Shown here in pieces: positions 1 through 64,000 of a DNA stretch of 64,000 nucleotides; within the stretch, counting starts at the first letter, position 1; the number at the start of each line of letters is the position of its first letter. The notes below the pieces were generated by a model, which was not told the origin of the DNA, did no database searches, and saw only the letters and a program-made list of their open reading frames with translations. Source of the DNA: Pandoraea faecigallinarum (GTDB lineage Bacteria > Pseudomonadota > Gammaproteobacteria > Burkholderiales > Burkholderiaceae); contig NZ_CP011807.3 of NCBI RefSeq assembly GCF_001029105.3, positions 2,728,001-2,792,000 of the forward strand. Reading direction: 5' to 3'. Made by a program: the position numbers and the translations under genes.

Positions 1-1486
1 GGGCGTCTTCGGTCACGGTCTCGACGGCCACGCCACCGACCTCGTCGAGCGCCGTGCGACGCAATACCGCACACGAACCGCAGAAGAACGACGCGTTCCA
101 GAAGTCGTTGCCGTCCTGCACGATCCCGTAGAACAGGCGCCCTTCGTTCGGCACCGCGCCGCGCGTTGCCAGGTTGCGCTCGAACGGGTCGTCGGAGAAG
201 AAGTGGTGCGGCGTCTGCACGAGCGAGCAGCGCTCGTCCTTGAGGAACGAACCCATCGTCGTTTGCAGGAACGAGCGCACGGGAATGTGATCGCAGTCGA
301 AGATGGCGACGAACTCGCCTTGTGTCTTGCTCAGCGCATGGTTGATGTTGCCCGCCTTCGCGTGGCGATTGTCGGCGCGCGTCACGTAATGCACGCCGGC
401 GAGCGCGGCAAAGTCGCGCATCTCGTCACGGCGTCCGTCGTCGAGCAGATAGATGTTGAGCTTTTCCGGCGGCCAGTCCAGGCCACAGGCGGCATAAACG
501 GTCGGGCGCACGACATCCAGCCCTTCGTTATAGGTCGGAATGTAGACGTCGACCGTCGGCCACAGGCGCGTGTCCGCCGGCAACGGCGTGATGCGCCGGT
601 GCAGCGGCCAGATCGTCTGAATGTAGCCGAACAGCAGAATCATCCACGTGTACATTTCGGCCGCGACGAGCATGTAGCCGACGCTTGCTTCGGCCACGGT
701 GTCGAACGCCAGCGATTGCGTCAGACGCCACCACACGTAACGAATCGTCGAGGTAAGCGACAGGCCGATCAGCACCAGCACCGAGTACTGGCTGTCGAGC
801 CGCCGGAACACCAGTGCGAGCGTGAGCGTGCAGACGGAGAACAGCAGTTGCGAGAAGGGATCGAACGGCGTCGTCACGATCCAGAACACGCCGATCAGCC
901 CCAGCAAGGCCACGACCGTCGACGTCGCACGCCACTGCATGACCCGTTCGAGCGTCTTGTCGAAGCGGTGCGCCAGTTCAGCCGGCGTGTCGGGCGGAAT
1001 CCCGAAGAGCGTCTGCACGAGCCACAGTCGCAGCCGTTCGTTGCCCGCCCGGAACGCGAGCCATGCGGTGTACGGCGGAAAGGCCGGACGCCGGTCGGCG
1101 CGCCGCCAGAGCATCGCGCCGAGCACGCGCCAGAAGCCCGCGTCGGCGGGCACGTCGAGCCGATGCGTCACGCGTTCGTTGACCCACGCGAGGGCACGGC
1201 CCGGATAGTCGGGCCGACCGGCGCGTGCGGGCTGGAACACCAGGCGCAGCCACCAGTCGCGCCACTCGTCGAGTTGACGGACATCGAGCCTTACGGCCAG
1301 ACGGGCCACAAGATGATCCGCGACCTGCGAGATCCACTGCCGGTGCGCGGGCGAGCGCACCGTTGCGGCGAGCAGCCACTGCGTGAATCCCGGCGCACGG
1401 CCGTCGGGCCGATCCGGCACGACGAGGCGCACCGCGAGAATGTCGCGTCCGAGCCGGTAGAGGGAGCCGAGGGCGGCACCGATCAT
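1..1486 (-). CDS. bcsA: Cellulose synthase catalytic subunit BcsA (partial, 3' end outside window)
   Basis: Inner-membrane family 2 glycosyltransferase that polymerises UDP-glucose into beta-1,4-glucan. The first 495 residues are present; the gene runs off the left edge. A long cytoplasmic N-terminal region (about 1-185) precedes hydrophobic segments near 190-228, 236-252 and 268-292. The catalytic domain then shows LLDDG (D349-D350), FDCDH (D397, D399) and VTED (492-494), all standard BcsA signatures. The QxxRW motif and the c-di-GMP-binding PilZ domain should lie beyond the edge and cannot be checked. The ATG overlaps the bcsQ stop in an ATGA arrangement, implying translational coupling. 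It is the last visible gene of the operon, unusual because bcsA normally precedes bcsB. Confidence 0.96.
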   Translation of the reverse strand, partial: MIGAALGSLYRLGRDILAVRLVVPDRPDGRAPGFTQWLLAATVRSPAHRQWISQVADHLVARLAVRLDVRQLDEWRDWWLRLVFQPARAGRPDYPGRALAWVNERVTHRLDVPADAGFWRVLGAMLWRRADRRPAFPPYTAWLAFRAGNERLRLWLVQTLFGIPPDTPAELAHRFDKTLERVMQWRATSTVVALLGLIGVFWIVTTPFDPFSQLLFSVCTLTLALVFRRLDSQYSVLVLIGLSLTSTIRYVWWRLTQSLAFDTVAEASVGYMLVAAEMYTWMILLFGYIQTIWPLHRRITPLPADTRLWPTVDVYIPTYNEGLDVVRPTVYAACGLDWPPEKLNIYLLDDGRRDEMRDFAALAGVHYVTRADNRHAKAGNINHALSKTQGEFVAIFDCDHIPVRSFLQTTMGSFLKDERCSLVQTPHHFFSDDPFERNLATRGAVPNEGRLFYGIVQDGNDFWNASFFCGSCAVLRRTALDEVGGVAVETVTEDA

Positions 1487-2274
1487 GTTTCGGCACCTCC
1501 CCGCGCATGACCGCCGTTGGCCATCGCGCCGCCGTCGGCCGGCGGCGTGGCACGCGCGAGCCATGCTTCGAGATGGATGAAGTCGAGCGCAGCCTGAGAG
1601 CCGTCGGCGGCCTTGGCCAACGAACCGCCGTTGGCCGAAGCCGTGCCGACGGCATCGTCGCGATGGATGCGCAACGGCACCATGGCGTCGCCGCCACGCG
1701 CCTGAATGAGGTGCAGCAGATCGTTGTTCAGCGGCGAACTGGATGCCACCAGATTCGGCACCATTTGCGCCCGTCCCGCGCAGGCCGCCATCAGATCGGG
1801 TTGCGTGACGTAGCCGGTCGTGGTCACCGGCACAATGCCGAGCACGAGGTCGGCCGCGGCGATGGCTGCCTGGGCGATAGCGTCCGGCAAACGTTGCGTG
1901 TCGATCAATACCCGCGTGCCCGTCGCGAGGCCCACGGCATCGAGCTGACGGCGCAAGCCGCCCGCGTCCCGTTGCAGCCATTCGCCGAGCGCCGTCTGCG
2001 CCGACGCGTCGGTTCGTCCGGCGGGCAACAGCGGCACGCCCACTGGCGTTTCGCGCAACACCGCACGCCAACTGTCCGGTGCCACGCCAGCCGTCAGCAC
2101 ACCGGTCTCGCACGTCTGCCGCAGACCGAGCAACGCGCCGATGCTGTTCTGCGCATCGAGTTCGAGCACCGCCACGGGCTTTCCTCCGTGCGCCAGTTGC
2201 GCGGCGAGGTGCGCGCTCACGGTGCTTCGCCCGGCTCCGCCCGCGCTGGAGACGACTGCAATGAGCGTCAGCAT
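1483..2274 (-). CDS. bcsQ: Cellulose biosynthesis protein BcsQ (MinD/ParA-like)
   Basis: A 263-residue SIMIBI-class NTPase-like protein; BcsQ family members help assemble or localise the cellulose synthase. The N terminus (MLTLIAVVSSAGGAGRST) matches a deviant Walker A loop, but the lysines of a canonical KGGxGK(T/S) are replaced by Ala and Arg. As I recall it, E. coli BcsQ (RGGVGTTT) also lacks the usual lysine, so this looks family-consistent. The ATG at 2274 was chosen because GGGGAGGG lies just upstream and the P-loop then sits at the N terminus; earlier in-frame starts at 2292 (ATG) and 2340 (TTG) would add a hydrophilic tail. It lies 77 bp after bcsC and overlaps bcsA by 4 bp. Confidence 0.85.
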   Translation of the reverse strand: MLTLIAVVSSAGGAGRSTVSAHLAAQLAHGGKPVAVLELDAQNSIGALLGLRQTCETGVLTAGVAPDSWRAVLRETPVGVPLLPAGRTDASAQTALGEWLQRDAGGLRRQLDAVGLATGTRVLIDTQRLPDAIAQAAIAAADLVLGIVPVTTTGYVTQPDLMAACAGRAQMVPNLVASSSPLNNDLLHLIQARGGDAMVPLRIHRDDAVGTASANGGSLAKAADGSQAALDFIHLEAWLARATPPADGGAMANGGHARGGAET

Positions 2275-2351
2275 GCGCCCTCCCCGGCCCATGGCCGCGT
2301 CCGGCGCGGATCGACGCTCGTAAGTTCGGCGTTGGCGCAAGCTCTCATGGC

Positions 2352-5300
2352 TCAGTAGCTCCAGATCGGACGTACCGGCGACGGCGGCATCGGCACATCA
2401 CCGCGCCGGGCGTCGAAGTGATAACGCATGTAGAAGAGGAAACGGTTCGGCGCGTAGTAGTCGGAGCGCTCGAACTGGATCTGCCCGCCGATCACCCAGT
2501 GCCGATCGACCCAGTACTCGGCCCGGCCCAATATCGAGAAGCCCACTCCGAACCCGCCGCCGGAGCCATAGGTCAGATCGCCGCTCGCCGCCTGCAACGC
2601 ACCGTTGGTCGGGAAGTACGGCATCGACTTTTCCTGGCTTTGCGAGAACGAGACCGAGCCGCGCAGATAGTAGGACCAGCGTTGCGTGCGTCCGTACCAT
2701 TCGAGCGGCAGCGTCAGCGACACGTAGGTCTGCGGGCTGTAGTAGCCGCCGTGCCCATACGTGTAGTAGCGCTCATTCTGCGCGAAGCTGTCGAAGAATA
2801 GCGTGACGCCGGTATTCATGCGCATGTCGCGCTTGTAAATCAGCGGCAGGTCGACACCGGCGCGCGCCGAGACTTCGGTGTTGTTCAGCACGTTCTCGCC
2901 GGTCAGACGCGCAACGCTCGCCTCACCGAAGACGCCCCACTTCGGGAAGTCGCGAGAGGCGTGGAATGTCAAAGCATCGCGGCGCACGCCGCCCCATTTC
3001 CCGTCGCCGAAGACCTCGGGCAGCGGCAGATTCGCCCCGGCATACGACACCATGCTGCCCGTCATCGGCCGACGGGAGGCGTCGACCCAGTAGTTGTAGC
3101 GCCCCAGATTACCGAACAGCCGCACGCCGCCCGTGACGTAGGAAATCGGGAAGCCAATCGGCGTGTGACCGATGTCGGCGCGAATCCAGTCGTTCTCATA
3201 GCCGAGCATGAGCGCCTGCCCGTGCGCCTTCTGGCGTTTCGTGCCGTAGTCCGCCAGCACGCCGGGATTCGCAGCGCGAAACGACGGCACGTTGAGCAGC
3301 GGCAACGTGCCGAATTCGGACGTCCCGTTGAGCGGCAGGTCGCCCGAGTCGGCGCTCACGTAATCGGTCTGCGCAAACACGTGGCCGTCGTAGCCCAGCG
3401 CATACTGGCCGTACAGCGGGACGGCGCGCGCGTTGAACATCGAGATGCCGCCGTCGCCCTTTTTCTGATCGATTTCGTAGCCCGCGGCCACGTAGCTGTT
3501 ACGACGCGACTCCAGCGAGTCGATGGCCGACTCGGCCGACGTCATGCCGTCATAACCGGGCAGCGCGCCCTGCACGATCTCTTCCTTGCGCGCCTGGTCG
3601 TACCATCCCTTCGCCTCGTTGTAATGACGTTGGGACTGCGCAATGCGTCCGCGCTGCACGGTGACGGCCGAGGTGTCCGGAAACCGGGTGCGCAGCGTGT
3701 CGTTAAGCGCGATGGCCTCGTCGTAGCGTTCCATGGCGGTCAGACGTCGCACGGCGGCAAGTTGCGTCCAGACATCGTCCGGCGACGCTTCGGCCAGGGC
3801 GCGGTCCAGTTCGCGATTGGCAGCCTTGTCGTCCTGCATTTCGTAAAGCACGCGCACAAGCGAGAGTCGCGCGTCCTGATTCGCCGGGTCCTGACGAATC
3901 TGATCTTCGGCGATCTTGCGGGCGTCGTCGTAACGGCGTTCGTCGAAATAGATGTCGCCCAGCGCCGACAAGGCGCGGCTGTCCGGCGGCTGGCGCGACA
4001 ACAACGGTTCGAGCGTTTGCCGCGCGCTCGAGAAGTCGCCCAATGCACGCGCCCGGTCGGCCTGACGCAGTGCGAGGCGATCCTGCAAGTCCTGCCACTC
4101 GTCGCGCTGATCGGTGCCGAGCGAGGCCGGATCCATGCTCGCGAGGAAAGTACCGAGTTCGGTATCGCGCTCGGCGGTGTTCAGCAGTTCGGCGTAGCGC
4201 AGTTGCGCGTCGGGCTGCGGTTTGCCGGCATGCGCGGCAAGCCAGTCTCTCATGAGCGCCAGCCCTTGGTCGGGCTGTCCGGCCGACACGCGCGCGCGCG
4301 CCACCTCCCCGATCAGTTCCGGATCGTCGCCCGCCATTGCCAGCGCCTGGCCGTAGCGGCGTTCGCTCTCGTCGTCGTTACCGGCGGCATGGGCTTCGCG
4401 CGCGAGACGCGCCATGTCGCGAATCGCCAGCGTCGTTTGCAAACGTCTGATCGACGGCGTGGCGCTCGCCGCGGGAATCTGCGCGAGCGACTCGCGCGCA
4501 CCGGCCTCGTCGTCGATCACGTTCAGGTAAATGGCCTGCGCGTAGAGCATCTGCGCCCGGTCCTCCGGCGTCAGCGTCTGGCGCGCGCCTTCGGCCATCA
4601 CCTCGCGGCCGATCTGCGCAAGGCGGAGCTTACGGTAGAGGCTGGCGAGCGAGTAACGCGTCCAGGCGTTGCCCGGGTCCAGAGCGACGGCGCGCTCCAG
4701 TGCGGCCAGCGCCGGGCCGTTATGGCCCTGCGCGATGGCGCGATCGGCATCGTCCGACAACGCGGCCGCTTCAGCCTTGTCGAAGCGCGCCTTGTCCTGC
4801 GGAAAGCGCCGCCGCAGATCGCCAAGCAGATTCGCCAGTTCCGTACGGCGTTGCTGACGCGAGTACAGCGTAATCATGCCGCGCAGTGCCGTGTCGTTGT
4901 CCGGCTCGATCTTCAGCGCTTGCCGGAAGAGCCTTTCGGCGTCGTCCTCGCGCTTGTCGTCCAGCGCAATATCGCCCAGCAGTGCCAGACCGTCTGGATT
5001 GTTCGGATCACTGGCGAGCGCGCCGCGCACCAGGCGATCGGCGTCGGAGAGCCGCCCGGCGTCGCGCGCAGCGCGCGCCTGCGCCATCGCGCCCCAGAAC
5101 TGCGACGTCTTGAGCAGGCTGCGCCATTTGCCCGCGTTGTCCGGGTCCTTTCGCAATGCCTGCGCGAACAGTGCCTGAGCGCCCTCGTGGTCGCCCTGCC
5201 GCATTTTCACCAACCCCAGCGAGCCGAGCAGTTCGCCGTCGTTGGGGCGTTTGACGCGCGCGGCGTCGAGTGACTTCTCGGCGTCGCTCAGACGCCCCTG

Positions 5301-6206
5301 ATCCAGCGCCCGGATACCGGCTTGCCGGGCCTTGTAAGCGGGATCGTTCAACATGCGCGTTCGGGCCGCCTGCTGGGCATTGAGCTTGTCGTAGGCGGCC
5401 CGCGTGTCCGCATCGTTGGGCGCAAGGGCGAGATAGCGCTGGTACAGCGGCAGCCATGCGAGGTTGCCGTCCGCCTTGGCGAGCCCCTTCTGCCAAAGGG
5501 ACAGCAAGGCGTTGAGATCGGCGTTGGGACGCGCCGCGAGATCCGCCACCATGCGCGTGCCGGCCAGACGGCTCGCTGGCCGGTCGATCATCAGTTCGGC
5601 CAACGATTGCGAGGCTCGCGAGTCTTCGGGCGACGCCTTCGACAGCGCCGCGAGCCCCTGCTGCGCGGCGGGCCAGCCGTTGGTCGCGTTCGCCTGGGCG
5701 CGGTAGTACTCCACGCCGAGATCGCCGTTTGGCGGGCCGTCCGGAAACAGCGCCCTGTATTCGGCGAACGCGGCATCGGCCTGACCGCTGCGTTGCAGCA
5801 GACGCGCACGGGCGATGCGGGATTTGTCGACGGTGTTGATGCGAATGACGTCGGCCAGCGCTTTCGTCGCGGGCGAATTGGGGTAGCGCGCGCGCAGCGT
5901 CTGCAATGCCCTGTTTGCCGCTTGCGGCTGGTTCTCTTCGATCTCGATCTGGCCGAGCAGCGAAAGCGCGTCGGGCTGGTCCGGTTGCACGAGCAGCGCC
6001 TTCTCGAGGGCAGCGCGCGCAAGATCGTTGCGATGGCGTGAATGCCAGAGCGTGGCGCTCGCGAGCAAGTTGCGCACGTCGCGATTGGGCGCCACGGCGC
6101 CGGGCTTCGCCGCGGCGTTCGCTGCCGGCGCGGCACGCACGTTCGCCGCGCCGGCTGCCATCAGCACGCATGTCACGCAGGCGGAGCGGATCAGCGTGTC
6201 GCGCAA
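2352..6206 (-). CDS. bcsC: Cellulose synthase outer-membrane subunit BcsC (TPR porin)
   Basis: About 1284 residues: a signal peptide (hydrophobic run ending VRAAPA), then roughly 850 residues of repeated TPR-type helices (many DPDNPDAL or EPDNDTAL repeats), then a C-terminal beta-barrel of about 340 residues ending in an aromatic (PIWSY), as expected for an outer-membrane porin. BcsC scaffolds peptidoglycan and the periplasmic complex and exports the glucan. The start is uncertain. There is no ATG at the 5' end; a TTG at 6206 follows GGGAGG and overlaps the bcsZ stop by 16 bp, while another TTG at 6218 gives four more residues. Length is close to that of E. coli BcsC. Confidence 0.92.
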   Translation of the reverse strand: MRDTLIRSACVTCVLMAAGAANVRAAPAANAAAKPGAVAPNRDVRNLLASATLWHSRHRNDLARAALEKALLVQPDQPDALSLLGQIEIEENQPQAANRALQTLRARYPNSPATKALADVIRINTVDKSRIARARLLQRSGQADAAFAEYRALFPDGPPNGDLGVEYYRAQANATNGWPAAQQGLAALSKASPEDSRASQSLAELMIDRPASRLAGTRMVADLAARPNADLNALLSLWQKGLAKADGNLAWLPLYQRYLALAPNDADTRAAYDKLNAQQAARTRMLNDPAYKARQAGIRALDQGRLSDAEKSLDAARVKRPNDGELLGSLGLVKMRQGDHEGAQALFAQALRKDPDNAGKWRSLLKTSQFWGAMAQARAARDAGRLSDADRLVRGALASDPNNPDGLALLGDIALDDKREDDAERLFRQALKIEPDNDTALRGMITLYSRQQRRTELANLLGDLRRRFPQDKARFDKAEAAALSDDADRAIAQGHNGPALAALERAVALDPGNAWTRYSLASLYRKLRLAQIGREVMAEGARQTLTPEDRAQMLYAQAIYLNVIDDEAGARESLAQIPAASATPSIRRLQTTLAIRDMARLAREAHAAGNDDESERRYGQALAMAGDDPELIGEVARARVSAGQPDQGLALMRDWLAAHAGKPQPDAQLRYAELLNTAERDTELGTFLASMDPASLGTDQRDEWQDLQDRLALRQADRARALGDFSSARQTLEPLLSRQPPDSRALSALGDIYFDERRYDDARKIAEDQIRQDPANQDARLSLVRVLYEMQDDKAANRELDRALAEASPDDVWTQLAAVRRLTAMERYDEAIALNDTLRTRFPDTSAVTVQRGRIAQSQRHYNEAKGWYDQARKEEIVQGALPGYDGMTSAESAIDSLESRRNSYVAAGYEIDQKKGDGGISMFNARAVPLYGQYALGYDGHVFAQTDYVSADSGDLPLNGTSEFGTLPLLNVPSFRAANPGVLADYGTKRQKAHGQALMLGYENDWIRADIGHTPIGFPISYVTGGVRLFGNLGRYNYWVDASRRPMTGSMVSYAGANLPLPEVFGDGKWGGVRRDALTFHASRDFPKWGVFGEASVARLTGENVLNNTEVSARAGVDLPLIYKRDMRMNTGVTLFFDSFAQNERYYTYGHGGYYSPQTYVSLTLPLEWYGRTQRWSYYLRGSVSFSQSQEKSMPYFPTNGALQAASGDLTYGSGGGFGVGFSILGRAEYWVDRHWVIGGQIQFERSDYYAPNRFLFYMRYHFDARRGDVPMPPSPVRPIWSY

Positions 6207-7435
6207 ACCGCCTCCCAAGGCACTTGCAGCGTGCCATCCGCGGCGAAACGAAAACGCGCTTCGTGCCAGCCGAGGCCGAACAGCGACAGCACCGAACCGT
6301 AGTAGCCCGAAGGCGACTGCGCGTCGAGCGAGCGGGCACGATCGGCCTGCGCCCGCGCGAGCGCCGTGTCGCCCACGGACTGCAACAGCGGCACGAGCGC
6401 CGCCGAGAAGCCCGCGCCGCCGTTCTGCTTCGCCGTGCCGTCGCGCGTGTCGACACGCTCCGGCGGCGCGCCGTGCGCAGCGACATACTTCAGCATGCCG
6501 CCGAACGTGTGTGTCAATGCATGGAAATCGTCGCTATCCTGCGCAAGCATCCCCGCCCACAGATAGACGCGAATGGCGTTGTAACTGCCCTCTCCTTTCG
6601 TCTCGGGATCGATCTCGAAACCACGTCCGGCGCGATACATCGCCCACTCCGGCGCAAAGCCCAGCGGTGGCGCCGACAACGTGATCTGCTTGAGCGACGA
6701 GGTAATGAGCTGTGCCCAGCCGCTATCGGGAAACAGGCCTGCGAGACGCCGCACGACCTGCATCGGCACGTAACTCGGGTTCAGACGCCACAGATCCCTG
6801 GCGGGATGAAATCCCGCGGGCGCGGGCAGCAACGTGCGCCCGAGCCCCGGAATGAAGTCCGTCTCCTCGGACACGATGCGACGCGCCACCAATGCACCGA
6901 GCGCGGTGTAGCGCCGCACGTTCCACAGGCGGCCGGCTTCGCCCAGCGCATACGCGATCCACATGTCGGCGTCGCTTGCCGGGTTGCTGTCGAGCACCGC
7001 CCACCGGCCGTCGTCCTGCCTGCCCCACAGCCACGCCGGCAGATGCGCCGTGAGGTCGCCCTGTGCGAGGTTGTTCACGGTCCAGTCGAGCACCTTGTCG
7101 AACGTCGCCCGGTCGTTGGCGATGACAGCGAACGTCAACGCGTACGCCTGTCCTTCGGAGACCGTGCGCAGATCGGGCATGCTGTGATCGACGATGCGGC
7201 CGTCGTCGCTCAGACACGCCACCTTGAATCGCGACCAGGCCGGCCAGTCGACGGGCGGGCACGCGCGTGGCGTGGCGCGTCCCGACGAACGCGAATCGTC
7301 CGGCGCACCCGGCACCTTCGCCGCAGCGGCGTTCAGCCCCGGCGCCACGGCCGCGATCATCGGCCCGGCCCCACAGGCGGCGAGTGCCCGCAGCACCGCC
7401 CGACGGCGCCGCCTGTCAGCATCGGCGCGTGTCAT
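6191..7435 (-). CDS. bcsZ: Periplasmic endo-beta-1,4-glucanase BcsZ (GH8), atypical active site
   Basis: GH8 cellulase of the cellulose operon, 414 residues including an Arg-rich N terminus (RRRRR at 9-13) and hydrophobic signal sequence that could be Tat- or Sec-type. Family motifs are clear: DWPAW (63-67), TVSEGQAYAL with the expected proton donor E94, LPAWLWG, DSNPASDADMW (149-159) and a C-terminal FGLGWHEARFRF. The position equal to the catalytic base D243 of E. coli BcsZ (SYDAIRVY) is Asn here (SYNAIRVY, N286, codon AAC at 6578-6580). The enzyme may be inactive or use another base, as reported for some GH8 subfamilies. The ATG has GGAGAA upstream and directly abuts the bcsB stop. Confidence 0.93.
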   Translation of the reverse strand: MTRADADRRRRRAVLRALAACGAGPMIAAVAPGLNAAAAKVPGAPDDSRSSGRATPRACPPVDWPAWSRFKVACLSDDGRIVDHSMPDLRTVSEGQAYALTFAVIANDRATFDKVLDWTVNNLAQGDLTAHLPAWLWGRQDDGRWAVLDSNPASDADMWIAYALGEAGRLWNVRRYTALGALVARRIVSEETDFIPGLGRTLLPAPAGFHPARDLWRLNPSYVPMQVVRRLAGLFPDSGWAQLITSSLKQITLSAPPLGFAPEWAMYRAGRGFEIDPETKGEGSYNAIRVYLWAGMLAQDSDDFHALTHTFGGMLKYVAAHGAPPERVDTRDGTAKQNGGAGFSAALVPLLQSVGDTALARAQADRARSLDAQSPSGYYGSVLSLFGLGWHEARFRFAADGTLQVPWEAVCATR

Positions 7436-9790
7436 TTACTTCTCCAGCCGACGTGCCGCGCGACGCTGCAACCAGCCGAAACACTTGAGCGCAATCGCGA
7501 ATGCCGCCAGCAACGCTACGAGACCGACCAGAATCGGATGACTCGAGAGGTGGTAGCGAATGCGCGTCCACCAGCTCACGTCGCCCACGAAATACGTATT
7601 GCCCAACCGGTACGACGCGGTGCGATCGCCGTTGACCACCGCCAGATCGCCGTGAATGGCGTCGCGCTGCGTGTCGACGGCGTCGACCACACTGAGCAAC
7701 CCGGCATCGCTCGACGCATTGATCGCCACCACCGAACGGGAACTCGTCACCGGCGACTCGAACCCGACGAGCGCCGCAAGCGCCCCCTGGGACTGCGCGT
7801 CCATGCGCGCAGGACCCACGCGGCTGGCCGCCAACGCGGAACCGGCCGCACCGTCGCCACGATAGCCCTGCGGCTGCGATTGCATGACGCGACGCGTCTG
7901 ATCGATCACGAGCGGAAGACTCTTGCCCCACGTGGTCAGCAGCTCGGCGGCGTCCTTGCCGCCCACGACCAGCAGGTCGCGGTCCTTGAAGCGCTCGGTT
8001 TGCGTCGTATCGAGCACTTCGAAGCGATCAGCATACACGCCCGTCGAGCGGCCGAACTGGCCGAGGGTCGAGAACACCGTCTCCAGTTCCGCCTTGTCCG
8101 GCGTCTTCGACATGACGACGGCCGTCTGCGAGAGATCGGCGTATTTCGTGAACGGAAAGCCGCTGCCCGCGAAGAAGCTCAGATTCGGCATCTCGGCATA
8201 ATGCGGCAGGCCACTGAAGTCGATGGTCGAGTCCGCATCGATGGCCGAGCGCGCCGCGTTGGTGATCGTCTGGCTGCACATGCCTTCCTTGTGCGGCTCC
8301 ATCGCGAACTGAAAAGAGAGCGAGTTGCGCGAGGCCACCTGAAATGCCGGAATGCGCACTTCCCTGCGATCGGCCATCGTGCCGTCGGAGAGCAGTTCGA
8401 CGAGCATGTGGCTCTTGTCGGTGCTCGCCCCCGCCGAGCGCAGGCGGTAGGCGCGTACGAACTGATCGTTGATCGACACGCTCATCGACGAATCGTCCGG
8501 TTTGACCGGCGGCGTGTAGCGATACTTCAGGTCCATCGGCACGCCGGTGTTTTGCCACGTCAGCAGGTCGGCCGGCAAATTGAGCTGAATGCGGATCGGC
8601 CACGGCATGTAGCCGCTTGCCTGCAAGTCGGCCGGGTTCTCGACCAGTTCGCCCAGCTTCACCGGTCGATCGGTGCGCACCCAGCGCGGCGCATCGTAGG
8701 CGGGCCGTGGCGGCAGCGGCTCAAGCGCGGCGATGCGCGTGGCATCGCCCGAGAGTGCCGCACGTCCCGAGACGAGGGCAAGCGCGGCCGTCTCCAGATC
8801 CTTGGCGTCACGCCCCTGAATCACGAGCAGCTTGAGCGACGGATCGCCGGGATTCACCACCATGCGCAGCGTAGGCCCATCCACTTTGGGCATGTCGAGG
8901 CCGGGCAGCATCGTCTCGTTGGTGACGAACGCGATGGCATGCTTCGACGGCAAGGTGCCGACACTCACCGGGAAACGCGTGCGCCGGTAATCGCCAATGG
9001 CACCCGCCCACGTGGCCACGACGCCCGCGGCATGCACCACGGCGAGCGACGGCTGCGAGCCGAACACGAACGGGATCGATTGATCCCGGTTGTCGTGGCG
9101 GTCGAAGAACGGCACGGGCAGCATGGACAGATCGTTGCGCAGCGTGAGCGGCTGCGTGCTCGTGACGATTTCGCTCTGCGGGCTGATGTCGGCCCACAGG
9201 CTCGAGTGCATCGGGTCCTCGCACTCCATCGTGTAATGCCCGATGAGCACGAGACGCACACGATTGAAGCCGGAGAGCATGCGCGGATCGAGCGGGATCT
9301 CACGCAGCAGATTCTTGCCGCCGTCCTGCTTGTTGAACGGCAGCGTCGCGATCAACTCCTCGTTCAGATAAACCTTGAGTTGCGAGAGATCGGGAATCAG
9401 GGCGGGCGAATAGCTATAGCGCAGGCGCAGCAGCGCCGAGGCGACAGACTGATCGAGTCGGACTCCGAAATTGACGTCGCCCGAGCCTTCGGTGCCGCGC
9501 AGTCGCAATCCGTTCGTCTGCCCCAGTTGGGCGAACGTGACGGTGCGCTCACTGGTGCCGGGAGCCGGCGGAATCGTCGCGGCGGAGGCGTCCGGCGATG
9601 CGCCCGCAACGGCGGCTGTCTCCGGCACGGCCGGGGTGCCTCCCGAGACTGCGGCGTTGCCCGTGCGGCCTGCCGTTGGCGCGGCGCCCGCGAGCATGAC
9701 ACCGCCGGGGCTCATCGCGGCGAACAGCGCACCGATGGCGGTGACCAACGTGTACAACGTGTAACGCGACCAAGACGCTCGAAGCTGCAT
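7436..9790 (-). CDS. bcsB: Cellulose synthase periplasmic subunit BcsB
   Basis: A 784-residue protein that passes the glucan through the periplasm and anchors BcsA. A signal peptide (SRYTLYTLVTAIGALFAA) leads into a Pro/Ala/Thr linker, then the conserved start FAQLGQTNGLRLRG and two repeats of carbohydrate-binding and flavodoxin-like folds. A C-terminal membrane helix (HPILVGLVALLAAFAIAL) is followed by a basic tail. The ATG at 9790 was chosen over an upstream in-frame start because it places the signal peptide at the N terminus and has GAGG about 8 bp upstream. It is the first gene of the visible operon and is divergent from the bcsR-like gene. Confidence 0.93.
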   Translation of the reverse strand: MQLRASWSRYTLYTLVTAIGALFAAMSPGGVMLAGAAPTAGRTGNAAVSGGTPAVPETAAVAGASPDASAATIPPAPGTSERTVTFAQLGQTNGLRLRGTEGSGDVNFGVRLDQSVASALLRLRYSYSPALIPDLSQLKVYLNEELIATLPFNKQDGGKNLLREIPLDPRMLSGFNRVRLVLIGHYTMECEDPMHSSLWADISPQSEIVTSTQPLTLRNDLSMLPVPFFDRHDNRDQSIPFVFGSQPSLAVVHAAGVVATWAGAIGDYRRTRFPVSVGTLPSKHAIAFVTNETMLPGLDMPKVDGPTLRMVVNPGDPSLKLLVIQGRDAKDLETAALALVSGRAALSGDATRIAALEPLPPRPAYDAPRWVRTDRPVKLGELVENPADLQASGYMPWPIRIQLNLPADLLTWQNTGVPMDLKYRYTPPVKPDDSSMSVSINDQFVRAYRLRSAGASTDKSHMLVELLSDGTMADRREVRIPAFQVASRNSLSFQFAMEPHKEGMCSQTITNAARSAIDADSTIDFSGLPHYAEMPNLSFFAGSGFPFTKYADLSQTAVVMSKTPDKAELETVFSTLGQFGRSTGVYADRFEVLDTTQTERFKDRDLLVVGGKDAAELLTTWGKSLPLVIDQTRRVMQSQPQGYRGDGAAGSALAASRVGPARMDAQSQGALAALVGFESPVTSSRSVVAINASSDAGLLSVVDAVDTQRDAIHGDLAVVNGDRTASYRLGNTYFVGDVSWWTRIRYHLSSHPILVGLVALLAAFAIALKCFGWLQRRAARRLEK

Positions 9791-10078
9791 GTGAGATGCC
9801 TCATCTGTTCTTGCGCTGCATATTCGCCACACCCGCACGCGCGGCGCCCCATCGACCGACGTCTCATCACGTCGATATCAGGCAATCCTAAGATCGCGAG
9901 GGGACGGCGGGACAGCGCTGCTCGTGTGTCTGGGAATGGCACGTTGCGCCATGCTAGCTTGCCTCGGTGTCAATGAGCAAGCGGCGCTTTGCGGCCGGGT
10001 GTCGTGCCGCGGGTACATCGGCCGGCCGGTCGGCACGGCAATTGCCCTCGATGCAACGCACCGTATAGAATGCCCGGC
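9791..10078. promoter_or_regulatory. Divergent intergenic region between bcsB and the bcsR-like gene
   Basis: A 288 bp non-coding interval that must hold the promoter of the cellulose operon (leftward) and of the bcsR operon (rightward). On the plus strand a TATAGAAT element (10064-10071) lies only about 8 bp before the ATG at 10079, which suggests a leaderless or very short-leader transcript. I see no convincing activator palindrome. Confidence 0.45.
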
Positions 10079-10360
10079 ATGACCCCACACGAACCTTCGG
10101 AATCTTCGTCCGTCGTTGCCGCGGCCGCCTGCGCACAGACGGCCGAGCAAGCTGCCGACGCGATGATCGAACATCGCTACCCGTCGGACATCGACCGGTT
10201 GCGTGAGGTCGTCGGCACCGACGTGCTGCCGTTCTACCGCGACGAGCAGGCCATCGCCGCCAGCCGTCGCGCAAGCGAGCGTTGGCCGCATCTCGTGGCC
10301 GTTGCGGATTCGCGCCATGCGGCCGCGTCGCCGCCACAACATGCCACGTCGTCGCGCTGA
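10079..10360 (+). CDS. bcsR: BcsR-like cellulose biosynthesis protein
   Basis: A 93-residue cytoplasmic protein. Its core (about 30-80) contains YPSDIDRLREVVG, LPFYRDEQAIAASRRASERWP and HLVAVA, which aligns by eye with E. coli BcsR/YhjR (DI..LK..F.LPDIDYADISQREQLAAALKRWP). BcsR works with BcsQ and BcsE to assemble and tune the synthase complex. The N-terminal 30 residues and C-terminal tail are low-complexity. The start could instead be the in-frame ATG at 10070, three codons earlier; neither has a strong Shine-Dalgarno sequence. It is divergent from bcsB and only 6 bp upstream of the HAD gene. The match is short, so confidence is moderate. Confidence 0.7.
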   Translation: MTPHEPSESSSVVAAAACAQTAEQAADAMIEHRYPSDIDRLREVVGTDVLPFYRDEQAIAASRRASERWPHLVAVADSRHAAASPPQHATSSR

Positions 10361-10366
10361 GTTCGC

Positions 10367-11017
10367 ATGCGAGACCCGTCCATCGTCGCCGCCTTCGATT
10401 TCGACGGCACGATTTCCACCACCGATAGCTTGCGCGTGTTCGTGCGCAGCACCGTCGGTACACGGCGCTTCGTTCTGGGTGCCCTGCTGGCGTCTCCCTG
10501 GCTGATCGGCTGCGTGCTTCGTCTCGTCGACCGGGGGACGGCCAAAGCGGCATTCCTGCGCGCATCGATCGGCGCCCGCTCGCGCGCACAACTGGACATC
10601 GATACGCGGCGCTTCCTTCAGGATCGATTGCCCGGCCTGTTGCGCCCCGAGATGCTCGCGCGCGTGCGTCAGCACCGGGCACTGGGCCATCGCATCGTTC
10701 TCGTAAGCGCCTCGCCGAGTCTGTATCTGGAGCCGTGGGCGGCCACAGTGGGCTTCGACACGGTGCTCAGTACCGAACTGGCGTTCGATGCGCAGGGCCG
10801 GTTCGCCGGCGTCTTCGCCAAGCCGAATTGCTGGGGACCGGAAAAGCTCAGGCGTCTCGAAGCGTGGTGGCAAGACGCACCGCCGCGGGTGCTGTTCGCC
10901 TACGGCGACAGCCGGGGCGACAAGGAGATGGCCGAGCGCGCCGACTATGCATGGATTCGTGGGCAGGGCGAACTCATGCCGCTGCCCGACGCCGCCGCGC
11001 CGCGGCGCACGGCCTGA
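10367..11017 (+). CDS. HAD-IB family phosphatase (SerB-like)
   Basis: A 216-residue haloacid-dehalogenase hydrolase with all four motifs: I DFDGTIS (D11 nucleophile, D13), II SAS in LVSASPS, III the lysine in WGPEKLRR and IV GDSRGDKEM. Spacing and helical cap fit the HAD-IB group (SerB, PgpB/CicA-like), which dephosphorylates small metabolites. The substrate cannot be read from sequence. It starts 6 bp after the bcsR-like stop and ends 16 bp before the FUSC gene, so the three are probably one transcript. No membrane segment is present; the hydrophobic stretch near 40-55 belongs to the cap. Confidence 0.88.
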   Translation: MRDPSIVAAFDFDGTISTTDSLRVFVRSTVGTRRFVLGALLASPWLIGCVLRLVDRGTAKAAFLRASIGARSRAQLDIDTRRFLQDRLPGLLRPEMLARVRQHRALGHRIVLVSASPSLYLEPWAATVGFDTVLSTELAFDAQGRFAGVFAKPNCWGPEKLRRLEAWWQDAPPRVLFAYGDSRGDKEMAERADYAWIRGQGELMPLPDAAAPRRTA

Positions 11018-11033
11018 CCAGGGCTGTGGACCG

Positions 11034-13016
11034 ATGAGCACGCCGCAAACGCCGCCGCCCCACACTCCCCCCAATGCGTCTGCGCGGCCCGCACCGCCTG
11101 CGCCAAACGCCGGCCGGCGTGTCGCGTGGATGTCGCGGCTCGCACGACTTGAGCCCGTCGCGTTCTCTCGCTGGGACGCCGTTCACGCCGCCCTCTCGGT
11201 CGCCGTTCCCACCGCCATCGGCGCAGCCATCGGCCATGGCGCCGATGCGTCGCTCGTCGCGCTCGGCGCGCTGCCGGCGATCACCGGCGACCGCACCGGC
11301 CCTTATCGCGCCCGCGCCCGGTCGATCCTCATCACCATCGTGACGGGCGTCGTGGGCTTTCACGCCGGGATGCTCGTCCACCACGTAGGCCTGACGCATC
11401 CGTGGCTCGCCCACGTGCTACTGCAAATCGCCATCCTGCTGTTGAGCTTCATCGGCACGTTCGGCAATGTCGCGTCTGCCGCCACCTTGCAAGGCGCCGT
11501 CTACCTGTTCGTGGGCTGGGGACTCGAGCTGCCGCCGCCGCAGTGGCGTGCGCCGCTGCTGCTCGCCTCCGGCGGCATCTTCAGCATGCTGCTCATGGCG
11601 GCGCACTGGATGCGGCATCCCGGTGCCGCCGAGCGCGACGCCGTCGCCGCCATCTATCAGCAACTTGCAAACGTGCTCGACGCGAGCGGAACGCCGCGCG
11701 TGCGGCTCGCCCGGCGGTCATTGGAAAACGCGATTGCGGCGGCGTATGACACCTTGCTGACGGCGCGCGCGAGTACGTCGAGCGGATGGGAAGTGCTGGA
11801 GCGGCGCGCGGCGCAGATCCTTGCGGCCGAACCGATTACGTCGGCGGTCATCGGTCTGGCGCAAGGCGGTCAGCCGGTGCCCGCGCCGCTGGGTAAGGCG
11901 CTCTACGCGCTCGCGCGCAGCATTGCGCGCGACCGGGCGGTCGATATCGACGCTGCAGTGGCGTCGGCCAAAGACAGCCATGCGCCGGCGCTGGCCGCGG
12001 CGCTGCATCGCGCCGAGCCCCTGCTCACGGGCACCGTGCATGCGGCCGAGGCGCCGCTCGTGGCGCTGGCACGTCATCAGGCCCGTGCGAGCGCACACCC
12101 GCGCTGGGTGCCGAAGTGGCCATGGCCCGACGTCTGGCGTTATCTGGTGCGCATCGGATTGTGCGTGGTCGTCGCCCAGATCTTCATCGCGGTGGCCGCC
12201 CTGCCGCGGTCTTACTGGGTACCGCTGATCGTGGTGATCATCTTCAAGCCCAACTACGGTTCGGTGTTTGCACGAGCGCTGCAAAGCGGCGTGGGCAGCA
12301 TCGTGGGTGTGGCGCTCTCGGCCGCCGTGGTCGCCATCGACCGCAACGGCTGGTTCAATCTCGCCACGCTGATTCCGCTGGCCGCCTGTCTGCCGTGGGC
12401 CCTGCGCCGCAACTACGGGCTTTTCAGCGCGCTGCTGTTGCCGATTCTGATGCTGGTGATGGGCGCGCTGCAACCGGGCAATCAAGACATCGCACTGGCG
12501 CGGTTCGTCGACGCTGTCGCCGCATGTGCCATCGTGCTTCTGATCGGCTATCTGCCATGGGCCAAGTGGGAACGGCGTCAGTTGGACGAACGCGTGGCCA
12601 ACGCGCTCGACGCTCTCGGGCGTTACGCCGCATTGGCCGACACGCATGACGCCGATGCGGCGTTCGCGGCACGACGCGCCGCCTACAAGGCGCTGGACGA
12701 CACGCGCATCGCCTTGCAGCGCGCGTTGTCCGAGCCACCGCTGGTGAGTCGGCGCGCGGCGCGCTGGTGGCCTGCGCTGGTAGCGCTGGAGCGTGTCGCC
12801 GATGCCGTGACCGACACCGTCCCGCACGGGGACGATCACAACGCGCCGGTGCATCCGGCGGCGGCAATTCTGACGCATATGGCCGCAGCGCTTCGCCATG
12901 GCGGGCCGGTGCCGGTTTTGCCGGCAGGCCCCATCGAGGGCGTCGATCCGATTCTGTCCGGCGTGCTGCGCGAGGCGATCGGCATGCTCTTCAGCACGCC
13001 GGACAGCACGGACTGA
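11034..13016 (+). CDS. FUSC family inner-membrane protein
   Basis: A 660-residue protein of the FUSC/aromatic-acid-exporter-like family. A Pro-rich N terminus (1-28) is followed by five or six membrane helices (about 50-200), a long cytoplasmic helical region, then a second membrane block (around 375-510) containing PRSYWVPLIVVIIFKPNYGSV, the conserved FUSC stretch, and a cytoplasmic C-terminal helical domain. Such proteins are thought to export aromatic acids or similar solutes, often with HlyD-type partners; none is encoded here. The ATG follows GGGCTGTGGACCG, a weak ribosome site, consistent with coupling to the HAD gene 16 bp upstream. Confidence 0.85.
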   Translation: MSTPQTPPPHTPPNASARPAPPAPNAGRRVAWMSRLARLEPVAFSRWDAVHAALSVAVPTAIGAAIGHGADASLVALGALPAITGDRTGPYRARARSILITIVTGVVGFHAGMLVHHVGLTHPWLAHVLLQIAILLLSFIGTFGNVASAATLQGAVYLFVGWGLELPPPQWRAPLLLASGGIFSMLLMAAHWMRHPGAAERDAVAAIYQQLANVLDASGTPRVRLARRSLENAIAAAYDTLLTARASTSSGWEVLERRAAQILAAEPITSAVIGLAQGGQPVPAPLGKALYALARSIARDRAVDIDAAVASAKDSHAPALAAALHRAEPLLTGTVHAAEAPLVALARHQARASAHPRWVPKWPWPDVWRYLVRIGLCVVVAQIFIAVAALPRSYWVPLIVVIIFKPNYGSVFARALQSGVGSIVGVALSAAVVAIDRNGWFNLATLIPLAACLPWALRRNYGLFSALLLPILMLVMGALQPGNQDIALARFVDAVAACAIVLLIGYLPWAKWERRQLDERVANALDALGRYAALADTHDADAAFAARRAAYKALDDTRIALQRALSEPPLVSRRAARWWPALVALERVADAVTDTVPHGDDHNAPVHPAAAILTHMAAALRHGGPVPVLPAGPIEGVDPILSGVLREAIGMLFSTPDSTD

Positions 13017-13211
13017 ACCATGCGGAAATGCGGCGCAATGGCGGTGCAATGACGGTGGAATGACAACCGAGGGGTGTCGCAACGCGTTGCCGAAACGGGC
13101 ACGGTCGAGCGCCCCCGATGGCCGATTTCCGGCCGACGGGCCGTCAACGCAGGCATAATGCGGGCTTACGGCACACCCCGGTGTACCGCCACGCTCTTGC
13201 AAAGACACAGC

Positions 13212-14384
13212 ATGAATGAATTCCCGACGCTAGCCTGGACCGAAGACGGTCGTCCCGTCACCGCCCGCTGGCGCTCAGAGGCCGGCGTGACGCCGCCGCG
13301 TCGCGTCGAAGTCGTCGACGACACCGTCACGGCGGACGAAGCCTACCATCTCGCCTGCGGCGGCACTGCGCTGCTTTATCGGGGCGACTACCAGAATGCC
13401 CGGCAATTGATCCAGGCGATGGCGCGACGCATCGACCGCCCGCCTCACCGCGCGCGTCGCAAACCGTCAGCCGGATCGACCAGCGACACCGCCGCACCGG
13501 GTCCGGCCGACGCATTTCACAAACACCGCATGGCGCAGGCACAGCGTGCCCGCATTCTCGGCATGGTGCTGATTCCGCTCGACGCGGATTACGGCATTGC
13601 GCTGCGCCGCGCGCCGGACGTTCGCCAGGCATGCTCGGAAGCGTGGGGTGCGCCGGACGGGACCGCCTGCGTTGCTTCGCTGCGTGAGATTCTCGGCCTG
13701 ATCGGCGCGCATGAGTGGCGCAAGAAGGGGGTCGCGATCACCTCCCTGGGCGGCGCGACCATCCACCCGTGGTACGGCGTGTTCTCGCCGGTGCGCGGCG
13801 AATATCTGCAACTCATCGAACAGGCACCGCTGCCTGCCACGACACTGGCGTTCGACGTCGGCACGGGCACCGGCGTAATCGCCGCACTGCTTGCGCGCCG
13901 CGGCGTGCAGCAAGTCGTCGGTACGGACCGCGATCCCCGTGCGCTGGCGTGCGCTCGTGAAAATATTGCGCGTCTCGGCGTTGAGCATACTGTCGAGATC
14001 GTCGACGCCGACCTGTTTCCGGAGGGCAAGGCACCGCTCGTCGTCTGTAATCCGCCGTGGTTGCCCGCGAAGGCCAATGCGCCTATCGAGCATGCGATCT
14101 ACGATCCCGACAGCCGGATGCTCAAGGGTTTCTTGAGCGGGCTGCCGGCCCACCTGAGTCCCGGCGGCGAAGGCTGGCTGGTCATGTCGGATCTGGCGGA
14201 ACGCCTCGGACTGCGCACGCGTGAGGCGCTGCTCTCCTGGATTCACGCCGCCGGACTGGTGGTGCTCGCGCGTCACGACGTACGTCCGCATCATCCGAAG
14301 GCGGCCGACGCCAGCGACCCGCTGCATGCCGCGCGGCGCGCCGAAGTCACCTCGCTGTGGCGGCTGGGCGTGCGTCCGGCGTAA
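13212..14384 (+). CDS. Class I SAM-dependent methyltransferase with NPPW motif (PrmC/HemK-like)
   Basis: A 390-residue protein. The C-terminal half is a Rossmann-type methyltransferase: motif I FDVGTGTGVIAALLA, the acidic motif II (VGTDRDP) and NPPW, the catalytic signature of enzymes that methylate amide or amino nitrogens (HemK/PrmC, RlmG types). The N-terminal 200 residues contain AYHLACGGTALLYRGDYQNAR, a presumed substrate domain of this subgroup. The substrate could be protein or rRNA and is not determined here. The ATG at 13212 was chosen because homology begins soon after; the upstream in-frame stretch is poor coding sequence. The 3' end overlaps the convergent flavoprotein gene by 38 bp. 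Confidence 0.82.
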   Translation: MNEFPTLAWTEDGRPVTARWRSEAGVTPPRRVEVVDDTVTADEAYHLACGGTALLYRGDYQNARQLIQAMARRIDRPPHRARRKPSAGSTSDTAAPGPADAFHKHRMAQAQRARILGMVLIPLDADYGIALRRAPDVRQACSEAWGAPDGTACVASLREILGLIGAHEWRKKGVAITSLGGATIHPWYGVFSPVRGEYLQLIEQAPLPATTLAFDVGTGTGVIAALLARRGVQQVVGTDRDPRALACARENIARLGVEHTVEIVDADLFPEGKAPLVVCNPPWLPAKANAPIEHAIYDPDSRMLKGFLSGLPAHLSPGGEGWLVMSDLAERLGLRTREALLSWIHAAGLVVLARHDVRPHHPKAADASDPLHAARRAEVTSLWRLGVRPA

Positions 14385-15717
14385 CGCGCGCGGCGAGATA
14401 CGCCGCCGCGCCATCCCCTGCCACACAGGCGCTCGCGAAGCAGGCCGTCAACAGATAGCCGCCCGTGGGCGCTTCCCAATCGAGCATTTCGCCCGCGCAG
14501 AAGACACCGGGCACCGTCTTCACCATCAGCGCATCGTCCAGCGCTTCGAGCGAAACGCCGCCAGCGGTGCTGATGGCTTCCGCGATGGGACGCGTTCTCA
14601 ATAATGTCAGCGGCAATCGCTTGATGCCGAGCGCCAGCGCGGCGGGATCGTCGAACGTCTCGCGCGGCAGGCATTCCCGCAGCAGGGCCGCCTTGACGCC
14701 TGCGATACCGAGACGGCTTTGCAAGTGGCTCGCCATCGAGCGTGAACCGCGGGCGCGGGAGACTTCCGTCGCCACTCGCGCGGGCGTCCAGTCCGGCAGC
14801 AGATCGAGGTGAACCTGCGTGCTGCCGTTCGCATGAATGGCATCGCGAATCGGCGCGCACAACGCATACACGAGGCTGCCTTCGATGCCGTGCTCGGAAA
14901 TCACGAACTCGCCCTGCCGCGTGGTGCCGTCCGGCAAGGTCATCGTTACCGGCTTGACAGGATGCCCGGCAAAGCGCTCGCGCATGTGCGGCGTCCAATC
15001 CGCCTCGAAGCCCGCATTGGCAGGTATCAACGGGGCGACGCTCACGCCATGTTCCCGCAGCGAAGGCACCCATGCGGCGTCGGAGCCAAGCTGTGGCCAG
15101 CTCGCGCCGCCCAACGTCAACACCACCGCCCTCGCGCGCACGCGGCGCTCGCCGGCCGACGTGGCAAATCGCAGATCGTCCGGACCGGCGCACGCGTTTT
15201 CGTCCCAACCGAGCCAACGATGCCGCACATGCAAACGTACGCCCGCGGCGCGCAGACGCGAGAGCCACGCACGCAGCAATGGCGCTGCCTTCATATCCAA
15301 GGGAAAGACACGGCCGGAGGTGCCGACGAACGTGTCGACGCCAAGCCGATGGGCCCACGAGCGCACGTCATCCGCGCTGAAACGGCGCAACCAGCGGCCA
15401 ACGGCGTCCGCACGCTTGCCATAGCGGGCCACGAACGGCTCGGCAGGCTCGCTGTGCGTGAGATTCATGCCGCCCTTGCCCGCCATCAGAAACTTGCGGC
15501 CGACCGACGGCATCGCATCGTAGACGTCGACGCGCCATCCCGCCGCCGACAAGACTTCCGCCGCCATCAGACCCGCGGGTCCGGCGCCGATCACGGCCAC
15601 GTCGACTGCGTCGACGGTGTCAGTGACGGTTGCCTCGACGGCTGTGGCCACAGCCGCAGGCGCTTGCGGCGCGTGCAAGGCGGCGGACGGGGAATTCGGA
15701 GCGGTGGACGGGGGCAT
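14347..15717 (-). CDS. BaiN/HI0933-type NAD(P)/FAD-dependent oxidoreductase
   Basis: A 456-residue flavoprotein. The N-terminal dinucleotide fold is VDVAVIGAGPAGLMAAEVLS (GxGxxG), followed by VGRKFLMAGKGGMNLTHSEP, the hallmark of the HI0933 family. A second FAD signature, GGVSLEALDDALMVKTVPGVFCAGEMLDWEAPTGGY (split here: GGVSLEALDD, then GVFCAGEMLDWEAPTGGY), lies near the C terminus. Its physiological substrate in this organism is unknown. The ATG at 15717 leaves a 30-residue low-complexity leader before the FAD fold; upstream in-frame starts (15801, 15894) would run into the promoter of the divergent methyltransferase. It overlaps the previous gene's 3' end by 38 bp. Confidence 0.87.
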   Translation of the reverse strand: MPPSTAPNSPSAALHAPQAPAAVATAVEATVTDTVDAVDVAVIGAGPAGLMAAEVLSAAGWRVDVYDAMPSVGRKFLMAGKGGMNLTHSEPAEPFVARYGKRADAVGRWLRRFSADDVRSWAHRLGVDTFVGTSGRVFPLDMKAAPLLRAWLSRLRAAGVRLHVRHRWLGWDENACAGPDDLRFATSAGERRVRARAVVLTLGGASWPQLGSDAAWVPSLREHGVSVAPLIPANAGFEADWTPHMRERFAGHPVKPVTMTLPDGTTRQGEFVISEHGIEGSLVYALCAPIRDAIHANGSTQVHLDLLPDWTPARVATEVSRARGSRSMASHLQSRLGIAGVKAALLRECLPRETFDDPAALALGIKRLPLTLLRTRPIAEAISTAGGVSLEALDDALMVKTVPGVFCAGEMLDWEAPTGGYLLTACFASACVAGDGAAAYLAARVTPDARPAATAR

Positions 15718-15884
15718 GCCGGAACGTGTTGTTGCGAGGATGGGATCTCGTCTCGCGCGAGCCGCGCGGCGGAGGCCGCCATTGTCCCACATCGGTGACA
15801 TATGGACATCGCCGCGCGGCGCGTCGACGTCCTTTGGCGTTACAATCGCTGCCCGCATTTTTCGTTCGCCCCCTGGAGTCACGC

Positions 15885-16649
15885 ATGTCGTCATCCGATT
15901 CCGCGTCGATGGGACGCACCGCCTACGCCGGTTTCGCCAAGCGCTACGCCGAAATTGCCGTCACAAAACCTCACAACGCTCTGTACGAGCGCCCGGCGAC
16001 GCGCGCCCTGCTGGGCGATGTGAACGGCCTTCACGTGCTCGACGCCGGCTGCGGTCCCGGCATCAACAGTGCGTGGCTCGTGGAACAGGGAGCGACGGTG
16101 CATGGCATCGACGTCACCCCCGAGATGATTGCGCTCGCGCGTCGGCGCTGCGACGGGATGCCCGCGACATTCGACGTCCAGGATCTCGGCACGCCGTTGA
16201 CCGCCGTGCGAGACGCCCAGTTCGACGCCATTGTCAGCGCGCTTGCCTTGGATTACGTCGAAGACCTCGGGCCGACGTTTGGCGAATTCGCGCGCGTGGC
16301 AAAACCCGGGGCGACGCTGGTCTGGTCGATGGGGCATCCGATGCGCGACTGGCTCGACGAGCGTACGCGCCGCAATCGCAGTTACTTCGAGACCACGCGC
16401 TTCGGCATGTACTGGAGCGGTTTCGGCGAACCGAAACCGTACGTGGAGTCGTACCGACGGCCGCTCGCGGACATTCTCAATGCGGCTGCGGCCGCGGGCT
16501 GGCAACTCGAACAGATGGTCGAGCCGCTGCCGCTGCCGGAAATGAAGGCCGTGAGCCCACGACTTTATGACGAGCTTTCGCAAGCGCCCGCGTTCATGTG
16601 CCTGCGAGCACGACGGATCACGACTCGTGGTGCGTTCCCCAGGGAATGA
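15885..16649 (+). CDS. Class I SAM-dependent methyltransferase
   Basis: A 254-residue small-molecule-type methyltransferase. Motif I is VLDAGCGPGINSAWLVEQGA, followed by GIDVTPEMI (motif II acidic residue) and the post-I stretch DAIVSALALDYVED. The C terminus carries a lid region (MRDWLDERTRRNRSYFETTRFGMYW, shown in two parts: MRDWLDERTRR and FETTRFGMYW). This architecture fits UbiE/BioC-like or generic Methyltransf_11 enzymes; no specific substrate is suggested by context. The start has GGAGTC 5 bp upstream and is preceded by a divergent flavoprotein gene. The last 32 bp overlap the convergent small membrane protein gene. Confidence 0.85.
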   Translation: MSSSDSASMGRTAYAGFAKRYAEIAVTKPHNALYERPATRALLGDVNGLHVLDAGCGPGINSAWLVEQGATVHGIDVTPEMIALARRRCDGMPATFDVQDLGTPLTAVRDAQFDAIVSALALDYVEDLGPTFGEFARVAKPGATLVWSMGHPMRDWLDERTRRNRSYFETTRFGMYWSGFGEPKPYVESYRRPLADILNAAAAAGWQLEQMVEPLPLPEMKAVSPRLYDELSQAPAFMCLRARRITTRGAFPRE

Positions 16650-16809
16650 GCATCGTGGCCGTGCACGTCGCACCTGCCAGCACCGCCGCCACGCCATAGC
16701 GCGAGACGTCCGGCAGGTTGAACAGCAGACCGTGAATCGTGGCGAAAATGCCTCCCAGCATCACGAATGCGGCGATGGAGGCAATGAAGACGCGGGTATC
16801 GGAACACAT
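16618..16809 (-). CDS. Small two-helix membrane protein (paralogue of 17011-17220)
   Basis: A 63-residue protein with two predicted membrane helices (about 7-26 and 36-54). The first contains VFIASIAAFVMLGGIFATIH, nearly the same as the neighbouring protein (VVIASIAAFMTLGGAFATIH), so the two arose by tandem duplication. The ATG at 16809 has GAGGTGG 4 bp upstream. Function is not recognisable. Its 3' end overlaps the convergent methyltransferase by 32 bp, which is unusual for a functional pair and may reflect drift of the stop codon. Confidence 0.7.
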   Translation of the reverse strand: MCSDTRVFIASIAAFVMLGGIFATIHGLLFNLPDVSRYGVAAVLAGATCTATMLIPWGTHHES

Positions 16810-17010
16810 ACGCCACCTCACAACGAGGTCACGCCCGTTGCGAAGCGAATGAGGTATTCCCGAGACTCTACAAAACCGGCGGCGTGCCCGCAATGCGTCA
16901 CACCGGGGACCGCGAACCTCGGATGGCTTCGACGGCGTCCCTCGATTTCAGTGTAGGACGCCGCACGACGAAGCGTTAGGAGATTGCCCGCAGCCGGGAC
17001 TCTCCTGCAC

Positions 17011-17220
17011 TCACGGCTTGCGCTTGGTATCGCCTTCTTCGTCTCTCGGCCAGGGCGTCAGCATCACGACGATGAACAGAATGCCGAACAGCACGGTAAT
17101 CACACCGCCGTGCATGACATGCGATTTGTCGTAAAGCAGACCGTGGATGGTGGCGAATGCCCCGCCAAGCGTCATGAAGGCCGCAATCGAGGCAATGACG
17201 ACGCGGAATTCCGAGCCCAT
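17011..17220 (-). CDS. Small two-helix membrane protein (paralogue of 16618-16809)
   Basis: A 69-residue protein with helices near 6-27 and 36-55 and a charged tail (PRDEEGDTKRKP). It shares IASIAAF, LGG.FATIHGLL and a final WP/PW motif with the neighbour 200 bp downstream. The ATG is preceded by AAGGAGTCGCT, a strong ribosome site. The family is unknown to me. Such tiny hydrophobic proteins often accompany envelope stress or stationary phase, but nothing in the sequence proves that here. Confidence 0.72.
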   Translation of the reverse strand: MGSEFRVVIASIAAFMTLGGAFATIHGLLYDKSHVMHGGVITVLFGILFIVVMLTPWPRDEEGDTKRKP

Positions 17221-17421
17221 AGCGACTCCTTATAGTTATCGGCGACGGTGCCGCTGGCGTAACTTCTGGAGCGGCAACACCAGTGTACGCCGATCCCCAT
17301 GGCGCGCCAATTGAGTCGCAGGCCTAAACAATCCGGCATTGATCCTCGTCAATGCCGGTCGCGGAAGACCCTTACCTCGTAGGAAGCTTGACGTTCCGAG
17401 CACGGCGCTGTAGCGCGCTAA

Positions 17422-17715
17422 TCAACGGCGGCCCTCTTGACGCTGGGCCCAGCGGAAATGGCCGCTGCGCAGCAATACCGGGCCGGGCAAGCCCATCGCC
17501 AGATACTCGCGCGTCAATGCGTGGATGCGGCTGCGGCCGTGCTCGAATGCGTGCAGCAGATCGTCGGCGCGGGCCGAATGCGCGTGAAAGTGAGATTCAA
17601 GCGCTTCGGCGGAAACAGCACAGTCGATCGGCCGGCCGTTGACGACAACCGCAAACTCGATCGTCAGGTCTTCGTAGTTGAACATGGGTCGGTGATCCGG
17701 AAACTCGATTTGCAT
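17422..17715 (-). CDS. DUF1488 family protein
   Basis: A 97-residue cytoplasmic protein resembling DUF1488: it begins MQIEFPDHRPMFNY and contains IEFAVVVNGRPIDCAVSAEAL and FEHGRSRIHALTREYL. The family is common in Burkholderiales and has no assigned function. The ATG at 17715 (GGGGGTG upstream) was chosen over an in-frame start at 17772 because family members begin at this Met. It is not obviously part of an operon; about 200 bp separate it from genes on each side. Confidence 0.75.
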   Translation of the reverse strand: MQIEFPDHRPMFNYEDLTIEFAVVVNGRPIDCAVSAEALESHFHAHSARADDLLHAFEHGRSRIHALTREYLAMGLPGPVLLRSGHFRWAQRQEGRR

Positions 17716-17875
17716 GGCGGCACCCCCGGTTGACGAAAGGACGCAGACGACGTGTCGGCCGACACGTTCCATCCAGCATAGTGCATCGTCGGACGAACTG
17801 AAAATTTCGTCGCTTATCCGTTCGTCAGCGTCGATTGGATAGGGTTCCGGATACCCTCAAACCACACAAACGACA

Positions 17876-17907
17876 TTAAAAATCATCAATAAGCTCTTGA
17901 TTTTTAA
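17876..17907. repeat. Perfect AT-rich inverted repeat after the FMN reductase gene
   Basis: TTAAAAATCA (17876-17885) pairs perfectly with TGATTTTTAA (17898-17907) across a 12 nt loop. It lies 9 bp past the stop of the leftward FMN reductase gene in an otherwise GC-rich region. It could be a weak bidirectional terminator (U-rich arm) or a protein-binding palindrome. Confidence 0.45.
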
Positions 17908-17916
17908 CAATCCATA

Positions 17917-18483
17917 TCAACCACCCTTCTTGTGCGCATCGAGAAACGCTACAAATCCGGCCATGAAGTCGGCCAATTGTTGGCGCACCGCGTCGTCCTG
18001 AAGATGCCCCTCCACATCGATCGCCTTGTTCGCATGCGAGACCAGCAGACGGCCTTGCCACCACGGGCTCGTTTGCAAGGTGCGCAGGACAGGCAGCCAG
18101 GCGTTCTGGCTCAGGATCGTGCCGAAGCCGCCGGGCGAGGCCCCCATGATCGCGACCGGCTTGTCGCGAAACACGCGCGCACTATCCGCGGGCGGGCGCG
18201 ATAGCCAGTCGAGGGCGTTCTTGAACACGCCTGGCATGCCATTGTTGTACTCGGGTGTCGCGAGCAGCAGACCGTCGGCCTGCGCGATGGCGTCCTTCAG
18301 TGCCGTCACGGCGGCGGGAATCCCCTCGTTGGCTTCCACGTCGCCGTCGTACAGCGGAATTCCGTGCAACGTCCGTACATCGAGCGTGACGCCCGCGGGC
18401 ACGAGCGACTTCGCCGCCGTCAGCAGCGCCGTGTTGTACGAGCCCTTGCGCAGGCTGCCGGACAAACCAATGATCGTGGTCAT
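17917..18483 (-). CDS. NADPH-dependent FMN reductase family protein
   Basis: A 188-residue flavodoxin-fold reductase. The phosphate-binding loop is GLSGSLRKGSYNTALL, and the isoalloxazine-binding stretch TPEYNNGMPGVFKNALDWLSRP is diagnostic of the SsuE/YieF/ChrR group that reduces quinones, chromate or azo compounds using NADPH. Length matches the family. The ATG at 18483 has AAAGGAGT upstream; an earlier in-frame start would add 15 poorly conserved residues. It lies 68 bp downstream of astB on the same strand, so it may be read through from the ast transcript. Confidence 0.88.
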   Translation of the reverse strand: MTTIIGLSGSLRKGSYNTALLTAAKSLVPAGVTLDVRTLHGIPLYDGDVEANEGIPAAVTALKDAIAQADGLLLATPEYNNGMPGVFKNALDWLSRPPADSARVFRDKPVAIMGASPGGFGTILSQNAWLPVLRTLQTSPWWQGRLLVSHANKAIDVEGHLQDDAVRQQLADFMAGFVAFLDAHKKGG

Positions 18484-18551
18484 GACATCGACTCCTTTCG
18501 TTGCTGATCGGAAATTTTGCCTTCGCAACGCGCCGGGTTAGCCACCGCCAT

Positions 18552-19913
18552 TTACGCGTTGCGCTGAAACGGATACAGATTGCCCAGACCGAGCAATCGC
18601 GTGAGTTCGTCGAGTGCGGTACGGCACTCGTCAAGCAGTGCGGGATCGGCGAGATCGTCGAGTGCGAGCCGGTCGCGGTAGTGGCGCGTCACCCAGTCCG
18701 TCAACGATGCATAGCGCGCCTCGTCGATCCACACACCGGCGTGCGTCGCCTTGCGCTCCTCCTCGGTGAGCACCACACGCAGACGCAGACAAGCCGGGCC
18801 GCCGCCGTTACGCATGCTTTCACGCAGATCGAAGACATGCAGCTCGCGAATCGGTCCACCGCTCGCCACGAGCGACTCGAGGTAGCGCCAGACTGCCGGA
18901 CGCTCGCGGCACTCCTGTGGCACCACCAGCCGCATGCCACCGCCTGACTGCGGCGCACGCGCCAGCAGCTGGCTGTTGAAGAGATAGCTACCCACGGTGT
19001 CTTCCAGGGAAACCTCGGACTCGGACACTTCCACGACTTCCAGTTGCGTGCCTCGGGCGGCCAGCCGCTCGCGCAGCGCCGCCACGATCGCGGGCTGGTC
19101 GACGAATGCCTGCGCATGGCAAAACAGCACATTGCCGTTGCCAACGGCGATCACGTCGTTATGGAAGACGCCCGCATCGATGGCGTCGGGATGCTGCTGG
19201 GCAAACACGACATCCGCCTCGTCAAGGCCATGCCGCCGCGCAATCGCCTGGCTGGCCTGTAACGTCTGTCGCGCGGGAAACCGGCGCGGCGCGGGCGCGC
19301 TTGCCAGATCGTCCCGTCCGTAGACGAAGAACTCGACGCCGCGCTCTCCGTATGCCCCGCAAAGCCGCGTGTGGTTGGCCGCGCCCTCGTCGCCCAAGGA
19401 CGGCCAGCCCGGCAAGGCGTCGTGGTGGGTAAAGTACGATTCGTCGGGAAACACCGCCCGCAAGATGCGCGATGTGGTCTCGTGTTCGATGGCGCGGTGC
19501 AGCTTGCTGCAGAGGTTCGCCGCGGTGAAATGCACGCGGCCGTCCGCCGTGTCCGCCGACGGGCTGACCGTGGCGGCGTTGGCCGTCCACATGCTCGCCG
19601 CCGAACATGCCGCGCCGAGCAATGCGGGGGCGGTTCGCGCCGCTTCGCGAATGACGGTGCTGTCGTCGCCCGAAAACCCGAGCGTACGCAACAACGCAAC
19701 CGACGGACGCTCCTGCGGCGGCAGCACGCCTTGCGCATAACCGAGATCGGCGAGCGCCTTCATCTTGGCCAGCCCCTGCAACGCCGCTTCACGCGGATTG
19801 GAGACGCGGTTGGCGTTGTTCGCCGAGGCCACGTTGCCAAACGATAAACCCGCGTAATTGTGCGTGGGGCCGACCAATCCGTCGAAGTTCGCTTCGAGGG
19901 CAAAGCGCGTCAT
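18552..19913 (-). CDS. astB: N-succinylarginine dihydrolase AstB
   Basis: A 453-residue cytoplasmic hydrolase converting N2-succinylarginine to N2-succinylornithine, CO2 and two ammonia in the AST pathway. The sequence opens with [20 protein letters not shown], the AstB signature, and keeps [13 protein letters not shown] (catalytic His) and [12 protein letters not shown] (catalytic Cys) of the amidinotransferase-like fold. Length is close to E. coli AstB. The ATG at 19913 was chosen because the conserved start begins there. It follows astD by 66 bp and is probably cotranscribed. Confidence 0.96.
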
Positions 19914-19979
19914 GTCGATTCCTGAAAAAGGGGAGATCCTTCGATCCCGCATTACTCGTTGTGCGGCATTGTGCCCGAA

Positions 19980-21479
<1,500 letters not shown>

Positions 21480-21660
21480 TCACGCCCGATAAAGCGGCAT
21501 GCGATGCGGACCATGATGACACGGATTCGGCAGCCGGAACAATGCGAGGAGGCCGGATGCGCGGGCAAACGCCTGCCGGATGGACCTGCGCGGCGCCCTG
21601 TGACGTTCATGCAGGAGACGCGCATAGAATACGGAATTGAGTTTCCGGAGATTCCCTATC

Positions 21661-22782
21661 ATGACCGACGCCCATCGTTCGGCACTACGCCATTGGCTCA
21701 GCGACGTGCGCGAGTCGCGCGCCCCTTCCGAGGACGAGGGCATCGACCCTTGTGGCGTGCACTGGCGACGGCATGCCGAGGGCGTGCTGGAGTTGGCGCC
21801 CGTCGAGGTCGGCGGCACGACCGACAGGTACGACACAAGCGACACGAATGACGAGGGAGCCGCACGCCACGCAAAAGGCGTGCCTCGAGATCCGAAAGCG
21901 CCGGACGCAAAGATCGGCCATCGCTATGACGCGATTCTCTCGTGCGGCATTCACGGCGATGAGACCGCTCCCATCGAAATCGTCGACGGCATATTGCGCG
22001 ACATCGCCGACGCTCGGCTGACGTTGCGCGAGCGCGTGCTCGTCGTGCTGGGCAATCCGGATGCCGTGCGCGCCGGCAAACGGTATCTGCACTACGACCT
22101 GAACCGGTTGTTCCACGGCGCGCACGCAAAGCATGCCGAGTCGCCCGCGGTGCAACGCGCACGCGAACTCGAAGTGATCGTGGCGCAGTTCTTCGCAGGC
22201 GTGGACGGCGTGCGTCGTGTGCGCCGTCACGTGGACATGCACACGGCCATCCGTGCCTCGCTGTTCCAGCGCTTCGCCGTCGTTCCCGGCACGCCGGAGC
22301 ATCCGCCGGGCGACGCGTGGTTCGAGGCGCTCGCTGCCGCCGATATCGAAGCGACGATGCGCACGGAGCAACCGTCCGTCACGTTTTCGTACTACACCTG
22401 TGCACGGTTCGGTGCGCAGAGTTGCACGCTGGAGCTTGGCAAGGTGGCGCCGTTCGGCGGCAATCGCCTCGAAGACTTTGCCGGCATCGACGCCGCGCTG
22501 CGCCGCTGGCTCTCGGGCGGCGAAATGGCCGCGCGCGACGACGGGCGAAGACTCCGCCCGAAACGCTTTCGCGTCGCCGCGGAGATCGTCAGGCGCACCG
22601 ATGCATTTGTACTCGATGTGCCCGACGATACGCCGAACTTCACGCCGTATCCCGCAGGCACCGTACTCGCTCGTGACGGCGAAAACACGTACACCGTGTC
22701 ACATTCGGAAGAACGCATCGTATTTCCCAATCCGAACGTTGCCAATGGTCTGCGCGCGGGGGTCATGGTCGTGCCGGAGTGA
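21661..22782 (+). CDS. astE: Succinylglutamate desuccinylase AstE
   Basis: A 373-residue zinc carboxypeptidase-like amidohydrolase releasing glutamate and succinate, the last AST step. Zinc ligands are in CGIHGDETAP (H, E) and RRHVDMHTAI (H), the catalytic Glu in SCTLELGKV, and substrate residues in YDLNRLFHG. It is longer than E. coli AstE because of a hydrophilic insertion of roughly 30 residues (about 57-90, rich in Asp, Thr and Lys) before IGHRYDAILSCG. The ATG has CCGGAG 9 bp upstream. It is transcribed away from astD-astB. Confidence 0.94.
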   Translation: MTDAHRSALRHWLSDVRESRAPSEDEGIDPCGVHWRRHAEGVLELAPVEVGGTTDRYDTSDTNDEGAARHAKGVPRDPKAPDAKIGHRYDAILSCGIHGDETAPIEIVDGILRDIADARLTLRERVLVVLGNPDAVRAGKRYLHYDLNRLFHGAHAKHAESPAVQRARELEVIVAQFFAGVDGVRRVRRHVDMHTAIRASLFQRFAVVPGTPEHPPGDAWFEALAAADIEATMRTEQPSVTFSYYTCARFGAQSCTLELGKVAPFGGNRLEDFAGIDAALRRWLSGGEMAARDDGRRLRPKRFRVAAEIVRRTDAFVLDVPDDTPNFTPYPAGTVLARDGENTYTVSHSEERIVFPNPNVANGLRAGVMVVPE

Positions 22783-23006
22783 TCGCCGCAACGACTTTGG
22801 GTGAAGGCTGCCATTCGGTAACTGGCAAGACACCACTACCGCTACGCAGGAACGCGAATGAACGTTTTTAAACGCCTGTCCGGGCGTCGTCGCCACGCAG
22901 GGATGAAGGTAGCATCGCCCACTTCCTTTCTCCTGCAAAGCGGCGGTGCGGGCGGTGCGCGGCACAGGCAAACGCAACCGCGCGTGCCCGGCCGTCCATC
23001 GACGAC

Positions 23007-25013
23007 ATGCCTCAGGACTTCGCTTGTGCTGCCCCCGCCTTTCCCCGCAGTCATGGTTTGACCATCGAGCTTCCGCTTGCGGACGCGACGACCGGGTCAC
23101 CATTCAATCTCGTCGGCGACTTCGCCCGGGCGCAGCAAGCTGCGGTAGTGCGAGGGCATGGCCGAATGACACCCCGGCATGCCGTCGCACAGCCGATTCC
23201 CCGTGAACGCCGCCATGAACTGGTGCGCATGGCGCGGGGCGCAGCGAACGTGCCATCACACCGCGGCACGTCATCGCGAACCTCGCCCTGCCCGCTGCAC
23301 TTGAAGGACACGCCCAACGCCGCCGAACAGATCTATTCGATGCTTCGCGACGAGATCGCCGTCCCGGCGCTGCGTCGTTTCGAACGCGCGCATCGTGTCG
23401 GCGCGCCGCGCACCGACGCCCCCGCGCACGCAGCACACCTCGCCCATGCGGCCCGTCAGCCGGCGCGGGCGCAAACGATGGCCGGCACACCTGCGTGGTT
23501 CAACGACTTGCTGCCTCACCTTCGCATCGAAGCCCAGCTTCTGGCGCAGCGCGGTCTTGACGTCGACACGGTCCGCCAACGATTCGATGCGCTCGTTCGC
23601 CATGAGCATCCGGGTGTGTCGTGGCGCGCGATGCGCATCGGCCTTGAGCGCGACGCGCTGCCCTTTGCGCTGGGCGCCGCCGCGCTCTCGACCCTGGCAG
23701 ACACGACCGATCCCGCGCGACGATGGTCGATGATGTGGCCGCCGGTCGAAGCGCTGGGCGTGGTGTTGATCAATCTGATCGGCATGGCCCGATTTCAGGC
23801 GATGCATCCGGCGTGGGCGAGCCGGCTCGCCCCATTGACGCCGACGCAGGCGCTGGAGTCCGTCAACACGATGCTGCGCAACCCGGTGCGCGACATCGCT
23901 GCCCATGTCGCGGGTTTCGTGTTTTGCTACGGTGTCGTACGGAACCTCGCGCGTGTCGGGCTGGAGGCGGGATTGTCCGCCGCACTGCCGGGCATCATGG
24001 CCCATCGCTTCGGCAGCACCATTCATGCGTGTCTGGAAATACTGCTATGCCCGATACCCGGCGCATTTCTCGGACCGATGGTCGATCGCATCGCCATCGC
24101 GCCGGAAAACGCGCGACTCGAACCGTTGCTTCAGGATCGGTTCGCCGATCTGATCAGCAAGATGAGCGACGACATGCCGCGCGAACCGCCCCCGCCGTTC
24201 CGGCGCGCGTTCCTGACGCATTTCACCGGACTGTTGCAATCGGGCGCGCCGAAAGCCATCTGGCTGACGCTGTCGCTCGGGTTCTACTTTCTTTCGACGT
24301 TCCATGGCGCGGCCACACGTCTCGATGGCGGTGAGGGCGGAGAAGGCGGTGAGGGCGAGCCCGATTTGACGATCGGCGTGCCCGGGAACACGACGACGCC
24401 GGCATCGGAATTCGCGCCGGGCGTGAGCACCGCTGTCGACTGGCACACACAAGCTGTCCTGAGCGTGCTTTACGGTCTGATCGCAACGTTCGTGTCGATG
24501 CAGGGCATTTCGACGAGGCACGACGCTATTGCCACGGCATACACGCGTCGGCGCGGACGCCCGAAAATCAGCACGGCCACCGTCACCTCACAGGGCGATT
24601 CGGGACTCTCGTCGGCAGGGTCGCACACCGATATGCCCGACAGCCCCGACAGCCCGGACAGCCCTTCCCGCCTGGATCGAAACACATACCCGCTCGCGGA
24701 TGGACGCATGCGCAGTTCGAAAGTGTCGGGGGAGATGTTGGGAGAGAGGCCGGAGGACGCTTCGGGGGACACTTTCGCACAGACCTGCGGTGACACGTCG
24801 GGCGACGATTCCGTCTTCCTGCCCATGGACGATACGGACAGTGCGTCCGGGGCTAGCGACACCGGCAACGAGATCGACCGAACGCGTCCGGCCGATGCAC
24901 CGCAGGGGCGAAAAAAGGGAACGTTCGTCGCGCCTTCGGGCATTTGCCGTCAGGCATCGCCGCAGGCCCGGGAGGATGCGTCGGACGCCGACGTCGAACA
25001 AACACCTTTGTGA
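23007..25013 (+). CDS. Unrecognised multi-pass membrane protein with low-complexity C terminus
   Basis: A 668-residue protein I cannot assign. Residues 1-150 are hydrophilic and Arg/Ala/His-rich. The middle (about 200-400) has several hydrophobic segments: FALGAAALSTLA, EALGVVLINLIGMA, AAHVAGFVFCYGVV, CLEILLCPIPGAFLGPMV, KAIWLTLSLGFYFLSTF and later AVLSVLYGLIATFVSM. A GGEGGEGGEG repeat near 440 and PDSPDSPDSP near 550 are encoded by short tandem repeats, and the last 150 residues are acidic, Ser/Thr-rich and probably disordered. The ATG at 23007 lacks a good ribosome site, so translation may begin later. A hydrophilic N terminus with central hydrophobic segments is compatible with a secreted effector, but no secretion signal can be shown. 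Confidence 0.6.
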   Translation: MPQDFACAAPAFPRSHGLTIELPLADATTGSPFNLVGDFARAQQAAVVRGHGRMTPRHAVAQPIPRERRHELVRMARGAANVPSHRGTSSRTSPCPLHLKDTPNAAEQIYSMLRDEIAVPALRRFERAHRVGAPRTDAPAHAAHLAHAARQPARAQTMAGTPAWFNDLLPHLRIEAQLLAQRGLDVDTVRQRFDALVRHEHPGVSWRAMRIGLERDALPFALGAAALSTLADTTDPARRWSMMWPPVEALGVVLINLIGMARFQAMHPAWASRLAPLTPTQALESVNTMLRNPVRDIAAHVAGFVFCYGVVRNLARVGLEAGLSAALPGIMAHRFGSTIHACLEILLCPIPGAFLGPMVDRIAIAPENARLEPLLQDRFADLISKMSDDMPREPPPPFRRAFLTHFTGLLQSGAPKAIWLTLSLGFYFLSTFHGAATRLDGGEGGEGGEGEPDLTIGVPGNTTTPASEFAPGVSTAVDWHTQAVLSVLYGLIATFVSMQGISTRHDAIATAYTRRRGRPKISTATVTSQGDSGLSSAGSHTDMPDSPDSPDSPSRLDRNTYPLADGRMRSSKVSGEMLGERPEDASGDTFAQTCGDTSGDDSVFLPMDDTDSASGASDTGNEIDRTRPADAPQGRKKGTFVAPSGICRQASPQAREDASDADVEQTPL

Positions 25014-25141
25014 CGAAGTGTTGCGCCCACTTGCCGTGACTGCCCCGGCATGGCATCTTGCTCTCCAAGCGCGTTCGTTGCGCATGACAACCCTGCCGGG
25101 CGCATCGCACGACGCGTCGCCCCCTGCCTGCCGGAGCGCCT

Positions 25142-26338
25142 ATGCTTACCACCACCCCGAGCGAACTGGCCCGTAATCTGCTGATCGTGCTGGTCCTCGG
25201 ACTGCTGATCGTCGGCACATTATGGGTGCTGTTGCCGTTCCTGCCGGCCTTCATCTGGGCCGTGACCATCGTCGCCTCCACCTGGCCGATGCTCATCGGC
25301 CTGCAACGTCGTCTGTGGGGCAAACGGTGGCTCGCCACCACGATCATGATCATCGGCATGCTGATTATCGTCGTCGCCCCGCTGTCGGCGGCGGTTGGCA
25401 CGCTGATCGGGCATGCCACCGACATCAGCGATCAGGTGCACTCGTTCGGTCAGCACGGCCTGCCGATGCCGCCCGACTGGCTCGCACGCATTCCGGTGGT
25501 CGGTCAGCGCGCGAGCGACGAGTGGCAAGCGCTGGCTGCCGCCGGCCCCGGCGGTCTGGTCGCGAAAGTCCAGCCGTACGCCGTCAAGGCGGCGTCGTGG
25601 GGATTCGCCAAGCTCGGCTCGATCGGCCTGCTGGTGGTCCACCTCGGCCTTACGCTCATCATTTCCGGCATTCTCTTCATGCAGGGCGAGCGTGCCGCGC
25701 GGGCGCTGATCCGGATAGCACGCCGCCTCGGCGGCGATCGTGGCGAGGAGTCGGTGCGACTGGCCGGCATGTCGATCCGCGCCGTCGCCCTCGGGATCGT
25801 CGTCACGGCTGTCACCCAGTCGCTGCTCGGCGGCCTCGGTCTTTGGCTGACCGGCGTACCGCTCTCGGGCTTCCTGACGGCTTTGATGCTCGTGCTCTGC
25901 ATCGCACAGATCGGACCGTTTCCGGTGCTGCTGGGCAGTGTGGCATGGCTTTACTGGCAAGACAGTCCGACGCTCGCCACCCTGTTGCTGATCCTCTCGG
26001 TCTTCATCGGCATGCTGGACAACATCATGCGCCCGATGCTCATTCGGCGCGGCGCCGACTTGCCGATGACGCTGATTCTGGCCGGCGTGCTGGGCGGCAT
26101 GCTGACCTTCGGCATCGTCGGCCTGTTCGTCGGCCCCGTGATTCTGGCAGTGACCTATACGTTGCTGATGGCGTGGATCAACGAGGGGCTGAACCGACCG
26201 GCCACGGCGCCCAGCGGTGCGCCGCTCGGGTCCTCGGGCGCGGGAGCGAGCCCGGAAACCGCGTTGCCGGACGGCGCTACGGACGCCGAACGCAAGACGC
26301 TGGCATCGGCCGCACCGGACGCCCAAAAGCCCGGTTAA
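25142..26338 (+). CDS. AI-2E family transporter
   Basis: A 398-residue inner-membrane permease of the AI-2E exporter superfamily (YdiK/TqsA/PerM-like). Eight helices fit the pattern: two pairs near the N terminus, a periplasmic helical stretch (about 95-145), then IGLLVVHLGLTLIISGILFM and the conserved block GLWLTGVPLSGFLTALMLVLCIAQIGP (two overlapping parts) followed by IRRGADLPMTLILAGVLGG. The C-terminal 45 residues are Ala/Pro/Gly-rich. Substrates differ between members, so the autoinducer name should not be taken literally. The preceding 128 bp hold the promoter; no partner gene is adjacent. Confidence 0.88.
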   Translation: MLTTTPSELARNLLIVLVLGLLIVGTLWVLLPFLPAFIWAVTIVASTWPMLIGLQRRLWGKRWLATTIMIIGMLIIVVAPLSAAVGTLIGHATDISDQVHSFGQHGLPMPPDWLARIPVVGQRASDEWQALAAAGPGGLVAKVQPYAVKAASWGFAKLGSIGLLVVHLGLTLIISGILFMQGERAARALIRIARRLGGDRGEESVRLAGMSIRAVALGIVVTAVTQSLLGGLGLWLTGVPLSGFLTALMLVLCIAQIGPFPVLLGSVAWLYWQDSPTLATLLLILSVFIGMLDNIMRPMLIRRGADLPMTLILAGVLGGMLTFGIVGLFVGPVILAVTYTLLMAWINEGLNRPATAPSGAPLGSSGAGASPETALPDGATDAERKTLASAAPDAQKPG

Positions 26339-27001
26339 GACGGTGCCGGGTGTCGTGTCCGCACGTGAGTCCGCGGGGTGCGTTCGTCACGCGCCCCGTA
26401 CCCATTTTTCGGATTGCTTCACCTGTCGCACGCCGCCATGACGTGGCTAAATGTCTCCCGTACCCACACCTTTGCAGGAGACAATCCCGTGCCGGCCACT
26501 TCCCCGAGTTCGTCCCCGTCCCTCCATTCCACCGCCGCAGCCGCCACAACCGCTACAACCGCCACAGCCGCCACAACCTCAGCAACCGCCACAACCGCCG
26601 TAGCGCCCCCTACCGCGCCTTCCGTAGCCTCCTCCTCTTCGCCCGGCAACCCGCGGCGCCCCGCGCGCTCGTTACGCGTGCCACGCCGCGCACAACTTGG
26701 TGCCCCGCCGCTGCTCAGGCGCGTAGCTAACGAACTGGCCTACACGCCCACGCGTTGCCGCGTCACTGCGAGCCTTCTGGTCTCACGCGTCAATCCATGG
26801 TGGCAGCGCCTGCCAGCCGTCAGCGGTCTGCCTCCGGATATGTGCAACGTCGTGATTGCGCCGCCCAAAACAAACGCGCCGACCGGCGAACCGGTACGGC
26901 GCGTAGCAAACGCTGCGGCGATCAATGTGGCATCGAGTTGTCCGGCTTAGCGATCCGCTCAGCGGACCGTCCAGTCAACGTCCACGCTCCCTGCCAGTCG
27001 C
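26339..27001. other. 663 bp intergenic region with a 9 bp tandem repeat
   Basis: This lies between the convergent AI-2E and fahA genes. It holds eight imperfect 9 bp units of the form CCGCCACAA (26532-26603). A possible frame runs from a GTG at 26489 to 26950, preceded by AGGAG at a good distance, and would give a 153-residue Thr/Ala-rich protein with no recognisable domain; I regard it as doubtful. On the minus strand the repeat reads as Gly-Gly-Cys units ending at a TGA but has no start codon, so it may be a gene remnant. No clear terminator is seen. Confidence 0.4.
26532..26603. repeat. Tandem repeat, eight units of 9 bp (CCGCCACAA-like)
   Basis: Units start at 26532 and recur every 9 bp with one or two changes each: CCGCCGCAG, CCGCCACAA, CCGCTACAA, CCGCCACAG and similar. 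Depending on frame and strand it would encode Pro-Pro-Gln, Thr-Ala-Thr or Gly-Gly-Cys repeats. The unit length matches other minisatellites in this window. Confidence 0.85.
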
Positions 27002-28276
27002 CTAGCGCGCTTTCGCGGGGAGTATCTTGCCCGACACCTCGCCGAAGCCGACACGGTAGCCGTCGCCCTGGCACCAGCCTGCCATCACGACGGTATCGCC
27101 GTCTTCGATGAACGTGCGCTTTGCGCCGCTGGCAAGGGTAATCGGGTTCTTGCCGTTCCATGTCAGTTCGAGCAGGCTGCCGAACGAATCCGGCGTCGGG
27201 CCGCTGATCGTGCCCGAGCCCATCAGGTCGCCGACGCGCACGTTGCAACCCGACACGGTGTGATGGGCGAATTGCTGCGCCATGCTCCAGTACATGTGAC
27301 GGAAGTTGGTGCGGCAGATGGACGTCGGCTCGGCATCGCCCTCGGCCTGGAGCAGGACTTCGAGTTCGATGTCGAACGCGTGCTTGCCTTGCTGTTGCAG
27401 GTACGGGAGCGGCTCCGGGCTTTGCTCCGGACCGGCAACGCGGAACGGTTCCAGAGCCTCCATCGTCACGACCCAGGGCGAAATGGACGTGCCGAACGTC
27501 TTGGCGTTGAACGGGCCGAGCGGCACGTATTCCCATTGCTGCAAATCGCGTGCGGACCAGTCGTTGAGCACCACCATGCCGAAGATCGCCGCTTCGGCGT
27601 CTTCCACGCTCAGCGATTCGCCCAGCGCGGTGTTGCGGCCGACGATGAAGCCCGTTTCGAGCTCGAAGTCGAGTTTTCGGCAACCGTCGAAGATCGGACG
27701 TGCCTGGTCCGGCAGCTTGATCTGGCCGTTCGGACGATGCAGCGGCGTGCCGCTCACCACCACCGAGCTGGCACGTCCGTTGTACCCGATGGGGATTTCG
27801 AGCCAGTTCGGCAGAAGCGCGTTCGCCGGGTCACGGAACATGCTGCCCACGTTGGTCGCGTGCTCTTTCGACGAATAGAAATCGGTATAGCCCGGCACGT
27901 CGACCGGCAGATGCAACGTGGCCTGCGCGAGCGGCACCAATGCTTGCGCCTTGAGCGCGGCATTTTCGCGCAGCGAGGCATCGCCGTCGGTGGCCAGCAG
28001 CGACGTCAGGCGCGCACGCGTGACACGCCATGCGGTGCTGCCGAGTGCGACAAACGCGTTGATGGACGCCTGGGCAAACACCGGGGTTTCACCGGCCTTG
28101 AGCACGCCGGCCGCTTCAAGCGCCGCGAGATCGAGCACCTGATCGCCAATGGCGACGCCAACGCGGGGCACCGGTTGGGCTTGTGTGCTGAACACCCCGT
28201 ACGGCAGGTTTTGCAGCGGGAAATCCGTCACACCGGTGTTGGCGGACGCGACCCAGCTTTGCGGAAGAGCAGACAT
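27002..28276 (-). CDS. fahA: Fumarylacetoacetase FahA
   Basis: A 424-residue hydrolase cleaving 4-fumarylacetoacetate to fumarate and acetoacetate, the last step of tyrosine and phenylalanine degradation. Family motifs include VPGYTDFYSSKEHATNVG (the His of the catalytic dyad region), VLNDWSARDLQQWEYVPLGP (metal-binding acidic residues) and LMGSGTISGPTPDSFGS. The ATG at 28276 has AAGGAA 6 bp upstream. It follows hmgA by 97 bp on the same strand. A maleylacetoacetate isomerase gene, which usually completes this pathway, is not in the window. Confidence 0.96.
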   Translation of the reverse strand: MSALPQSWVASANTGVTDFPLQNLPYGVFSTQAQPVPRVGVAIGDQVLDLAALEAAGVLKAGETPVFAQASINAFVALGSTAWRVTRARLTSLLATDGDASLRENAALKAQALVPLAQATLHLPVDVPGYTDFYSSKEHATNVGSMFRDPANALLPNWLEIPIGYNGRASSVVVSGTPLHRPNGQIKLPDQARPIFDGCRKLDFELETGFIVGRNTALGESLSVEDAEAAIFGMVVLNDWSARDLQQWEYVPLGPFNAKTFGTSISPWVVTMEALEPFRVAGPEQSPEPLPYLQQQGKHAFDIELEVLLQAEGDAEPTSICRTNFRHMYWSMAQQFAHHTVSGCNVRVGDLMGSGTISGPTPDSFGSLLELTWNGKNPITLASGAKRTFIEDGDTVVMAGWCQGDGYRVGFGEVSGKILPAKAR

Positions 28277-28373
28277 GTGGAATTCCTTGTTCGAGGTAAC
28301 GCTTCGGCCGACCGTGCGCAACAGGCGCGCCGGGCCGGCCGTCTTGATGAGGGCTATCGTGGCGCGATGCCGC

Positions 28374-29693
28374 TTACTTCCGGTTCGGGTTGAAATGCTT
28401 CTTCAGGCCCTGCCAGCACGTGTAGTAGTTGTCCTGCAACTGCTTGGTCTGCAGCGCGAAACGCGTTGGACGAATGACGGCGGGTGTTTCAAACATGAAG
28501 GCCATCGTGGCGTCGACCTTATGCGGCTTGCTCGTGTCGGCCGCGGAGGCCTTCTCGAACGTATCCGCGTCGGGGCCGTGACCCGACATGCAGTTGTGCA
28601 GGCTCGCGCCGCCCGGCACGAACCCTTCGGCCTTGGCGTCGTACACGCCGTGGATCAGGCCCATGAACTCGCTGGCGATGTTGCGGTGGAACCAGGGCGG
28701 GCGGAACGAGTTTTCCATTGCCAGCCAACGCGGCGGGAAAATCACGAAGTCGATGTCGTCCACGCCTGGTGTGTTGCTCTGCGACTGAAGCACCAGGAAG
28801 ATCGACGGGTCCGGATGATCGTAGCTGATCGAGCCGATCGTGTTGAAGTGACGCAAGTCGTACTTGTAAGGTGCGTAGTTGCCATGCCAGGCAACGACGT
28901 CCAGCGGCGAATGGCCGATGTCGGCGCGCCACATTGCCCCGCCGAACCTGGCGACCAGTTCGAAATCGCCTTCGACGTCTTCATAGGCGGCGACCGGCGT
29001 GAGAAAGTCACGCGGATTGGCCAGACCGTTCGAGCCGATCGGGCCGAGGTCCGGCAGCCGGAACAATGCGCCGTAGTTCTCGCACACGTAACCGCGCGCA
29101 CGGCCGTCGGGCAGCGTCACGCGAAAACGCACACCACGCGGCAGCACGGCAATCTCGTACGGCGCGACTTCGAGAACACCGAATTCGGTCGAAATGCGCA
29201 GGCGCCCTTCTTGCGGCACAACCAGCAGTTCGCCGTCGGCGTTGTAGAAGAAACGGCCCTCCATCGACTTGTTGGCGGCGTAGACGTGGATACCGCAACC
29301 GTGACCGGCATCGGGACCGCCGTTGCCCGCCATCGTGACCATGCCGTCGACGAAATCGGTCGGGGTGTCCGGCATCGGCAGCGGATCCCAGCGCATCTGA
29401 TTCGGTGGTGTAGGAACTTCGTCGAAGCGACTCAACCAGCGGGTGTTCTCAAGCGACGTGAACGGCTTGTGCATGGCCGCCGGACGGATGCGGTAGACCC
29501 ACGAACGGCGGTTGTGACCGCGCGGCGCCGTAAATGCCGTGCCGGAGAGTTGTTCCGCGTACAGGCCGTAAGGGGCGCGTTGCGGCGAGTTCTGACCAAT
29601 GGGCAGCGCGCCGGGCAACGCCTCGGTCGCGAACTCGTTGGTAAAACCGGACAGATAGCCCAGTTCCCCCTGAATTTGAGCTGCTTGGCGCAT
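28374..29693 (-). CDS. hmgA: Homogentisate 1,2-dioxygenase HmgA
   Basis: A 439-residue Fe(II) dioxygenase opening the homogentisate ring to maleylacetoacetate. The N terminus [21 protein letters not shown] is characteristic (split: [21 protein letters not shown]), as are [21 protein letters not shown] with an iron-ligand His, EFMGLIHG and [12 protein letters not shown] with further ligands. The start [12 protein letters not shown] at 29693 (GAGG upstream) is preferred to in-frame codons inside the operator region. It is the first gene of a two-gene operon with fahA and is divergent from a LysR regulator. Confidence 0.97.
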
Positions 29694-29777
29694 AAGTGGC
29701 CTCGTCTCCTGATTTCGAATGCAAACATTGTCCGCCAAGCGACTACATTTTGCGATATAAATAGATAAATCCACTAT

Positions 29778-29792
29778 ATTCACAACGCGAAT
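29778..29792. promoter_or_regulatory. Putative LysR operator (ATTC-N7-GAAT) between hmgA and the LysR gene
   Basis: ATTC (29778-29781) and GAAT (29789-29792) form an inverted repeat that contains the T-N11-A pattern bound by LysR regulators. It sits in an AT-rich 132 bp divergent interval, 33 bp before the lysR ATG, where an autoregulatory and hmg-activating site is expected. Binding is inferred from position and pattern only. Confidence 0.45.
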
Positions 29793-29825
29793 AACTCATC
29801 CGTGATTCGCGGCACTGGCTACGCC

Positions 29826-30731
29826 ATGATTTCCTTACGTGATGTCGATCTGAATCTGCTCGTCGTCTTTCATGCTGTCCTTACGCACCGCAGCATCTCT
29901 CAGGCGGCACGCGAGCTGGGGCTGTCGCAACCCGCGGTGAGCAACGGGCTGGCGCGTTTGCGGCAGACGTTCGAAGACGAGCTTTTCACGCGAACGAGCA
30001 CCGGCATGCAGCCCACGCCGTTCGCCGAGGCGCTGGCCGAGCCCGTGTCTGCCGCACTGGCTGGCATTTCCCGGGCCATCAATCACCGTGAGGCGTTCGA
30101 CCCGGCCAGCAGCCAACGTGAATTTACGCTGGCGATGACGGATGTGGGTGAGGTGTACTTCATGCCTGCTCTGATCGACCTGTGCACGCAACTGGCACCG
30201 GGCGTGCGTATCAGCACGGTTCGGGCCACGTTGCCCGATCTGAAAGAGGCGATGGCCGCCGGGCGAATCGATCTCGCCGTGGGCGCATTTGACGATCTGA
30301 CGGGGCCATTCTTCCAGCGGCGGCTGTTTCGTCAGCAATATGTGAGCATGTACCGCATCGGGCATGCGCTCGACACGCCGGGTGCCGGGCTCGCGGAGTT
30401 CAAGGCGGCACGCCACCTGTTCGTTGCCACCGGCGACAATCCCTACGCGCGCGTCAACCAGTTGCTCGCACAGGCCGGTTTCGGGGCAGATGCGAATTAC
30501 TGGGTGCCGCATTTCATCGCCGTGCCATACGTCGTCAGCACGAACGACCTCGTTGTCACCGTCCCGCAGAAGTTTGCCGAACGTGCCGCTGCACCGTTCG
30601 GCCTGCGCTTCGTCAAGCCGCCGTTGCGTCTGCCCGCCCTGCAAACCAATGTGTTCTGGCACCGGCGATACCATCAGGACGCCGGTAACCAATGGCTGCG
30701 TCAATTGATTTCGGAACACTTCGTCGAGTAG
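29826..30731 (+). CDS. LysR family transcriptional regulator (probable hmg regulator)
   Basis: A 301-residue LTTR: N-terminal winged helix with LLVVFHAVLTHRSISQAARELGLSQPAVSNGLARLR, given here in parts (SISQAARELGLSQPAVSNGL is the recognition region), then a periplasmic-binding-like effector domain from about 90. The effector half contains LAMTDVGEVYFMP and GRIDLAVGAFDDL, common in NodD/NahR-type regulators of aromatic catabolism. The ATG at 29826 was preferred to a GTG at 29802 because homology begins MISLRDVDLNLL. Being divergent from hmgA-fahA, it most likely controls that operon, with homogentisate or a related aromatic as effector. Confidence 0.88.
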   Translation: MISLRDVDLNLLVVFHAVLTHRSISQAARELGLSQPAVSNGLARLRQTFEDELFTRTSTGMQPTPFAEALAEPVSAALAGISRAINHREAFDPASSQREFTLAMTDVGEVYFMPALIDLCTQLAPGVRISTVRATLPDLKEAMAAGRIDLAVGAFDDLTGPFFQRRLFRQQYVSMYRIGHALDTPGAGLAEFKAARHLFVATGDNPYARVNQLLAQAGFGADANYWVPHFIAVPYVVSTNDLVVTVPQKFAERAAAPFGLRFVKPPLRLPALQTNVFWHRRYHQDAGNQWLRQLISEHFVE

Positions 30732-30782
30732 ATCGACCGTGCCGGGACGGCAACACACGAGACGTGCCACCCTCCCCCAATA

Positions 30783-33700
30783 TTACGCATCGCTCGCGAT
30801 GGCGTGTCCTTGCGCACGCAGCCAGTCGTTCCACGCGGTGTCGAGGGCGTCGAACGCGGCTTCCATCTGATCAACGGAGGCCTGCGGCGCGAGATGCTCG
30901 ACCTGCGCCGCCAGCGAAGCGAGCGAATGCAGTCCGAACGCCATGAAACCGCCGCGCAATCGGTGGGCGGAGTGACGAAGCGTCTCGCGCGATACCTCGG
31001 CCAAGGCAGTGCGGCAATTTGCGATGTCCTGATCGGCGATCTTGACGAACGTATCGAGCATGTCGGAGAGCGGCAGGCGCCAGTCCTTCGGCGAGGCGCT
31101 TTCCGGCGCGGGCTTGGGCTCGTCCTCACCCGGGCGCGATGGCGCGGGCAACGGCGCGATCTCGACGCACAGCGACGGGTAGCGCGCCCGAACCAGTTCG
31201 ATCACACGCAGCAGGGAGCGCGCGTCCACCGGCTTGTACACGACCGCGTCGTACGGCGACTTCGCTTCCCGGTCGTTGCGCAGTGTGACGTCGGCCGTCG
31301 CCACCACGACCGGCACGTGAGGCGCCCGTGCCTTGATCTGCGTTGCCAGCGCGTGGCCGGAGATATGCGGCATGTTGGCGTCGGTGATCACGAGCATGTG
31401 CGACTCCGCATCGAAGGCATCGAGCGCTTCACGCGGATCGTGATAGCAATCGACCATCGCACCGAGCCCTTCCAACTGCCGGGATAGCAGCATGCCGCTG
31501 ATTGGATGATCGTCCGCCACCAGGACATACCAACCGGCGAGCGGCCTCACCCGCGCCTGCGCGCTCGCCGTACCGGGTACCGGCAGTCCGCCGTTGGCCG
31601 CCAGTCCCGGGCGGGGAGTCGAGCCCAGCGCATCCCACAGTTCCGCTTGCTGGAGCAGCGCAACGTCGCGTGGCCATGCCGGTGCACTGCCTGCCGGACG
31701 ATCGACCGGCGTCGCACGCAGCAAGTAGACTTCCGCGCCCGCCATGCCACGCACCGGCCACTCGTCGGCAAACATCAACAGGCCGGCGTCGCGCTCGCGT
31801 CCCGGCCCGGTGGACCAGGACACGGCGTCTTCGTACCTTACGGGGTTGAAACCGGCGCGGCGAATCAGCGCATCGAGATACCAATGGCGCCGCTCCATCG
31901 CGCTGACATAGGCAAACGTGTCATGCGACTCCGGAATCTGCGCTGGCTCGCTGTCGGGCGCCCACGGCAGATGGAGCGTGAAGCGCATCGTCGTACCCTG
32001 CCCCTCCTCGCTGTCGACCGTCAACACGCCACCTAGCATGCCGACGAACTGGTGTGAAATGGCCAGCCCCAACCCCGTGCCGTGCTGCATGCCCGGCTCC
32101 GTCGTGCTCTTGCCGAACGGACGGAACAGGTCGGCCAGATCGGACGCCGCAATGCCGACACCGCTGTCGCTCACCGTGAAGGTCACGTCGCAGCCCTGCA
32201 TGTCGGCACGCACGACCATCGCGCTGAACGCGACATGTCCCTTTTCGGTGAACTTGATGGCATTGCCGACCAGATTGGTCACGACCTGCCCAAGTCGCAG
32301 CGCGTCGGTATGTACCGCGCGCGCAAGCTGCGGGTCGATCATCCAGTCGAGCGTCAGTCCCTGCAACCGTGCGCGTCCCGTGAACGACAAACCGACCGCT
32401 TCCAGTTCCTTGAGCAACGAGCAATCGCGGGAATTCAATTCGAAGCGTCCGACCTGAATGCGCGAGTAGTCGAGCAGATCGTTGATGAGGTCGAGCAGGT
32501 TTCGCGTCGAACTCTCCATCACGTCGACGTAGTATCGGTGGTCGTCGCCGAGGTTCTGTGCACTGAGCAATTCGAGCGACGCCAGCGTGCCGTACAGCGG
32601 CGTACGCATCTCGTGACTGACCGTCGTGAGGAATACGTCCTTGGCGCGATTCGCACTCTCCGCGGCCAGACGCGCCTTGCGTTGCTCCAACTCGAACCGG
32701 CGTTGCTCGGTCACATCGGACAGCGTGCCGATCAGCACCGGTTGCTCGCGAAACACCGTATCGACGAAACTCACCGCGTAGTGACGCTCGCCGGCGTCGT
32801 CGAGCGCGCTGAGCAGGCGACGCACCGGACGCGCGACCACGCCGCTATGCAGTTGCCGATACATGCGCGTCAGTTCGCCGTCGCCAAGGTGCCGCAACAG
32901 ATCGACAGTGCCCGCATAGGCCGGATTGCTCATGACCACGGCCGGCTCGAACGGATCGATGATCGCCATGCCGACGGGCGCGGTCTCGATGAGCGTCTGC
33001 GTGAAGGCGTCGCGCTCAAGCAGCGCGGTCGTACGTTGGCGGGCGGGCTCGATGATGCGCTGACGCATATAGCGCATGCCGGCGTACACGCCAGCGGCAT
33101 ACAACACCAGCAACAACGTGGAGCCAAGCAGCAACGTGGCGTTTTCGCGCAATAATTGCGCCGGGCGCACCGCATACCGCACGAACCACGGCGTGGACGC
33201 CAGCCGTCGCTCGAACACCAGGCGCTGACCGTCGGAGCGCAGCGTCATCTGCGCGCCACCGAACAGCGGCAACGTCACAAGCGTGCGCAGATGGCCTAAC
33301 GACGACAGGGGAAGACCGGCGCTTGCGATGACGAGCCCGTCTTCCGAGATCAACTGAAGGGCTTCGCCGGTGCGTTCCAGATGGCGCATGCGCGGCGGCA
33401 CGATCATCTCAGGGGACATGCTGGTGCCCACATAGAGCACGAGATGCCCGTTCAGATCGCGGATCGGCACGAAGCTCGATACGGTTTTCAGATGCGTGAC
33501 GGGATGTTTGTAGTTGTACGTCCAGAACGGCCCTTCGCTGTTGCCTCGAACGCGGGCGTGATACCGCTCGACCTTGTTGATCTCCGCGAGCATCGCCTGC
33601 GTGTCGCGAGCCAGATCCGCAGGGCTGAAGGCCTCCCGGCCAATGGCGGGCCGATACGTCGCGAAAGCGCCGTCGGCGGAAATGATGAAGGTTTCGTCCT

Positions 33701-34172
33701 GTGCGTCTAGCGGGCTCCAGAAATTGGCGTCGAGCACCATGAGCCGCAAGGTCAGACGCGCCAGCAATGCTGCGCGCGCTTCCGGGATGTCCGCGAGTTT
33801 GACGATCTCGAACTCGCTGTCCCAACCGATACCGCCAATGCGCCGGGCCGTGCCAACCGGCATCGAGATGAGCGGCTTGAGGATCCGGTCGGTCAGCGCC
33901 TGCGTGGCACCGCCGGGACGCGCCGAACTGGCCTGGGTGGCCTGCGCCATGGCGCGGGCCTGTTCGTTGAAGATTTCGAGGTCGCGAATTTCCCGCCCGA
34001 CAGCGGCGAAGAACGATTCCGTCTTCTGCCCGCTTTGCCACAGGGTGCCGAAGAGCGCGTACGAGACCGCCGCCACCCAGACCGACAACCCGAAAAGCAG
34101 TGCAAGCAGGCCGCCAATGCGAAGCAGGCGGCCTGCAATTGCGATGTCACGCGTCATCGTTCTGGCGGGCAT
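30783..34172 (-). CDS. RcsC-like hybrid sensor histidine kinase with fused HPt domain
   Basis: About 1129 residues. Order: membrane helix (18-42), a large periplasmic domain (45-335), a second helix (345-366), a degenerate PAS-like linker (390-490), HisKA with VSHEMRTPLYG (phospho-His H520), a HATPase with NLVGNAIKF, DSGVGI and GTGLGLAISH, a divergent alpha/beta domain (750-855), a receiver with ITDANMPH (D931) and a C-terminal HPt with HRLRGGF (H1070). The PAS, kinase and divergent-domain order matches E. coli RcsC, but here the HPt usually supplied by RcsD is fused. Sequence of the periplasmic domain does not resemble the Venus-flytrap domains of BvgS. The ATG at 34172 follows GGAG closely; a TTG at 34181 is an alternative. 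It lies 29 bp after the response regulator gene. Confidence 0.9.
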   Translation of the reverse strand: MPARTMTRDIAIAGRLLRIGGLLALLFGLSVWVAAVSYALFGTLWQSGQKTESFFAAVGREIRDLEIFNEQARAMAQATQASSARPGGATQALTDRILKPLISMPVGTARRIGGIGWDSEFEIVKLADIPEARAALLARLTLRLMVLDANFWSPLDAQDETFIISADGAFATYRPAIGREAFSPADLARDTQAMLAEINKVERYHARVRGNSEGPFWTYNYKHPVTHLKTVSSFVPIRDLNGHLVLYVGTSMSPEMIVPPRMRHLERTGEALQLISEDGLVIASAGLPLSSLGHLRTLVTLPLFGGAQMTLRSDGQRLVFERRLASTPWFVRYAVRPAQLLRENATLLLGSTLLLVLYAAGVYAGMRYMRQRIIEPARQRTTALLERDAFTQTLIETAPVGMAIIDPFEPAVVMSNPAYAGTVDLLRHLGDGELTRMYRQLHSGVVARPVRRLLSALDDAGERHYAVSFVDTVFREQPVLIGTLSDVTEQRRFELEQRKARLAAESANRAKDVFLTTVSHEMRTPLYGTLASLELLSAQNLGDDHRYYVDVMESSTRNLLDLINDLLDYSRIQVGRFELNSRDCSLLKELEAVGLSFTGRARLQGLTLDWMIDPQLARAVHTDALRLGQVVTNLVGNAIKFTEKGHVAFSAMVVRADMQGCDVTFTVSDSGVGIAASDLADLFRPFGKSTTEPGMQHGTGLGLAISHQFVGMLGGVLTVDSEEGQGTTMRFTLHLPWAPDSEPAQIPESHDTFAYVSAMERRHWYLDALIRRAGFNPVRYEDAVSWSTGPGRERDAGLLMFADEWPVRGMAGAEVYLLRATPVDRPAGSAPAWPRDVALLQQAELWDALGSTPRPGLAANGGLPVPGTASAQARVRPLAGWYVLVADDHPISGMLLSRQLEGLGAMVDCYHDPREALDAFDAESHMLVITDANMPHISGHALATQIKARAPHVPVVVATADVTLRNDREAKSPYDAVVYKPVDARSLLRVIELVRARYPSLCVEIAPLPAPSRPGEDEPKPAPESASPKDWRLPLSDMLDTFVKIADQDIANCRTALAEVSRETLRHSAHRLRGGFMAFGLHSLASLAAQVEHLAPQASVDQMEAAFDALDTAWNDWLRAQGHAIASDA

Positions 34173-34201
34173 AGACTCCAACGTCGGTGAACGCGGCGGA
34201 C

Positions 34202-34876
34202 TCAGGCGGCACTCGGCGCTTCGGCGTCGCCCTCACGCGAGAACTGGACCGGACTTGAGACATGCAGCTTGAACAGTTCCATATCGGTTCTGCAACCCAG
34301 CTTGCACATCGCCATACGCTTCTGATTGTTGATCGTCTTGGCCGAACGCTTGAGCGCGCCCGCAATCTGCGACACGTTCTGGCCATCGAGATACATGCGC
34401 AGCACTTCCATTTCCTTGGGCGAAAGCGGACGCCGGGCCGTCGGCTTGCGACGCATCTGTTCTTCCAGGATCTGTTCCGCACGCCCGCCGCGGTAGCTCA
34501 TGCCGCGACGGCAACGCTCCACGCACACCGTGATCTCACGCAGATCGTCGGACTTCGTCATCACGCCCAGCACACCGCAACTGTCCAGTGCATGAATGAT
34601 CGCGGGCTGTTCGATCGAGGTGAACACGATGATCTTCACGTCGGGGTACTTGCGCCGAACCCGGTTGATCATGACGAGGCCGTCGCCGAACGCCCCGCCC
34701 GGCATGCAGTAGTCGGTGATCAGGACGTCGACCGAATTCGTCTCGAGCGCCTTGAACAATTCCGTCGAATTGGAAACGGGAGGCAGAACGTGAAAACCCG
34801 GGTCCGGGGAAAGCATTTCACGCAGCGTCGAGGCCACGATCGGGTGATCGTCGGCAATCAGAATCTTTACCATCAT
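34202..34876 (-). CDS. RcsB-like response regulator (NarL/FixJ family)
   Basis: A 224-residue two-domain regulator. The receiver has IADDHP, phospho-acceptor D55 in VLITDYCMPGG, and GDGLVMINRVRRKYPDVKIIVFT (two parts), which aligns well by eye with RcsB (VLITDLSMPG, YGDGITLI). The LuxR-type HTH has LSPKEMEVLRMYLDGQ and SAKTINNQKRMAMCKLG, close to RcsB LSPKESEVLR and SIKTISSQKKSAMMKLG. The recognition helix is therefore nearly conserved, implying similar DNA boxes. Two adjacent ATGs (34876, 34873) are possible starts; AAGGATCC is upstream. It is placed between the lipoprotein and hybrid kinase genes. Confidence 0.92.
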   Translation of the reverse strand: MMVKILIADDHPIVASTLREMLSPDPGFHVLPPVSNSTELFKALETNSVDVLITDYCMPGGAFGDGLVMINRVRRKYPDVKIIVFTSIEQPAIIHALDSCGVLGVMTKSDDLREITVCVERCRRGMSYRGGRAEQILEEQMRRKPTARRPLSPKEMEVLRMYLDGQNVSQIAGALKRSAKTINNQKRMAMCKLGCRTDMELFKLHVSSPVQFSREGDAEAPSAA

Positions 34877-35081
34877 TTGCAGGATCCTTTTAAAAGAAGT
34901 CAGCCGTGGGCGCGCGCGATCCTTCGCCGTGTCTACGCGTCATGGCTTCCCAAAAGAGGAATGTGCGTCCTGGGGACGCACGCGTTGGTCACTCGGACGT
35001 GACCGCATTGCTGCTGGGCGACGATGCGGGACCCGACAGTCCGGCGCACAGGCCGCTCGCGGCCTCGCCCCGCTGCCTGCG

Positions 35082-35675
35082 CTATCCGGCGCTGCCGACG
35101 GTATCGCCCGCTCCGGGGCCGTCGACGGTGGTCCACGCCGAGCACGTCTTGTGCCCTGTCAACCGGGATGTGCCCTCGCCGATGGCCGGCTTGACACAGT
35201 AACGAATGCGAACACCGCGCAACCCTGCCGACGGCATCATTTCCCGCGCTCGACCGACCACACGAATACGCGTCGGTCCGGCGGCTGCCTCCCACAGATG
35301 CACGCTTTCGGTCTCGGGCCAGTCCGCCATCCATCGATACGTTCCACTCACGACGATGCCGACCTGCGGCGTTCCACTCATCTTCACTGCTGCCGCCACC
35401 GGCCGCATTCGCGTTTCGACTTCTCGCGGTGACGCAACCGGAGGCTCCATCGGCGCCGCCGACGCCCCCTCGCTCCCCGATTCGAAAGCGAGGCCAGTCG
35501 CGCTCGCCGTGGACGCCTTGTATTCGCTGCATCCCGCGAGCAGCGCCATGGTCAGCACGCCGCTCAGACTTATCAGTGCCGTCACGGCGCGCCGCCCTAT
35601 CACTTGCCTGAAACGCAGGCGACGGGACGAACTGGGCAGGAAAGAGTCAACGTGTGTTGGGGTCATCTGGTCCAT
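35082..35675 (-). CDS. Hypothetical lipoprotein upstream of the Rcs-like genes
   Basis: A 197-residue protein with a basic N terminus, a hydrophobic stretch (ALISLSGVLTMALLAGC) and a lipobox LAGC at about 47-50, then a disordered Ala/Ser/Pro/Glu-rich linker and a small C-terminal domain containing two cysteines (RIRYCVKPA and GHKTCSAW). Outer-membrane sorting is plausible because residue +2 is Ser. I do not recognise the family; it does not match RcsF beyond being a lipoprotein with a possible disulfide. Its stop is 205 bp before the RcsB-like gene on the same strand. Starts at 35675 and 35666 are both ATG; neither has a strong ribosome site. Confidence 0.7.
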   Translation of the reverse strand: MDQMTPTHVDSFLPSSSRRLRFRQVIGRRAVTALISLSGVLTMALLAGCSEYKASTASATGLAFESGSEGASAAPMEPPVASPREVETRMRPVAAAVKMSGTPQVGIVVSGTYRWMADWPETESVHLWEAAAGPTRIRVVGRAREMMPSAGLRGVRIRYCVKPAIGEGTSRLTGHKTCSAWTTVDGPGAGDTVGSAG

Positions 35676-36140
35676 TACCAGTCGTTTCGCCGCGTGACAG
35701 TCAAACGTTACGCGTCGTTTTTACGACCAGCGGAAATATAGGATAAATCTACAAAACCCTACCGTTTTGGAACTCTTTATAGGAAACATCCTAGTCCAAA
35801 TTAGGAGGATTACCGTTCGCAATTTGCGCACCAAACGCGCCTTACGACAATTCGATGCGGAAATACCTCAAATAACGTAGCATCAACGCGCATGCAGCGT
35901 TCTGATGGACAGCGATGTGAAGAAAAGATTCATTTGAAAGACGACAGAAGTGCGGACTTCGGCGCAGGCGCCGAACGATGCGCGAGTTTCGTCAACGCAA
36001 AACTTCACTCGAAAGACGTTGCGAATATCGAGGGATATGCGTTTGGGGAGTACGTATTGCGGCGGATTCGCTTTTCAGCGCGCTGACGAACGGCGGCGGA
36101 TTACGGCGCAATTGGCCACAGGAAGCGCGTCGACAAAAAC
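35676..36140. other. 465 bp AT-richer intergenic region
   Basis: This interval separates the lipoprotein gene (leftward) from the 3' end of the TauE gene. Positions 35730-35830 are clearly AT-richer than the surroundings and hold the RcsB-box-like palindromes. A short frame at 35892-36086 (64 codons) has no ribosome site or homology and is probably not a gene. No terminator was recognised for TauE. Confidence 0.5.
35735..35812 (-). promoter_or_regulatory. Putative promoter with RcsB/BvgA-type palindromes
   Basis: TAGGAAACATCCTA (35780-35793) is a near-perfect inverted repeat (TAGGA-N4-TCCTA) resembling the RcsAB box TAAGAATATTCCTA and the heptad pair recognised by BvgA (TTTCCTA). A second, looser copy TAGGATAAATCTA (35739-35751) lies 41 bp away, about four helical turns, and a half site TAGGAGGATTA is at 35802-35812. 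On the minus strand a TATATT -10 candidate (35735-35740) has no good -35, as expected for an activator-dependent promoter. The arrangement lies about 60-135 bp upstream of the lipoprotein gene. Confidence 0.5.
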
Positions 36141-37019
36141 TCAGACACCGAACGCTTTAACCAACATGCCCAGCGCGACGGCCGCCATCAGCGTGGAGAA
36201 AAGCTGTTGAAGCCGCGAGGCCGCCAATCGCGGCGCGAGGGCGCGACCGAGCAACATTCCCACAACGGCCCCGGCAACGAACGTCCAGCCTTGCGCTCCC
36301 GGATGCATGCCGTGCCACCATGCGTTCGCCACGGTCCCGGCAGAGATCAGCGCAATCACGAAAAGCGATGTCGCGACGACGCCATGCACCGTGATGTCGG
36401 TAAATCGCCGCAGCGCGGGCACGATGACGAACCCGCCTCCGACGCCGAGCAATCCCGAAGCGAATCCCGACACGGCGCCGATCACACTGAGCGTGCCCGC
36501 AACGCGCCGCGTCCAGCGCAAGCGTCCCGTGGACGGATCCATGCGGCATGGGGGCAACGGCAGCGATGTCGACGATAGCGGTGCTGGGGGCGACGACGTA
36601 TCGCCCGGGTTCGCCCCCATGCCACGCCCCTTCCCACAGGCGCCGCGCGAGGCGCGGTACATGCGCGCCGCAACGATGAGCATCGCCGCGGCGAAAAGCC
36701 CGACGAGCCACCGCTCGGGCAACCGATGCGCCATCCAGCTACCCAGCGGCGCGAGGCAAACGCCGATGCCCGCCATGAGCAACGCCGCGCGATAGCGCAC
36801 GATCCCGGCGCGCAGTCCTTGCGCACTGCCGACCGCCGCACTTGCGCCTACGGCCAGCAAGGCCACGGGCCCCGCCTGCGGCACCCCCCATCCCAGTCCG
36901 AATACCAGCGCCGGGACCGCGAAAATCCCGCCACCGGCGCCAGTCAATCCCAAAACGAGACCGACGGCAGCGCCAAGTAAGGCGGCCGTCGGAGAAACAC
37001 TCGAGAGATCGGGAAACAT
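36141..37019 (-). CDS. TauE/SafE family sulfite exporter-like permease
   Basis: A 292-residue inner-membrane protein with the internally repeated TauE/SafE architecture: GAAVGLVLGLTGAGGGIFAVPAL in the first half (two parts: GLVLGLTGAGGG, IFAVPAL) and GFASGLLGVGGGFVIVPAL in the second. About eight helices are predicted. A hydrophilic insertion (about 125-165, Ser/Pro-rich) separates the halves and is longer than usual. These permeases export sulfite, sulfoacetate or other organosulfur anions; the substrate is unknown here. The start codon at 37019 is clear, but no operon partner is adjacent. Confidence 0.87.
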   Translation of the reverse strand: MFPDLSSVSPTAALLGAAVGLVLGLTGAGGGIFAVPALVFGLGWGVPQAGPVALLAVGASAAVGSAQGLRAGIVRYRAALLMAGIGVCLAPLGSWMAHRLPERWLVGLFAAAMLIVAARMYRASRGACGKGRGMGANPGDTSSPPAPLSSTSLPLPPCRMDPSTGRLRWTRRVAGTLSVIGAVSGFASGLLGVGGGFVIVPALRRFTDITVHGVVATSLFVIALISAGTVANAWWHGMHPGAQGWTFVAGAVVGMLLGRALAPRLAASRLQQLFSTLMAAVALGMLVKAFGV

Positions 37020-37165
37020 GGGCGAAATCCGGCAGGAGCGATCCGGCAGTCAAGCCAAATCACTATTTTTCATATGCTTATGACGTTGAATTATATAGAC
37101 AGGATCGTCACAGGAAAAGGGCGAAACGCCGCCAGCGGTGAAGTCACACCGTGGCGCTGATGTAC

Positions 37166-37223
37166 CGGAACGAAGCGGAACGAAGCGGAACGGAGCGGAA
37201 CTAGGCGGAACGAAAAGGAACGA
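37166..37223. repeat. Tandem repeat, about six units of 10 bp (CGGAACGAAG)
   Basis: The core GGAACGAAGC recurs every 10 bp from 37166, with single-base changes in the fourth to sixth units (CGGAACGGAG, CGGAACTAGG). It lies in the non-coding interval between the TauE promoter and the CoA-transferase terminator. No protein-coding frame crosses it convincingly. Confidence 0.85.
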
Positions 37224-37251
37224 CAGCCACACGCGAGAAGCCGCCTCAAAA

Positions 37252-37276
37252 TGAAAAGCGGCGCTCAAGACGCCGC
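37252..37276 (-). terminator. Intrinsic terminator of the CoA-transferase gene
   Basis: On the minus strand GCGGCG-TCTTGAG-CGCCGC is followed by TTTTCATTTT. It begins 33 bp after the CoA-transferase stop, in the right orientation. Confidence 0.75.
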
Positions 37277-37309
37277 GTGATCTGAAAACGAGGGATACCC
37301 CCGTTGATG

Positions 37310-38674
37310 CTAGGCTGACGAGCGTCCGGCGAGGGGTGCGCCCGCGCGCTCTTTCGCATCGAGTTCAGCCAGAATGTCGCCCGTATGAGCCCCCGGCGCA
37401 GGCGGATCGAGGCGCGTGACGGGCGTTTGTCCATTGAGCCGGACCGGCGAGACGATCGTATGCGTGGTCTCGCCGCTCGGCAGCGTCATCGGACGGACCC
37501 ATCCCATATGGGCAACCTGTGGATCGGCCAGCACGCGCGAATACGTGCTGATTTCCGTGCACGGCACGCCCACCGCCAAAAGCCGCGCAAGCCACACGCC
37601 GCGATCTTCCAGTGCAAACACGGCTTCGAGGACATCGCGCAACGCGGTCTGATGGCGTGCCCGCTCGCGAGCATTGCCGAACCGGGAGTCGTCGAGGAGG
37701 TCGACGCGGTGCACCAGCGCGCAAATCGCTTCCCAGTGAGCCTGAGCGTCGAGGTCCATGCCGAAGTATCCATCGCGGGCGCGGAACGTCGGCCAGGGTG
37801 CCGACGAGCCGCCGAAACGCTTCCCGGCGCCGTCCGCCTCCGCGTCCCCCAAGAAGTCGGCGGCAGCATCGCCATTGCCTGGCAACGGTGCAGCCAGCGG
37901 CGACACCCTGGCATGATCGCCCGCCGCTGCCCGCGAGTGCCGCTGACGTGCAGCGGCCACCACGTTCGCCTGCGCTTGAGCGCCTTCATGCGCCGCCATC
38001 GCCGCCACCGGTACGAGTCCGGCGCGTTGCGCGGCTTCTGCGCCAGCGTCACCCGCACGCAACGCCGCAATCGCAAGCGTTGCGCCGAGCATGGGGATAT
38101 CGATGTGCACGCCAACGCCCTGCTGCCTGGCCGCGACCAGCGCCGCCGATACCGAGAACGCGGCATAAAGTCCCGCAGCCAGATCCGCGACCGGAAGATC
38201 GCGCGGCGGCTCGGCTCCATGCGACGCCGCGCCGAGCATGCCTCTGAGCGCCTCAAGCGCGGGCACACCACCGGGCTGTGTGGCCGAACGGGGGCCATCC
38301 TGACCGAATGCGGAAATCGAAACGTAGACGAGATGCGGCTGGACGGCTGACAACGCGTCGTAGCCGAGACCTGCGCGCGCCAGCGTACCGGGCGGCAGAC
38401 ATTCGATGACGACGTCGGCCCCGCGCACAAGCGTGTGCGCAAGACTACGGCCTTCCAGCGTGAGCAAATCGAGGGCGACGGAGCGCTTGTTGCGCCGCAG
38501 GCCCGATTGCGCCGCTTCGCCGAGCACGCTGCGGCTATCGTTGGCGATGTCGTCGACAGGATCGTCGACCATGATGACGTCGGCGCCCATGTCGGCCAAC
38601 AGCATGCCGCAATAGGCGCCCGCCGCGTCGCGACAGAACTCGATGACGCGGATCCCCGTGAGTGGTGCGTTCAA
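37310..38674 (-). CDS. Family III (CaiB/BaiF) CoA-transferase
   Basis: A 454-residue formyl-CoA transferase-like enzyme moving CoA between carboxylic acids. Motifs: GIRVIEFCRDAAGAYCGMLLADMGADVI in two parts (GIRVIEF near the start, LLADMGADVIMVD), LRRNKRSVALDL, and LPVADLAAGLYAAF with the likely catalytic Asp. A stretch near residues 235-295 (QANVVAAARQRHSRAAAG and onward) is atypical and may be a lineage-specific insertion. The start is taken as TTG at 38674, where AGGGG is well placed and homology begins (LNAPLTGIRVIEF); no ATG is near. A clear terminator follows. The substrate is unknown. Confidence 0.83.
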   Translation of the reverse strand: MNAPLTGIRVIEFCRDAAGAYCGMLLADMGADVIMVDDPVDDIANDSRSVLGEAAQSGLRRNKRSVALDLLTLEGRSLAHTLVRGADVVIECLPPGTLARAGLGYDALSAVQPHLVYVSISAFGQDGPRSATQPGGVPALEALRGMLGAASHGAEPPRDLPVADLAAGLYAAFSVSAALVAARQQGVGVHIDIPMLGATLAIAALRAGDAGAEAAQRAGLVPVAAMAAHEGAQAQANVVAAARQRHSRAAAGDHARVSPLAAPLPGNGDAAADFLGDAEADGAGKRFGGSSAPWPTFRARDGYFGMDLDAQAHWEAICALVHRVDLLDDSRFGNARERARHQTALRDVLEAVFALEDRGVWLARLLAVGVPCTEISTYSRVLADPQVAHMGWVRPMTLPSGETTHTIVSPVRLNGQTPVTRLDPPAPGAHTGDILAELDAKERAGAPLAGRSSA

Positions 38675-38977
38675 TATCTGACCCCTATTTGCCTGACGGT
38701 TTGTTGTAGTTCTCAACCCTTGGCAACCGTCTGACGCGGCGTTGCCGCATTCTAGAACAGTTATTCGACGCCGGTCACTGCGAAAAAATGGGGGGTCGAA
38801 CGCGCGTTGCCACCGGGCAACAACGCCCTTGGGACGAGCGTTCGAGTCATGCTCCCGACACAAGCTTCGGGGCATGTCCCCCACGCCCAACCGAGGTACC
38901 CCCTTTTAGGCTTCGGTTTGCTTGAGACCGGACACTCGATTCCCATTGCCCGTACTCACCGCCCCGCCCGCGCACGC
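38675..38977. other. 303 bp intergenic region with nested inverted repeats
   Basis: It lies between the CoA-transferase start and the corA stop. TCGAACGC (38796-38803) pairs with GCGTTCGA (38838-38845), enclosing GTTGCC (38806-38811) paired with GGCAAC (38816-38821). The nested structure could be a regulatory RNA or a remnant of a terminator. The GTTCGAG segment is tRNA-like, but no tRNA fold can be built. Confidence 0.4.
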
Positions 38978-39955
38978 TCAGAGCCACCCTGCCTTGCGGA
39001 ACTTCATGAATAGCAACGTATCGATGACGACCATCGCCGCGAGACACAGCGGATAGCCGTACTGAAACTTCAACTCGGGAATGTCGGCGAAATTCATGCC
39101 GTAGATACCGGCGATCATCGTCGGCACGGCGAACAGTGCGGCGAACGACCCCAGGCGCTTGGTCGTTTCGTTCTCCGAGAGCGAAATCATGCCGAGATTG
39201 ACGGACAACGCCGTGGTCACCATTTCGCGCAGCAGATCGATGTTTTTCGTAATGCGCTGAAGGTGATCGAACACGTCCCGGAAATACTCCTGCATGCCGC
39301 CGCACAGCTTGGGCGCCATCGCCCCGAACAACTTGCTGACGGCTTCCATGAGCGGTACACAGGCATGTTGCAGCGTGATGAGCCTGCGCTTTAGCTGGTA
39401 CAGGTCCTCGATGATCGCGCGGCCCTTCGACGGCGCATTCGGCGTAAATATCTGTTCCTCGATGGCTTCGAGCTGCGCTTCGAGATCGTCGAAGACAGGG
39501 AAGTAACTGTCGACGATGGCATCCATCAGCGCGTAGAGAACGAATATCGATCCCTGACGCAGCAGATGCGGCTCCTTCTCCGCGCGGGCGCGCACCGCCC
39601 CTAGCCCCTGCGTAGCGTTCGAGCGCACCGACAGCACGTAGTTGTGCCCGGCGAAGATCGCGACTTCGCCAATGGAGAAATCTCCGGCGTCGTCTTTGTT
39701 GAGCACGTGAAGCACCGCGAAGAGCGAGTCGCCGTACTGTTCGATTTTCGGACGTTGATGACCGTGCTGCGCGTCTTCGACGGCGAGGTCGTGCAGGCCG
39801 AATTCATGTTGCATCTGCGAGAGTTCGCCCGGGCCCGGGTCCTTGAGCGCCACCCAGACAAAACAATGCGGACGTTCAAGGTAGTCCGAGATTTCGTCGG
39901 GGTGCAGATCGGCAATCTTGCGGCCATCCTCATAGGCCACACAGTTCACTAGCAT
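38978..39955 (-). CDS. corA: CorA family magnesium/cobalt transporter
   Basis: A 325-residue CorA channel. The cytoplasmic funnel (MLVNCVAYEDG to about 260) is followed by two C-terminal helices; the pore signature YGMNF lies in IAGIYGMNFADIPEL, and the C terminus ends in a short basic tail (MKFRKAGWL). Transports Mg2+ and possibly Co2+ or Ni2+ as a pentamer in the inner membrane. The ATG at 39955 has AGGA about 8 bp upstream and matches the usual CorA start; a longer Arg-rich frame upstream is not conserved. It lies 91 bp after the acyl-CoA synthetase gene. Confidence 0.93.
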   Translation of the reverse strand: MLVNCVAYEDGRKIADLHPDEISDYLERPHCFVWVALKDPGPGELSQMQHEFGLHDLAVEDAQHGHQRPKIEQYGDSLFAVLHVLNKDDAGDFSIGEVAIFAGHNYVLSVRSNATQGLGAVRARAEKEPHLLRQGSIFVLYALMDAIVDSYFPVFDDLEAQLEAIEEQIFTPNAPSKGRAIIEDLYQLKRRLITLQHACVPLMEAVSKLFGAMAPKLCGGMQEYFRDVFDHLQRITKNIDLLREMVTTALSVNLGMISLSENETTKRLGSFAALFAVPTMIAGIYGMNFADIPELKFQYGYPLCLAAMVVIDTLLFMKFRKAGWL

Positions 39956-40046
39956 GCGTCGTCCTAGTCGAGGCGGCTGCCAGCCCCATGGGCGCCCTGC
40001 TCGCAGCGGGCACAGCGGGCATGGCTGCCAAGGTCGCCCCCGGCCG

Positions 40047-42752
40047 TCAATCCCCGCGTGTCCCCCGCGCCTGCGTCGCCTGTTGCAGCGGCAGCCGGAT
40101 ATGAAGAATGCCCGCCTCCATTTCCTTGTCGTCGACAAATCCCAGATGCCGGGCGAGTGTCAGCATACGCGTATTTGCCGAGAGCACATAGCCGATGAGT
40201 TCCCCAGTGCCCCGCTTTCGGCTGTAGCTGATGATGTGCTCCATGAGCGCGCGCCCCAGCCCGCGCCCCTGCGCCGCCGGGCTGACCGTGACAGCGAACT
40301 CCGCCACGGTGTTGTCCGGATCGGCGAGCGCCTGCACGACGCCCAGCAGCCGGGTATTGCCCGCCTCGTCCTTCTCGGTCGCGACGAAAGTCATGGCCCG
40401 GTCGTAGTCGATCTGCGTGACCCGTGCCATTTGCGAGTGCGACAACTCCTTGATCAGACCGAAGTAGCGAAACTGCACATCTTCCGGCGTGAGCGTGTGG
40501 AAAAAAGCGTTATAGGCAGGCTCGTCTTCCGGACGGATAGGACGCACCCGCACCGGCTTGCCACCCGCATCCACGGTGCTCTCGAGTTCCTGCGGATAAG
40601 GCGCGATCGACAAGCGGCCATGCCCGGGCAATGCGGGTGCGCGCGCCACGATGCGGGCATCGAGAGCGAGTACGCCATGCGCGTCGGCAAACAGCGGGTT
40701 GATGTCGAGTTCGGCGATCTCCGGCACGTCGCACACGAGTTGCGAGAGCTTCACCAACGTCAAGTAGATGGCCTCATGATCGGCGGCGGGCCGGTTGCGA
40801 TACCCCGCGAGCAGTTTCGACACACGGGCGCGCGCGACCATGTCGCGTGCGAGATTCAGGTTCAGCGGCGGCAGCCCGATGGTGCGATCCGCGATGACCT
40901 CGACAGCGGTGCCGCCCTGTCCGAACAACAGCACCGGCCCGAAGACGCTGTCGGTCGCCACGCCGACGATCAGCTCGAACGCCTCGGCGCCATTGGCCAT
41001 TCGTTGCACGGCGTAACCCGTCACGCGGGCATCGGGTTTCGCGGCCAGCGCGCGCTTGCGGATCTGACGCGCCGACTCGACCGCCTGCTCCGCGGTTTCG
41101 ATATTCAGCACGACCCCTCCGACATCCGACTTATGCGTGATGTCGGGCGAAACCAATTTGACGGCGACGGGAAAGCCGATGCCCGCGGCCAATTGCCCGG
41201 CCAGTTCGGGCGTGTCGGCCACGAGTGTCTCGACCACCGGAATGCCGTACGCCGAGAGCACGCCCTTCGCCTCCGGCTCGGTGAGCAGTTCGCGCCCCTC
41301 GCGCATGGCGCTGTCGACGATGGCTCGAACACGGGCCACATCGGGCGCGAACCCCGGCGGGATCGACGGGGGCGTTTCCATCAGCAATGCCTGATTGCGC
41401 CGGTAATTGACGGCTTCGAGAAAAGCACGCGCGGCATTCTCCGGCGTGTCGTAGGTGGGCAGTCCCGCCTCGCGACAAACGCGCCGTGCACGCTCGGCGG
41501 TGTCGCCTCCCAGCCAGCACGTGAAAACATTCTTCGGCGGCCTAGGCAAGGCTGCCAGCGCGTTCGCCACGTCCAGACTTGGCATGACGGCCGTCGGTGC
41601 CTGAATGAACAGCACCGCCGCCGTTTCCGGGTCTTCGCACAAGGCGGCGAGCGTTGCCGTATAGCGCTCAAGATCGGCGTCGCCACCGATGTCCACCGGA
41701 TTCGCCCGGCCCAGCGTTCTCGGCAACGCGGCGTCAAGCGCCTCACGTGTCTTGTCGGACAGATGCGCAAGCTTGCCGCCTTCGAGGACCAACGCGTCGG
41801 TGGCCATCACGCCCGCGCCGCCGCCATTGGTCATGATCGAGAGCTTGTCGCCGCCAAACGGACGCAGGCGTGCCAACGTCTCGACCGCGGCGAACAGTTC
41901 GTCGGTGGTGTCCACGCGCAGCATCCCCGCGCGGCGGATCGCGGCGTCGTACACGTCGTCCGATCCGGCAAGCGCGCCCGTATGCGACGCCGCTGCCTGC
42001 GCTCCCTCGGGCACGCGCCCCGACTTGATGACGACCACCGGCTTGTTGCGCGCGGCCGCCCGGGCCGCGGACATGAACTTGCGTGCATCGCGAATCGACT
42101 CCATGTACATCAGAATGGCGTCCGTGCCGGGGTCGCTCGCGAGGTAGTCGAGCATGTCGCCGAAGTCCACGTCGGCGCTGTCGCCCATTGAGACGAAATG
42201 CGAAAAGCCGATTTCGCGTGCACCGGCCCAGTCGAGCACAGCCGTCGTCAGCGCGCCCGACTGGGAAACGAACGCGAGCTTGCCCGCGCGCGCGCCCATG
42301 TGCGCGAAGCTCGCATTCAGGCCGAGGCCGGGACTGAGCAAACCAATGCAATTCGGCCCGAGAATGCGCAGAACGTGCGGCTTCGCGTTCTTGAGCATGC
42401 GTTCCTGCAACGTCACGCCGTGACGGTCTTTCTCGCGGGCAAGACCGGAGGTCAGCACCACGACCGCCCGGGTGCCGCGCTCGCCCAGCGCCTTGATGAG
42501 GTCGGGCACCGTCGATGGCGGCGTGCAGATCACCGCGAGATCGGGCGCCTGAGGCAGATCGCCGATGCCGCGATAGCACTTCAGACCGGCAAGCGTCGAA
42601 TACTTCGGATTGACGGGATAGACGTCCCCTTTGAAGCCCCCATCGACGACGTTCTGAAGCACAGTGGTCCCCACGCGCCGCTCGCGATTGGATGCACCGA
42701 TCACGGCGACCGATTTCGGCTGGAACATCTGGCTCAGGTTACGGGTGGTCAT
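40047..42752 (-). CDS. Acyl-CoA synthetase (NDP-forming)/GNAT acetyltransferase fusion (Pat-like)
   Basis: A 901-residue two-part protein. Residues 1-460 are the CoA-binding and ligase-CoA domains (VAVIGASNRERRVG, ILGPNCIGLLSPG, FVSQSGAL), 480-700 an ATP-grasp domain (GFPVAVKLVSPDITHKSDVGG in two overlapping parts), and 735-880 a GNAT domain with VSPAAQGRGLGRALM as the acetyl-CoA loop. This order equals the Pat/PatZ protein acetyltransferases that modify acetyl-CoA synthetase. Here the SHTGALAG segment keeps a His at the place of the phosphohistidine of true ADP-forming synthetases, so ligase activity is possible. The ATG has CCGGAG upstream. It is next to corA and dps. Confidence 0.9.
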   Translation of the reverse strand: MTTRNLSQMFQPKSVAVIGASNRERRVGTTVLQNVVDGGFKGDVYPVNPKYSTLAGLKCYRGIGDLPQAPDLAVICTPPSTVPDLIKALGERGTRAVVVLTSGLAREKDRHGVTLQERMLKNAKPHVLRILGPNCIGLLSPGLGLNASFAHMGARAGKLAFVSQSGALTTAVLDWAGAREIGFSHFVSMGDSADVDFGDMLDYLASDPGTDAILMYMESIRDARKFMSAARAAARNKPVVVIKSGRVPEGAQAAASHTGALAGSDDVYDAAIRRAGMLRVDTTDELFAAVETLARLRPFGGDKLSIMTNGGGAGVMATDALVLEGGKLAHLSDKTREALDAALPRTLGRANPVDIGGDADLERYTATLAALCEDPETAAVLFIQAPTAVMPSLDVANALAALPRPPKNVFTCWLGGDTAERARRVCREAGLPTYDTPENAARAFLEAVNYRRNQALLMETPPSIPPGFAPDVARVRAIVDSAMREGRELLTEPEAKGVLSAYGIPVVETLVADTPELAGQLAAGIGFPVAVKLVSPDITHKSDVGGVVLNIETAEQAVESARQIRKRALAAKPDARVTGYAVQRMANGAEAFELIVGVATDSVFGPVLLFGQGGTAVEVIADRTIGLPPLNLNLARDMVARARVSKLLAGYRNRPAADHEAIYLTLVKLSQLVCDVPEIAELDINPLFADAHGVLALDARIVARAPALPGHGRLSIAPYPQELESTVDAGGKPVRVRPIRPEDEPAYNAFFHTLTPEDVQFRYFGLIKELSHSQMARVTQIDYDRAMTFVATEKDEAGNTRLLGVVQALADPDNTVAEFAVTVSPAAQGRGLGRALMEHIISYSRKRGTGELIGYVLSANTRMLTLARHLGFVDDKEMEAGILHIRLPLQQATQARGTRGD

Positions 42753-42908
42753 GGCAACTCCGGGGGAAGGGAAATGCGAGACATGCGGGCGCGCGCGTCA
42801 CCACGGGGCGACGCACGCGCTGGTGACTGGGTTGTCACCGGGAGGACGGCGATGCCGATCGCTCGGCCCTTACCGGCGAGCGAAAAACCGGTCTTGCCGT
42901 GCCCGGGT

Positions 42909-42930
42909 GGGCCATCCGAACGGATGGCCC
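42909..42930 (-). terminator. Perfect 9 bp hairpin downstream of dps
   Basis: GGGCCATCC (42909-42917) pairs with GGATGGCCC (42922-42930) across a GAAC loop. It begins 17 bp after the dps stop but lacks a U-run, so it is either a Rho-assisted 3' end or an mRNA-stabilising structure. Confidence 0.5.
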
Positions 42931-42947
42931 GCACATCGCCGAATGGG

Positions 42948-43433
42948 TTATTCGCCGCGCAGGTGCGCTTCGACCTTCCACAGGTGATCGTCGACACCGC
43001 GCGAGATTTCGGTGAAAACGTCGGACGTGGTGGCGTCGCCGATCTCCGCCGAATCATTGATCAGACCGCGAATGATTTCGCCGTAGGCCGCCAGCGCCTC
43101 GGCAAGCGCCGCGGCGTGATCGAGACCGCGCTTGAACTCGTTCTTGTACGTCGGCAGTTCCGTTTTCTGAGCGACGGTCTGCGCTCGGCCATCGGCCACA
43201 CCGCCCAACGCCACGAGACGCTCCGCGCACAGATCGGCCCACTCGATGGCAGCGTTGTAGACCTCGTCGAACAGAAGGTGCAGCTCGATAAATCCCGGGC
43301 CATGCACGTTCCAGTGCGCCTGCTTCGCCTGGCGCTGCACGTCGATGCCGTTGACCAGCCCGCGATTTAGCTGGTTGACCGATTCGATACGGATCTTCTC
43401 ACCGAGGGTGTTACGCGTATGATTCAAAGCCAT
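42948..43433 (-). CDS. dps: Dps family DNA-binding ferritin-like protein
   Basis: A 161-residue mini-ferritin. The ferroxidase motif sits in LNRGLVNGIDVQRQAKQAHWNVHGPGFIELHLLFDEVY (key parts: KQAHWNVHGPGF and LHLLFDEVY), followed by the DxxAERxxALG motif as DLCAERLVALGGVADG. It forms dodecamers that bind DNA and oxidise iron with peroxide. The ATG at 43433 has AGGAGTG upstream. It lies 137 bp after hdeD on the same strand, and a perfect hairpin follows the stop. Regulation by OxyR or RpoS cannot be seen in the sequence. Confidence 0.95.
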   Translation of the reverse strand: MALNHTRNTLGEKIRIESVNQLNRGLVNGIDVQRQAKQAHWNVHGPGFIELHLLFDEVYNAAIEWADLCAERLVALGGVADGRAQTVAQKTELPTYKNEFKRGLDHAAALAEALAAYGEIIRGLINDSAEIGDATTSDVFTEISRGVDDHLWKVEAHLRGE

Positions 43434-43569
43434 TTGACACTCCTGACGTCTGGCGACCGGAAGATCGCCGGGGGGAAGCCGTCGGCACCGGGCGGCGGCA
43501 CGCCGATCGAGGCGAACTGGCCCCGTGCGGACGAAGGGAAACGTGCGAGACCCGCGATAACGCCTGCCG

Positions 43570-44139
43570 CTACCTGAGATGCCCCGAAGGCGCATGCGCC
43601 GGACCGTGCGCCGCGCCGCGCAGTTTGAGACCGGCTGCTACGAGCAGCGCCCCCCAGACGATGGCCCACGAACCGATGGCCCAGATGAGCGCAAGCGCGC
43701 CCGCACCCGGCTGCCACATGATGAAAATGGCAAACAGAATGCTGAACACGCCCGAGAGAATCACCCACAACTCGCCCTTGACCTCGCGACGCAACGCGAT
43801 ACCGGCGGCCACCTGCAACACGCCGGTGACGAAGCTCCAGGCCACGATGTAGATAAGCAACGCAACGGCGGTCAACGCCGGGTTGAGATAAGTCAGGACT
43901 CCGATGACAATGCCCGCGATGCCTTGCAGCAACGGCAGCCACCAATCGGCATGCTCCTGGCGCGCACTCCATGCGCCGCCGAGCGAGAACACGCCGTCCA
44001 CGAACGAAAAGGCGCCGAAACACAACACCAGTACCGCAATCGTCGCGCCGGGTAACGCAAAGGCCGCAATCCCGAAGATCACGGCCAATACGCCGCGCAG
44101 CACAAGCAACCACCAGTACTTCGACAGAAGTCTGAGCAT
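43570..44139 (-). CDS. HdeD family acid-resistance membrane protein
   Basis: A 189-residue inner-membrane protein with six predicted helices in three pairs, opening LSKYWWLLVLRGVLAVIFGIAAF (two parts), a stretch typical of HdeD. Internal similarity between the pairs is visible (GIAGIVIGVLTYLNP, FSILFAIFIMWQPGAG). HdeD supports acid survival at high cell density in E. coli. The ATG at 44139 has GAGAGGGATGCC upstream. Its placement beside dps suggests a stress cluster, but each gene may have its own promoter. Confidence 0.87.
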   Translation of the reverse strand: MLRLLSKYWWLLVLRGVLAVIFGIAAFALPGATIAVLVLCFGAFSFVDGVFSLGGAWSARQEHADWWLPLLQGIAGIVIGVLTYLNPALTAVALLIYIVAWSFVTGVLQVAAGIALRREVKGELWVILSGVFSILFAIFIMWQPGAGALALIWAIGSWAIVWGALLVAAGLKLRGAAHGPAHAPSGHLR

Positions 44140-44716
44140 GGCATCCCTCTCGTGAAATATCCGCAGGTAGTGAACGGGCGACTGACGCCCTATCACATGT
44201 TCGATGTGGGCGGGCGCCCAATGCGCGTAAGAGGTCATTCTAGAGAGGCCTTCGACGTGAGATCAAGTGAAATATGCGCGAATGCTTGTGCCGCCGGCAC
44301 GCGCTTTGACGCAGGTCATTTCCCGCGGGTTTGCCGCACCGCACCTTGCCGGACCATTGCGTCGCCGATCCCGGCGAAAGCCCCGCCCGTCCTGCGACAT
44401 CGCGCCGCACGCCTTCGCGTCACCTCATCATCGTTACTGAAAATCACTCGCTTCGTGCGCACTGCGTCATCCCGATACGTGCGCTTTGCGCGTATGCCGA
44501 CGACACACCACGAGCGGCATTGCGTCCTTCGATTGGGATGATTCCGAAAGCCCTCCACGTGCGCATATTTCGGGCGAATGCCTTCATAGACTACGTAAAA
44601 AGCGTCCGAAACCTGACGCGCGAACGGGCGTGACGCCCCCGTGACATCGACACCGGCAACGCAGTCCCCGCACGATCACATTTTTCAATCGAATAGGACT
44701 CCAAAGGAGAATCGTC
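44140..44716. other. 577 bp intergenic region upstream of the Csu-type fimbrial operon
   Basis: This lies between the divergent hdeD and pilin genes and should hold both promoters. I see a bulged hairpin at 44475-44495 (ATACGTGCGC-TTT-GCGCGTAT), a GGGCG-TGA-CGCCC stem near 44626-44638, and a long AT-poor stretch with no good ORF. The last 30 bp carry the pilin ribosome site AAAGGAGA. Confidence 0.45.
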
Positions 44717-45244
44717 ATGAACCGACCATTACGCTGTGTGGCCCTCATCGGCATCGCCGCCGCGCTCGGGCAAACCGTCCCGGCGCGCGCGGCGGTGTAT
44801 TCCAACGGAACGGCAACGGCGCAAATGCGCGTACAGCTGACGATCCTGCCCGGCTGCACCGTTGCCGCCAGCCCGATGACATTCAACGCGGTGCAGGGTT
44901 CGGCGACCGGCCCGGTCGCGAGCACATCGTCGCTCACGGTCGTGTGCACGGCGTCCACGGGCTACAACATCGGCCTGAATGCGGGGACGGTGCCGAACTC
45001 GACCGAGACGAACCGGCTGCTGGCCGGCACCCTCACCGGCAACACCACGACGATTCCGTTCGGTCTGTTTCAGGACGCCAACTACGCGACGCCCTGGGGC
45101 AACACACAGGGCTCGAACACGCTGGGCGATTCAGGCACCGGCGTAATGAAGACCTACACGGTCTACGGGCAAGCCACGCTCTCGGCCACCATGCCCGCGC
45201 CGGACGTCTATTCGTCGACGGTCACCGCGACCGTCTACTTCTGA
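44717..45244 (+). CDS. Csu-type fimbrial major subunit (spore coat U domain)
   Basis: A 175-residue secreted pilin with a signal peptide ending ARA-AVY. The mature part has the SCPU pattern: QLTILPGCTVAASPMTFNAVQG, a second Cys in VVCTASTGYNIGLNAGT (disulfide pair), and the C-terminal donor-acceptable strand VYSSTVTATVYF. It resembles CsuA/B, whose fibres mediate attachment to abiotic surfaces. The ATG has AAAGGAGA 7 bp upstream. Only one such short pilin is present; Acinetobacter encodes additional CsuA and CsuB subunits. Confidence 0.88.
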   Translation: MNRPLRCVALIGIAAALGQTVPARAAVYSNGTATAQMRVQLTILPGCTVAASPMTFNAVQGSATGPVASTSSLTVVCTASTGYNIGLNAGTVPNSTETNRLLAGTLTGNTTTIPFGLFQDANYATPWGNTQGSNTLGDSGTGVMKTYTVYGQATLSATMPAPDVYSSTVTATVYF

Positions 45245-45261
45245 GACGGCGGGAGGCCGAC

Positions 45262-46065
45262 ATGACGATCATGAGTTCCGCGGGACCGGCGCGATCGCCG
45301 CGATCGCCGGGGATGGCAAGGCCCGCGATCCGGCGACCCACGGTTTATGCCTGCCGCGGTGCGTTCGCGGCGCTGCTGACGCTATGCGTGACCGACGGGA
45401 ATGGTGCGACCCTGCAGGTCTCGCCGGTCATCGTCAACATCCTCCCGACGCAGCCAGCGACCACGCTGACGCTCGGCAATTCCGGCGATCTGCCCATTCA
45501 CGGTCAGTTGCGGCTGTACGCCTGGACCCAGCGCAACGGCGATAACGTCCTCACGCCGACCGACGCGCTCATCGCCAGCCCGCCGATCATCCGTATCGAG
45601 CCCGGCGAGCGGCAGATCGTGCGACTCGTTCGCGTGGCGGCCAGGCCGGAAGGCAACGAGCAGAGCTATCGATTGGTGGTCGACGAACTTCCCTCCCTCG
45701 ACGCGAAGCCATCGGAGGGCGTGTCCATCCGCCTGCGTTATTCGTTGCCGGTGTTCGTTCAGACGAGTCATTCGCGCGCGCCCGCGCTGCATTTCGACTT
45801 GCGCATGACGCGCGGCGAACTGGAAGTGCGCAATGACGGCGAGCGGCATGCGCAGCTCGGCGCGACGCGTGTGCTCGACGCATCCGGGCGCAGCGTCGAA
45901 CTCACACGCGGGCTGCTCGGCTATGTGCTGGCAGGACAGACGCGCCGCTTCGCCGTGCGCTGGCCCTCGGGAGCGCCCCCTGTCGCGCCGTTCACGGTGG
46001 AGTCGCGCGTCGATGCGGTGCCGATGCGTTTTGACGCCGCCGTTGCCCCGGATGGCGAAGGTTAG
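45262..46065 (+). CDS. Csu-type fimbrial periplasmic chaperone
   Basis: A 267-residue PapD-like chaperone with an extended N-terminal export signal (about 1-48). The mature start ATLQVSPVIVNILPTQPATTLTL is typical, with the edge strand for subunit binding in RIEPGERQIVRLVRVA (conserved Arg and Arg/Val pattern) and Lys/Arg at the cleft. The second Ig domain ends DAVPMRFD. It delivers subunits to the usher by donor-strand complementation. GGGAGG sits 5 bp before the ATG. It begins 17 bp after the pilin stop and ends 2 bp before the usher start. Confidence 0.87.
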   Translation: MTIMSSAGPARSPRSPGMARPAIRRPTVYACRGAFAALLTLCVTDGNGATLQVSPVIVNILPTQPATTLTLGNSGDLPIHGQLRLYAWTQRNGDNVLTPTDALIASPPIIRIEPGERQIVRLVRVAARPEGNEQSYRLVVDELPSLDAKPSEGVSIRLRYSLPVFVQTSHSRAPALHFDLRMTRGELEVRNDGERHAQLGATRVLDASGRSVELTRGLLGYVLAGQTRRFAVRWPSGAPPVAPFTVESRVDAVPMRFDAAVAPDGEG

Positions 46066-46067
46066 CG

Positions 46068-48848
46068 GTGTGCGCGCGCACCGTCACCGGCTGCCTGTCG
46101 TTCGTGCGCCGTTGGCCTGTCGAATGCGATGCGACGGACGTCGCAGCACCAACGCCCGCGGCCCGCGCAGCATCTGTGGGCGTCGCACTGGCCACTTGCA
46201 CGGCGCTCGCCTGCGCCCCCGCGCTCGGCAAGCCGCCCGCCGAGCATCCCTCCAACCCCTCCAACCCTTCCTACCCTTCTAAGGTTCGGGACGCGACGTC
46301 GACCATGCCTGCCCCGCCCGCCACGCGTTCCACCGGCGACGCGCCGTCTCGTCCGGCGTCGTTGTCCCGGCCGGCGGCCAGCGCGGTGTTCGACGACGCG
46401 ACGCTGGCAGCCACCGGCGCGCCGGCCCCTGCGCGCACTGCCGGCCTGTCGCGGCTCGACGGTCCTTACGTCCTGGAAGTCATCGTCAATGGCGAGTCGA
46501 CGGGACGTCTCGCGCCATTCTCCCGACGGCAAGGCCGCTGGTATGCCAGGATCGGCGACTTGCGCGCCCTCGGCCTGACGGTGGACAAGCTGCCTGCGCA
46601 CGACACGGCCGAAGTTGCCCTCGACTCGCTCGATGGCATTCGGGCGGCCTACGACGCCTCGCGTCAGACCCTGGCGCTGGACGTGGGTGACGCCTGGCTG
46701 GCGCCATACCGCCTGAGCAACCCGGCGCCGGTCGTCATCGGCGCGACGGCCGATCCCGGCCTGATTGTGAACTACGACGGCTACGTGCAGCGCGACCGCT
46801 TTACCCGTGCGTCGCTCTGGAGCGAGGTGCGTGGCTTCTGGTCCGGGGGCACCTTGCAGCAGACCGGCGTAGCGGAACACGCCCGCTGGCATCAGGGCTA
46901 CCGGCGGTACGACACATGGTGGCAGCACGACGACCCCGCGCGCCTGACCACATGGGTCGCGGGCGATCTCATCACCGGCTCACTGTCATGGACCCGTTCG
47001 CTACGCATCGCCGGGCTGCAATGGCGCCGCAACTTCGCACTGCGGCCCGATCTGGTGACGTTCCCGATTCCCGCGCTGCGTGGCAGCGCCGTCGTGCCCT
47101 CCTCCGTCGACCTGTACCTGGATGGCGTACGGCGCATGACCGGGCGTGTCCCGCCGGGCCCCTTCGTCATTCAGGAAACCCCCGGCCTCACGGGCGATCT
47201 GCAAGCGAGCGTGGTCACGCGCGACGCGCTTGGGCGCGAGCAGATCATCACTGTGCCGCTGTACATCGACCCGCGCCTGCTCAGGCGCGGCCTGTCGAGT
47301 TTTTCCGTCGAAGCGGGACTGCCGAGGGACGATTACGGCGTGCGCTCGTTCTCGTATCGTCATCATCCCGTGGCCTCGGCCGCCGCGCGTTACGGCGCGA
47401 CGGACACCGTGACCGTGGAAGCGCAGGCGCAGGCCGGACGACGCCTAGGGCTCATGGGCGCCGGTGCGCTGGTCGCACTCGGTCGCGCGGGTGTCGTGAG
47501 CGCTTCGGCCGCCGTCTCCGGCGGCCACGGCACGGGCAGCCAGTGGAGCGCGGGCTATCAATATCTGTCGCGGCGACTGAGCATCGACGCGCAAATGATC
47601 CGCACGTCAGGACGTTTTCGCGACATTGCAACGCTCGACGGCGTTCCCGTGCCGCGCGCCAGCGATCGCGTGACGCTCTCCGTGCCGTTTGCCCGCGCAA
47701 GCACCGCATCGTTGGCATGGTTCGCGCAACGTGCCACGCGCCAGCCGTCCACCCGCGTGCTGTCGGCCAGCCTGACGCTTCCCGCAGGCTCGCGCGGCAT
47801 GCTCTCGATGGGCGGCTTTCGCGACTTCGCGCGACGACGCTCGCATGGGGTGTTCGCCATGCTCAGCGTGCTATTAGGCGGCAGCGGTGGCGCGCTGGGC
47901 ACCGTGTCTTTCAATCAGCAGGACGGGCAGACACAGACATGGGCGGGCGCCAGCCGCACACCGGACTACAACGGCGGCTGGGGTTGGCAGGTCCTCGGCG
48001 GACGTGCCTACTCGCAACGTACGATGCAGGGTGAAGTGCAGTACCTCGGACGTCACGGCGAGATCTCGGCGCTTGCGCAACAGGTGGGACGTCAGTCAGG
48101 CGCGGCGCTGGGCATGACCGGTGCGCTCGTCGTCATGGACAGCAGCGTGCACGCCACACGACGCACGTATGACGCCTTCGCGCTGGTCAGCACCGATGCC
48201 CAAGCGTACGTGCCGGTGCTGCGCGAGTCGGTGCCCGTGGGCCACACCGATTCGCGCGGCTATTTCCTCGTGCCCGATCTGAACGGTTTCGAAGCCTCGC
48301 GCATCGGCATCGATCCCATGCATCTGCCCGCCGATCTGGAGGTCGTCACCACGGAGCGCCGCGTCGCACCGCAGGCGCGCAGCGGCGTCGTCGTGCACTT
48401 CCCCATGCGACGCTATCGGGCCGCCCTCGTCACGCTTGTCAACGCGGCGGGACGGCCGCTGCGCCCGGGAACGTCGGTGCGCCACGTGCAAAGCGGCGTT
48501 GTGACGGTCATCGGCTACGACGGCGAGGTATTCATCGACACTCTCGATGCGCGCAATACGCTGGAATCGCGTGACGCACGACAGCGCTGCCGCGTTTCGT
48601 TCGACTGGGAAACGCCACCGCAAGGTCGCATCGGCCGCGTCGGACCCCTGACGTGCGTCGGCTTCGGCACGCTCGCAACGGACAAGACGACGCCCGCCAT
48701 CACCACGCGCGCCGTGCAGGAGCCGGGCACGACGGCGACGGCGAACGCCCCGGCTACCCCGGCACCGCCGTCTGCGCCCTCTGCACCCTCTGCACCCTCT
48801 ACGCCCTCTGCACCCTCTACACCCTCCACGCAGGAGACCCGCTCATGA
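46068..48848 (+). CDS. Csu-type fimbrial outer-membrane usher
   Basis: A 926-residue usher that translocates fimbrial subunits. A signal region (about 1-55) and a Pro/Ser/Asn repeat linker precede the N-terminal domain (VLEVIVNGESTGRLAPFSRR), then the beta-barrel with GDLITGSLSWTRSLRIAGLQWRRNF (two parts), the plug domain, and C-terminal domains with VGHTDSRGYFLVPDLNGFE. Translation seems to begin at GTG 46068, next to the chaperone stop, with GAAGG upstream. The last 30 residues are a Pro-Ser-Ala/Thr tail encoded by a 9 bp repeat. It overlaps the tip gene by ATGA. Confidence 0.9.
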   Translation: MCARTVTGCLSFVRRWPVECDATDVAAPTPAARAASVGVALATCTALACAPALGKPPAEHPSNPSNPSYPSKVRDATSTMPAPPATRSTGDAPSRPASLSRPAASAVFDDATLAATGAPAPARTAGLSRLDGPYVLEVIVNGESTGRLAPFSRRQGRWYARIGDLRALGLTVDKLPAHDTAEVALDSLDGIRAAYDASRQTLALDVGDAWLAPYRLSNPAPVVIGATADPGLIVNYDGYVQRDRFTRASLWSEVRGFWSGGTLQQTGVAEHARWHQGYRRYDTWWQHDDPARLTTWVAGDLITGSLSWTRSLRIAGLQWRRNFALRPDLVTFPIPALRGSAVVPSSVDLYLDGVRRMTGRVPPGPFVIQETPGLTGDLQASVVTRDALGREQIITVPLYIDPRLLRRGLSSFSVEAGLPRDDYGVRSFSYRHHPVASAAARYGATDTVTVEAQAQAGRRLGLMGAGALVALGRAGVVSASAAVSGGHGTGSQWSAGYQYLSRRLSIDAQMIRTSGRFRDIATLDGVPVPRASDRVTLSVPFARASTASLAWFAQRATRQPSTRVLSASLTLPAGSRGMLSMGGFRDFARRRSHGVFAMLSVLLGGSGGALGTVSFNQQDGQTQTWAGASRTPDYNGGWGWQVLGGRAYSQRTMQGEVQYLGRHGEISALAQQVGRQSGAALGMTGALVVMDSSVHATRRTYDAFALVSTDAQAYVPVLRESVPVGHTDSRGYFLVPDLNGFEASRIGIDPMHLPADLEVVTTERRVAPQARSGVVVHFPMRRYRAALVTLVNAAGRPLRPGTSVRHVQSGVVTVIGYDGEVFIDTLDARNTLESRDARQRCRVSFDWETPPQGRIGRVGPLTCVGFGTLATDKTTPAITTRAVQEPGTTATANAPATPAPPSAPSAPSAPSTPSAPSTPSTQETRS
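46248..46283 (+). repeat. Tandem repeat, four units of 9 bp in the usher N terminus
   Basis: CCCTCCAAC is repeated twice perfectly and twice with changes, giving Pro-Ser-Asn repeats in the linker after the usher signal peptide. Confidence 0.7.
48771..48824 (+). repeat. Tandem repeat, six units of 9 bp in the usher C terminus
   Basis: TCTGCACCC-type units recur every 9 bp and encode Ser-Ala-Pro or Ser-Thr-Pro triplets in the usher's extreme C terminus. The repeat is in frame, so a change in copy number would alter only tail length. Confidence 0.85.
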
Positions 48849-49837
48849 GACGCGCACGCGCATTTGGCCTGGCCATCCCCCTCGCCACGGCGTGCCGCTG
48901 TTGGGCCATCGCCGCCGGGTGCATGGTGCTGAACACGAGTGCGCTGGCACAGACCTGCGCCATCGGCGCGCCAACGCTAGCCTTTGCCGCGTTCAGCCCC
49001 ATTTCGGGCTCCGCGCTTTCCGCGACGGGAACATTGCCCGTCTCGTGCACGTGGCCCGTGCTCGGCGGCAGTCCGAACGTCCAACTCTGTCTGGCGCTGA
49101 ACGTTGCGCAACCGCTCACGCTCACCAACGCGAGCGACGCCATCGCCTTCGGCCTCTTCACCGATCCGTCGTTTGCCAACGCGTGGGGCAGCAGCACGAG
49201 CAACGTGATCTCGCTCACGATGGTGCGCCCGCTGCTGGGCGGCACGCTCACGCAAAACGTGAACTTCTACGCAAGGATCGCGGCAGGTCAGACGACAGTG
49301 CCGACCTCCGGCAGCAGCAATACCGTCTACTCGCGCACGTTTGCGTCGGCGGACACGTCGCTGCAATATGCGCCGTACGGCGCGCTGTCGCCCGCGCCCG
49401 CGTGCGGGAGCGCCATGACCGCCGTGCCCGGCGCGCCATTCACCGCGAACGTGACGGTCATCAACAACTGCACGATCGCCGCCACCAACATCACATTCGC
49501 CACTCAGTCGACGCTCGCGAGTCCCGTCGCCGGCAGCGGGCAAGTGACGGTGCAATGCACAAAAAACGACGCCTTTCGCGTGAGCCTGTCGGGGGGATTG
49601 ATGGGCACCGTTGCATCGCGAACGATGTCCGGACCGACATCGAACGTGAGCTATCAGCTGTATCTGGACAGCAGCTACGGCACGGTCTGGGGCGATGGCA
49701 CGTCGGGCACATCGCAACTGACAGGCGTGGGCACCGGTCTGGTTCAGTTCATTCCGGTCTATGCCGTCGTACCGTCGCAATCGACGCCCGCCCCGGGCGT
49801 CTACACCGACACGGTCACGGCGACGGTCCAATTCTGA
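48845..49837 (+). CDS. Csu-type fimbrial tip adhesin with two SCPU domains
   Basis: A 330-residue secreted protein like CsuE. A signal peptide ends near LNTSALAQ. The N-terminal domain (about 38-180) has a CAIG..TL..AAFSPISG start and contains a hydrophobic finger-like region; the C-terminal SCPU pilin domain begins VTVINNCTIAATNITF and ends VYTDTVTATVQF, nearly the same as the pilin terminus. CsuE caps the fibre and binds surfaces. The start overlaps the usher stop in ATGA. The gene ends 60 bp from the convergent astA. Confidence 0.87.
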   Translation: MRRARAFGLAIPLATACRCWAIAAGCMVLNTSALAQTCAIGAPTLAFAAFSPISGSALSATGTLPVSCTWPVLGGSPNVQLCLALNVAQPLTLTNASDAIAFGLFTDPSFANAWGSSTSNVISLTMVRPLLGGTLTQNVNFYARIAAGQTTVPTSGSSNTVYSRTFASADTSLQYAPYGALSPAPACGSAMTAVPGAPFTANVTVINNCTIAATNITFATQSTLASPVAGSGQVTVQCTKNDAFRVSLSGGLMGTVASRTMSGPTSNVSYQLYLDSSYGTVWGDGTSGTSQLTGVGTGLVQFIPVYAVVPSQSTPAPGVYTDTVTATVQF

Positions 49838-49897
49838 GGCAACGCGAGCGGCGCAAACCGCTTGGGCGGCCCCGGGACCTTAGGCGGCCCGGGCGGA

Positions 49898-51103
49898 TCA
49901 AACGGCTTCGGCGCGCGGCGGCTTGAGCGGCAGCACCTGCACACGGTCGCCGTGCCGCACGCCCAGCGCCTGCGCGGCGAGCGGGCTGAGCGAGAAGGCG
50001 CGGCGCTCGGGCCGTCCTGTCACCAGCGTGGCGCGAAAGCCATCGAGGCCCAGACATGCCACGAGATACGGCTCCGCGTTAGGAACCGCCGGGGCCGCGC
50101 CGCCATCTTCCGATGCCACGATGCTGACCGACAGATAGCGGCTATCGCGTGCCGCACGCAAGTCGGCCACACGCGCTTCGAGCACCGGGCCGCTATCGAA
50201 GATGTCGACGTGCGCCCCCGAGCGCATGCCCTCCTGCTCCAGCAGACGGCGCGCCGGCAGCGTGTCGCGATGCGTCACGCCGATTGCCGCCTGCGCCTGC
50301 GCCGAGAGGAAGTCGACATAAATGGGATACTTCGGCATCAGTTCGGCCACGAACGATTTTTTGCCGATGGATGTCAGGTAGTCCGCCTGATCGAAGTCGA
50401 TCTTGAAGAAGTGCTGGCCGAGCGATTGCCAGAACGGGCTCCGGCCCTCATCGTCGAAGAACCCGCGCAACTCGGCGCACACGTGCGGACCGAAGCGCTC
50501 CGGAAACTGCGCCATGAACAGAAAGCGCGCCTTGGACAGCAGTGCGCCGTTCCCATGCCCGCGCCACTTCGGATCGAGCAGCAGTGAACAGAGTTCGCTG
50601 TAACCCGTGAGATCGTTCGAGAGCGAGAGCGTCAGCATGCGCGACCAGACGTTGAGTTCGCGGCTCGCGTGAACGATGGTGTCCTTGCGATACGTATAGA
50701 ACGGTTGATCGAGCCCTACGGCCGCTTCCAGCCCGCACACGCCGGCGATCTCGCCGGTACCCACGTCCTCCATCACGAATAGATAGCCTTGCTCGGCCGT
50801 GGGCGCCGCGCCCGCCAGCGTTGCCGCCACGCGCGCCAGACGCGCTTCGAGCGCTGCGCGGTCGGGCTTGAACGATGTCATGCCGGGCCCCGCCAGCGCC
50901 GCCAGTTCCAGCAGTGCGGGCAGGTCGGCGGGACGCGCAAGCCGCACCACGCGTAACGAATTCGCGTCATCCGCGCCCGCGAGGCCCGGGGGCGTCGCGA
51001 CCTCGGGTTTCGCCGTTGCTTTCGATGACGGCCGCAAGGAGGAAGCCGAGGAAGCCGGGGAAGCCGAGGAAGATATAGGGAGGGTGCGCGGCGTGTGCGT
51101 CAT
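49898..51103 (-). CDS. astA: Arginine N-succinyltransferase AstA with N-terminal extension
   Basis: A 401-residue GNAT-like enzyme that transfers succinyl from succinyl-CoA to arginine, the first AST step. The core starts LRVVRLARPADLPALLELA (about 50) and has GVCGLEAAVGLDQPFY, LNVWSRMLTLSLSNDLTGYSELCSLLLDP (two parts: LTLSLSNDLTGYSE, LCSLLLDP) and FGPHVCAELRG. It is longer than usual because of a Ser/Ala/Pro-rich 50-residue N terminus partly encoded by a 9 bp repeat. The ATG at 51103 has AGGGA somewhat far upstream. Only one astA is present, while many Burkholderiales have two. It follows astC by 109 bp. Confidence 0.92.
   Translation of the reverse strand: MTHTPRTLPISSSASPASSASSLRPSSKATAKPEVATPPGLAGADDANSLRVVRLARPADLPALLELAALAGPGMTSFKPDRAALEARLARVAATLAGAAPTAEQGYLFVMEDVGTGEIAGVCGLEAAVGLDQPFYTYRKDTIVHASRELNVWSRMLTLSLSNDLTGYSELCSLLLDPKWRGHGNGALLSKARFLFMAQFPERFGPHVCAELRGFFDDEGRSPFWQSLGQHFFKIDFDQADYLTSIGKKSFVAELMPKYPIYVDFLSAQAQAAIGVTHRDTLPARRLLEQEGMRSGAHVDIFDSGPVLEARVADLRAARDSRYLSVSIVASEDGGAAPAVPNAEPYLVACLGLDGFRATLVTGRPERRAFSLSPLAAQALGVRHGDRVQVLPLKPPRAEAV
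51041..51067 (-). repeat. Tandem repeat, three units of 9 bp in the astA N terminus
   Basis: GGAAGCCGA repeats three times (51041, 51050, 51059) with a partial fourth, and encodes part of the Ser/Ala-rich N-terminal extension of AstA on the minus strand. Confidence 0.75.
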
Positions 51104-51212
51104 GTGAGAGGCATTCCCTGAAGTGGATGAAGCAAGGGCCGGAGCGGCGTCATCCGCCGGTCCGGCCCATCGTCCTGGGCATACGCTCAGGTCCTGGCGT
51201 TCGACGCCCCGG

Positions 51213-52454
51213 TCAGGCCGCCTTTGCCGTTGCCGCCACCGCGGCGACCGCCTTCTCCAGCGACGCGAGACCGGCGTCGATGTCGGCGAACGGAATGTTG
51301 AGCGACGGCGCGAAACGCACCACGTCCCCTCCCGCGACCAGCAACATCAGACCGTTCTTTTCGGCTTCGACAACGATGTCCTTGGCGCGGCCCGCAAACG
51401 CGGGCTTGAGCACCGCGCCGATCAGCAGGCCCATGCCGCGCACATGCTCGAACACGCCGTGACGTGCGTTGATCGCTTCGATGCCCTTGATGAAATGATC
51501 GTGCCGCGCCTGGACACCCTTGAGCATTTCGGCCGTGTTGATCAGTTCGAGCACGCGGCCGGCGATGGCGGTCGCCAGCGGGTTGCCGCCATACGTGCAG
51601 CCATGCGTACCCGGCGAGAAGCTCGCCGCGATCTTGCTCGTCGTCAGAATGCCGCCAATCGGATACCCGTTGCCCAGCGCCTTGGCCGTGGTCAGGATGT
51701 CCGGCGTCACCCCGTATTGTTCGTAGGCGTACAGCGTGCCTGTGCGCCCAACGCCCGTCTGCACTTCGTCGAAGATCAGCAGCGCGCCGTGCTGATCGCA
51801 CAATTCACGCAGGCCCTTGAGAAATTCCGGATCGGCCGGCAGCACGCCGCCCTCGCCCTGCACCGGCTCGACGATGACGGCAGCCGTGGCCTCCGAGATC
51901 GTCGCCTTGGCGGTCTCGAGATCGTTGTACGGCAGATGCATGATGCCGGCAGGAATCGGACCGAAGCCTTCGGTGTACTTGGCCTGACCGCCCACGCTCA
52001 CCGTGAACAGCGAACGGCCGTGGAACGAGTTGTAGAACGAAATGATTTCGCTCTTTTCCTTGCCGCCGCGCTCGGCGGCGTGGTCGTAAGCATACCGGCG
52101 CGCCAGTTTGAGCGCGGCTTCGTTGGCTTCGAGACCCGAATTGCAGAAGAACGCCTTGTCGGCGAACGTGGCGTCGGTGAGCGCCCTGGCCAGACGCAGC
52201 ACCGGCTCATTGGTGTAACCGTTGCCGATGTGCCAGACCTTGCGGGCCTGCGCTTCGATGACCTTCACCAGTTCCGGGTGGGCATGGCCGAGCGCGTTGA
52301 CGGCGATCCCGCCAGTAAAGTCGACATACTCGCGCCCCTGCTGGTCCCACATGCGCGAGCCTTCGCCGCGCACGGGCACCATCTGTGCAGGAGCGTAATT
52401 GGGTACCATCACGTCGTCGAACGTCTGGCGGGTCACAGCGATTTGCTGGCTCAT
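51213..52454 (-). CDS. astC: Succinylornithine/acetylornithine transaminase AstC
   Basis: A 413-residue PLP-dependent class III aminotransferase. The start [21 protein letters not shown] is typical of AstC/ArgD, followed by [45 protein letters not shown] and the Schiff-base Lys in [11 protein letters not shown]. Sequence alone does not separate AstC from ArgD; the downstream astA and upstream transporter favour the catabolic role, converting succinylornithine to succinylglutamate semialdehyde. GAGGTAG is 4 bp before the ATG. It is 207 bp after the ABC ATPase gene. Confidence 0.92.
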
Positions 52455-52661
52455 GACTACCTCGTGAAATCGGAGTGCAATCTGCGATTGCGGGGCAGAC
52501 CGGACAAAGGTCGCTGCCCTGTGAAAAAACCTGACGGGGGCTCAGGGTGCCTGCGACGCGCCAGTGCCCGAAGCTCCTTCCGGTCACTCGACGCGCGTAC
52601 CCTCGCATTGTAATCAGATGCGGCGCGTCGATGTACCTTTGAGGCGCCGCGATCGTAAGAA

Positions 52662-53367
<706 letters not shown>

Positions 53368-53384
<17 letters not shown>

Positions 53385-54120
53385 CTTTGCCGTACCTCGT
53401 TTCCAGATGTTGAACAAATGCCGAAAGCACCAGCGTGATCGCCCAGTAAATCAGCGAAATCATCAGATACGGCTCCCAATAGCGCGCATAGGCGCCCGAC
53501 ACGGTACGCGCTGCGTATGCGAGTTCCGCCAGACCGATGGCGGACGCAAGCGAGGAATCCTTCACGATGGCGATGGCGTTGTTGCCCAGCGGCGGCAGCA
53601 TGCGGCGGAAGGCTTGCGGCAGCACGACCTTGCGCAGCGTCTGCATGTAGGTCATGCCCAGCGAGCGGGCGGCTTCGGCCTGTCCCCGGTCGATCGACTG
53701 GATGCCCGCGCGGAAGATCTCCGAGACGTACGCCCCGGCGTTGAGCGAGATCGCAAGCACGGCGGACATGAACGCGCCGTACTGCGAGCGGATTTCGCGG
53801 GCAAAGTCACCGCTGATGATGAGACCGCCCGACGGATTGATCAGCATCGGCATCAGCGCAAAGTGGATCAGCAGAATCTGCACGAACAGCGGCGTGCCAC
53901 GGAAAAAGCTGACGTAGAAGCGCACGGGATATTGCACCGCGTAGCGCAGGAAATACTTGTAGAAGCCGTGACGCGCTTCGGCAAGACGGCCGACGCCGAG
54001 CACAAGCCCAAGTAACGTGCCGGCGATCACACAGATCACCGTGCACTTGAGCGTCATCAGCGTGCCCTCGACGAACAAGGGCATGTATTCGCTGATGATG
54101 TTCCACTGGAACCCACCCAT
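53368..54120 (-). CDS. Polar amino-acid ABC transporter permease
   Basis: A 250-residue inner-membrane permease of the HisM/GlnP type with five helices; the EAA loop is [29 protein letters not shown] (two parts: [28 protein letters not shown]). Only one permease gene is present, so a homodimer is likely, unlike the HisQ/HisM heterodimer. GKVPNN-type linking is absent. The ATG has AAAGGTG upstream. The stop overlaps the ATPase start by 17 bp, implying coupling. Confidence 0.92.
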
Positions 54121-54171
54121 GAAGCACCTTTCTCACAAAATGAAACGAACCGGCTGCCCGGCAGAAAAACG

Positions 54172-54224
54172 CTCGCGGCCCGGGATTGACGTCGAAGGTC
54201 GACGATCAGCTCACGGGCCGCGAG
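54172..54224 (-). promoter_or_regulatory. Long stem-loop between the binding-protein and permease genes
   Basis: CTCGCGGCCCG (54172-54182) pairs perfectly with CGGGCCGCGAG (54214-54224), and the loop holds a second hairpin GTCGA-AGG-TCGAC (54191-54203). It sits 62 bp after the binding-protein stop and 51 bp before the permease ATG. Such structures often stabilise the upstream mRNA so that binding protein exceeds membrane subunits. No U-run is present. Confidence 0.6.
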
Positions 54225-54286
54225 TAGCCAGAGTCTCTGGCGCGCGTGGCGCGAATCTTACACGCGTTGAATGCGGACTCGCCTGA

Positions 54287-55066
54287 TTATTGCTGCGGCA
54301 GGGTCGGCACGTCGGCGTCGAACCACTGCTTGTAGATCTTGGCGTAGGTGCCGTCGGCCACGATCTTCTTCAGGCCGGTGTTGATCTTGTCGAGGGCGAC
54401 CTTGTTGCCCTTCTTCACGGCGATACCGAAGTACTGGCGCTTGAACTTGTTGTCGTAGACCAGCTTGAACGGCTTTTCCGGATGGCTCTTGATGTAGAAC
54501 TTGATCACGCCAACGTCGCCCACGGCAGCGTCCACGCCGCCGCGATACAGTTCTTCGAGCATGAGCGGCGTATTGTCGAAACGGCGAATCGAGGTGCTTG
54601 CGCGGCCCAGTTCTTCCGAGACGGCGATGTCGCCCGTACTTGAATTGACCACACCGACCTGCAGCTTTTTCAGATCGGCCAGACCGGCGACCTTGGCGCC
54701 CGGCGCGGTGATGATGACCTGATCGGCCGGGAAGTACGGGGCCGAGAAGTCGACCATTTCACGACGCTTGTCGGTGATGGTGATGCCGGAAATGATGATG
54801 TCGCGATCGCCCTGATCGAGCGTGGCGAAGATGCCTTCCCACGGGGTGCTCACCAGCTTGACGTTGAAGCCGCCGGCCTTGCCGACCGCCTTGATGACGT
54901 CGATGTCGAAGCCGACCAGTTCCTTTTGCGGCGTTTCGAATTCGAACGGACGGTACGTGCCGCCTGCCCCCACGGTGTACGTGGGATCGGCTGCCTGCGC
55001 GGCCGGCAGCGCGGCGAAGGTCGTCAGAATACAGGCGGCGGCCAGCACCAGGCGCTTCGTCAACAT
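54287..55066 (-). CDS. Periplasmic basic amino-acid binding protein of the ABC transporter
   Basis: A 259-residue solute-binding protein (SBP_bac_3). A signal peptide (MLTKRLVLAAACILTTFAAL, cleavage near AQA-AD) is followed by VGAGGTYRPFEFETPQKELVGFDIDVI (two parts), ISGITITDKRREMVDFSAPYF, GVVNSSTGDIAV and KKIVADGTYAKIYKQWF. The domain class binds Arg, Lys, Orn, His or Gln; its linkage to astC-astA favours arginine or ornithine. AAGGAA lies 6 bp upstream of the ATG. Confidence 0.92.
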   Translation of the reverse strand: MLTKRLVLAAACILTTFAALPAAQAADPTYTVGAGGTYRPFEFETPQKELVGFDIDVIKAVGKAGGFNVKLVSTPWEGIFATLDQGDRDIIISGITITDKRREMVDFSAPYFPADQVIITAPGAKVAGLADLKKLQVGVVNSSTGDIAVSEELGRASTSIRRFDNTPLMLEELYRGGVDAAVGDVGVIKFYIKSHPEKPFKLVYDNKFKRQYFGIAVKKGNKVALDKINTGLKKIVADGTYAKIYKQWFDADVPTLPQQ

Positions 55067-55127
55067 ATTGATTTCCTTGGCGAGAATTCTTGAAAGAGCG
55101 CAATGATACTCCTCGCTGCCGCCGAAA

Positions 55128-55152
55128 CGTAAAAAACCCGCCGAAGCGGGTT
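55128..55152 (-). terminator. Intrinsic terminator of the acetolactate-synthase-like gene
   Basis: On the minus strand AACCCGC-TTCG-GCGGGTT is followed directly by TTTTAC. The stem is perfect with a stable UUCG loop and it lies about 117 bp after the stop at 55269, upstream of the binding-protein gene. Confidence 0.85.
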
Positions 55153-55268
55153 ATCTCGTTGCGATCTCGCGACGCGACCGGGAATTCTCACCTCATGCGA
55201 AACCCTCGACGGCTGGGCCAGGCGGCTTTCCCGCGTCGCGTCGTCGCCCCATGGTCGCAGACGGAAAA

Positions 55269-57089
55269 TCAGAATGCGCCCGCGGCGATCGGGCCGGCGG
55301 CTTGTCCGGGACCGAAGACCACGTCGCGATACGTCTTGCCGGCGGGGATCATGGGATAGACGTCGTCCTCGCGCGCGACCAGGACGTCGAGCAGATACGG
55401 CTCGCTCGGGTCTTCGAGCATGCGCGCGAGCGCCGCAGGCAGTTCCGCCGCACGCGTGACCCGGGCGCCGGCGACGCCGTACCCGGCCGCAATCGTCACG
55501 AAATCCGGGTACGGATGCCCTTCGTCCGCGCCCTGCGGCGCATTCGGGTCGACCAGCGACGACGCCACGCGATTACGCGAATAGATCATGTCCTGCCACT
55601 GACGCACCATCCCCAGCCACTGGTTGTTAATGACCAGCACCTTGACGCCCAGGCGGTAGCGGCGGCATGTCGAGAGTTCGTTGACGGACATGTTCAGGCT
55701 GCCGTCGCCGTCGATGTCGACGACCGGCACGTCGGGCAGCGCCACCTTGGCGCCGATGGCTGCCGGCAGGCCGAAGCCCATCGTGCCGAAACCCGCGCTC
55801 GAGAGAAATGTGCGCGGCTCGCGAAGGCGCAGGTGCTGCATGGCCCACATCTGATGCTGCCCGACGCCGGTGGTCACGACCGCTTCGGGCGGCAGCATCG
55901 CGGCCAGCGCCGCGATGACGTCGACACCCGTGAGCACGCTGCCATGCGCAGCGCCGCTCGGCAGCGGGGCGCGCAGCGGGTGCGCCTCGCGACGCTCGCA
56001 AAGATAGGCATGCCATGCCGGCACGTCGCGACGCGCGGCGTGGGCAAGCAGCCCGGCAAAGGCATCGCGCAAATCCGCATGGACACCGAGCGTCACGGGC
56101 TTGTTCTTGCCGATTTCGGCCGCATCCACGTCGATATGAACGATCTTGGCGTGACGGGCAAACTGGGGAGGATCGCCGATGACACGGTCATCGAAGCGCA
56201 CGCCGAGCGCCAGCACGAGATCGGCTTCGTTCACGGCGACGTTGGCCGCATAGGCCCCATGCATGCCGAGCGGCCCCAGCAGCAGCGGATGGTCGTCCGG
56301 TACCGCGCCGAGTCCCATCATCGTGAGGGCCACCGGACAGTCGAGCGCCTCGGCAAGTGCCACGAGTTGCTCGCCCGTACCCGAAGCGATCACACCGCCG
56401 CCCGCGTAAATCACGGGACGCTCGCTCTGCGAGAGCAGCGCCGCGATGCGTTGCGCCGTCTCGTCGCTCATGCCGGCGGGCGTGGCCGGCGTAAAGCGCT
56501 TGTCCGTCGGCTGATCGGGGCGCGCCTGCTGGATGTCCTTCGGAAAGTCGAGCAACACGGGGCCGGGACGCCCCGCCAGCGCACAGGCGGCGGCTTCGCG
56601 CAGTGCGGCGGGGATGTCGCGCGCCTCACGCACCTGACGGGCGAGTTTCGTCACCGGCTTGGTGATTGCCACGATATCGACTTCCTGAAACGCATTCTTC
56701 CCGAGCCAGTGCGTGGCCACGTTACCGGTGATTGCCAGAATCGGCACGGAATCGCTGGCGGCGTCGGCAATGCCCGTCACCAGATTGGTCGCACCGGGGC
56801 CGGAAGTCGCCAGACAAACGCCCAGCTTGCCCGTGGCGCGGGCATAGCCCTGTGCGCCGAAGACGGAACCCTGCTCATGTTCGGTCCGTACCAGCGTAAT
56901 GGAGACCCGCGAGAGGGCGTCGAGCATTTCGAGGTTGGCCCCGCCCGGGTAGCAGAACACCGTATCGATACCGATATCGACCAGCGTGCGTGCAATAAGG
57001 TCTGCTCCCTTGGCAGACAACGGGGCAACGGGCTGGGCGACGGCACCGGTCGCGGTTTCGGCAGCGGGCAGAGTCAAGTCGAGTTTCAT
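55269..57089 (-). CDS. Acetolactate synthase large subunit-like ThDP enzyme
   Basis: A 606-residue ThDP-dependent decarboxylase/ligase. The catalytic Glu is in LVRTEHEQGSVFGAQGYARA, with SGPGATNLVTGIADA, an AHAS-type AFQEVDIVAITKPVTK segment, and a ThDP motif DIDGDGSLNMSVNELSTCRRY (split: DIDGDGSLN, MSVNEL). The AHAS reaction (2 pyruvate to acetolactate) is likely but no small regulatory subunit (ilvN) is adjacent, so it may be a catabolic or specialised paralogue. The ATG at 57089 has AGGAA some distance upstream. It is divergent from an Lrp-type regulator and ends at a strong terminator. Confidence 0.87.
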   Translation of the reverse strand: MKLDLTLPAAETATGAVAQPVAPLSAKGADLIARTLVDIGIDTVFCYPGGANLEMLDALSRVSITLVRTEHEQGSVFGAQGYARATGKLGVCLATSGPGATNLVTGIADAASDSVPILAITGNVATHWLGKNAFQEVDIVAITKPVTKLARQVREARDIPAALREAAACALAGRPGPVLLDFPKDIQQARPDQPTDKRFTPATPAGMSDETAQRIAALLSQSERPVIYAGGGVIASGTGEQLVALAEALDCPVALTMMGLGAVPDDHPLLLGPLGMHGAYAANVAVNEADLVLALGVRFDDRVIGDPPQFARHAKIVHIDVDAAEIGKNKPVTLGVHADLRDAFAGLLAHAARRDVPAWHAYLCERREAHPLRAPLPSGAAHGSVLTGVDVIAALAAMLPPEAVVTTGVGQHQMWAMQHLRLREPRTFLSSAGFGTMGFGLPAAIGAKVALPDVPVVDIDGDGSLNMSVNELSTCRRYRLGVKVLVINNQWLGMVRQWQDMIYSRNRVASSLVDPNAPQGADEGHPYPDFVTIAAGYGVAGARVTRAAELPAALARMLEDPSEPYLLDVLVAREDDVYPMIPAGKTYRDVVFGPGQAAGPIAAGAF

Positions 57090-57260
57090 GGGTACGTGTT
57101 TTCCTGCTGAGGCAAACGGCTTAGGGAGAGAACTGCGGCGAATATCACCGATAGGTGCAAAGTTTACGGAGATCTGCCGGTAAATGCTTCGCGTAACGTT
57201 GACAAAACTCCGCCGGTTACACATGATTCATTCAATTTTTTCTATATTTTGGAATAAATC

Positions 57261-57767
57261 ATGCAAATCGACGAATTCGACGAGAAAATCCTCGCGCTTC
57301 TTCAGGAGGACGCCTCGCTTTCGGCTGCCCAGATCGGCGAGCGCATCGGCCTGTCGCAGTCGCAATGCTGGCGCCGTATCGACCGTCTCGACGCCGAGGG
57401 CGTGATCGAGCGGCGTGTCGCGCTCGTCGACCGCAAGAAGGTCGGCCTGAACGTGATGCTGTTTGCACACGTAAAACTGGCTGGCCATAACCGCAACGCA
57501 CTTCCGGAATTTTCGAAAGCGATTCAGGCGTTTCCGGAAGTGCTCGAATGCCACGTGCTGATGGGGAACGTCGACTTCCTGCTTCGTATCGTGACGCGCG
57601 ACGTCGACGCCTACGAGCGCTTCTTCTTCGAACGGCTCTCCCAACTGCCGATGGTGCAGGAGGTCAACTCCATGATCGCGCTCTCGCAGATCAAGTCCAC
57701 GACGGTCCTGCCGATCGGCAGCGCGCAATCCATCGGTCATTCCGGCGGGCACGGTAGCCAAAGCTGA
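57261..57767 (+). CDS. Lrp/AsnC family transcriptional regulator
   Basis: A 168-residue feast/famine regulator. The N-terminal HTH is DEFDEKILALLQEDASLSAAQIGERIGLSQSQCWRRIDRLDAEGVI (key parts: LSAAQIGERIGLSQSQCWRR, RRVALVD), followed by an RAM/effector domain containing FPEVLECHVLMGNVDFLLRIV. It lacks a good GGAG but has an AT-rich leader (57220-57260). Its divergence from the acetolactate-synthase-like gene suggests it controls that gene with an amino acid as effector. Confidence 0.9.
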   Translation: MQIDEFDEKILALLQEDASLSAAQIGERIGLSQSQCWRRIDRLDAEGVIERRVALVDRKKVGLNVMLFAHVKLAGHNRNALPEFSKAIQAFPEVLECHVLMGNVDFLLRIVTRDVDAYERFFFERLSQLPMVQEVNSMIALSQIKSTTVLPIGSAQSIGHSGGHGSQS

Positions 57768-57952
57768 CACGGTGGACGATAACGCCCTGCTGACAGACGC
57801 CTGTCACGAACCCGCCGCTAGACTGGCATTTGCCCGGGACCAGCCCGCGCTCATGCCGCGCCCGCGCGGAATGTGGCATCGAAGGCAACGGCGCACGTTG
57901 GACAGCGCCATCGCAAGCCTCTATCCTTAAGCATCCACTATGGGAGCCTTGC

Positions 57953-58507
57953 ATGAAACGTTGGTTCGGAATGACTGCCGCAGCCGCCATCATTGGCGTG
58001 ACCGCCTGGTGCATGATCCCCGCCCACGCAGCGTTGCAGAACGGCGCCGCCGCGCCCGACTTCAAGGCACAGGCGTCGCTTGGCGGCAAGGTCTTCACCT
58101 TCTCTCTCGCCGACGCCCTCAAACAGGGCCCCGTCGTGCTGTACTTTTACCCCGCCGCGTTCACCAAGGGCTGCACGATAGAGGCGCACGACTTTGCGGA
58201 GGCGACCGACAAGTTCAAGGAAATGGGCGCAACGGTCATCGGCGTTTCGCACGACAACATCGATACGCTCAACAAGTTTTCCGTGTCCGAGTGCCGCAGC
58301 AAGTTCGCCGTGGCAGCCGACACCGACCAGAAGATCATGAAGTCGTATGACGCCGTACTGGCGCTCAAACCCGACATCGCCAACCGCATTTCGTATGTGA
58401 TCGCCCCCGACGGCAAGGTCATCTACAGCTACGTCAGCATGGACCCGGACAAGCACGTCCAGAACACGATGGCCGCCGTGCGCAAGTGGCACGAAGCCCA
58501 TCGTTGA
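57953..58507 (+). CDS. Exported peroxiredoxin (AhpC/TSA family, Bcp-like)
   Basis: A 184-residue thiol peroxidase with an N-terminal signal peptide (TAAAAIIGVTAWCMIPAHA), unusual because Bcp/PrxQ proteins are normally cytoplasmic. The peroxidatic Cys lies in YPAAFTKGCTIEAHDF (FTxxC[TS]) and a second Cys in SVSECRSKFAVA could act as the resolving residue. The C terminus VQNTMAAVRKWHEAHR matches the family. It probably reduces peroxides in the periplasm. GGGAG lies 5 bp before the ATG. Confidence 0.88.
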   Translation: MKRWFGMTAAAAIIGVTAWCMIPAHAALQNGAAAPDFKAQASLGGKVFTFSLADALKQGPVVLYFYPAAFTKGCTIEAHDFAEATDKFKEMGATVIGVSHDNIDTLNKFSVSECRSKFAVAADTDQKIMKSYDAVLALKPDIANRISYVIAPDGKVIYSYVSMDPDKHVQNTMAAVRKWHEAHR

Positions 58508-58525
58508 CGCAGTTTCGCTAGATCC

Positions 58526-58624
58526 GCTTTACCTGCTTTACCTGCTTTACCTGCTTTACCTGCTTTACCTGCTTTACCTGCTTTACCTGCTTTACCTGCT
58601 TTACCTGCTTTACCTGCTTTACCC
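58526..58624. repeat. Tandem repeat, eleven units of 9 bp (GCTTTACCT)
   Basis: Ten perfect GCTTTACCT copies (58526-58615) and one degenerate copy GCTTTACCC (58616-58624) fill most of the 147 bp between the peroxiredoxin and hemolysin III genes. It is not coding in either direction with support. Copy number could alter the spacing to the downstream gene. Confidence 0.97.
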
Positions 58625-58654
58625 GCTTTCCACGGCTTCCCCGATGAGGATGGC

Positions 58655-59326
58655 ATGAGCACGGCACCACCCACCGCGAGGGCAGTCGCTCGCGCGCAGA
58701 CCCGCAGCGAAGAACTCGCCAACAGCGTCAGTCACGGCCTCGCCTGTCTTGCTGCGCTCGCGGCGATTCCGTTCCTCTTCACGGCCGTGCGTGGGCCGCT
58801 GCCCAGCCCGAGCACGGTGCAGCAGATCGGCATTGCCGTGTTCGCCGTCACGATGGTCGTGGTCTATCTGGCGTCCGCGCTGTATCACGGGCTGCCGGAC
58901 GGTCGCGCGAAGCGCCTTTTCATGCGGGTCGATCACTGCGCCATCTTCCTCTTCATCGCGGGGACCTACACGCCATTCACCGTCAAGATCCTCAACGATC
59001 CGTGGGGCTGGCCGCTGCTGACCGGCGTCTGGACGATGGCGATCGCCGGTCTGATCGCCAAGTCGCTCGGCTTGCTCGACCGCCCGCTTGTCTCGACGCT
59101 GCTCTATATCGGACTCGGCTGGATCGCCGTTCTGGTCGCCGGCCCCGTGCTTGCCGCCATTCCGGGACCGGGTGCCGGATGGTTGTACGCGGGCGGCGCA
59201 GCCTACACTGTCGGTGCGATCTTCTACTCGCTCGACGGCCACATCAAGTTCGGACATCTGGTGTGGCACCTGTTCGCCATCGGCGGCACGGTTTGTCACT
59301 ATCTCGCGGTCTGGCGCTACGTTTGA
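58655..59326 (+). CDS. Hemolysin III family protein (TrhA/YqfA-like)
   Basis: A 223-residue seven-helix membrane protein of the PAQR-like hemolysin III family. Diagnostic motifs are ELANSVSHGLACLAALA (Ser, His), YLASALYHGLPDGRAKRLFMRVDHCAIFLFIAGTYTPF (key parts: SALYHGLPD, MRVDHCAIFLFIAGTYTP) and HLVWHLFAIGGTVCHY, which together carry the His, Asp and Ser zinc ligands. TrhA affects membrane fluidity; cytolysin activity is not implied. GAGGATGG lies just upstream of the ATG, about 30 bp after the 9 bp repeat array. Its last 15 bp begin a 13 bp repeat. Confidence 0.9.
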   Translation: MSTAPPTARAVARAQTRSEELANSVSHGLACLAALAAIPFLFTAVRGPLPSPSTVQQIGIAVFAVTMVVVYLASALYHGLPDGRAKRLFMRVDHCAIFLFIAGTYTPFTVKILNDPWGWPLLTGVWTMAIAGLIAKSLGLLDRPLVSTLLYIGLGWIAVLVAGPVLAAIPGPGAGWLYAGGAAYTVGAIFYSLDGHIKFGHLVWHLFAIGGTVCHYLAVWRYV

Positions 59327-59389
59327 GCGCTACGCCTAAGCGATACATCTAAGCGATACACCCAAGCGATACGTCCAGGCGACATGTCC
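59312..59389. repeat. Tandem repeat, six units of 13 bp overlapping the hemolysin III stop
   Basis: Units recur every 13 bp from 59312: two start in the coding end (TGGCGCTACGTTT, GAGCGCTACGCCT) and four follow in non-coding DNA (AAGCGATACATCT, AAGCGATACACCC and so on). The repeat therefore seems to have grown out of the last codons (WRYV-stop). Confidence 0.9.
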
Positions 59390-59416
59390 GCGCAATACCC
59401 CCACGCCATCGCACGC

Positions 59417-61222
59417 TCACGCAGAACGACCCCGGACGCGGGGCTCGCGCCCACAGTCTTCCAGCCTCTGCGCCAGACGCTCGCATCGGGCCGTCAACGC
59501 CGGATCGCCGAACATCCGGCACGCGCCGCGCATGCGGTGCAGCAGCAATTGGGCCGCATCGATGTCGTCCGCGCGGCGTCTGGCCATCAGACGTCGAAAG
59601 CGCGCCAGATCCTTTGCCATTTCGTCTCGCATCATTCGCCTTGCATGAGGATCGTCTCTCATCGCGGGAAGCCGCTTGCGGGGTTGCCCCACTGCATCGC
59701 ACGACAGGCCGGCGTCCACATCGCCCACCCGCGCCCCGTCGAGGGACTGCACCTCGGGCCATCGAAGGGCCAATATCTGCGCCAGCCGCTGACGCGAGAC
59801 CGGCTTCGTCAACACCTCGTCGATCCCCGCCTCGCGAGCCGCGCGTGCCTCCACGACAGACCCTGTTACCGCGAACACGACGGGTTCCCGCCGGCCGAGC
59901 ATCGGCGCAAGGGCATGCAACGTCTTCGATAGCGTCAGACCGCTCACGCCATCGAGATGCACGTCCGTGAGTACGACATCGACATCGCGCGCGATCCACT
60001 GCACCAACGCCTCGGTCAGATCTTCCGCGCTTGCCACGTGGCACCCGAGCGCGGCCAACTGATCGCCGAGGACCGTCCGGTTCATCACGTGATCGTCCAC
60101 GACGAGCGCCTGCAGCCCTTCACGCACGGCGACCTGCGCCACCGGCACCTCGAGAGGTACCTCGACCGGCACATCGCGCCGGGTCGCTCGTGGCAATGCG
60201 GTGCCCCTCCCCGCCCCTTCGGCGCTCGGCCCCGCGGCTATCCCGGCATGCGCTCCAGCCGCCCGGGCCAATGGCACCGACAGATGAAATCGCGCTCCGC
60301 TCGTGCACGGCTGCGCACACAGCACGCCCCCAAGGCGTCCCGCCCATTGACGCGCAATCCACAGCCCCAGTCCGGTGCCCGGCGTTGCCCTTGTCCCATC
60401 GGCTCGCGCGTAAGCCGCGAAAACGGCATTCTCCATACCCGCCGGAATGCCCGGCCCGGTGTCCATGACCTGAATCGTCAGCCGGCACGCCTCGGTGTTA
60501 CGCCGCCTTGCGGCCCCCGGTGTCCCCGCGTCGTCTGCACGACCGGTCGCCGGTGCCCAGGAAACCCGGATGGCGACACCACCGCAGGCTGTGTACTTCA
60601 GGGCGTTATCGATCAGGATGCGCACGATTTGCCGCAATCGATTGGCGTCTCCCCAAAGGAAAACCGGGACGTCGTCCGCAATCTCGCACGTCAGGTCCAG
60701 CCCTTTGGCGCGCGCCGCGTCGGCAAAGGCATCGACCTCGGCGTCGAGACACGCCCGCGCTTCGAACGCCGCCTCGCGCAGCGGCAGTTGTGCAATCTCC
60801 CCCTGCCCGAGTTGCAAGACGTCGTCCACGGCACCGGCGAGCACATCGAGCATGCTTCGCATGGTGCCGAGCCGTCGGCGGGGCGCATGCGCGCCGGCAA
60901 GGTGCGTGGCGTCGTCCCACATGGCGTCGATTTGCCCCTGCAAAACCTGTAGCGGCGCGCGAAGCTCATGCACCAGCGCCATACGGAATGTCGCAATGTC
61001 GCTCACGCCCTCGTCGCCCTCGTCGCCCCCGGCAGCCTCGGCATCAGCGGCAACCTCGGCCCCGACACCGGCAGTCGTACCGGCAGTCATACCGGCGGTC
61101 ATACCGGCTAAGACCTCGCACGGGCCATTCCTTACACATCCTTCCAGCGAACCGTCGTTATCGGCCTCGTGCCGCTGCGCATCCGGGCTTGCGGATCGGA
61201 ACTTGAATTTGTCGAGATTCAT
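59417..61222 (-). CDS. Soluble hybrid histidine kinase with receiver and HPt domains
   Basis: A 601-residue protein with no membrane helix or obvious sensor. After a 75-residue disordered, repeat-containing N terminus come HisKA (MALVHELRAPLQVL, H85), HATPase (NALKYT, DTGPGI, GTGLGLWIA), a receiver (VVDDHVMN, LTDVHLDG with the phospho-Asp) and a C-terminal HPt (LLLHRMRGACRMF). The chain His-Asp-His would need a separate output regulator; none is encoded nearby. It is divergent from a chemotaxis receptor. The ATG at 61222 lacks a strong ribosome site. Confidence 0.87.
   Translation of the reverse strand: MNLDKFKFRSASPDAQRHEADNDGSLEGCVRNGPCEVLAGMTAGMTAGTTAGVGAEVAADAEAAGGDEGDEGVSDIATFRMALVHELRAPLQVLQGQIDAMWDDATHLAGAHAPRRRLGTMRSMLDVLAGAVDDVLQLGQGEIAQLPLREAAFEARACLDAEVDAFADAARAKGLDLTCEIADDVPVFLWGDANRLRQIVRILIDNALKYTACGGVAIRVSWAPATGRADDAGTPGAARRRNTEACRLTIQVMDTGPGIPAGMENAVFAAYARADGTRATPGTGLGLWIARQWAGRLGGVLCAQPCTSGARFHLSVPLARAAGAHAGIAAGPSAEGAGRGTALPRATRRDVPVEVPLEVPVAQVAVREGLQALVVDDHVMNRTVLGDQLAALGCHVASAEDLTEALVQWIARDVDVVLTDVHLDGVSGLTLSKTLHALAPMLGRREPVVFAVTGSVVEARAAREAGIDEVLTKPVSRQRLAQILALRWPEVQSLDGARVGDVDAGLSCDAVGQPRKRLPAMRDDPHARRMMRDEMAKDLARFRRLMARRRADDIDAAQLLLHRMRGACRMFGDPALTARCERLAQRLEDCGREPRVRGRSA
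61067..61102 (-). repeat. Tandem repeat, three units of 12 bp in the hybrid kinase N terminus
   Basis: ACCGGCAGTCAT-like units at 61067, 61079 and 61091 encode Thr-Ala-Gly-Met repeats (GMTAGMTAGTTAG) in the kinase's disordered leader. Confidence 0.75.
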
Positions 61223-61380
61223 CGCGCCATTGACGCCGCATCACGATTCACGCGTTTCGGCGTACTGAAGAAAGTGAAAGAGGCTTCAAGTCTGGCCTGT
61301 TGCGCGTCGCTTGCGACTGCGCAAATTCCGAACTTTTCGGGCCGCCGCAGCACTTTCGGAATCGCCCGAGCCCGAACAGC

Positions 61381-61408
61381 TCAAGTTCTGCTTCTCATAT
61401 GCCGATAA
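61381..61408 (+). promoter_or_regulatory. Sigma-28 (FliA)-type promoter of the chemotaxis receptor
   Basis: TCAAGTTC (61381-61388), 12 bp, then GCCGATAA (61401-61408) closely matches the flagellar class III consensus TAAAGTTT-N11-GCCGATAA, with a perfect -10 and one extra spacer base. It lies 88 bp upstream of the receptor ATG in the correct orientation. Confidence 0.72.
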
Positions 61409-61495
61409 TCCCTATGCTCCGTCCCGCATTCACCGATGGACGGGGAGGTCGCGCAACCTCCTGGCACGGCCTGGGCATCCACAACATCGATCCAT

Positions 61496-63139
61496 ATGTA
61501 TAAGAACATTACGATTCGGGCCAGTCTGACGCTGGTCTTAGGTTTGCTTGGTGCACTACTCGTCCTCGTCAGCGTGCTGGGTCTCAAAGCGCTTGGCTCC
61601 AGCAACGAATCCCTGAGCAAGATGGCCACGGAGGACACCCCTGCGCTGGCCGAACTGAAGGGAACCGGCGAGCAAATTCTCCGCACGCGCCTGTCCATGG
61701 CGACGTACGCGTCGTACGTCAGCCTCGGGGCAGATCCGGACGAATCCGAAAAAGTCCTCAAACGAGGGACCCAATACATCGCGGCGTCGGACGCCCTCTG
61801 GAACGATTATCTGAAACGTCCCAAAGAAGATGCGCACGAAGCGGAGGTCGCCAAATCCGCCGATGAAAAACGCCGCGCCTTTTTCGACAAGGTCATCACG
61901 CCGGCCCTCAACTCTCTGAAGCAAGGTGACGTCGCAGGCTTCCACCAGATCCAGGCACGCATTGCGCCAGCGGCCTACAACAGTCTGGACACGCTCATGC
62001 GTGAGCTTCAGGACATGCAGGTCGCGCGTCAGAAAGCCCGGTATGAGGCCGCCCAGACCCGCTACAACACCATGCGCATCGCGTTGGGTGCCACGCTCGC
62101 GATCGCCCTGTTGCTTGCCCTGTGGGGCCGCGCCATGCTCGCGCGCGCCGTGCTGCGCCCGATTCGCGAAGTCATTGCCTATTTCGAGCGCATGGCCGCG
62201 GGCGATCTGAGCCAGCGCATCGAACAGCGCACGCGCAACGAGATGGGCCAGCTTTTCGGCGCGCTCGGCCGCATGCGCGACGGTCTTGCCAACACGGTCG
62301 GCACGGTACGCGAGAGCACCGAGGCCATTCACGGCAGCGCCCGCGAAATCGCCGATGGCAACGCGGATTTGTCGCGCCGCACGGAGTCCCAGGCGTCGTC
62401 GCTGGAACAAACGGCGGCGAGCATGGAGGAACTGACCGCCGTCGTCAAACAAAACGCCGAGAACGCACGTGCCGCAAGCCAGCTCGCCGTCACGGCATCG
62501 GAGACGGCCGCGCGGGGCGGCGACGTGGTTCAGGAAGTCGTCACCACGATGCGCGATATCGCCGAGGCATCGCAAAAGGTCAGCGACATTCTCACCGTCA
62601 TCGACGGCATCGCCTTCCAGACGAACATCCTGGCGTTGAACGCCGCCGTGGAAGCCGCGCGCGCGGGCGAACAGGGTCGCGGTTTCGCGGTGGTCGCGGG
62701 CGAAGTGCGTACGCTGGCGCAACGCAGCGCGTCGGCCGCCAAGGAAATCAAGGGATTGATCGAAGCGTCGGGCACGCGCGTGGAAGCCGGCACCCGGCTG
62801 GTCGAGCGCGCAGGCGCAACGATGTCGGAAGTCGTGCAGTCGGTCAAACGCGTGACCGACATCATGGGCGAGATTTCGGCCGCCAGCGTCGAGCAATCCA
62901 GCGGTATCGAGCAGGTCAACATGGCTGTCACGCAAATGGACGAGATGACGCAGCAAAACGCCGCACTCGTCGAGGAAGCTTCGGCCGCCGCCGCCGCCCT
63001 CGAGACGCAGGCGGCACGTCTGCGCGAGTCGGTCGCGCTGTTCCGGCTGTCGGCGCACGAAGCCGCCCACCCGGCTGCGGCCGTGACGGGCGATGCGTCG
63101 GGCGCTGCCGCTCCCGGCGCACTGGCGCTCGCCGCGTAA
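61496..63139 (+). CDS. Methyl-accepting chemotaxis protein
   Basis: A 547-residue inner-membrane chemoreceptor. TM1 is at about 8-30, a four-helix-bundle periplasmic domain (31-188, TarH-like, with [20 protein letters not shown]) and TM2 at 190-212 are followed by HAMP, then the signalling domain whose tip is [40 protein letters not shown] (key parts: [36 protein letters not shown]). Methylation-type Glu/Gln pairs occur in [18 protein letters not shown]. There is no C-terminal CheR-binding pentapeptide. The ATG at 61496 has a weak ribosome site. A sigma-28 promoter precedes it. Confidence 0.94.
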
Positions 63140-63183
63140 TGCGCAGGCCGCTCGAACGTCACCCGTAGTTCATTCCATCCGAT

Positions 63184-63231
63184 GATGCCCGGTCCGCTCG
63201 ACGGGCATCGCCGGGCATCGCCGGGTATGCC
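63184..63231. terminator. Hairpin and 10 bp repeats between the receptor and acylphosphatase genes
   Basis: GATGCCCGG (63184-63192) pairs with CCGGGCATC (63211-63219). CGGGCATCGC is repeated at 63202 and 63212, with a degenerate third copy at 63222. Lying between convergent genes it may end transcription from both, though no U-run is present. Confidence 0.5.
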
Positions 63232-63242
63232 GGGGATGTCCG

Positions 63243-63527
63243 TCAGATACTGGCTCGCTGCTCGAAGCCCTCCAGCGGCGACTCAGCCACCCACGCCTTG
63301 TCGACGTCGCAAGACGACACCTGCGCGCCTGGCGGCCCCTGCCGCAGCCATTCACACAGCGCCAGCAACTGGGCGGCCTCGCCCTGGGCGATGACCTCGA
63401 CCGTGCCGTCACGGCGGTTGCGTACCCAGCCGGCGACTCCAAGCTTGCGCGCCTCGACCACGCACGCCGCGCGGTAGCCCACGCCCTGCACCAGTCCGTG
63501 CACCACGATTTGCCACGTCGCCGTCAT
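63243..63527 (-). CDS. Acylphosphatase
   Basis: A 94-residue enzyme hydrolysing acyl phosphates. Both active-site residues are present: Arg in VHGLVQGVGYR and Asn in GWVRNRRDGTVEV. The fold is complete through LCEWLRQGPPGAQVS. The ATG at 63527 has AAGGGGAGGGG upstream; an earlier in-frame start would add a non-conserved leader. It lies 137 bp after the reductase gene, separated by a terminator. Confidence 0.92.
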   Translation of the reverse strand: MTATWQIVVHGLVQGVGYRAACVVEARKLGVAGWVRNRRDGTVEVIAQGEAAQLLALCEWLRQGPPGAQVSSCDVDKAWVAESPLEGFEQRASI

Positions 63528-63596
63528 CGCCCCTCCCCTTGCCGGTCCTGTTCTGCCCGGCGACCACGCCGAAGCGGCGCCCCCTGAGCGGGATGG

Positions 63597-63623
63597 AAAA
63601 AGGGCCCGATGCATATCGAGCCC
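63597..63623 (-). terminator. Intrinsic terminator of the flavoprotein reductase gene
   Basis: On the minus strand GGGCTCGAT-ATGC-ATCGGGCCC, with one mismatch, is followed by TTTTT. It begins 41 bp after the stop at 63665. Confidence 0.8.
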
Positions 63624-63664
63624 CGTTGTAACGCCTGTTACGTTAGCACACTGTGCGCGTACGT

Positions 63665-64000
63665 CTAATAGATGTCACGGCGATAACGCCCCTGCGCCGA
63701 GAGGTTGAGCAGCGTATCGGCGCCGATCGCGTCGGCCAAGGCGGCGTCGACGGCAGGCGCCATACCCGCCAGACTGCCGCACACGTAGATGGCGGCACCG
63801 TCGGCCACCCATTGCGCAATTTCCTGCGCGGCGTCGCGTACGCGATCCTGAACGTAGATCCGCTGTGCCTGATCGCGCGAGTAAACCCGATCGAGCCGTG
63901 CAATGCCCCCTTGCGCCTGCCACTCGCGCAACGTGGCGTCGTGAAAGGCATCGTGACTCGCCTGACGCTCACCGAAAATCAGCCAGTTGCGGACATGTCC
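63665..64000 (-). CDS. Flavoprotein reductase, C-terminal NAD(P)H-binding part (partial)
   Basis: The last 111 residues of a gene that enters from the right edge. RNWLIFGERQASHDAFHDAT, YVQDRVRDAAQEIAQWVADG, AAIYVCGSLAGMAPAVDAAL and the C-terminal GRYRRDIY are typical of the ferredoxin-NADP reductase module in sulfite reductase alpha, PepSY-flavodoxin and cytochrome P450 reductase-like proteins. The FAD- and FMN-binding parts lie outside, so the exact enzyme cannot be named. Confidence 0.87.
   Translation of the reverse strand, partial: GHVRNWLIFGERQASHDAFHDATLREWQAQGGIARLDRVYSRDQAQRIYVQDRVRDAAQEIAQWVADGAAIYVCGSLAGMAPAVDAALADAIGADTLLNLSAQGRYRRDIY

Follow-up and report, generated by a model that had tools for sequence, protein, structure and literature searches.

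A three-gene operon of Pandoraea with a predicted one-protein form of the enteric Rcs envelope-stress relay and an uncharacterised lipoprotein

RcsC-type kinases with a built-in HPt that are encoded beside RcsB-like regulators are known from Pseudomonas aeruginosa (RcsCB) and recur in Burkholderiales. In the available sections of the description of strain PA14, RcsC belongs to the unorthodox sensors and carries its own HPt, the two-hybrid interaction between this HPt and the RcsB receiver was weak but significant, mutation of the HPt His (in a T506A background) abolished activity, and the cupD promoter carries an RcsAB-like site that is required for promoter function (PMC3842833). The RcsAB box itself is given, in the excerpted text of PMC7298118, as a 7-7 inverted repeat, TAAGAAT-ATTCTTA. 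Here, a three-gene operon of Pandoraea is described that, judging from its sequence, encodes the enteric Rcs envelope-stress relay in a one-protein form, alongside an uncharacterised lipoprotein. This type of relay is already known from Pseudomonas; the new leads are the linked lipoprotein and a conserved Rcs-like box before its gene.

The operon and its relay proteins

The window, the whole 64,000-nucleotide stretch of Pandoraea faecigallinarum DNA that was analysed, contains three ORFs that all lie on the minus strand, as the earlier note had read them, and that encode the lipoprotein (35082..35675), a response regulator (34202..34876) and a kinase (30783..34181, 1132 codons counted from TTG). 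The kinase more probably starts at an in-frame ATG (34172) than at the TTG, and the position equivalent to ATG 35666 (lipoprotein codon 4) is the start in many homologues. TauE- and LysR-type genes (Pfam) flank the operon. The gene upstream of the regulator encodes the lipoprotein in all 18 Pandoraea loci that hold upstream sequence (L010, where the locus is cut by a contig end, was left out of this count), and the gene downstream encodes the kinase in 19 of 19, which argues that the arrangement is not due to chance. Moreover, of 32 Pandoraea genomes, 28 have both lipoprotein and kinase, and the other four have neither. Absence or loss of linkage of the lipoprotein gene in relatives, which the earlier note had named as speaking against its proposal, was looked for, and linkage was found.

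The regulator comprises a receiver with the predicted phospho-acceptor Asp55 and a LuxR/GerE-type HTH domain, receiver and GerE both being above the Pfam cut-off. Its best NCBIfam model is RcsB (138 bits, below the curated cut-off of 235; next model 80), its best PDB chain is also RcsB (E 3.1e-33; EvgA 5.5e-14), and it is placed within the RcsB clade of the tree (99/98), where E. coli RcsB pairs with another Burkholderiales regulator (97/92) and not with that of Pandoraea. The residues of the phosphorylation pocket are retained. So are the DNA contacts R177, K180, T181, Q185 and K186, including the base-contacting Lys180, with S184 replaced by N (RcsB contact residues taken from PMC5829831). 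The best model, the clade and Lys180 agree with the RcsB likeness first proposed from the sequence. The genome also encodes a second RcsB-like regulator, whose score with the NCBIfam RcsB model is higher (188 bits).

In the kinase, a periplasmic domain lies between hydrophobic segments 25-43 and 350-368 and is followed by a PAS-like linker, HisKA (514-576, His523), HATPase_c (626-738), an alpha/beta domain, a receiver (886-994, Asp934) and an Hpt domain (1040-1116, His1073). HisKA, HATPase_c, receiver and Hpt are all above the Pfam cut-off; of a PAS domain there is a hint (PAS_8, E 0.17), and by hhalign the profile of the linker aligns with that of the RcsC linker (91%). RcsC is the best NCBIfam model for the kinase with 288 bits, which is below the curated cut-off of 920, and TorS follows closely with 286; the kinase is weakly placed in the RcsC group of a poorly resolved tree (80/79). 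The fused HPt is closest to that of RcsD among five E. coli HPts (RcsD, EvgS, TorS, ArcB, BarA), and none of 150 shuffles reached the match to RcsD. Both the RcsC likeness, with the near-equal TorS score in view, and the fused HPt are thus upheld. The adjoining of a HisKA-HATPase-receiver-HPt kinase and an RcsB-clade regulator, which is a feature of RcsC/RcsB relays with a built-in HPt, is found here. In such a relay the kinase would autophosphorylate on His523, and the phosphoryl group would then pass to receiver Asp934, to the kinase's own HPt His1073 and finally to Asp55 of the regulator. The order of the domains and the conservation of these relay residues can be read from the sequence.

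The alpha/beta domain that separates HATPase from the receiver (residues 740-885 of the kinase; 31527..31964, minus strand) has a mean column identity of 76% over 20 Pandoraea sequences. The Pfam RcsC-ABL model (PF09456) has no match in the kinase, in its own genome or in 300 Burkholderiales genomes, with a positive E. coli control. A profile-profile comparison gave a weak match to the RcsC ABL (E 0.0032, 10% probability, 65 columns; hhalign), the score of which was reached by none of 150 column shuffles; against the single E. coli ABL, the domain gives only E 0.053. Its predicted fold is receiver-like (mean pLDDT 60), and the best structural matches of this model are receivers, which make up almost all of the best 50 listed. 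Of the ABL likeness that the earlier note had put forward for checking, the weak profile match speaks for it, and the negative Pfam search and the receiver-like predicted fold speak against it.

Promoter box, hairpins and lipoprotein

An inverted repeat, TAGGATGTTTCCTA, lies upstream of the lipoprotein gene (35780..35793, minus strand) and appears to be an Rcs-type site at a target promoter, putatively bound by the operon's own regulator. The genome has a single perfect copy of TAGGATRTTTCCTA. In 22 of the 28 operon-bearing Pandoraea genomes, TAGGA-N4-TCCTA lies 105-124 bp upstream of the match to the lipoprotein; the other six lack the perfect repeat. In windows of 14 nt that overlap the box, the majority-base frequency averages 0.955, versus a median of 0.70; the most conserved such windows of the upstream region (0.985, 19 Pandoraea sequences) fall in a second element, GTAGATTTATCCTATATTTC (35733..35752, minus strand), possibly a -10 region or a second half-site. 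The pattern TARGA-N4-TCYTA, already in use before other Burkholderiales loci were scanned for it, was sought in the surroundings of RcsB-like genes at 19 such loci: it has seven copies in four of them and ranks first in frequency among 60 permutations (mean 0.62), and ten other spacers have no copies there. In the genome of the window, neither the exact box, allowing two mismatches (8 sites versus 8 for the control), nor TARGANNNNTCYTA (3 versus 4) shows an excess, and therefore no wider regulon is visible. Once phosphorylated, the regulator would bind the box at 35780-35793 and, acting on the lipoprotein promoter, control the operon to which it belongs; the genome's other RcsB-like regulator could also be the binder.

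Tandem hairpins (34935..35010, minus strand) lie between the lipoprotein and regulator genes, with a terminator-like site at 34981-34963; terminator-like sites in this intergenic region are no commoner than in shuffles (4 versus 4.7). In 18 sequences (16 distinct; not among them are L010 and L013, the latter having no such stretch), the same from which the structure was drawn, 95.2% of cells are paired, a value equalled by 1 of 500 shuffles. Four pairs are changed on both sides, which no shuffle of 500 matched, and the further pair types were reached by 77 of 500. The hairpins may act as a partial terminator or attenuator, in which case they would lower the expression of the regulator and kinase genes relative to that of the lipoprotein.

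The lipoprotein begins with a hydrophobic signal-like segment and the lipobox LLAGC (Cys49), followed by Ser, and continues with a variable linker and a conserved C-terminal domain (about 90-187) in which two Cys (160, 178) are invariant and might form a disulphide. All of its 34 homologues that carry an organism in the printed name are from Pandoraea. No Pfam domain was found in the lipoprotein of the window, and weak, scattered matches were found among 33 members; no domain or fold match ties it to signalling. In sequence, its likeness to RcsF is confined to the lipobox, and the Pfam models for RcsF (PF16358) and IgaA (PF07095) each match in none of 32 Pandoraea genomes, with positive E. coli controls, so that placing the lipoprotein where RcsF would act, as the earlier note did, is still inferred from position. 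Anchored by its lipid in the outer membrane, the lipoprotein would expose a small domain with cysteines on the periplasmic side and, in the most conjectural step of all, would most likely act upstream of the kinase, as sensor or feedback partner.

Role of the lipoprotein and origin of the relay

The operon probably, though by no means certainly, encodes an envelope-sensing RcsC/RcsB-type phosphorelay of Pandoraea with the HPt built into the kinase, which would autoregulate the operon from the lipoprotein promoter with the lipoprotein as sensor or feedback partner. Somewhat short of even probability is the possibility that the lipoprotein is instead an output, the main target of an RcsC/RcsB-type unorthodox system in which the kinase senses with its own periplasmic domain. 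The box does sit in the lipoprotein promoter, hairpins with compensatory changes part the lipoprotein from the regulator gene, and lipoprotein and periplasmic domain show no co-variation beyond that of the lipoprotein with the kinase core (partial r 0.015 over 19 rows, 0.085 without L020); 3 of 15 periplasmic domains, the window kinase's not among them, give a weak dCache_1 signal that hints at direct ligand sensing. However, sensors are often autoregulated together with their regulators, and the perfect co-occurrence of lipoprotein and kinase suits either role. It is very improbable that the lipoprotein is an unrelated neighbour retained by hitchhiking: its lack of any match to signalling proteins would fit, but it lies on the same strand as the relay genes, has the Rcs-type box in its promoter, and is kept or missing with the kinase throughout the 32 genomes.

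The regulators of BvgAS and EvgAS belong to the NarL family. An origin of the operon as a generic BvgS/EvgS-like tripartite kinase with such a regulator, the Rcs likeness reflecting mere shared ancestry of these systems, is unlikely: although BvgS, EvgS, ArcB and TorS have the same HK-receiver-HPt order (PMC4558063, in its available part), TorS nearly equals RcsC as a model, the kinase tree is poorly resolved and the predicted middle domain resembles receivers, the regulator is closer to RcsB than to EvgA, FimZ, UvrY or NarL, the HPt is, of the five compared, nearest that of RcsD, the linker matches that of RcsC and the box has Rcs geometry. Rather less probable still is a truly collapsed enteric RcsC-RcsD-RcsB system in which the RcsD HPt moved onto RcsC and the linked lipoprotein replaced RcsF. 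RcsC, RcsB and RcsD are indeed the nearest E. coli relatives, among those compared, of kinase, regulator and HPt, but in the tree E. coli RcsB joins other Burkholderiales regulators and not that of Pandoraea, the Pfam models of RcsF, IgaA and ABL had no match in the genomes searched, and seven of nine RcsC-like kinases from the surroundings of other RcsB-like genes have an HPt-like end, which suggests that the fusion may be the older state. Of the collapsed enteric relay in the earlier note, the Rcs likeness and the fused HPt thus stand, whereas the direction that it implies is not shown by the data.

It is tentatively suggested, as a rather doubtful proposition, that one lipoprotein sensor, a kinase with all phosphotransfer domains and an RcsB-like regulator form a self-contained, autoregulated relay from the outer membrane to transcription that Pandoraea gains or loses as a whole, an unrelated lipoprotein having independently come to serve as an RcsF-like sensor without IgaA. 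Should the lipoprotein be the sensor, the operon would encode a minimal Rcs-like envelope relay with a lipoprotein independently recruited to that job, useful for asking how an outer-membrane lipoprotein controls a kinase without IgaA. Even if it is not, the Burkholderiales box suggests that the RcsB recognition code extends well beyond enterics, and its occurrence around RcsB-like regulators could allow regulon prediction.

Comparison with known systems

A tripartite kinase is shared with BvgAS and EvgAS (PMC4558063, in the part available), but the Pandoraea regulator and HPt are closer to RcsB and RcsD than to EvgA and EvgS, and the window kinase has no Pfam match to a solute-binding sensor domain. 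The locus L084, from another Burkholderiales genome, encodes the same types of kinase and regulator, the kinase with an HPt-like C-terminus; with 505 bits against NCBIfam RcsC this kinase is much nearer RcsC than that of Pandoraea (its regulator has 183 bits with RcsB), and the pattern used picked out no lipoprotein-like ORF within 5 kb. As far as the available description goes, RcsC-RcsB of P. aeruginosa PA14 shares the kinase with built-in HPt and the RcsB-like regulator; however, its target is the cupD fimbrial cluster and it employs another kinase, PvrS (with PvrR), in addition, whereas the Pandoraea operon is flanked by the TauE- and LysR-type genes and has a lipoprotein gene, of which those sections of the PA14 description make no mention. 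The enterobacterial Rcs system (RcsF-IgaA-RcsC-RcsD-RcsB) differs in that its HPt is not fused to the kinase and in the RcsF, IgaA and ABL domains that have no Pfam counterpart here, and RcsF is unlike the Pandoraea lipoprotein beyond the lipobox. It is nevertheless the nearest characterised relative among those compared for kinase, HPt and regulator, and the layout of the lipoprotein, with its lipobox, linker and cysteine-bearing C-terminal domain, recalls that of RcsF.

Layout and domains of the predicted phosphorelay genes

The three consecutive genes, whose nearest named relatives at this locus are from Pandoraea, lie on the minus strand of a 5.7 Mb genome (window G000:C1:2728001-2792000) in the order lipoprotein (35082-35675), regulator (34202-34876) and kinase (30783-34181), with intergenic gaps of 205 and 20 bp, respectively. 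By Pfam, they are flanked upstream by a TauE-type gene (36141-37019) and downstream by a convergent LysR gene (29802-30731). Tandem hairpins in the 205 bp gap (34935-35010) show compensatory changes and are a possible attenuator.

The earlier observation of a lipoprotein, regulator and kinase in three genes stands. The kinase carries Pfam HisKA (residues 514-576), HATPase_c (626-738), receiver (886-994) and HPt (1040-1116) domains with His523, Asp934 and His1073 as phosphorelay residues and Lys983 in the receiver. Its top NCBIfam model is RcsC, over a single stretch (317-994) at 288 bits versus a cut-off of 920, with TorS hardly lower at 286 bits. In profile comparisons with enteric RcsC, the receiver (98.7%) and PAS-like linker (91%) matched, while the periplasmic domain, flanked by hydrophobic stretches 25-43 and 350-368, returned nothing (0.5%). 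That domain has no Pfam match in the window's kinase and touches dCache_1 in 3 of 15 scanned Pandoraea copies (best E 0.0005). Of five HPts, each entered as a single sequence, that of RcsD was nearest to the kinase HPt (75.5%, E 2.4e-5), followed by EvgS (5.4e-4), TorS (1.2e-3), ArcB (0.043) and BarA (0.1); the RcsD score was reached by none of 150 column shuffles. Some Pandoraea copies of the kinase are already labelled RcsC in public annotation. The copy in genome G683 (G683:C1:2468517-2471905) matches in two overlapping pieces, which suggests a frameshift; the lipoprotein match there has no stop.

RcsB is the top NCBIfam model for the regulator (138 bits, next 80, cut-off 235) and its nearest solved structure (E 3.1e-33; EvgA 5.5e-14). 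The regulator is identical to E. coli RcsB at 74 of 215 aligned positions. It retains D9, D10, D55, T86, K108, R177, K180, T181, Q185, K186 and K192 and has Asn in place of S183 and S184; base contacts in an RcsB-DNA structure are reported for K180 and S184 (PMC5829831). In a midpoint-rooted tree of 37 regulators, Pandoraea sequences form a long branch within a clade containing E. coli RcsB (99/98), whose own partner in the tree is a Burkholderiales row (97/92), and EvgA, FimZ, UvrY and NarL fall outside; the Burkholderiales rows were picked because they resemble the query, a choice that favours this clade. The earlier note had proposed a collapsed enteric Rcs relay with an alpha/beta (ABL) domain and a lipoprotein where RcsF would act. 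An Rcs-like relay is upheld by the RcsB and RcsC models and the RcsD-like HPt, but "collapsed", ABL and RcsF were overstated.

Lipoprotein and promoter box

A total of 34 lipoprotein homologues were found. The window's copy was aligned with 32 of them, some lacking the N-terminus; the lipobox leads into a linker that varies between homologues, and the conserved domain beyond it has two invariant cysteines, Cys160 and Cys178. By the Lol rule, the Ser next to the lipidated Cys predicts outer-membrane location. Judged by sequence, the lipoprotein may be either a sensor or an output of the relay. Among 32 Pandoraea genomes, the lipoprotein (E 1e-5) and kinase (E 1e-150) occur in the identical 28, and G194, G686, G688 and G693 have neither at these thresholds. 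In 27 of these genomes both matches are on a single contig, separated by 781-984 bp; in G689 they are on separate contigs. The lipoprotein matches in G666, G674 and G677 each include one stop, possibly the terminal one.

Two strongly conserved blocks precede the lipoprotein gene in 19 aligned upstream regions, the first containing the inverted repeat TAGGATGTTTCCTA (35780..35793, minus strand). Related published sequences are the RcsAB box TAAGAAT-ATTCTTA (PMC7298118) and the RcsB-bound half-site TTAGGAA (PMC5829831). Manual comparison of positions places TAGGA-N4-TCCTA 105-124 bp ahead of the lipoprotein match in 22 of the 28 genomes with the operon (TAGGATRTTTCCTA in 21, a variant in G683); it is missing there in G672, G678, G679, G682, G685 and G691. 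The window contains a single match at one mismatch (shuffles average 0.10). The source genome holds one perfect TAGGATRTTTCCTA; the box is not enriched genome-wide, because neither TAGGATRTTTCCTA at two mismatches (8 versus 8) nor TARGANNNNTCYTA (3 versus 4) exceeds its control. As a lead to a putative regulator binding site, the box draws its weight from place and conservation. Separately, the source genome has a perfect palindromic Rcs-type box, TAGGAATATTCCTA (G000:C1:4509379-4509392; L117 5880), in the region separating divergent CorA-like and MscS-like genes (by Pfam). The exact site is present at the equivalent position in 4 of the 32 Pandoraea genomes and is a candidate further target of an RcsB-like regulator.

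RcsB-like genes in other Burkholderiales and known systems

An RcsB-like regulator (E 1e-30 or better) is encoded by at least 15 of 300 Burkholderiales genomes, including the source genome, a lower bound since up to 9 candidates were scored per genome. The 20 neighbourhoods fetched comprise one in the source genome and 19 that come from 13 of the 14 remaining genomes; 8 of these 19 contain an RcsC-like kinase ORF, and 7 of the resulting 9 kinases have an HPt-like C-terminus with His (alignment, by eye). At locus L084, the pair reaches 505 bits with the RcsC model and 183 with that of RcsB. TARGA-N4-TCYTA, a pattern adopted before these loci were scanned for it, was found 7 times across the 19 neighbourhoods (356,519 bp), in 4 of them and in none of the other 15; with any other spacer between 0 and 10 its half-sites gave no match. 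It ranks first of 60 half-site permutations (mean 0.62, itself included), ranks that are non-independent because some permutations overlap the same sites.

Elsewhere in the source genome, another regulator (L083 9569-10207; G000:C1, 4.01 Mb; 188 bits) is nearer RcsB than the window's, and the 19 kb retrieved around it contain no RcsC-like kinase ORF. A second RcsC-like kinase of 1126 aa (L119 3758-7769; G000:C1, 0.99 Mb), with an RcsB-like regulator just upstream, has an HPt-like C-terminus by alignment and no Pfam HPt listing at E 0.001. Genome G285, of the same family, pairs an RcsB-like regulator with a BvgS-like kinase (L092 6890-10394) that has an HPt and a solute-binding sensor domain, and Rcs-type boxes precede both genes. 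Stand-alone ORFs resembling the RcsD HPt occur at L102 8464-8853, directly upstream of an RcsB-like gene, and L095 3027-3365.

This analysis adds that lipoprotein and kinase strictly co-occur, that a conserved Rcs-type box precedes the lipoprotein, that the gap between lipoprotein and regulator holds hairpins showing compensatory changes, and that the box is enriched near RcsB-like genes in other Burkholderiales. The relay type itself is already known, given the RcsC-RcsB precedent in Pseudomonas aeruginosa PA14 and surveyed tripartite kinases, among which BvgS, EvgS, ArcB and TorS are listed (PMC4558063). PA14 RcsC is described as an unorthodox sensor that carries an HPt of its own, and the interaction of this HPt with the RcsB receiver is weak but significant; activity was lost when the HPt His was mutated in a phosphatase-defective background, and the target promoter is reported to contain an RcsAB-like site (PMC3842833).
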